Part shown: positions 1 through 20,686 of the stretch, in pieces
How positions within the stretch are numbered: position 1 is the stretch's first letter
Layout: the number at the start of each line of letters is the position of its first letter
IMG/VR virus record: IMGVR_UViG_3300048117_000216
Span: 1-20,686 of that record
Length of the DNA stretch: 20,686 bases
Reading direction: 5' to 3' (one strand)
From: a virus
The notes under the pieces: generated by a model
Told to the model about the DNA's origin: nothing
Seen by the model: only the letters and a program-made list of their open reading frames with translations
Databases searched by the model: none
Program-made: the position numbers and the translations under genes

Positions 1-177
1 AATATTAACAATCATTTCAATTGGGTTATCATCAACTACATGTTCTTTTATGAATTTATCTGGGTCACTGTAATCTACATTATGTCTACCAAATAGAATA
101 GGCTCTTCTACATTGCTTATAATCTTTTTACTTAATTCTGATGTAGTACCAAATACCCATGTTTTTGTATCAATCAT
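1..177 (-). CDS. Rossmann-fold SDR/RmlD-like protein, partial (N-terminus only)
   Basis: Only the first 59 codons are in the window; the gene runs off the left edge. The start ATG (177-175) overlaps the stop of the upstream SGNH gene in an ATGA arrangement, so translation is probably coupled. The visible protein begins MIDTKTWVFGTTSELSKK, which looks like a first beta strand followed by a nucleotide-binding glycine/serine loop (G-T-T-S-E-L-S). About 40 residues later comes a D-Y-S-D-P ... P-I-E-M-I-V-N stretch, the layout of the second half of the NAD(P)-binding core in short-chain dehydrogenases and RmlD-type sugar-nucleotide reductases. The catalytic Tyr-x3-Lys would lie outside the window, so activity and substrate are unknown. 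Its position after two SGNH-like genes and a phosphomannomutase-like gene makes a sugar or lipid substrate plausible, as inference only. Confidence 0.55.
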   Translation of the reverse strand, partial: MIDTKTWVFGTTSELSKKIISNVEEPILFGRHNVDYSDPDKFIKEHVVDDNPIEMIVNI

Positions 178-866
178 TTTTTTACAAATCCCGATTCATG
201 GTGCAAAGGTTCAGTATAGTATTCTTTTACAGTATCAGACTTTAATGTATTATGTATATCAAATCCATTATCAAAGTAATCTTTAATATATCCTGCAAGT
301 TCTCTATTCTGTAATTTTGTCATATGACAACTTCTAATATTATTGTCTTCTGTCCAATCAATATGCCATGGCCTATCTGGTGCGCCCAAGTTACTTATAA
401 ATGACAGTTCGAATATATCTAATAATAATAAATTTTCGTGTTTACGAACAACATCATTTCTCATTGCTTTAGCCATCCACTTCCAACTATCAGGATACAT
501 TGCCGTTATGTATTCTTGGTATCTTAGGGCTACTCCATCGTAAGATGTGTCATATGAAGAATAAGTATCGACTGAATTACATATTATTGAACCAGGTACA
601 TCACGACCATTCCATAACATTTCTTTATTAGTTTTTTTATCTACAAAGTGGAGTCTACGTGGTTCTGTAGCAATGAATATAACTTTTGAGTATATACTTA
701 AGTCTTTCTCACAAAGTAATTGATAACTGTAAGGAATTGATGAACCTGAGATTGAAAAGTTCTGATTTTCTTCGTTATATAAATCAGAAAGATATGTGGG
801 CCATCCTACATTTACATGTGAGCCATGACCTTCATATGCAAAACTATCACCAAATATTCCAATCAT
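174..866 (-). CDS. SGNH/GDSL-hydrolase-like protein, copy 1 (230 aa)
   Basis: The N-terminus MIGIFGDSF carries the Gly-Asp-Ser nucleophile block (residues 6-8) after a short beta strand, the hallmark of SGNH/GDSL esterases and acyl-hydrolases. A C-terminal H181 in the context C-H-M-T-K-L-Q-N-R-E-L-A is a candidate for the family's block V histidine. The usual block III G-x-N-D is not visible; the equivalent strand reads V-I-F-I-A-T-E-P-R-R, so the Asn is missing or replaced. This copy is a diverged paralogue of the 242-aa protein encoded just upstream (same start, same T-x-P-x-R element, same IKDYFDNG-DIHN region). No signal peptide is visible, so it probably acts in the cytoplasm or on virion glycans. 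Substrate unknown; deacetylation or acylation of a polysaccharide is one possibility. The start lies 4 nt after the stop of the previous gene. Confidence 0.6.
   Translation of the reverse strand: MIGIFGDSFAYEGHGSHVNVGWPTYLSDLYNEENQNFSISGSSIPYSYQLLCEKDLSIYSKVIFIATEPRRLHFVDKKTNKEMLWNGRDVPGSIICNSVDTYSSYDTSYDGVALRYQEYITAMYPDSWKWMAKAMRNDVVRKHENLLLLDIFELSFISNLGAPDRPWHIDWTEDNNIRSCHMTKLQNRELAGYIKDYFDNGFDIHNTLKSDTVKEYYTEPLHHESGFVKK
251..288. repeat. Direct repeat, copy A, within SGNH copy 1
   Basis: Positions 251-288 match 951-988 at 36 of 38 bases (the two mismatches are at 263 and 264), exactly 700 nt apart. Both encode the conserved I-K-D-Y-F-D-N-G-x-D-I-H-N region of the paired SGNH-like proteins. 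The identity is much higher than in the rest of the two genes, which suggests either strong constraint or local gene conversion. Confidence 0.75.
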
Positions 867-870
867 TTGA

Positions 871-1599
871 CTACCTTCTCAATTTAAGACCAGCATCTTC
901 CATTGATTCTGGTATAGTAAAATATTTATCTGTGTGCCATTTAATCTCATTATGTATATCAATCCCATTATCAAAGTAATCTTTAATAAGAACTGCTAAC
1001 TCTATATTTTGTTGCGTACTAAAATGACACACTCTTCCTAGTTCGGCAGTCTCTATATATTTAGTATGCCATTCTTCACCTTTTGGTGTTGTAAACCAAG
1101 GAGCCATAGGAGTATTTAATCCTAAAGTAGTTATAGTACCTAGTAATTCTACGTCCAATACTAGAGCATTCTTATGCGAGTGTAAAACATCACCTTTTAC
1201 TGCTCTTTTAACGAAGTTCCATGTGTCAGGATAAAATGCAGTTATGTTTTCTTGGTATTCTAATACACGTTTGTCTGATAAGGTTAAGTCTATATTAAAG
1301 TCTTTGTTATGTTGAATCGACCGAGTTACATCACCTTGAAACTGTATTGATTTGTGTTCTGCGTTATTAATAAGAAGTTGTCTAGTTGGATAGGTAACAA
1401 CAAAGACAACCTTTGAATATTTACTTAAATCTTGCTCACAGAATTTTTGATAACTATATGAAATAGATGTAGATGATTCACTAAAATTCTCTATTTCTTC
1501 ATCATACAACTTACCTAAAGCAGATGGCCAGCCTCCTAGATATCCACCTATACTAGTATCAATTTCATCACTAAAACTATCACCAAATATACCAATCAT
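871..1599 (-). CDS. SGNH/GDSL-hydrolase-like protein, copy 2 (242 aa)
   Basis: This is the upstream member of a tandem paralogous pair. It opens MIGIFGDSFSDEID with the Gly-Asp-Ser block at residues 6-8, has a beta strand ending V-V-T-Y-P-T-R (69-73) where SGNH enzymes normally have G-x-N-D, and a late H192 (C-H-F-S-T-Q-Q-N-I-E-L-A) that could be the catalytic histidine. The fold assignment rests on these blocks; the enzymatic activity is less certain because of the missing block III Asn. The start ATG overlaps the stop of the 63-aa gene as ATGA (1596-1599). The two copies share 36 of 38 nucleotides in the segment encoding IKDYFDNG-x-DIHN, while the rest has diverged strongly. Likely role: modification of a carbohydrate or lipid, inferred from family and neighbours only. 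Confidence 0.6.
   Translation of the reverse strand: MIGIFGDSFSDEIDTSIGGYLGGWPSALGKLYDEEIENFSESSTSISYSYQKFCEQDLSKYSKVVFVVTYPTRQLLINNAEHKSIQFQGDVTRSIQHNKDFNIDLTLSDKRVLEYQENITAFYPDTWNFVKRAVKGDVLHSHKNALVLDVELLGTITTLGLNTPMAPWFTTPKGEEWHTKYIETAELGRVCHFSTQQNIELAVLIKDYFDNGIDIHNEIKWHTDKYFTIPESMEDAGLKLRR
951..988. repeat. Direct repeat, copy B, within SGNH copy 2
   Basis: This is the partner of 251-288: 36 of 38 bases are identical, in the same reading frame, encoding the same I-K-D-Y-F-D-N-G segment of the paralogue. It marks the pair as a tandem duplication. Confidence 0.75.
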
Positions 1600-1787
1600 T
1601 TATCAAAGGTTCCACCATCAAAAACTTTAGTTGTTCCTGAGTCTTTATCTTTTAGTTCTAGTAATAGTAAAGCAATATCATTTTGAATATCTATTGCATC
1701 TTTCATTGGCAATACTATCTTGTTATCGCCTCTTAGATTTATACGTTTGATTGTTGCTAGAAAATCTTTTAAACTTTTATAATCCAT
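1596..1787 (-). CDS. Small hypothetical protein (63 aa)
   Basis: I do not recognise this protein. It is a short, charged, helix-prone product (starts MDYKSLKDFLATIKRINLRG) with a Leu-rich segment (I-A-L-L-L-L-E-L, about residues 38-45) that could form an amphipathic helix or a dimer interface. No Cys, signal peptide or membrane segment is seen. The start overlaps the end of the upstream 177-aa gene by 11 nt, and its stop overlaps the start of the SGNH gene as ATGA, so it is translated as part of a tightly coupled operon. The overlaps at both ends and the absence of gaps favour a real gene. Function unknown. Confidence 0.6.
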   Translation of the reverse strand: MDYKSLKDFLATIKRINLRGDNKIVLPMKDAIDIQNDIALLLLELKDKDSGTTKVFDGGTFDK

Positions 1788-2310
1788 CTCGTTTGTTCGC
1801 CAATAATGTTTCAGTTTGCATTTCTGATTTCGTTTTAAAAGGTCCTATGAAATCACATGTATTTAGTGTTTCTAGTTTACCGCCATAAAACCATCGCCAG
1901 TCACTTGGAAATCTTACTCCATAGTATCCAGCGGCATATCTTACTTTGCTTGTCGCACTTTTGGTATAAGTTGGTATTTGTTTGTCTTTTAGTTCAATTG
2001 TTTCAGTATTATATACTACATGTTTAGAAGGATAGCCATCGATATCTGCTGGTGAAGTATTCCATCCACCACGAGGTCCTACTTTGTTTTCATCAACAAT
2101 CTTTACAGTAGTTTCTTTTGCTTCTAGTATCTTTTCACCAAAACGTGAGGTAAGTTCAGACAATGATATATGCTCGTTAGTTGATAGTTCATCGTCTCTC
2201 AAATTCAATTCAAAATCATCAGACGAACAGAAACGTATTGTTCCTATTTTAACTCCTGAATTCTCTACAATCCAAAACTTATCTTTAACTATTTCTTTCG
2301 TATATATCAT
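1777..2310 (-). CDS. Conserved marine T4-like phage hypothetical (177 aa)
   Basis: No enzymatic motif is recognised. The C-terminal third is rich in aromatic residues (A-A-G-Y-Y-G-V-R-F-P-S-D-W-R-W-F-Y-G-G-K, then L-N-T-C-D-F-I-G-P-F-K-T-K-S-E-M). From memory, this pattern of an 'AGYY', a Trp-rich stretch and 'xGPFKT' recurs in a conserved hypothetical family of T4-like cyanophages and related marine myoviruses, but this should be confirmed by a search. The N-terminus (KFWIVENSGVKIGTIRF) looks like a beta hairpin. The start ATG overlaps the HAD stop as ATGA (2307-2310). It may be a small single-domain binding protein; function unknown. Confidence 0.65.
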   Translation of the reverse strand: MIYTKEIVKDKFWIVENSGVKIGTIRFCSSDDFELNLRDDELSTNEHISLSELTSRFGEKILEAKETTVKIVDENKVGPRGGWNTSPADIDGYPSKHVVYNTETIELKDKQIPTYTKSATSKVRYAAGYYGVRFPSDWRWFYGGKLETLNTCDFIGPFKTKSEMQTETLLANKRDGL

Positions 2311-3026
2311 TTAAATCTTTTTAGTATCTTCCAAGTTTCTTTCCAATTCTTTACATTGTGACATTCACTGTACGCATATGGACCATATTCAATTGCTTGT
2401 GCAATGCCATAATCGTTGCCGCCCCATTGTATGTTGTCACCAAAGAATATCAACTTATCTTGGAATGTAAAATCCTTTAATATTTGTGCTTTGTCTTTAC
2501 CCATCTCAATAATATCTAATCCTGTTTCACCTGCAACCTGTGATATTAGACCAAACTTACCAGTAAACTTTTTGTTAAATTCATCAGAAATCTTTTGTCT
2601 TTCATTAGTTGTAGTATCAAACTTAACATACTTCTTTCGTTGTACTCTGTTAGCATTTCTACCAACAACACTAAAGTTTAATAGTCCTGGTCTTGCTTCA
2701 AAATGATTGCCTGTGGCGATATCAAAATCACTACTAATAGATTTCTTTAATAAGAAAGCATACGCATCACGTGGCAGTTCTAAGTTTTTTGAATTCATTA
2801 CGCATATACCATTTTTATATTTGGTATTGCCAGAAGAATTGTATACACATTCTACCTTTTCAAATACTTCTTCACCAACTTGTTCTTCTGTTTTACTTCT
2901 ATCACTTCCTGTAACTAAGTAAACATTATTCCACTTGATGAACTCTAAGAACCATAGTCTAAAGTCTTCATCTATTCTATCTCTACTTGGTGTTAGAGTA
3001 CCATCTACGTCAAATATAAAATGCAT
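2307..3026 (-). CDS. HAD-superfamily phosphatase resembling eukaryotic-type phosphomannomutase (239 aa)
   Basis: HAD motif I is the N-terminal F-D-V-D-G-T (D6 nucleophile, D8 acid/base) and motif II is T-G-S (39-41). The middle contains A-R-P-G-L-L-N-F-S-V-V-G-R-N-A-N (111-126), closely like the cap of PMM2-type phosphomannomutases (R-x-G-x-L-N-x-S-x-x-G-R). The C-terminus has a D-I-x-x-x-G-K-D-K-A block (171-180) and G-D-N-x-x-x-G-G-N-D (196-205), the acidic and Mg-binding motifs of that family. Length (about 240) fits PMM2-type enzymes (about 245). The likely reaction is mannose-6-P/mannose-1-P interconversion or dephosphorylation of a related sugar phosphate in the cytoplasm. It shares base 3026 with the RNase H stop (TAATG coupling). 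With the SGNH pair and the SDR-like gene it could form a sugar-modification cassette; a generic HAD phosphatase with altered specificity is the alternative. Confidence 0.7.
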   Translation of the reverse strand: MHFIFDVDGTLTPSRDRIDEDFRLWFLEFIKWNNVYLVTGSDRSKTEEQVGEEVFEKVECVYNSSGNTKYKNGICVMNSKNLELPRDAYAFLLKKSISSDFDIATGNHFEARPGLLNFSVVGRNANRVQRKKYVKFDTTTNERQKISDEFNKKFTGKFGLISQVAGETGLDIIEMGKDKAQILKDFTFQDKLIFFGDNIQWGGNDYGIAQAIEYGPYAYSECHNVKNWKETWKILKRFK

Positions 3027-4024
3027 TAAGACGGATACGGATTGTTAAGTATTTTAGCAAGTTCGTCAGGTGACTTAGCAAGATTTTGTAAATCATGTAT
3101 GCCACAGAACTTTAAGAAGTTCATACCAACACCAGCATTAGTCTTAGGAATACTATTCTCTGCAATAGTTTCAATAAACTTTACTTTAAGTTCATGTGGT
3201 TGAGCCGTTAAGTCTACCAGTTTAACATTGCGTTCATAGTCTTCACGGACAGTATGTTCTTCACCATTATGGTCAGTCCAGCGTTGTAACATAAAGTTAT
3301 TCCAGTTGAAACCACCAGCATCTTTATCTGCGAATGCTTCTAACATACCAATCTTGTTCTTGGTACCTTTCTTACGACAGCCAGGATATGCTGAAAAGAT
3401 ATTATCTGATGTATCGCCACGGACACATTTCTCAAACAATGCCCACTTCGGGTCTACTTTCTCTTTAATCTCACCAGTCTTCTTCTCTTTGATAGGGGTC
3501 ATATTCTTATCATCTTTAAAGAAACCATCTTTAGTAATGATACGATTTTGTACACCATCATACATAGTTACATTGTCAGTGATAAGTTGAAAGTAATCAC
3601 TATCGCTTGATACGATAATATGATTATCATTTGGATGCGCCTCAATAAACAAAGCAATCATATCGTCTGCTTCTGCTTCTGGATTTCGTAACATAGTTAC
3701 ATTAGTTTTTGTATCTAAAAACTCTACCATGTCTGCATAGGCATCGAACATGATTTGGTCTTCTTCTTGCTCTCTAACACTCTTAGCCATTTGAGCAACT
3801 TTTCTATTCTTCTTATATGGCTCATAGAAGTCTTTACGCCAACTGCGACCTTCTAGGCAGAACACGGCATGGTCTGCATTGAATTTGTTATAACATAGTT
3901 TTACACTACTAAGCATAATGTGGTATGCCATACCGATTTTCATATCAATATTAGCACCACGCATTGCTACGTGTTTGGCTCTGTGATACATATTAAACGA
4001 ATCAACTAAGATATAGGTACTCAT
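3026..4024 (-). CDS. rnh: T4 RNase H-like 5'-3' exonuclease/flap nuclease (332 aa)
   Basis: This is a FEN/T4 RNase H-family nuclease that removes RNA primers and short flaps from lagging-strand fragments. Visible metal-binding acids in family order are D8 (I-L-V-D-S-F-N), E116/E118 with D120-D121 (E-A-E-A-D-D), D141 and D143 (S-S-D-S-D-Y), and D204/D207 (R-G-D-T-S-D-N). A Lys/Arg-rich arch follows (W-R-K-D-F-Y-E-P-Y-K-K-N-R, 62-74). The helix-hairpin-helix-like C-terminal part contains A-Y-P-G-C. T4 RNase H is 305 aa, so the length fits. It is preceded by a GAGG ribosome-binding site and a near-consensus sigma70 promoter at 4057-4085, so it opens an operon that runs to the left edge. A DNA-specific exonuclease is the alternative reading. 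Confidence 0.88.
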   Translation of the reverse strand: MSTYILVDSFNMYHRAKHVAMRGANIDMKIGMAYHIMLSSVKLCYNKFNADHAVFCLEGRSWRKDFYEPYKKNRKVAQMAKSVREQEEDQIMFDAYADMVEFLDTKTNVTMLRNPEAEADDMIALFIEAHPNDNHIIVSSDSDYFQLITDNVTMYDGVQNRIITKDGFFKDDKNMTPIKEKKTGEIKEKVDPKWALFEKCVRGDTSDNIFSAYPGCRKKGTKNKIGMLEAFADKDAGGFNWNNFMLQRWTDHNGEEHTVREDYERNVKLVDLTAQPHELKVKFIETIAENSIPKTNAGVGMNFLKFCGIHDLQNLAKSPDELAKILNNPYPS

Positions 4025-4056
4025 GTATTCCTCACTACTGTATTAAAGTTACTACT

Positions 4057-4085
4057 ATTATAACACAACTTGTTAAAATGGTCAA
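4057..4085 (-). promoter_or_regulatory. Sigma70-type promoter for the RNase H operon
   Basis: On the minus strand TTGACC (4085-4080) and a perfect TATAAT (4062-4057) are separated by exactly 17 nt. It sits in the 63-nt gap between the 161-aa gene stop (4088) and the RNase H start (4024), with GAGG just before the ATG. This is the best sigma70 match in the window. Confidence 0.85.
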
Positions 4086-4087
4086 GT

Positions 4088-4555
4088 TTAATAATATTCT
4101 GAAGTATCCTTGTCAGTTTTGACTTTACTAATGATTAGTCCATCTTTGCTATCAGACATTACGCTTCTTCTAATGCCTTCTTCGTCTTCTAAATCATTTA
4201 GTACAATGTTCTTACATAAATCATTGAACCAATTATCAACGATTTGTTCTTGTTCTAAACCTTCATAGCCATTCTGTGCAAGATATTCTACGAATTGGTC
4301 GTTGAAATCTAACTCAAAGAAACCTTGTCCTGGTTTATCTTTGTCTAATTCCATACCAATAACTCGAACATACTGTTCACCTTTATGTGTAGCCATGTTC
4401 TTGTCGTAAGTATGTTGGTCTGTATGACCATACTTGAAATTGATTTCTTCTAGTGCAATTGCTTGTTCTTTTTCATCGGTGATGCGCCTAGCAATCGCTC
4501 GTTCTTTTTCTTCTGGCGTGCCAAACCATGAATTTGGATTAAGTGTCTTTGCCAT
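4088..4555 (-). CDS. Hypothetical protein (155 aa from the chosen start)
   Basis: I do not recognise the family. The start chosen is the ATG at 4555-4553 (MAKTLNPNSWFGTPEEKERA), because AAGGAG lies about 7 nt upstream. An in-frame ATG six codons earlier (4573) would place that ribosome-binding site inside the coding region. The protein is highly charged: a Glu/Arg/Lys-rich helical N-terminus, then a beta-like segment (E-Q-Y-V-R-V-I-G-M-E-L) and an acidic C-terminal half with the helix I-V-D-N-W-F-N-D-L-C-K-N. No catalytic motif, signal or membrane segment is seen. It is the last gene of the unit with the YdcH-like gene, apt and metK, 21 nt after metK. A small structural or regulatory protein is possible; function unknown. 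Confidence 0.7.
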   Translation of the reverse strand: MAKTLNPNSWFGTPEEKERAIARRITDEKEQAIALEEINFKYGHTDQHTYDKNMATHKGEQYVRVIGMELDKDKPGQGFFELDFNDQFVEYLAQNGYEGLEQEQIVDNWFNDLCKNIVLNDLEDEEGIRRSVMSDSKDGLIISKVKTDKDTSEYY

Positions 4556-4576
4556 AATATTTCTCCTTTTCAATTG

Positions 4577-5659
4577 TTACCATCCTATTTTTTCCCATGG
4601 TACATCTTTGTTGCCAAAGTGTCCGTAGATACAGTTTTCACTATAACCATAAAACTTGAATAAATCAAATCTATCAATGATACCCTTTGGTGTTAGGTCA
4701 ATGTTTTCTTCGATAAACTTTTGAATAGTTCTGTTGTGTCCATTACTATCTATATAGATACTTGTTGGTTCTTTTACACCAATAGCATATGACAATTGAA
4801 TTTGACACCAATCTGCCATATTGTCTGCTACAACATTCTTTGCTAACCACCGTGCCATATAGGCGGCACTTCGGTCGACTTTTGTGGGGTCTTTTCCACT
4901 AAAAGCACCACCACCATGGGGAGCATAGCCACCATAAGTATCAACGATAATCTTACGCCCGGTGAGTCCTGTATCACCATCAGGACCACCAATGACAAAA
5001 TTGCCTGTAGGATTGATATGCCATTTAGTATTGTCATCTATTAAATCTCCCATTACACTATTGACTGCTTCTTTCACTGGTGCTTTAAGACTATGCATAA
5101 AGCCCTGTTTATGTTGTGTACTTACTACAATTTGGTCTGCTCGTTGAACACGACCACCAACATACTGAATACTTACTTGAGACTTAGCATCTGGAAGTAA
5201 GAAATCATATCCATCTAATCTAAGTTCTTTTAGTTTCTTTAGAATTTCATGTGAATAGTAAATTGGTGCTGGTAGCATTGCATCGTTTTCATTAGTTGCA
5301 TAGCCAAACATAATGCCTTGGTCACCTGCACCAAAGTCATCAGTACCTAATCCAATATCACCTGATTGTGAATGTATTTCATTATAGATATTTAAATTAT
5401 CCCAATGAAATCCTTCTTGTTCATAGCCAATTTCTTTAACTTTATCTCGTATAATATCTTTTACATTATCTACGTTAAAGTTCTTTACTTCACCCGCTAC
5501 CGTTACGTGGTTAGTGGTTACAAGTGTTTCGATAGCAACACGAGTAGTTTCATCGCCATTCTTTAGTCCTGCATCAACTAATGCATCACTAATCTGGTCA
5601 GAAACTTTATCTGGATGTCCATCGCTTACACTTTCGCTTGTAAAAATATAGTTGTTCAT
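4577..5659 (-). CDS. metK: S-adenosylmethionine synthetase (360 aa)
   Basis: This enzyme makes S-adenosylmethionine from methionine and ATP. The signatures are clear: T-S-E-S-V-S-D-G-H-P-D-K (residues 7-18; His15 and Asp17 region), G-D-I-G-L-G-T-D-D-F-G-A-G-D-Q-G-I-M-F-G-Y (100-120, the GAGDQG loop), G-G-P-x-G-D-T-G-L-T-G-R-K (224-236) and G-G-G-A-F-S-G-K-D-P-T-K-V-D-R-S-A-A-Y (249-267). At 360 aa it is slightly shorter than bacterial enzymes (about 384 in E. coli), but every catalytic block is present, so it looks functional. An AAAGGG ribosome-binding site precedes the ATG. It lies 15 nt after apt, in a unit headed by a T4-late-type promoter. In the same window a methyltransferase and a radical SAM enzyme would consume its product. 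It is an auxiliary metabolic gene. Confidence 0.96.
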   Translation of the reverse strand: MNNYIFTSESVSDGHPDKVSDQISDALVDAGLKNGDETTRVAIETLVTTNHVTVAGEVKNFNVDNVKDIIRDKVKEIGYEQEGFHWDNLNIYNEIHSQSGDIGLGTDDFGAGDQGIMFGYATNENDAMLPAPIYYSHEILKKLKELRLDGYDFLLPDAKSQVSIQYVGGRVQRADQIVVSTQHKQGFMHSLKAPVKEAVNSVMGDLIDDNTKWHINPTGNFVIGGPDGDTGLTGRKIIVDTYGGYAPHGGGAFSGKDPTKVDRSAAYMARWLAKNVVADNMADWCQIQLSYAIGVKEPTSIYIDSNGHNRTIQKFIEENIDLTPKGIIDRFDLFKFYGYSENCIYGHFGNKDVPWEKIGW

Positions 5660-5674
5660 TTAAACCCTTTTATG

Positions 5675-6226
5675 TTATTGTTCTTGGAGTATAGAGTATA
5701 CATCGTAGCCTTCGTCTCGTAACTTAGCACCACCACCTAAAAACTCTAGTTCCATTATACTTAGTATACTACTAATATCAGCACCAAATCTATCAGTTAA
5801 TGTAATCACAGCACCTAGTGTCCCACCAGTTGCAATAACATCATCTATGACCAGAACTTTGTCACCTCTTTGTATTGCACCTTTCTGTAGATGTAATTCA
5901 TCAGTTCCATATTCTAGTTCATATTGTGTAAAGATAGTTTCACCTGGTAGTTTACCTTTCTTTCTAGCCATAGAAAATGGTATACCAGTTTGTGAACTTA
6001 ATGCACCTGCCATAGGAAAACCACGAGCATCTAGCCCAATGATTTTGTTAAATTGAATATTGTTTTCTTCAATATAGTCTGAAAACAAAGTCATTACATG
6101 TTGAAGACCTTGAGGTGCATTAAATATACTAGCCATATCCTGATAGAGAACACCAGGCCTAGGATGGTCTGGTATTACTCTAATCAAATTTTGAATAGTT
6201 TTTGGTGTAGGTTTTATAATAGTCAC
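5675..6226 (-). CDS. apt: Adenine phosphoribosyltransferase (183 aa)
   Basis: This enzyme converts adenine and PRPP to AMP. The PRPP-binding motif V-L-V-I-D-D-V-I-A-T-G-G-T is at 124-136, G-L-D-A-R-G-F (64-70) replaces the usual G-x-E-A-R-G-F, K-K-G-K-L-P-G-E-T (89-97) is the flexible loop, and Y-E-L-E-Y-G-T-D follows. Its length equals that of the E. coli enzyme. The start is a GTG (6226-6224) overlapping the stop of the upstream gene as GTGA, with AGGA just upstream. Position directly before metK suggests purine salvage tied to S-adenosylmethionine turnover, because methyltransferase and radical SAM by-products release adenine after nucleosidase action. That link is inference. A xanthine or other purine phosphoribosyltransferase is less likely. 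Confidence 0.92.
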   Translation of the reverse strand: MTIIKPTPKTIQNLIRVIPDHPRPGVLYQDMASIFNAPQGLQHVMTLFSDYIEENNIQFNKIIGLDARGFPMAGALSSQTGIPFSMARKKGKLPGETIFTQYELEYGTDELHLQKGAIQRGDKVLVIDDVIATGGTLGAVITLTDRFGADISSILSIMELEFLGGGAKLRDEGYDVYSILQEQ

Positions 6227-6432
6227 AAGTTTCCTGCTAACTCTTCTTCTAGCCGTAGAATTTCTTCTTTTAGATGCAACTTCTTCAACTTAAGTTTAGA
6301 AACTACTAGGTCTTCAGTACGCATATTGTATGCAGTAGTTATACCGTTGTCTAGGTCTCTGTGTTGTTTCTTTAAATATATGAGGCGTGTACGTTTCTTT
6401 TCGTCAACGTCTGGTCTTACGGGTGTAGTCAT
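6223..6432 (-). CDS. YdcH/DUF465-like small coiled-coil protein (69 aa)
   Basis: This is a short, highly charged helical hairpin: after a Pro-containing leader the sequence reads K-K-R-T-R-L-I-Y-L-K-K-Q-H-R-D-L-D (12-28), a short linker, then L-K-L-K-K-L-H-L-K-E-E-I-L-R-L-E-E-E-L (47-65). The H-R-x-L-D and L-K-x-x-K-L-x-L-K-D/E-E-I-x-x-L-E elements are the pattern of the DUF465/YdcH family of small proteins. AGGAG precedes the ATG by about 6 nt. It is the first gene after the late-type promoter at 6462-6470 and overlaps apt by 4 nt. Family function is poorly known; in a phage it may be a virion, scaffold-like or adaptor protein. Confidence 0.65.
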   Translation of the reverse strand: MTTPVRPDVDEKKRTRLIYLKKQHRDLDNGITTAYNMRTEDLVVSKLKLKKLHLKEEILRLEEELAGNL

Positions 6433-6461
6433 TTGCTTCTCCTATATTAGACCTCTCTGAT

Positions 6462-6470
6462 GTATTTATA
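6462..6470 (-). promoter_or_regulatory. T4-type late promoter upstream of the DUF465-apt-metK unit
   Basis: The minus strand reads TATAAATAC, containing the exact T4 late -10 element TATAAATA recognised by the gp55 sigma factor with the clamp and gp33. It lies between the clamp stop (6473) and the next ATG (6432). The predicted start near 6457 gives a leader of about 25 nt that contains AGGAG. Similar GATAAATAC elements occur at 13522-13530 and 19323-19331. Confidence 0.7.
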
Positions 6471-6472
6471 AT

Positions 6473-7228
6473 TTAGTTACCTGCTTTTGCTGGTAAAATA
6501 TATTCATACATACCCAATCCACTATCAACTGCAATCATCATAGCACCTTGGTCTGAAATCTTCATGTTCATTGTGCTTGTGTCACTTAGTTTAAGAATAG
6601 TTAGAACTGTTGACAATGGGAATGACCAACCTGTCTTTAGTTCACCCTCTACGTTACTTGCAAATGGAAGTTCTACTTTATCTGTTGAACTATCACCAAT
6701 AAAGAATACTAAGTTGCCGTTAACTGTTCTTGCAGTAAGTAACGGGTCAAAAGCACCAAGAATACCTGCAAAGTATTGTAGGTCTTTGATTGCTTTTTGT
6801 GTAGGCATAATCTCTACATTCCATGCCGCACCACGAAAACTTGCAGTTTTGATTTGTGCGTCTACTAGTTCTGATACGATTACACGATACGAACTATCGA
6901 AGCCACCTGGCATTGAGAAGTTTAGTTCAGTAGTTACATCTTCACCATTACGTGTTTCTGTACCAACCTTGACTTCAGATTGTACCATGTTGCCTTCTTT
7001 GTCTTCACTGCTATAACTAAGTAGTCCGTTAAGTACGCCTAGTCTACCTAGACCAAACTTACCTTCGAATTCAGCAACAGGTGAATGTAGTTTACCACGC
7101 AAAACAACAGTACGGTCATCGTCCATTGCATCGATTGTAGTTCCTTCAGCATCTGTTGTCACTTTAGCCGCTTGGATAATTCCAAGTGAGTGTGTATGTT
7201 TTACAATATCTTTTAAAATATCACGCAT
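6473..7228 (-). CDS. 45: DNA polymerase sliding clamp, gp45-like (251 aa)
   Basis: This is the T4 gp45-type trimeric clamp that tethers the polymerase to DNA and, in T4, also activates late transcription. Recognition rests on F-G-L-G-R-L-G-V-L-N-G-L-L (58-70), typical of gp45 N-terminal domains, the acidic D-A-M-D-D-D-R region (33-39) of the first beta-alpha-beta unit, and the closing Y-E-Y-I-L-P strand. The length (251) is slightly above T4 gp45 (228). An AGGAG site lies 7-8 nt before the ATG and a TTGACA/TATAAT promoter sits directly upstream, overlapping the end of the methyltransferase gene, so the clamp can be expressed independently. Gene order polymerase - methyltransferase - clamp keeps the replication proteins together. 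Confidence 0.9.
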   Translation of the reverse strand: MRDILKDIVKHTHSLGIIQAAKVTTDAEGTTIDAMDDDRTVVLRGKLHSPVAEFEGKFGLGRLGVLNGLLSYSSEDKEGNMVQSEVKVGTETRNGEDVTTELNFSMPGGFDSSYRVIVSELVDAQIKTASFRGAAWNVEIMPTQKAIKDLQYFAGILGAFDPLLTARTVNGNLVFFIGDSSTDKVELPFASNVEGELKTGWSFPLSTVLTILKLSDTSTMNMKISDQGAMMIAVDSGLGMYEYILPAKAGN

Positions 7229-7255
7229 GTTTAGTTCTCCTGATTGATTTCATTA

Positions 7256-7285
7256 ATTATAACATATTCCATTACCGTTTGTCAA
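7256..7285 (-). promoter_or_regulatory. Sigma70-type promoter for the sliding clamp
   Basis: On the minus strand a perfect TTGACA (7285-7280) and a perfect TATAAT (7261-7256) are separated by 18 nt. The -35 overlaps the methyltransferase stop codon (7282-7284). The leader is short and contains AGGAG before the clamp ATG at 7228. Confidence 0.85.
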
Positions 7286-7824
7286 CCTATAATTGACTTG
7301 GTTTTCTTACTTTGTTTAGGGTTATCTACCCAATAAATCGTATTAGGGGGTAAAAACCCATGCATAAACCAAGCATTACCAAATGTTGGATTACCCTTTC
7401 CTGTAAAGTCTACACGATTATTATATACAAGTGTAGACATACCATGCTCTATAAACATTCTACCTCGTTTCCCACCTTGAAAACTCGTTACAGGCAATAA
7501 CAATGCGAATGGTTTACCTAGGGCATAGCAGTGTTCTATAAACTTATCTTTGATACTATATGGTGGATTAGTTATAATTCCATCATACACATCATCTGGC
7601 TCACAATCGAAAAAGTCTTTACCCTCACTTGGTACTATCTTATATCCATTGTTGTTAAAGCCATCTACGATTAGATTAGATGTTCCACTAGTCGCTTCAT
7701 AATAAGTTTTATCTTTATCGATGTATTTCAGAAGTGGTTGAACTTGGTCAGATGGTGTATAACATTCATCTGACTCTTTGTTTCTCGCCCGTCTCTGAAT
7801 CAAGTCTGTGTAAGTATTGCTCAT
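7282..7824 (-). CDS. N6-adenine-type DNA methyltransferase-like protein (180 aa)
   Basis: The catalytic motif T-N-P-P-Y-S (N86-P-P-Y89) is the D/N-P-P-Y signature of N6-adenine and related amino-methyltransferases. Upstream, D-E-C-Y-T-P (19-24) resembles the Y-T-P substrate/SAM pocket element of phage adenine methyltransferases, and Y-Y-E-A-T-S-G-T-S-N (41-50) stands where the SAM-binding D-x-F-x-G-x-G loop is expected, in a diverged form. At 180 aa it is a minimal catalytic domain without a visible target-recognition domain. It follows the polymerase with a TAATG overlap at 7824, so it is translationally coupled to replication. It may methylate phage DNA against host restriction, or serve as an RNA or protein methyltransferase. 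The divergent SAM loop lowers certainty about activity. Confidence 0.75.
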   Translation of the reverse strand: MSNTYTDLIQRRARNKESDECYTPSDQVQPLLKYIDKDKTYYEATSGTSNLIVDGFNNNGYKIVPSEGKDFFDCEPDDVYDGIITNPPYSIKDKFIEHCYALGKPFALLLPVTSFQGGKRGRMFIEHGMSTLVYNNRVDFTGKGNPTFGNAWFMHGFLPPNTIYWVDNPKQSKKTKSIIG

Positions 7825-10631
7825 TATAAATCAAACAAGTTGTCAAAAGTTTCGGATGCATTTGCATCACTCATATCCCAATTCAAAACACCAATCAAGT
7901 TGTCTAACTTCTTATCAACAATCGTTTGTTCCATCAATTCGTGGTCGAATGGCAAATCCTGAAACCATTGTGGTATCTTTGTAGCATCAATTGGATATGC
8001 AACACTCTTTAACTTGAACGTATTTGGTTTTAGTTTACAAATGATACACTTCATACCATCTACAATCTCTACTGCATACTTGTCTTGGTTAAGTTCACGT
8101 AACATATTCCAGTTCAATGCGGCTGACACGTGACCAGGAAGATGTACTTTGTCTTTCTTAGATGCATCACCGCCCGCATTCATATCTTTAGCCATTGCCT
8201 TCTTAGCGGCATTCACACGGTTCTTATATGAAGTCAAATTGTTCACACGAGATTGAGAACCTTTTTCCCAACCTGGCTTTGCTCTAAACTCTTTCTTAAA
8301 CTCTTTGACCATTTTAATGACTTCTTCACGTGTTCCTTCAGTCAATACTTTCAGTAGAACTTCACTGAGAAAATCTTGCATATAACCAGGAGTATCAGAA
8401 CGTTTAAGGTCAAGACCCATCGCTTTAATCTTTCCTGGTTTGCCATCTATATCACGGCGTTCGCCATCATCATCATAGATAAGCATTGCATATCGTTTCT
8501 TCTTAATAAAGATACCTTGTGTGGCACAGTTCTCACGACCAGCAACGATAATCTCGCCTTCTTTTCTAGGAACATTAAAGAACGTTTTCATAAAGTCTGG
8601 AAAACTAGCATTCACTTGATTTGCTACTTCGTCATATAACTCTAAGACCTTGTCTTTAGTCCACTCTATAGAACCATCATCAATCTCTTGCTGGTACACG
8701 GGATACATTGAATAGTAAATGGAGTCTGTATCACCATATATAACTGCTGGACCTTTATAGTCGTAATGACCTGCGATAACTTCATTTGTTTTCGCACCCA
8801 TATGTCGAGTAATACAACGACCCGTAAGTGTTGTACTCTGACCAATACGCTTATCATAGAAACGACAACCTTGGTTCAACAACGCACCATACAGAGAGTT
8901 CAAGTTAATCTTTTTAACTAACTGTCGTTTATCCCAGTAAGCGATTTGTTCTTTATCACCATCTGCAATAGCCTTCTTTTTGCTTTGTTGCATCACTTGT
9001 CGTTCTGCATACCAACGTTCTAACAAACTAGGGACAATACCTTGTACGTCTTGTTTGAATATAGTGCCATTTGCAGTCACAGTCCAGTTCAATCCGCTAT
9101 TGAATATCAAGTCATATGCTTCTGCACCAGATACTGTTTGAGTTGTTTTCATGTCTTCGTATGGACTATCTTCCAGTACTAACGTAACTCTACTTGCTTT
9201 GTCTTTCTCATTTAGAACACGAAACTCTTCTGAACTAAACGTTTCATCCCATGCTTGAGAAGACCCATATGTTTTAGCACCAGTTTTTCTGCCTTCTTTA
9301 ATTCGGTCACCAATCATCTTTTCAGTCAAATCTGGTCTTAGTTGTCCAGCGATAGTTTCTGGCGACATATTCATTGCACGAATAACTGATGGATAAAGAG
9401 AGTTGATATCAATACCTGCAACCCACTTCTGTAAACCTTTCTTAGGAACTGCCACGAAAGCACCTGCGGCCTTTTGCATTTCTAAGTCATGTAATTCTTC
9501 ATCACTCAAATCAACATCATCATCTGACCATTCACGTCTTTTTCTGTCAGGAACAACCATGCCTCGTCTGTGTGCTTCGTTAATGATTGCTTGTTCAGTA
9601 ACAGCAACAGCACCCATTGTTGTTTTGATATTCACTGTATTATCGTGTGCAATCTCATTTGCTAATTCGATAAATCTTAGTTTCTTATCAATCTTATCAA
9701 GTAGTGCAACGTCTTGTCTGTTATAGGCTACGAATTTGTAGAAGTCATTGTTATATAACTGGTCGAGTGTGCCATCATATGCAACTTTTTGTTCACCTAC
9801 TTCATGTTCACCAATCGTATCAAGTGCATATGAATGCATTTCGTGGTAAGTATACTTACGATAGAGTTCTAAGTAGTCGAGGTGAATTCTACCAAACAAG
9901 TCAAATGTTTCTTGTTCTTTACCATATTTTACAATCTTACGTTTCTGAGGTACTAAATCCCACAAACACATCTTGCGTGTATGTGACTTACTCAGTACTC
10001 TAGTAATTCGATTAACAGTATATGGAATATCATAACCTTCAGAGTTCCAACCAGTCAACACATCAGCATCTTCAATCACATCTAAGAAGTCATTGAGCAT
10101 ATCTGCTTCACTTAGGTATAGTTCTGTGTTTTCGAATTGTGAACAAATGCGTTGTGCCTCTTCTAAGCCTTCGCCCTCACGCATACCCTTTGGTGGGATT
10201 ACGAGTGTGACAAGTAAGTCAAGCCATTGTAAATGAACCGTAATGGCTGTGATTGCCATAAACGGGTCACTAGGGTCAGCGAAGCCTTTAGTCGCATCAA
10301 AGTCAGTCTCAATATCGAAGAAAGCAGTATTAAGTTTTGGTGATTCTACGCCGTTGTAGTTCTCACTCAAACACTTAACTTCAGGCTTCATATCACTTTC
10401 GTAAAATGTTTTGCCTACGTTTATCTTTCGTTCTTTATGGAGGTCTTTGAGACGTTTACATTTGATTTGACGAACTTTATCACCGTGAATACTTGTGTGG
10501 TCACCACGTGGGTCTTTCACATAGAAAGTACGCCACGCTGGATAATCACTGTAAACACGTTTACCTTTAATTCGTTCTACAACTTGAACAATGTCTTTGT
10601 CTTTGTTGTAGAAAGCATCTACATAACTCAA
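7824..10631 (-). CDS. 43: Family B replicative DNA polymerase, gp43-like (935 aa)
   Basis: This is the phage replicative polymerase with 3'-5' proofreading. The exonuclease motifs are F-F-D-I-E-T-D (D106, E108), G-W-N-S-E-G-Y-D-I-P-Y (D201) and Y-N-R-Q-D-V (D307). The polymerase motifs are D-I-N-S-L-Y-P-S (motif A, D408), K-K-I-N-L-N-S-L-Y-G (motif B, K573-G582) and Y-G-D-T-D-S (motif C, D634 and D636). The downstream K-K-K-R-Y and K-x-x-G-L-D-L-K-R-S-D-T-P segments match T4-like thumb regions. T4 gp43 is 898 aa, so the size fits, with no inserted intein or split. The extreme C-terminus ends D-N-L-F-D-L, like the T4 clamp-binding tail. The start overlaps the DsbA-like gene stop as ATGA (10628-10631). 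All catalytic acids are intact. Confidence 0.97.
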   Translation of the reverse strand: MSYVDAFYNKDKDIVQVVERIKGKRVYSDYPAWRTFYVKDPRGDHTSIHGDKVRQIKCKRLKDLHKERKINVGKTFYESDMKPEVKCLSENYNGVESPKLNTAFFDIETDFDATKGFADPSDPFMAITAITVHLQWLDLLVTLVIPPKGMREGEGLEEAQRICSQFENTELYLSEADMLNDFLDVIEDADVLTGWNSEGYDIPYTVNRITRVLSKSHTRKMCLWDLVPQKRKIVKYGKEQETFDLFGRIHLDYLELYRKYTYHEMHSYALDTIGEHEVGEQKVAYDGTLDQLYNNDFYKFVAYNRQDVALLDKIDKKLRFIELANEIAHDNTVNIKTTMGAVAVTEQAIINEAHRRGMVVPDRKRREWSDDDVDLSDEELHDLEMQKAAGAFVAVPKKGLQKWVAGIDINSLYPSVIRAMNMSPETIAGQLRPDLTEKMIGDRIKEGRKTGAKTYGSSQAWDETFSSEEFRVLNEKDKASRVTLVLEDSPYEDMKTTQTVSGAEAYDLIFNSGLNWTVTANGTIFKQDVQGIVPSLLERWYAERQVMQQSKKKAIADGDKEQIAYWDKRQLVKKINLNSLYGALLNQGCRFYDKRIGQSTTLTGRCITRHMGAKTNEVIAGHYDYKGPAVIYGDTDSIYYSMYPVYQQEIDDGSIEWTKDKVLELYDEVANQVNASFPDFMKTFFNVPRKEGEIIVAGRENCATQGIFIKKKRYAMLIYDDDGERRDIDGKPGKIKAMGLDLKRSDTPGYMQDFLSEVLLKVLTEGTREEVIKMVKEFKKEFRAKPGWEKGSQSRVNNLTSYKNRVNAAKKAMAKDMNAGGDASKKDKVHLPGHVSAALNWNMLRELNQDKYAVEIVDGMKCIICKLKPNTFKLKSVAYPIDATKIPQWFQDLPFDHELMEQTIVDKKLDNLIGVLNWDMSDANASETFDNLFDL

Positions 10632-10888
10632 AGAGTGCGACCTACTGTTTCTAGGATAGTTTCCATATCTTCAAAGTCGGCACGAGTCTCTGCTAATTTG
10701 GCTTTGTGTGCCACAGATATTGCTTTGTTCAATACTGATGGTTTAACATCGATTTCTTCAGCAATTGCTCTTACAGTATCACGTAATCCACCTTTCAGGT
10801 CTTCACATTCTTGTAGAACCAAACAACCTTCGTTCACTAATTGAATGAGTTTTGCTTTTTCTTCTTCGTTAATTGCGTCAATTGACAT
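10628..10888 (-). CDS. DsbA-like small dsDNA-binding/late transcription protein (86 aa)
   Basis: This small, charged, all-helical protein has the pattern of T4 DsbA (89 aa): a first helix, then L-K-G-G-L-R-D-T-V-R-A-I-A-E-E-I-D-V-K-P-S-V-L-N-K-A-I-S, followed by a basic segment and an acidic helix R-A-D-F-E-D-M-E-T-I-L-E-T-V. In T4, DsbA binds near late promoters and helps late transcription. AGGAG lies about 7 nt before the ATG. It heads the replication operon just below the overlapping terminator/promoter region and overlaps the polymerase start. The similarity is by motif order, not strong identity, so a different small helical regulator is possible. Confidence 0.6.
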   Translation of the reverse strand: MSIDAINEEEKAKLIQLVNEGCLVLQECEDLKGGLRDTVRAIAEEIDVKPSVLNKAISVAHKAKLAETRADFEDMETILETVGRTL

Positions 10889-10910
10889 ATAAATCTCCTA
10901 TAAGTTGGAC

Positions 10911-10940
10911 AATAAAAAAGAGTGCTTTTACACACTCTTT
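10911..10940 (-). terminator. Rho-independent terminator after the 773-aa gene
   Basis: An 8-bp perfect stem (10917-10924 with 10933-10940; AAAGAGTG/CACTCTTT) with an 8-nt loop is followed on the minus strand by TTTTTTATT. It lies 45 nt after the 773-aa stop and before the DsbA-like start, so it would end transcription coming from the block above. The upstream arm overlaps the predicted start site of the promoter at 10943-10971. Confidence 0.75.
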
Positions 10941-10942
10941 AT

Positions 10943-10971
10943 ATATTAACATAAGTGACTTACAAAGTCAA
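10943..10971 (-). promoter_or_regulatory. Sigma70-type promoter for the replication operon, overlapping a terminator
   Basis: The minus strand has TTGACT (10971-10966), a 17-nt spacer and TAATAT (10948-10943). The predicted start, about 7 nt on, falls near 10936, inside the first arm of the terminator hairpin. Transcripts starting here would lack part of that arm and could escape termination. Confidence 0.65.
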
Positions 10972-10984
10972 TAGGTTTTTATGA

Positions 10985-13306
10985 TTATTTGTCAGCGTCC
11001 TTGATTGCTTTTTCAATCATGTCTTGTGCGAACTGTTTGGATGCTGGTAAGAAACCAGATGAACCTGCCGCAGTTTTCATAATACCGCCAATACCACCGA
11101 CTTTCTTTTTCAAGTCAGCAACTGTACCTTTAACTAGGTCCTTCTTTGCATCGCTTCTAGCACCTTGAGTTTTGCCATTTTTAGCCATGTTTCTAATCAT
11201 TTTGCCTTGTGGACTATTTGCATTGTACTTAACGCCTGATTTGGCTTTGAGACCAAATGCCGCTGTATCTGCCTTGTTTGCTAATTTTCCAACTGCACCT
11301 GCGGCCTTCTTAAGACCACCAGCAACTGCTGTTCCTACTGCAGGTAATGCCTCATTCTTATCCCAGTTGAATTTACCATTCTTAAATACACCGTATTCAT
11401 CAGGTTCATCGCCACCTGTTGATATAAGATTAAGTCCTTCTGGTTCTAAACCGGCTTTCTTAACAAGTTCTAAGAACTTATCTTTGATTGGGTCACCTTC
11501 TTCATTTGCGCCAATGTAATCATCATATTCTTCTACCTTTTTGCCATCTTTATATACATCAATCATATAAAAACTTTCACTGTAATCATAATATACATTC
11601 GCATAATTATCGCCTAATATGTCGGCTTCATTTACTGTTTCATTTAAGTCTGGCTCACGGTTTATAAAATCCTGTATTACATCTGCATCTAAGGCAGATA
11701 GTAATCTATGCATTACTTTTGGATAACCATGTTGTTTAATCATGTCGTATACTGGTTGTGTATAATATCCGCCTGCTTCTTTAACTGCATTAAGTTTTTT
11801 GCCTTTTGCTTTTGCTGAAGCATTCATACCTGAACTTTGTGCCGCATTACCAATAGCACTACCAGCCGCATTTGCTGAACCCATTGCTGCCGCACCGGCT
11901 GCCTTTTTAGCAACGTTTTTAACTGCCGCACCAGCAACTTTTCTACCGATAGCGCCTGCTATCGCACCAACTAATGGTAAAATCTCATCAATACGTTTGC
12001 CTTCTGCAATACCTTCTTTAAGTTTGCTAAATGCAAAGTTTGACATTCTAAGCATGCCTTCTTTAGTTCTTAGCATATTATCAATTTTTTCTTTGTTAGC
12101 ATCGTTTACAGCATTGTATACTGCCACAACGGCTGATGCTGTATATAAATCTACTTTCATCTTGCCATCGTCAAATTTGACTTGCATATTTTGTTTGTCT
12201 GCTACAATCTTTTTAATTGTATCAATTGCTTTATTGCTACTCTTTGGTTTCATATCCATAACTTTTAAGAATTCATCTCTAGCCGCAATTGCTTCTGCAT
12301 CTTCTTCTTTAAGTGGCTTGTCATAGAAAGGTTTTTGTTTCTTAGATGCTTCACCTAAGTTCTTTTCAGCATATGCTTTTACGTCTTCTGCACTACCATG
12401 AAATGAAACTTTATATCCACCATAAGGCGATTTGATTAGTTTGCCATCTTCGCCTCTGTGTATCTGCTTTCTCAAGTTAAATTTCTTATGTGCGTTTGCT
12501 TCGCCTTCAGGTTGGTAATCTGATATAGTAACTGTTTTTCCATCGTTACTATAACTTTCGTAAAATTCTTCTTCAGATTCACCGGCTGCCATTTCTTTAC
12601 AATCACCACATCTACCATGTCCATCGTTATAGTCCATCATAGGAGCACCACAGCAATTACTTACCATGCCTTCTGAATCAGCGTACTCATCACCTGGAGA
12701 ATATGATTCAACAAATACTTCTACCATGTCATCGCCATTACGCAATGCACCTTTTTTAACTTTTACGTTTTCTTTACCGTATTCTTTTTCTGCTTCTGCT
12801 GGCGACATACTAGTTTGTTTCCAACGCTTTTCTGCTTCATTTACAGATTCTTTAATACGAGCATCTAACTGAACATCATCATAGCCTTGTGCTTTATATT
12901 TGTCGTATAATCTGACTGCTTCGTCATATGGTAAATAATTATCACTGACTTCAGTACCGCCAACCCAAACAGAATATTCCATTTCAGAACCTTTTACTGT
13001 TTTGTCATATTCTTCTTTAGACATATCACCATGATAGTCGTCATAAGATTCTGCTTGATGTGACTTATTACCGTATGTTACACATGGGTCTTGACCACAA
13101 CCACAGTTCTTATCTGACTTTTCAGCAACGTGTTCTACATCCGCTAACATTGGTGTAACACCAGCAGTTGATTTTAATTTCCAATGTTTAGCCGCATTCT
13201 TTGCCGCATCATAAGATGATACTGCATGAGTTTCATATTTGCCTTTTTTAGCGTGAAAGACCACGTAAGGACGTTCTTTTTGTTCTATCATTTGTGTCAA
13301 TTTCAT
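10985..13306 (-). CDS. Modular, probably proteolytically processed virion/internal protein (773 aa)
   Basis: No single known family is recognised over its length. Visible modules in order: an N-terminal M-K-L-T-Q-M-I-E peptide; a small alpha/beta segment (P-Y-V-V-F-H-A-K-K-G, 13-22); a Cys cluster (C68, C70, C75); a zinc-ribbon-like C218-C219 ... C233-x2-C236; a long Ala/Gly-rich stretch (443-490, L-P-L-V-G-A-I-A-G-A-I-G onward) with glycine-zipper character; and a basic Ala/Lys/Gly C-terminus (653-773). Hydrophobic-x-Glu|Ala junctions separate several modules: VNE|A at 157/158, LGE|A at 319/320, VKE|A at 510/511 and VNE|A at 560/561. This resembles prohead-protease sites. The long basic, low-complexity parts suit DNA or membrane contact. 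It follows the 67-aa gene by 7 nt and ends at a terminator. Packaging in the virion is inference. Confidence 0.6.
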   Translation of the reverse strand: MKLTQMIEQKERPYVVFHAKKGKYETHAVSSYDAAKNAAKHWKLKSTAGVTPMLADVEHVAEKSDKNCGCGQDPCVTYGNKSHQAESYDDYHGDMSKEEYDKTVKGSEMEYSVWVGGTEVSDNYLPYDEAVRLYDKYKAQGYDDVQLDARIKESVNEAEKRWKQTSMSPAEAEKEYGKENVKVKKGALRNGDDMVEVFVESYSPGDEYADSEGMVSNCCGAPMMDYNDGHGRCGDCKEMAAGESEEEFYESYSNDGKTVTISDYQPEGEANAHKKFNLRKQIHRGEDGKLIKSPYGGYKVSFHGSAEDVKAYAEKNLGEASKKQKPFYDKPLKEEDAEAIAARDEFLKVMDMKPKSSNKAIDTIKKIVADKQNMQVKFDDGKMKVDLYTASAVVAVYNAVNDANKEKIDNMLRTKEGMLRMSNFAFSKLKEGIAEGKRIDEILPLVGAIAGAIGRKVAGAAVKNVAKKAAGAAAMGSANAAGSAIGNAAQSSGMNASAKAKGKKLNAVKEAGGYYTQPVYDMIKQHGYPKVMHRLLSALDADVIQDFINREPDLNETVNEADILGDNYANVYYDYSESFYMIDVYKDGKKVEEYDDYIGANEEGDPIKDKFLELVKKAGLEPEGLNLISTGGDEPDEYGVFKNGKFNWDKNEALPAVGTAVAGGLKKAAGAVGKLANKADTAAFGLKAKSGVKYNANSPQGKMIRNMAKNGKTQGARSDAKKDLVKGTVADLKKKVGGIGGIMKTAAGSSGFLPASKQFAQDMIEKAIKDADK

Positions 13307-13313
13307 AAGTCTT

Positions 13314-13517
13314 CTACCTTTTAATCATTGGAGTTTTGACTGGATGCTTGTATGATAAATTGCCTACATCAGCACTATATCCCATCTTAGCCTTCTTCTT
13401 CTTGCTCTTTTTCTTTTTACTATATACACTAGCCGAAGGGTCACCGCCACCTAATGGAGATGCCACAGTTGCGATTGCACCTGCTGTTGTTTCGCCTATA
13501 ACTTCATATATTTTCAT
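13314..13517 (-). CDS. Lys-rich small protein with capsid-targeting-like N-terminus (67 aa)
   Basis: The protein starts M-K-I-Y-E-V-I-G-E-T-T-A-G-A-I-A, very like the short N-terminal peptides of T4 internal proteins (M-K-T-Y-Q-E-F-I-x-E). I-G-E|T at 7-10 fits the hydrophobic-x-Glu cleavage rule. It is followed by a Gly/Ala segment (A-T-V-A-S-P-L-G-G-G) and a strongly basic run (K-K-K-K-S-K-K-K-K-A-K, about 34-44) suited to DNA binding. The ATG has no ribosome-binding site; a late-promoter-like GATAAATAC lies so close (13522-13530) that the transcript would start at or next to the ATG. The next gene starts 7 nt downstream. The likely role is a DNA-binding internal or prohead core peptide; this rests on composition and motif. 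Confidence 0.6.
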   Translation of the reverse strand: MKIYEVIGETTAGAIATVASPLGGGDPSASVYSKKKKSKKKKAKMGYSADVGNLSYKHPVKTPMIKR

Positions 13518-13521
13518 AATA

Positions 13522-13530
13522 GTATTTATC
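13522..13530 (-). promoter_or_regulatory. Late-type promoter element before the 67-aa gene
   Basis: The minus strand reads GATAAATAC, one base from the T4 late consensus TATAAATA, placed in the 20-nt gap between the radical SAM stop and the 67-aa ATG. With T4 geometry the start falls at about 13517, the A of the ATG itself, implying a leaderless or near-leaderless mRNA. Confidence 0.5.
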
Positions 13531-13537
13531 TAAATTG

Positions 13538-14767
13538 TCATTTAACTAGTTCATCGAAGTGCGGGAATTCAGATTTGAATGATATATTTCGTCTATTTTC
13601 TAATCTTTTAAATTCATCTGAAGCATTTTTCTTCATCTCTGTAGTGACATTCGCATTCAAAATTTGATTTCTGAGTGACCTCAGCATAGTAATATACTCA
13701 TCTTTCTTATAAAGATTGGTCATTTCATTCTCCATATATTCTATCTGCTCTGTTACAGCATCTGCATGATAATTATTTAGCATTGATATGGATAAGTGCT
13801 GTGGGTCTTCTATATAGTTGATTAAAAACCACACAACAGATTTGTATTCATGTTTTGCCAGTTTTTTATTAATGTATACAAGAAAGTCTTTGAAATACGG
13901 CAGAGATAAGGCATTATGGGCACAACCAAATCCTATAACTAAATTCTTCAATCTTGCTGACTCTGTTAAGAACATATCTAAGTTATTGTCCCACGTTTCA
14001 AAGTTTAGACCCCATCGAATTAGTTCTGCTCTCTTATCAATTGCTTCTCCAGATAACTGCATAATATATATTATGTTAGGAGTACGTTCAATTAACTCAA
14101 TAAATTTCGTAAATTTCTTTTCAGGAAAAGCCATGCCAGTTGTGATTGTAACTGTTACTTCTTGTTCAGATTTTACATGGAATTTTGAAAGGTATTCTAG
14201 GAATACATACATGTGGTCAGTAAAGAAAGGCTCACCACCTAATAGACTGATATTGATATATGGTTTATTTGTTAGTTTGGTATTGAAATACTCAGCCAGT
14301 AAATCCATTACTTTATGAAATATTTCATCTTCAGTATCAGGATGTCGTTGTTTTAATTCTTTTTGCCACCTCGAACTAAGTTGTGGTCCACAGTATACAC
14401 AGGCTAAATTACACTTGTTTGTCAGTTCAAGTTCAATAAAGGTAGCAGGCGTATCATAATCAAATTCAACAGAATGATTAGTATATAATGTTCTATGACT
14501 TTCTCCAGACCTATCTTCTGATTCCCAACATACGTGACAATCTGCACATCTTATACCAGTTGCTAGTTCTTTTTTTCTCTTTTGAAGAATTGGATGATTG
14601 AAAAGAAAATCTATACCTTTATTGTTTAAGATATCTAAATCAAATGTAGTTTCTTTTGTTTGTTGTTCAGTTAAGTTTGTCTTACAACACCAACTAACTG
14701 TTTTCTTGGGTAACGATATGATAATATCATTCCAAGTTTTATAACACATGGTATCTTTGTTATACAC
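13538..14767 (-). CDS. Radical SAM protein with extra N-terminal Cys cluster (409 aa)
   Basis: The radical SAM signature C-N-L-A-C-V-Y-C (C119-x3-C123-x2-C126) binds the 4Fe-4S cluster and SAM, and L-G-G-E-P (176-180) is the SAM-contact motif. N-terminal cysteines C8, C27-C28, C74, C77 and C80 (R-C-A-D-C-H-V-C-W-E) suggest a second, SPASM/twitch-type auxiliary cluster placed before the core, as in phage 'twitch domain' radical SAM proteins. The start chosen is GTG at 14767, with AAAGG about 7 nt upstream; the ATG at 14749 has no such site. It lies 11 nt after the ParB-like gene and is last in its operon. The substrate is unknown; peptide or nucleotide modification is possible. Auxiliary-cluster enzymes often modify peptides, so neighbouring virion proteins are candidate targets (inference). 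Confidence 0.85.
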   Translation of the reverse strand: MYNKDTMCYKTWNDIIISLPKKTVSWCCKTNLTEQQTKETTFDLDILNNKGIDFLFNHPILQKRKKELATGIRCADCHVCWESEDRSGESHRTLYTNHSVEFDYDTPATFIELELTNKCNLACVYCGPQLSSRWQKELKQRHPDTEDEIFHKVMDLLAEYFNTKLTNKPYINISLLGGEPFFTDHMYVFLEYLSKFHVKSEQEVTVTITTGMAFPEKKFTKFIELIERTPNIIYIMQLSGEAIDKRAELIRWGLNFETWDNNLDMFLTESARLKNLVIGFGCAHNALSLPYFKDFLVYINKKLAKHEYKSVVWFLINYIEDPQHLSISMLNNYHADAVTEQIEYMENEMTNLYKKDEYITMLRSLRNQILNANVTTEMKKNASDEFKRLENRRNISFKSEFPHFDELVK

Positions 14768-14778
14768 TTGTGAGCCTT

Positions 14779-15990
14779 TTATCGTAAATTTTTCTTAGGT
14801 AACCCGTCTTTACTGACTTTATTACCGAACTTAGCGGCTTGTTTCTTAATTTCGTTAGGTCCAACATCAACAGTAGTATTAATTCCTGGTACGACTTTAC
14901 CCACACCATACTCTGTTACACTCTTTTTTACGGCATCGAACTTTTCTGCCATATCATCTTCTAATGCATCAAATATAGATTCTTTATTAATACCACGAGA
15001 TTTTGGTCCACCTCTTTTACGAGTTGATTGTAGTTCTGCTTTTGTATCAACGACTGATTTCATCATTAATTGTAAAACATCTCTATCTAATAGACTTTGT
15101 ATTTGTTCAAAGTCGCCTCGTTCTGCCATCTTAGTAAGTTCTTTAAGTTTGCCAACTATACTGTCTTCTATTTGATTAAGCATAAGTCTGCCATATCCTT
15201 GAATGTATACTTCAGGATTATTAGGGTCTTCTTTGTTCCACTGCCAAATCTCAGATTCTTCGCCTATGTAGGCTTTGACTGTTTTAATGCCCTGTGCCTT
15301 ATATGCTTGAAGTCTATGATTACCATCTAATATATATCCGTCGTTGCCTATTACCATAGGTGGGAATTTTGATAAATCTGCTTGTTTATATTTTTCAATA
15401 TTAGCCTGACTCATTCCGTCATTGTTAACGGCTGTTGGTATCTGGTCAACTTGTACATCTTTAAGTGTAAACCCTTTATGAGATAGAACAAACTTTGACC
15501 AATCAGAGTTTGGGTTCATTGCGCCCGTATGTGTGCCTTGCATTTCTTTTGATAGTTTTGTCAACATTTGTTGTGATGACATTACTGAAGGACTTTCTTC
15601 TATTGATTCTACTGGGAATTCTTTGTTAGATGTTTTAAAGTCTTTCTTACGCATAACAGTTTTAACAATCAAATCTAATTCATTGTTATCTCTATCCCAT
15701 CTTAATGCAAATGGCATATTGATATCTGTCTGTAAATCTTTCATTACTGCTTCAGCATCTGGACCCATCTGTGCGATTGGCTTACCCCAACGTTTGTATT
15801 CTTGTTTGAATAGGCGTGTTAGTTCACTACCAGTAATTTGCTCACCGTTACGGTCATCGTTTACTCTGTCTAAGAAGTGACGTGTAAATTCTACATCAAT
15901 ACCAACTTTGCCAAATATTCTATCAGCGAATACTTCTAATGCATCCAAGTCAGACTGTGTGATTTTCTTATCTAATTCATCTAGTCTCAT
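14779..15990 (-). CDS. ParB-like nuclease-fold protein with conserved N-terminal phage domain (403 aa)
   Basis: Residues 1-115 form a domain with the element F-T-R-H-F-L-D-R-V-N-D-D-R-N and I-T-x-x-E-L, followed by N-M-P-F-A-L-R-W-D; from memory this domain recurs in marine T4-like phage proteins. Residues about 180-245 form a ParB/sulfiredoxin-like domain: I-P-T-A-V-N-N-D-G ... P-P-M-V-I-G-N-D-G-Y-I-L-D-G-N-H-R-L-Q-A (D222-G-N-H-R226), the G-x-H-R nucleotide-binding motif. The rest is charged and helical, ending in a basic tail (K-K-Q-A-A-K-F-G-N-K-V). CTP/ATP binding or nuclease activity is possible but unproven. It starts M-R-L-D-E-L, fitting the shared N-terminal peptide only loosely. The ATG shares base 15990 with the upstream stop (TAATG). 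Candidate packaged protein. Confidence 0.7.
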   Translation of the reverse strand: MRLDELDKKITQSDLDALEVFADRIFGKVGIDVEFTRHFLDRVNDDRNGEQITGSELTRLFKQEYKRWGKPIAQMGPDAEAVMKDLQTDINMPFALRWDRDNNELDLIVKTVMRKKDFKTSNKEFPVESIEESPSVMSSQQMLTKLSKEMQGTHTGAMNPNSDWSKFVLSHKGFTLKDVQVDQIPTAVNNDGMSQANIEKYKQADLSKFPPMVIGNDGYILDGNHRLQAYKAQGIKTVKAYIGEESEIWQWNKEDPNNPEVYIQGYGRLMLNQIEDSIVGKLKELTKMAERGDFEQIQSLLDRDVLQLMMKSVVDTKAELQSTRKRGGPKSRGINKESIFDALEDDMAEKFDAVKKSVTEYGVGKVVPGINTTVDVGPNEIKKQAAKFGNKVSKDGLPKKNLR

Positions 15991-16856
15991 TATAATTCAC
16001 CCTTTGCATACTCTTGGATATCTGGTGGGATGCCCATGTCTTTTATCGTATTGTTATTAGTAAATGCTGTGAATATATTCTTTTGGTCTTCAGGTGGTAA
16101 GTTCTTCTTAATTGCAGTAACTAATGTCTCATAACTATATAGGTCTTCGCCATTATCTAGTTTTAAATTCTTTGCAATCGAGTCTGCTGTCTTCCACGGA
16201 CCATCGATAATTTTATTATTGTTCTTCTTAGTGTATCCATTGCCTGATGCTTTTGGAACTGGTCTACGCAAAACTCTTACTAGTCCATCTCTCGGACTAA
16301 ACATAAATCTTTTTGATTGAAGTGGTCTACCGTCATCAATTGTTTCTTCACTGTTTTCTATATCTAAATTACCAGCAATTGAGGCAATCATTAGATTACG
16401 ATAAACGCCTTTATACTGGCTATCTTTTTCATTTGGTGAATGATAGTAAGTCTTTAACCAATCTGGGTCACCTGGCATGAAATCAACTTGAACATATCCA
16501 GTTCTTGGTCTACCGTCATCTTTGCTCTCATCAAAGTCCATGATTTTAACTTTTGTCATAATCACACTTGACTTTGCAATGTCCATTATTTGGCTACTTT
16601 TTTTAAGTCTTTCTACGAATTCTGGTATCTTGTCTGCATCAATCTTTAATGCAACATCAATGTCGCCACTGAATTCTCTTTTACCAACACTACCTAATGC
16701 ATTGTTTCTTAAATCGATACCTAACTCTTTCTCTAATGGAATAAGTGTTGGATTGATTTCATCAATATGAATAGCACCGACACCTGGCATAGAACCACCC
16801 TCAGAAATAACTTCTGATTGTGCGGCTTTAGATTGTGTCAATTCAAATAAGTTCAT
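15990..16856 (-). CDS. Polymerase-beta-like nucleotidyltransferase (288 aa)
   Basis: The signature G-S-V-G-K-R-E-F-S-G-D-I-D-V-A-L (55-70) is the G-S-x(n)-[GS]-D-x-D pattern of the Pol-beta/MNT nucleotidyltransferase superfamily, with D65 and D67 as metal ligands. The third acid is probably D125 in G-Y-V-Q-V-D-F-M-P (120-128). It would transfer a nucleotide to a small molecule, nucleic acid or protein. The N-terminus M-N-L-F-E-L-T-Q matches the peptide shared by its neighbours, and I-S-E|G at 17-20 is a candidate prohead-protease site ahead of the folded domain. It lies 4 nt after the 809-aa gene and shares a TAATG with the ParB-like gene. A toxin-antitoxin-type nucleotidyltransferase or a tRNA-modifying enzyme is the alternative; the substrate is unknown. 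Confidence 0.72.
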   Translation of the reverse strand: MNLFELTQSKAAQSEVISEGGSMPGVGAIHIDEINPTLIPLEKELGIDLRNNALGSVGKREFSGDIDVALKIDADKIPEFVERLKKSSQIMDIAKSSVIMTKVKIMDFDESKDDGRPRTGYVQVDFMPGDPDWLKTYYHSPNEKDSQYKGVYRNLMIASIAGNLDIENSEETIDDGRPLQSKRFMFSPRDGLVRVLRRPVPKASGNGYTKKNNNKIIDGPWKTADSIAKNLKLDNGEDLYSYETLVTAIKKNLPPEDQKNIFTAFTNNNTIKDMGIPPDIQEYAKGEL

Positions 16857-16860
16857 TATA

Positions 16861-19290
16861 TTAAATTTTCTGTTGGTCTATTAGTTTACTTAGTGCTTCT
16901 TTAACTTTATAAGTTTTTCCATCAACGTCAAATGTCTTTTTGCCATCAATTTTTGCTTTTGCTAATGCACCAGAAAATTCATTACCTTCTGCTTCTGTTT
17001 CTGGAAACAATTGCTTGTAATATTTCTTGTGAATTGCCTTATACATCATATCTGATTGTTCAGGTGTCGTATGACCTTGACGTTTGATTATCTTTAAAAG
17101 ACCTTCAACTGCTTTAATCTCACCTCTATCACCGAATGCTTGTGCTAACATAAGAATGTTTTCTGAATGATTGTTTCTATCTTCATTATGCTTATATGTG
17201 TCTTGCATCTTTTTCAAGTCACCGCCGTGGTCTTCAGGTGCAACATCTTTCTCATCGTAATCATCAGGACCATAACCAAAAGGTGTAACATCTTTGAAGT
17301 TTTCATTTACTGTAGGTATTTTCTTAATGATGTTATTAAGAATTTGATTACCATCTGATGCTGTTACTTTTCCATTTTCATCTCTGTTGCTATAGGTACC
17401 AAACATACGTGAAAAACGTTTTTCAACAACGTCTTTGTTTTTCTTAACCCAAAGCATTAGAGTAGTTAATTTACCTTTATCTTTTAGAATACTGCCTTCA
17501 TCCCACATTTCAGATTTTCCAAGATATTTTAATCCTGCTGGGTCTCTTTTAACACCATCGTGTAACATACACAAGTCATGGATAAAGTTTATCGCTTGTC
17601 CACCAAAGCCTTCTGAACTATCTCGTACCGCTTCGTTTACTTCTGTAGTATCACCTTCCATGTAATGTTTTACACTTGAGATATAATCAGCCGCTTTAGT
17701 AATCTTTGCTTGAACCCAACCTTGTAAGCCTTCTTCTTCAGAAACATTACTAAGCATTTGTTCTAACTCTGAAGAATACTTTGCTAGTCTGCTAACATCT
17801 TTTCTAGCCATACTTACTTCGTGGTCAGTTGTTTCATACATCGTCTCCAGTTCTTCAAGTTCTTCTCCCGCATCTATAAAAGCACGGCGTATAAACTCAT
17901 TAAATTTAGCAATATCCTTCTCATCCCTTGCTAATAATTTATTAAATATTTTAGCGATATCTTCTGGTACTGGTGTTTCTTCGTTGGTAAAGAAAATATC
18001 AATAGTTCTTTTAAAGTCTGCTAGGTCTTTAATACCATCCAACATATCCCAATCATTATTCATCGCAGATTTAAGAGTTTCAAGTGTTCCATCTGACATT
18101 GAGTTTACCCAATCAAAACTTCCTTCTATTGGTTTTAAATCAACATCTGCTTCGTTTACACTTTCATCCACTGGGCGTTCTATAATATCTTCAACATATT
18201 CCATCGCTTGGTCTACCATCGTTTGGTCAAAATAACTATCTTCGTCTGTCGATGCACTTAATGTTGTTGCGATGTAAGATAATTTCTTCTTATCTTCTTC
18301 GTTTCTAGGTTTAATTTGCCCTACATAGAATTGTGCTTTGGTTACCATCAACTCATCGTTGTGTCCATCACCATCTGCGTTTTGAAGTACATTATGAATG
18401 AATTCTAATTTCTCGTCTGTGTCAGCACTACTTTCTAAAACTTCTTTGACTTTTCTGTCAAACTCTTCTTCGATTGACTCGGCATGCATGGCTGCCATAT
18501 GGGCTTTATACTTTTTAGTTCCCTTTTTGTGTGGGCTCTTGCCTTCTGTTAATGCTTGTAATATGGTATCTTTCATAATATTGTCCTCGATAACGTTCTC
18601 TTTTAAGTATTTAGAAAACGAGTGTTCGTCCCAGTTTTCATTCATGGTTTCTGTATTGCCTATTTTGTTTTTGAATAACTCTATTACATCTTGCGGCACA
18701 TCTGTAACACTGTATAAGTCTTGTAGTAATTGAGTTAGTTTAGTATCATCGCTTTTTGAAATCATATTTCTAATTTGTGATGCACTATTAATTTTTTGTC
18801 CTAGAACTTCAAATGGAAATGTAGGAGTCGTTGCTATATAACCACGAGTTCCAAATGTTTCAGCATCATTGAGATTAGTCCACTTCTGTAAGTATGCTGG
18901 TTCACCATTCTTCTTTAACTTGAGACCATTAGAGAAATCAAATCTCGGGTCTTCTGCCATGTCTTTTTCTGATACTGCAAACACCATAACTGTAGTGTCT
19001 TTATCAAATCTTTCCATGATTTCTATAGATTGGTATGGAGATTTTGTTTGAACGATAGCACTAGCATCAACACCAGCCAACATCATCATCTTTTTCTTCT
19101 CATCGAAAGTGAAAGGTGACCTGTCGCCATCTACTTTGCCAGAGGTAGCAATGAATACTTTTGCATTGCTATACTTCTGCTTCAAGTATTTGTATACTTT
19201 ACCGTGTCCAATGTGGAACGGGTGAAAGCGACCAGGATATATAATAACCAGTTGTTTGCTCTCTGCCTCTAGTATATCTTTTAAGTTCAT
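16861..19290 (-). CDS. HxGH nucleotidyltransferase (NMNAT/cytidylyltransferase fold) fused to a long processed tail (809 aa)
   Basis: Residues about 13-180 form a cytidylyltransferase-like domain: Y-P-G-R-F-H-P-F-H-I-G-H (18-29, H26-x-G-H29) and S-A-S-Q-I-R-N-M-I (169-177), the S/T-x-x-I-R motif of NMN/nicotinate, pantetheine and FAD adenylyltransferases. An NAD-synthesis-type role is the closest guess. The rest (about 200-809) is acidic, helical and without recognised fold except a K-K-G-T-K-K-Y-K-A-H-M-A-A-M-H-A element (255-270). It is punctuated by possible cleavage sites: ILE|A 8/9, MNE|N 218/219, LTE|G 249/250, VNE|A 380/381, VNE|A 553/554, VNE|N 663/664 and VKE|A 798/799. The N-terminus M-N-L-K-D-I-L-E matches the neighbours' peptide. 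It heads a late operon. Virion packaging is inferred. Confidence 0.72.
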   Translation of the reverse strand: MNLKDILEAESKQLVIIYPGRFHPFHIGHGKVYKYLKQKYSNAKVFIATSGKVDGDRSPFTFDEKKKMMMLAGVDASAIVQTKSPYQSIEIMERFDKDTTVMVFAVSEKDMAEDPRFDFSNGLKLKKNGEPAYLQKWTNLNDAETFGTRGYIATTPTFPFEVLGQKINSASQIRNMISKSDDTKLTQLLQDLYSVTDVPQDVIELFKNKIGNTETMNENWDEHSFSKYLKENVIEDNIMKDTILQALTEGKSPHKKGTKKYKAHMAAMHAESIEEEFDRKVKEVLESSADTDEKLEFIHNVLQNADGDGHNDELMVTKAQFYVGQIKPRNEEDKKKLSYIATTLSASTDEDSYFDQTMVDQAMEYVEDIIERPVDESVNEADVDLKPIEGSFDWVNSMSDGTLETLKSAMNNDWDMLDGIKDLADFKRTIDIFFTNEETPVPEDIAKIFNKLLARDEKDIAKFNEFIRRAFIDAGEELEELETMYETTDHEVSMARKDVSRLAKYSSELEQMLSNVSEEEGLQGWVQAKITKAADYISSVKHYMEGDTTEVNEAVRDSSEGFGGQAINFIHDLCMLHDGVKRDPAGLKYLGKSEMWDEGSILKDKGKLTTLMLWVKKNKDVVEKRFSRMFGTYSNRDENGKVTASDGNQILNNIIKKIPTVNENFKDVTPFGYGPDDYDEKDVAPEDHGGDLKKMQDTYKHNEDRNNHSENILMLAQAFGDRGEIKAVEGLLKIIKRQGHTTPEQSDMMYKAIHKKYYKQLFPETEAEGNEFSGALAKAKIDGKKTFDVDGKTYKVKEALSKLIDQQKI

Positions 19291-19322
19291 ACAATTGTCT
19301 CACAAATAAATTATTTCTAATT

Positions 19323-19331
19323 GTATTTATC
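19323..19331 (-). promoter_or_regulatory. Late-type promoter element before the 809-aa gene
   Basis: The minus strand reads GATAAATAC, the same element as at 13522-13530 and one base from TATAAATA. The predicted start is near 19318, leaving about 28 nt of leader before the ATG at 19290. It lies immediately downstream of a sigma70-type promoter whose -10 ends at 19332. Confidence 0.55.
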
Positions 19332-19360
19332 ATTTTAAAGTATGTAGATATAAAAGTCAA
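19332..19360 (-). promoter_or_regulatory. Sigma70-type promoter before the 809-aa gene
   Basis: The minus strand has TTGACT (19360-19355), a 17-nt spacer and TAAAAT (19337-19332). It starts just past the terminator of the 77-aa gene and abuts the late-type element, so the operon may be transcribed both early and late. Confidence 0.6.
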
Positions 19361-19361
19361 G

Positions 19362-19389
19362 TAATAAAAATCCCGCATAAAGCGGGATT
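19362..19389 (-). terminator. Rho-independent terminator after the 77-aa gene
   Basis: The stem is AATCCCGC/GCGGGATT (19369-19376 with 19382-19389), GC-rich, with a 5-nt loop. On the minus strand it is followed by TTTTTATTA. It lies 7 nt past the stop of the 77-aa gene (19396) and insulates the transporter/holin-like block from the operon below. Confidence 0.85.
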
Positions 19390-19395
19390 AATAAG

Positions 19396-19629
19396 TCATT
19401 TTAAAAACCAAAATAATCTCATCCATCGAGGACGCCTTGCTTTTTTATATTGACCCATAGCCTTGAGTGCCTCTAATAACTCTGGTAATATATTTGAATT
19501 AAGAATATAACGCTCTTTCTGTGTTAATATCTGTAACTCTCTTATATTGAGTTTTATAATTTCCTCGTTGCTATTTCTGAATAAGCCAACAACCTTTCGA
19601 TTGTCAACATCAACGTATAAGAATTTCAT
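19396..19629 (-). CDS. Small basic hypothetical protein (77 aa)
   Basis: I do not recognise this protein. It starts M-K-F-L-Y-V-D-V-D-N-R-K-V-V-G-L-F, a likely beta hairpin, continues with a charged helical middle (L-N-I-R-E-L-Q-I-L-T-Q-K-E-R-Y, then L-P-E-L-L-E-A-L-K-A-M) and ends in a very basic, aromatic tail (Y-K-K-A-R-R-P-R-W-M-R-L-F-W-F-L-K). That tail could bind nucleic acid or the membrane surface. A strong AAGGAG lies 7 nt before the ATG, and a terminator follows 7 nt after the stop, so it is very likely a real gene. It follows the holin-like gene at 87 nt. Function unknown. Confidence 0.7.
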   Translation of the reverse strand: MKFLYVDVDNRKVVGLFRNSNEEIIKLNIRELQILTQKERYILNSNILPELLEALKAMGQYKKARRPRWMRLFWFLK

Positions 19630-19680
19630 ACCTATTCTCCTTAAAACACTACTCTCTAGTATTATTTAAGAGAAAACCGT

Positions 19681-19692
19681 ACTATATATAGT
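19681..19692. other. 12-bp perfect palindrome in the 87-nt gap upstream of the 77-aa gene
   Basis: The sequence ACTATATATAGT is its own reverse complement. It lies in the 19630-19716 gap between the holin-like stop and the 77-aa ribosome-binding site. It could be an operator or part of a weak promoter, but I find no convincing -35 at the right distance and no terminator-like T-run. Confidence 0.3.
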
Positions 19693-19716
19693 GTGTAGTT
19701 AAGTTTTATTAGTACT

Positions 19717-20022
19717 TTACTTCTTTTCGTCTTTGTTGATGCCCATTGCAGTACCTGTTAGCAATGCACCAAATGCCAAGTGGAATATTCCACCACCCAT
19801 CAATGTATATGGTGAGTGTGTGCCAGTCATAATTTTCATCATATCTAATCTAACTAATGGGTCGTCAGGCAATCTGTTAATGATATCAACAAACACTTCT
19901 AGGTATGGAACTTGCATTGACATATAAACAGGAACGAGAACAAAGTCATACAGACAGATAGTCAAGTACACAACCAATGCGGACCATCTCCAGATTATAA
20001 CTGCTTTGTTACCCATCAACAT
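19717..20022 (-). CDS. Small membrane protein, holin-like (101 aa)
   Basis: Two hydrophobic segments are visible: about residues 10-34 (W-R-W-S-A-L-V-V-Y-L-T-I-C-L-Y-D-F-V-L-V-P-V-Y) and about 75-95 (M-G-G-G-I-F-H-L-A-F-G-A-L-L-T-G-T-A-M-G), joined by a polar loop, with a short charged C-terminus (I-N-K-D-E-K-K). The R-W ... D-F ... P layout of the first helix recalls small holins of phages and gene transfer agents, but the match is from pattern only. It would sit in the inner membrane. Start: the first of two close ATGs, 10 nt after AAGGA. It follows the SbmA-like gene by 24 nt, so the two may work together. A small transporter partner is the alternative. Confidence 0.5.
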   Translation of the reverse strand: MLMGNKAVIIWRWSALVVYLTICLYDFVLVPVYMSMQVPYLEVFVDIINRLPDDPLVRLDMMKIMTGTHSPYTLMGGGIFHLAFGALLTGTAMGINKDEKK

Positions 20023-20046
20023 TGCTTTCTTTTCCTTGTGAACACA

Positions 20047-20686
20047 TTAGATTCTATTTCCATCATCATCAAAAGTAACACTGTCTGCTTCGTCAAGTGC
20101 CACGTTAAATTCTCTCAAACGTCTAATGACTGATAAGAAGTCAACGATTGTTGTCCATCTATCGATGAAATAACCCATTGAACTTTCAACTCTACCAAAT
20201 GCGTTTAGAACTTGAAATAATACACCAAGTGTAATTAACTGGTCAAAGTATGCTGGTGCTAAAACAACTAGTGCTAAGTTACCTACACATAATCCGAATG
20301 CTGTTTGCCATACACCAAATCCCATGTACCAGTTGAATAGTCTATAGTAGTTTCTACGAACTGAATAAAACATTGGAAATAGTGTTGATGTTGCTCTTGC
20401 ACTAAAGTCATCTTCTGAATGTACTAGTTGCTTTCTCATCTTGGCTTCTACTACCTGATTATTATATTCAAGTTTAGGTAGTTTCCAACCTAATAGAAGT
20501 GATATCAATGTACCACCAATTGATACAGATAATGCTACCCATACTAAGAAACCAGGAATGATTTGTCCATTCCAAACTGGTAAACTCTCTGATAGATTCC
20601 ATAGAATTGGAAGAAACGCAAAAAGAATAAGTATCGCACTGAAGAAACCAGTGAAGAGTCCTTGAAGTGTCTTACCAAAAATCATT
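20047..20686 (-). CDS. SbmA/BacA-like peptide transporter, partial (C-terminal half)
   Basis: The open frame runs off the right edge; the Met at 20685 is probably internal, because the sequence right after it (F-G-K-T-L-Q-G-L-F ... A-F-L-P-I-L) aligns with the middle of SbmA (406 aa). Matching landmarks include F-L-P-I-L-W-N-L-S, K-L-P-K-L-E-Y-N-N-Q-V-V-E-A-K-M-R-K-Q-L-V-H-S-E-D-D and V-R-R-N-Y-Y-R-L-F, then L-F-Q-V-L-N-A-F-G-R-V-E-S and a W-T-T-I-V-D-F-L-S-V-I-R-R-L segment close to the C-terminus. Family members are inner-membrane, proton-driven importers of peptides (antimicrobial peptides, microcins, bleomycin) or, in BacA relatives, very-long-chain-fatty-acid-related functions. No ATPase domain is visible in the C-terminal half, as expected for SbmA. 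Carriage by a phage is unusual. About 190 N-terminal residues would lie outside the window. Confidence 0.8.
   Translation of the reverse strand, partial: MIFGKTLQGLFTGFFSAILILFAFLPILWNLSESLPVWNGQIIPGFLVWVALSVSIGGTLISLLLGWKLPKLEYNNQVVEAKMRKQLVHSEDDFSARATSTLFPMFYSVRRNYYRLFNWYMGFGVWQTAFGLCVGNLALVVLAPAYFDQLITLGVLFQVLNAFGRVESSMGYFIDRWTTIVDFLSVIRRLREFNVALDEADSVTFDDDGNRI

Follow-up and report, generated by a model that had tools for sequence, protein, structure and literature searches.

The question raised by this locus is why proteins as different as a nucleotidyltransferase-like enzyme and a small Lys-rich polypeptide should begin with nearly the same short peptide. The stretch of DNA analysed (the window, 20,686 nucleotides, IMG/VR record IMGVR_UViG_3300048117_000216) contains five open reading frames with a short hydrophobic N-terminal tag, denoted A, B, C, E and F and all encoded on the minus strand. 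Their starts MNLKDILE, MNLFELTQ, MRLDEL, MKIYEVIGE and MKLTQMIE are exactly those given in a preliminary description, which proposed that these proteins are packaged into the capsid, processed by a protease and injected. The marine giant phage appears to string unrelated modules behind a head-loading tag with cutting sites in between, and the tags are probably T4-like capsid-targeting sequences (CTS) on modular polyproteins that would be cut apart by the prohead protease. Packaging finds support in a relative, cyanophage S-CREM2, and the internal cutting is deduced from motifs.

Protein A (809 aa, 16861..19290, minus strand as are all features below) opens with the tag MNLKDILE/A (19267..19290; the slash marks the putative cut), followed by a NMNAT/cytidylyltransferase-like domain (residues ~10-231) and a mosaic tail harboring internal sites. 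Protein B (288 aa, 15990..16856) comprises the tag MNLFELTQ, a variable spacer, an [IL]xE invariant at residues 17-19 and a conserved body with a GSVGKREFSGDID motif, which we take to be a nucleotidyltransferase (NTase) motif of the pol-beta type, the fold being putative. In the candidate propeptide site of B, ISE/G (16797..16808), Glu19 is invariant among 10 sequences, with Ile or Leu two residues ahead of it in all ten and Gly-Gly behind it in nine. Protein C (403 aa, 14779..15990) consists of the tag MRLDELDK, a phrog_23027-like domain (10-123) and a weak ParB-like domain (~177-250), and no Glu of the hydrophobic-x-Glu kind is found near its tag. The Lys-rich protein E (67 aa, 13314..13517) starts with MKIYEVIGE/T, and protein F (773 aa, 10985..13306) carries the tag MKLTQMIE/Q (13283..13306) ahead of swapped modules.

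In the CTS of T4, positions including the hydrophobic residues at about 4 and 7 have been tested by mutation (PMC9026906). This layout, closed by a terminal hydrophobic-x-Glu, is found in A, E and F, whose identical copies in a near-identical 99.9-kb record (G001) fit the tag pattern R2 defined below; B and C fall outside the strict pattern, B having its site at residue 19. A Pfam scan of the window proteins yields one named domain per chain, with no peptidase domain in A, B, C, E, F or eight large relatives. NCBIfam has no match for B, C and F, while PDB sequence searches returned 0 hits up to E 1 for B and best matches of E 0.25 or worse for the N-domain of C. The predicted structure of B (10 sequences, mean pLDDT 50) is too poor to use, and that of the C N-domain (17 sequences) has a mean pLDDT of 63.

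The hydrophobic-x-Glu sites inside A and F lie at the positions listed previously, including VNE/A twice in each protein. The candidate sites of A are MNE/N (Glu218, 18634..18645), close to where the NTase domain ends, LTE/G (Glu249, 18541..18552), VNE/A (Glu380, 18148..18159), VNE/A (Glu553, 17629..17640) with a module junction at most 10 aa away, VNE/N (Glu663, 17299..17310) and VKE/A (Glu798, 16894..16905). Behind Glu380 begins a module whose homologues in A of L003 and F of L004, two relatives, also start right behind hydrophobic-x-E. In F, VNE/A (Glu157, 12833..12844) and LGE/A (Glu319, 12347..12358) are candidate sites, as are the next two: VKE/A (Glu510, 11774..11785) opens a module also present in A of L004, and VNE/A (Glu560, 11624..11635) opens one also present in A of L004 and L005.

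Two or more VNEA are rarely reached by shuffling (P=5e-5 for A, 5e-4 for F). In G001 no called ORF other than A and F contains the tetrapeptide. Across relatives, 84 tagged proteins (52,394 aa) contain 18 VNEA against a shuffled mean of 1.1, the homologues not being independent, and 403 untagged proteins from three records (135,073 aa) contain none. For plain [VILM]xE the tagged proteins show little excess (887 against 835.8 after shuffling), and its density is no higher in them than in untagged ones; the signal therefore lies in the narrower forms of the motif.

These 84 proteins are those longer than 150 aa among 107 ORFs that passed a loose tag filter, out of 165 recruited. Since the set of 107 had passed the filter, statements on tag conservation drawn from it are partly circular, and the unfiltered listing serves as the check. 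The 58 ORFs left out are partial or untagged, for example proteins of 892-939 aa starting MINTLKEYYTM, which have the zinc-ribbon-like module of F in common. As anticipated in the preliminary description, the tag is retained in homologues and the downstream sequence varies: relatives show MK[LI][ST]QL[TI]E or a close variant at the start of F, kept while the continuation changes, and by eye the same tag stands ahead of at least five different continuations in the F slot (22 F starts listed, one of them actually an E protein of the relative G009 picked up by the pattern). Some modules also occur in untagged proteins (G016, L062/L066). Record G016 encodes gp21 and gp23 and has shared modules, but R2 fits 0 of its 87 genes. 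No tag is present on the NTases of KP13-7, BF, phi30-2 and P-HM1, and in the HTVC008M enzyme the Glu is missing.

Modules move among A, C and F proteins. After removal of redundancy (62 of the 84 proteins left), 98 junctions of modules common to different slots were counted in 29 proteins. Hydrophobic-x-E is found within 10 aa of 71 junctions (36.1 for random positions) and [VILM]xE[AGSN] within 10 aa of 44 (15.1 random, a 2.9-fold enrichment). The control [VILM]xD shows no enrichment at junctions (29 vs 34.2 random), and the control [DEKR]xE a slight one (47 against 36.4 random, p=0.026); Glu-rich linkers may therefore account for some of the junction signal. The sites are thus located where swapped modules meet, in agreement with the earlier proposal, and cutting at these places would follow by analogy with T4. 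The expectation that VNE/A sites are conserved held in part: the motif persists at the joints, whereas exact positions are not kept because the proteins are mosaics. A module with the signature ERPY.C.HAKKGKHE stands behind the tag MKLTQLTE/Q in F proteins and behind an internal VNE/A in F of L009; since it follows either, tag Glu and internal Glu occupy equivalent places. Some polypeptides of relatives combine at least two biochemically disparate domains; the tagged proteins of L057 and L051 bear HD_4, PolyA_pol and NT5C above the Pfam cut-offs, and the putative cargo reaches 1,436 aa (L031).

Whether such proteins are found in virions was examined in published lists with tag pattern R, fixed before testing the S-CREM2 list, and R2, which has K/R/N/Q at position 2. 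In S-CREM2, R matches 6 of the 28 non-structural proteins detected by MS, none of the 24 structural ones and 5 of 167 undetected ones (p=0.0015), the last including, as a group, DNA polymerase, primase and clamp proteins; 22 of the 28 thus lie outside the pattern. With R2 the counts are 6/28 against 0/167, a post hoc result because R2 was set after seeing S-CREM2. The tag-like LRFASFMAE/A of S-CREM2 gp12 was excluded from the matches because it ends at residue 25; the 'Cas9' label of this protein is unsupported, as neither Pfam nor NCBIfam gives a match. In S-SZBM1, R matches 1 of 8 detected hypothetical or enzyme proteins and 7 of 188 undetected ones (p=0.29), and R2 1/8 and 2/188 (p=0.12), or 1 of all 30 detected; SSZBM1_191 and 192 are tag-like yet undetected. 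The cytidylyltransferase reported in the S-SM1 virion (PMC3037559) begins MKKFSAFLNE/A. As a control, one 45-kb region of T4 (62 CDS, Alt lying outside it) gave R2 matches to IPII, IPIII and e.6, the latter taken as a false positive, while R additionally matched gene 2 and IPI was missed.

Genes for gp21, gp22 and gp23 are absent from the 20.7-kb record of the window phage, a genome fragment. Among 20 relative records, three encode T4-type gp21 (PF03420) and gp23 (PF07068), including the 342-kb G009 with its cargo cluster. Of 440 genes examined, the gp22 of G009, assigned by its position between gp21 and gp23, comes first in [VILM]NE density (5 motifs in 370 aa; p=9.6e-5 without correction), and gp23 has ALNE/N at what we take to be the T4 cut location (by-eye alignment). 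The gp22 density and the S-CREM2 enrichment agree, and together they lend support to the earlier suggestion that the tagged proteins would be capsid cargo.

It could be argued that the tag is a real capsid-targeting sequence and the long proteins are packaged whole, the VNE/A-type sites being either flexible linkers or what remains, after fusion, of the tags of formerly separate genes. Indeed, protein A of G009 contains a whole tag-like peptide, MKISDIVNE/A, internally, as fused tagged genes would leave it, and the slight enrichment of the Glu-rich control at junctions points the same way. However, [VILM]xD lacks the enrichment seen for [VILM]xE[AGSN], within A and F the internal sites retain hydrophobic-x-E/A but not the remainder of the tag, and [VILM]NE is densest in gp22, which corresponds to the scaffold degraded by gp21 in T4 (PMC9958956); we consider packaging of uncut chains unlikely. 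That the proteins are ordinary auxiliary enzymes of the infected cell, with a shared start related to translation or folding and with virion detection due to carry-over, is very improbable. For enzymes in virions, carry-over is considered a possibility by the authors of the S-CREM2 study (PMC10665884) and the two tag-like S-SZBM1 proteins went undetected, but this explanation is opposed by the scarcity of the pattern among undetected S-CREM2 ORFs (absent with the post hoc R2), and it accounts neither for the resemblance to the mutation-tested CTS positions nor for the junction enrichment.

A shade less probable still is that they are polyvalent proteins as described by Iyer et al. 2017, i.e. 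multi-domain injected effectors that process themselves by built-in peptidases with no prohead protease involved. Many unrelated domains per chain, here including ParB-like, HD and nucleotidyltransferase domains, are common to both, packaging and delivery with the DNA are predicted for the class, and for some members self-processing by their own peptidase domains is proposed in that report (PMC5512222). In contrast, the scanned chains of the cluster and its relatives are devoid of Pfam peptidase domains, and the CTS-like tag together with the hydrophobic-x-E sites fits a gp21-type prohead protease.

The reading as prohead-protease substrates is best compared with the T4 internal proteins IPI, IPII and IPIII. 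Like the cluster, these have an N-terminal tag (~8-19 aa) that combines hydrophobic residues at intervals with hydrophobic-x-Glu and is cut by gp21 in T4, and variable cargo behind a constant tag; some relatives have T4-type gp21 and gp23, the small Lys-rich E resembles the T4 proteins, and IPI (MKTFKEFTS...ITE/A) shares with B the layout around Glu19. Contrary to them, the putative cluster-type cargo is a patchwork of exchanged modules and enzyme domains in which hydrophobic-x-E recurs internally, and it attains a far greater length; judged by eye, A, E and F also have tags shorter than those of T4 by one or two residues. The prohead protease of SPN3US, gp245, belongs to another protease group. 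Its substrates, the SPN3US ejection proteins, belong to the head and are trimmed by such a protease, as is proposed for the cluster, but the cleavages identified in that report yield N-terminal propeptides, save for the protease's own cut, with no freed modules among them (PMC10052503). T4 Alt is a packaged, processed and injected ADP-ribosyltransferase trimmed by gp21 (PMC9958956, PMC5512222), so the delivery tag on enzymes, highlighted in the preliminary description as notable, is not wholly new. The likeness to Alt, a head-carried enzyme trimmed by gp21, is a proposed one for the cluster; unlike Alt, the scanned proteins have no Alt-like domain, relatives carry several enzymes per chain, and internal cut sites are proposed.

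If built to the plan of the T4 internal proteins, the five tagged proteins would be phage-head cargo. By analogy with T4, the tag would attach its protein to the scaffold core of the prohead, and T4-type gp21, once active, would cut behind hydrophobic-x-Glu and remove it. The same protease may also cut A, F and similar long proteins at the VNE/A-type sites between modules, so that one polypeptide would give several small proteins within the capsid, entering the host with the DNA. Modules freed by cutting could be exchanged at the cut sites; tag and junction motif persist despite shuffled modules, presumably because cutting frees the modules. The NMNAT-like and ParB-like domains, and likewise the HD phosphohydrolase, CCA-adding-type and 5'-nucleotidase domains of relatives, would be active in the opening minutes of infection. 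Some ocean phages may load a protein cocktail for delivery at infection in this way, a like tag being found on virion enzymes of a related phage. The wider reading, to which we give an even chance, is that T4-like marine phages form an open-ended delivery platform, in which any module behind the tag or between two hydrophobic-x-Glu/Ala sites is loaded, freed by the prohead protease and injected, the payload being shuffled by recombination at cut sites. This payload would comprise the NMNAT-like enzyme, SAM lyase, kinase, HD phosphohydrolase (possibly acting on ppGpp), CCA-adding-type enzyme, nucleotidase and ParB-like domains.

Cyanophage virion proteomes repeatedly contain cytidylyltransferases and kinases, and two author groups leave undecided whether these are cargo or carry-over (PMC10665884, PMC9602691). 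A sequence-readable tag would make this distinction testable, would allow the payload that uncultured ocean phages use early in infection to be predicted and could serve as a practical handle to load proteins into large phage heads. The internal cut sites, if true, would turn the prohead protease into a decoder of cargo made of several enzymes, and the free recombination of these proteins would then be explained.

Within the cluster but outside the cargo set is the untagged ORF D (13538..14767), a radical SAM protein (NF033640, 191.5 bits, cut-off 170). The idea that E is a RiPP precursor of D was dropped because G009 has E-type proteins although no radical SAM gene separates C from E there. 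Another ORF of radical-SAM-like appearance, recognized by eye, is located beyond A in G009 at 65621-67168.

The tag at the N-terminus of the five tagged proteins of the window (A, B, C, E and F), a short hydrophobic peptide that in A, E and F ends in hydrophobic-x-Glu, is under constraint, judging from the related sequences. The five starts in the preliminary description and all the sites it listed are present at the stated residues according to a sequence check, and the comparison of homologues that it proposed shows, in the F slot, a constant tag ahead of at least five different continuations. By eye, residues 1-8 of the relatives remain MK[LI][ST]QL[TI]E or near it and are followed by QKERPY..., SFVISND..., GPCDVAK..., QREVKESYDD..., PIKEGNY... 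or PLKESNLV...; F also has untagged matches, namely truncated ORFs and MINTLKEYYTM proteins. The tag of E is kept in all 21 distinct matches of a list compiled without a tag filter; in eight of them the ORF call begins five codons further upstream. In the ten B sequences, M[NK]L[FY]ELTQ is followed by a variable spacer and then by a Glu that never changes; I or L precedes this Glu by two positions in 10/10, and GG comes after it in 9/10. T4 IPI follows the same plan (MKTFKEFTS, spacer and ITE/A with Glu19, from the T4 record; slashes denote candidate cuts after Glu). Related NTases of KP13-7, BF, phi30-2 and P-HM1 lack the tag at their start and that of HTVC008M begins with MKTLKELLRKK, without Glu; the tag is therefore added to the fold and not one of its parts. 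Between the tagged genes C and E, an untagged twitch-type radical SAM protein is encoded (13538-14767, NF033640 above cut-off).

The window is a viral fragment of 20,686 bases, whose DNA polymerase is, among the phage records searched, nearest to those of jumbo T4-like phages; Agrobacterium phage Atu_ph07, at 48% identity, heads the list. A and F both recur at 100% identity in a 99.9-kb relative (G001), and scanning of viral contigs yielded 14 loci with A and 55 loci with F. The putative cargo behind the tags is modular, and the site stands at its joints. BLAST revealed 148 segments common to tagged proteins of different slots (A-F 122, A-C 16, C-F 10, both directions counted), several of which start at V[NKTS]E/A. 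Thus AVKE/AGGYYTQPVYDMI in F corresponds to EVTE/AGGYYTQPVYDMI in A of another phage, and DVNE/APDHEVSMA in C to SVNE/APDHEVSMA in A, while the module ERPY.C.HAKKGKHE follows the N-terminal MKLTQLTE/Q in F proteins and the mid-chain ESVNE/A in one further F protein (L009). After redundancy removal 98 junctions remained in 29 of 62 proteins; the junctions do not count as so many independent events, because related phages have a common history. Relative to random positions in the same proteins, they are enriched in [VILMF]xE (71 vs 36.1), [VILM][NKTS]E (41 vs 17.6), [VILM]xE[AGSN] (44 vs 15.1) and [VILM]NE (16 vs 5.6), each with p=0.0005, the smallest value reachable with 2000 draws. The control motifs [VILM]xD (29 vs 34.2) and [VILM][ED]E (12 vs 9.3) show no enrichment at the junctions; the control [DEKR]xE reaches 47 vs 36.4 (p=0.026).

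The called ORFs of G001 contain four VNEA, all within A and F; by shuffling, at least two occurrences in one protein are improbable (A, P=5e-5; F, P=5e-4). Tagged proteins contain the loose form [VILM]xE 887 times against 835.8 after shuffling, no notable excess, and no more densely than untagged proteins do, so that only narrower motif forms carry signal. In L057 and L051, related polyproteins that also carry a tag, HD_4, PolyA_pol of the CCA-adding type and NT5C exceed the Pfam cut-offs, with an additional ParB-like domain below cut-off in L057. Of the 13 [VILMF]xE[AGSND] sites in these two, 11 fall in stretches that no domain envelope covers, which is weak evidence because the envelopes span only about 40% of the chains.

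The T4-type prohead protease gp21 (PF03420) and the major capsid protein gp23 (PF07068) were found above cut-off in 3 of 20 records searched (G008, G009 and G016), the other 17 being fragments of 35-127 kb. The 342-kb record G009 combines gp21, gp23 and the cargo cluster. Upstream of the conserved body its gp23 shows, by eye, KALNE/NATAGG, presumably the position where T4 is cut. The ORF between gp21 and gp23, assigned to the scaffold gp22 by position only, contains five [VILM]NE in 370 aa, the most significant density of 440 genes (p=9.6e-5, uncorrected); the ORF at this place in G016 ranks third of 81. In T4, gp22 is reported to be degraded by gp21 (PMC9958956).

A link to virions is provided by cyanophage S-CREM2, whose proteins were retrieved after the tag pattern R had been fixed. 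Compared with Table 3 of PMC10665884, R matches 6/28 MS-detected non-structural or hypothetical proteins, 0/24 structural and 5/167 undetected ones (one-sided p=0.0015), leaving 22 of the 28 without a match. The six are gp6 (SAM hydrolase, MKDFDSFLEE; SAM lyase family according to Pfam), gp13 (MKDLHSFLTE), gp14 (kinase, MKRFDAFLTE), gp15 (MNFSEFNE), gp136 (MQTFSMFFSE) and gp154 (cytidylyltransferase, MKNFSSFLTE). The authors left carry-over possible, and targeting is unmentioned in their discussion of it (PMC10665884). None of the five matches among undetected proteins has K/R/N/Q as its second residue, a post hoc observation embodied in the stricter pattern R2. For S-SZBM1, with 30 published virion proteins, R matches 1/8 detected hypothetical or enzyme proteins vs 7/188 undetected ones (p=0.29) and R2 1/8 vs 2/188 (p=0.12), the sole matching and detected protein being a cytidylyltransferase, as also matched in S-CREM2. 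The S-SM1 cytidylyltransferase (T4-GC190), which starts MKKFSAFLNE/A, was reported in the virion (PMC3037559), and the S-SCSM1 virion list reportedly includes NMNAT (PMC9602691). Cyanophage tags such as those of PSSM7_194 (MKTYSQFIEE) and PSSM7_191 (MKKFSAFLTE) are even nearer to T4's than the window tags are. By direct comparison, not pattern matching, genes next to the kinase gene retain similar starts in S-CRM01, S-H34 and S-B68, where the kinase itself begins MISFDQFLSE, MRLSQFNEN and MKRLGRLLAE, in that order.

In whole records R2 matches 5/138 genes of G001, 8/181 of G010 and 12/472 of G009, some short matches in these three looking like chance, and 3/62 of T4 (IPII, IPIII and e.6). G016 has none among 87 genes, although gp21, gp23 and common modules are present. 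Away from the cluster, MRAYEFLHEA, MRAYEFLYEK and MRAFEIFNEA match the pattern (G010:C1:115773-117841, G001:C1:97479-98483), two of these proteins being in tandem in G010.

Tag conservation, module exchange, the joint motif, the motif in the presumed scaffold and the link to one published virion list are observations. In the T4 capsid-targeting sequence (CTS), positions 4 and 7 are described as serving scaffold-core binding and positions 8 and 10 gp21 cutting (PMC9026906). By analogy, the tag would bind the scaffold core, gp21 would cut after hydrophobic-x-Glu and the cargo would be injected. In addition gp21 may separate modules of one polypeptide, in which case recombination at cut sites would cost little in folding; we know of no direct precedent for such a separation. 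Precedents for the system exist in T4 Alt and in the internal proteins of T-even phages. Among the papers that searches of an open-access library listed, none had a title or opening abstract lines proposing a CTS for enzymes of cyanophages or marine jumbo phages.

In several cyanophage proteins a module of about 40 aa, e.g. GLVSDGHGSYMD...VARTVNGEL, follows the tag (L119 gp12 and gp14, L115 PSSM7_191, L138 SSM2_161, L132 SCREM1_218); its carriers comprise a kinase with two copies, a Cas9-labelled protein and three cytidylyltransferases. Pairwise shuffle z-scores range from 4.1 to 19.3, the lowest not being above the best of 300 shuffles, and the module is possibly a second loading signal. In S-CREM2 (gp160, L122:29843-30736, and gp145), a virion-listed protein copies the arm of the major capsid protein; the copied stretch lies just behind the latter's inferred site of maturation and shows 75% over 24 aa (E 3e-8). 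Likewise, the E-type protein of L070 has its best match in G016 gp23 (58% over 24 aa, E 2e-5); E of the window, compared in the same way, gave no significant match. The gene denV adjoins ipII and ipIII in T4 (L136 4940-6416), and in P-SSM7 (L115 1-7349) it lies beside the cluster that encodes tagged proteins, an arrangement suggestive of an ancient cargo locus common to the two. Finally, two adjacent window ORFs (174-866 and 871-1599), which we take to encode SGNH/GDSL-type proteins, both start MIGIFGDSF and resemble a duplicated pair.
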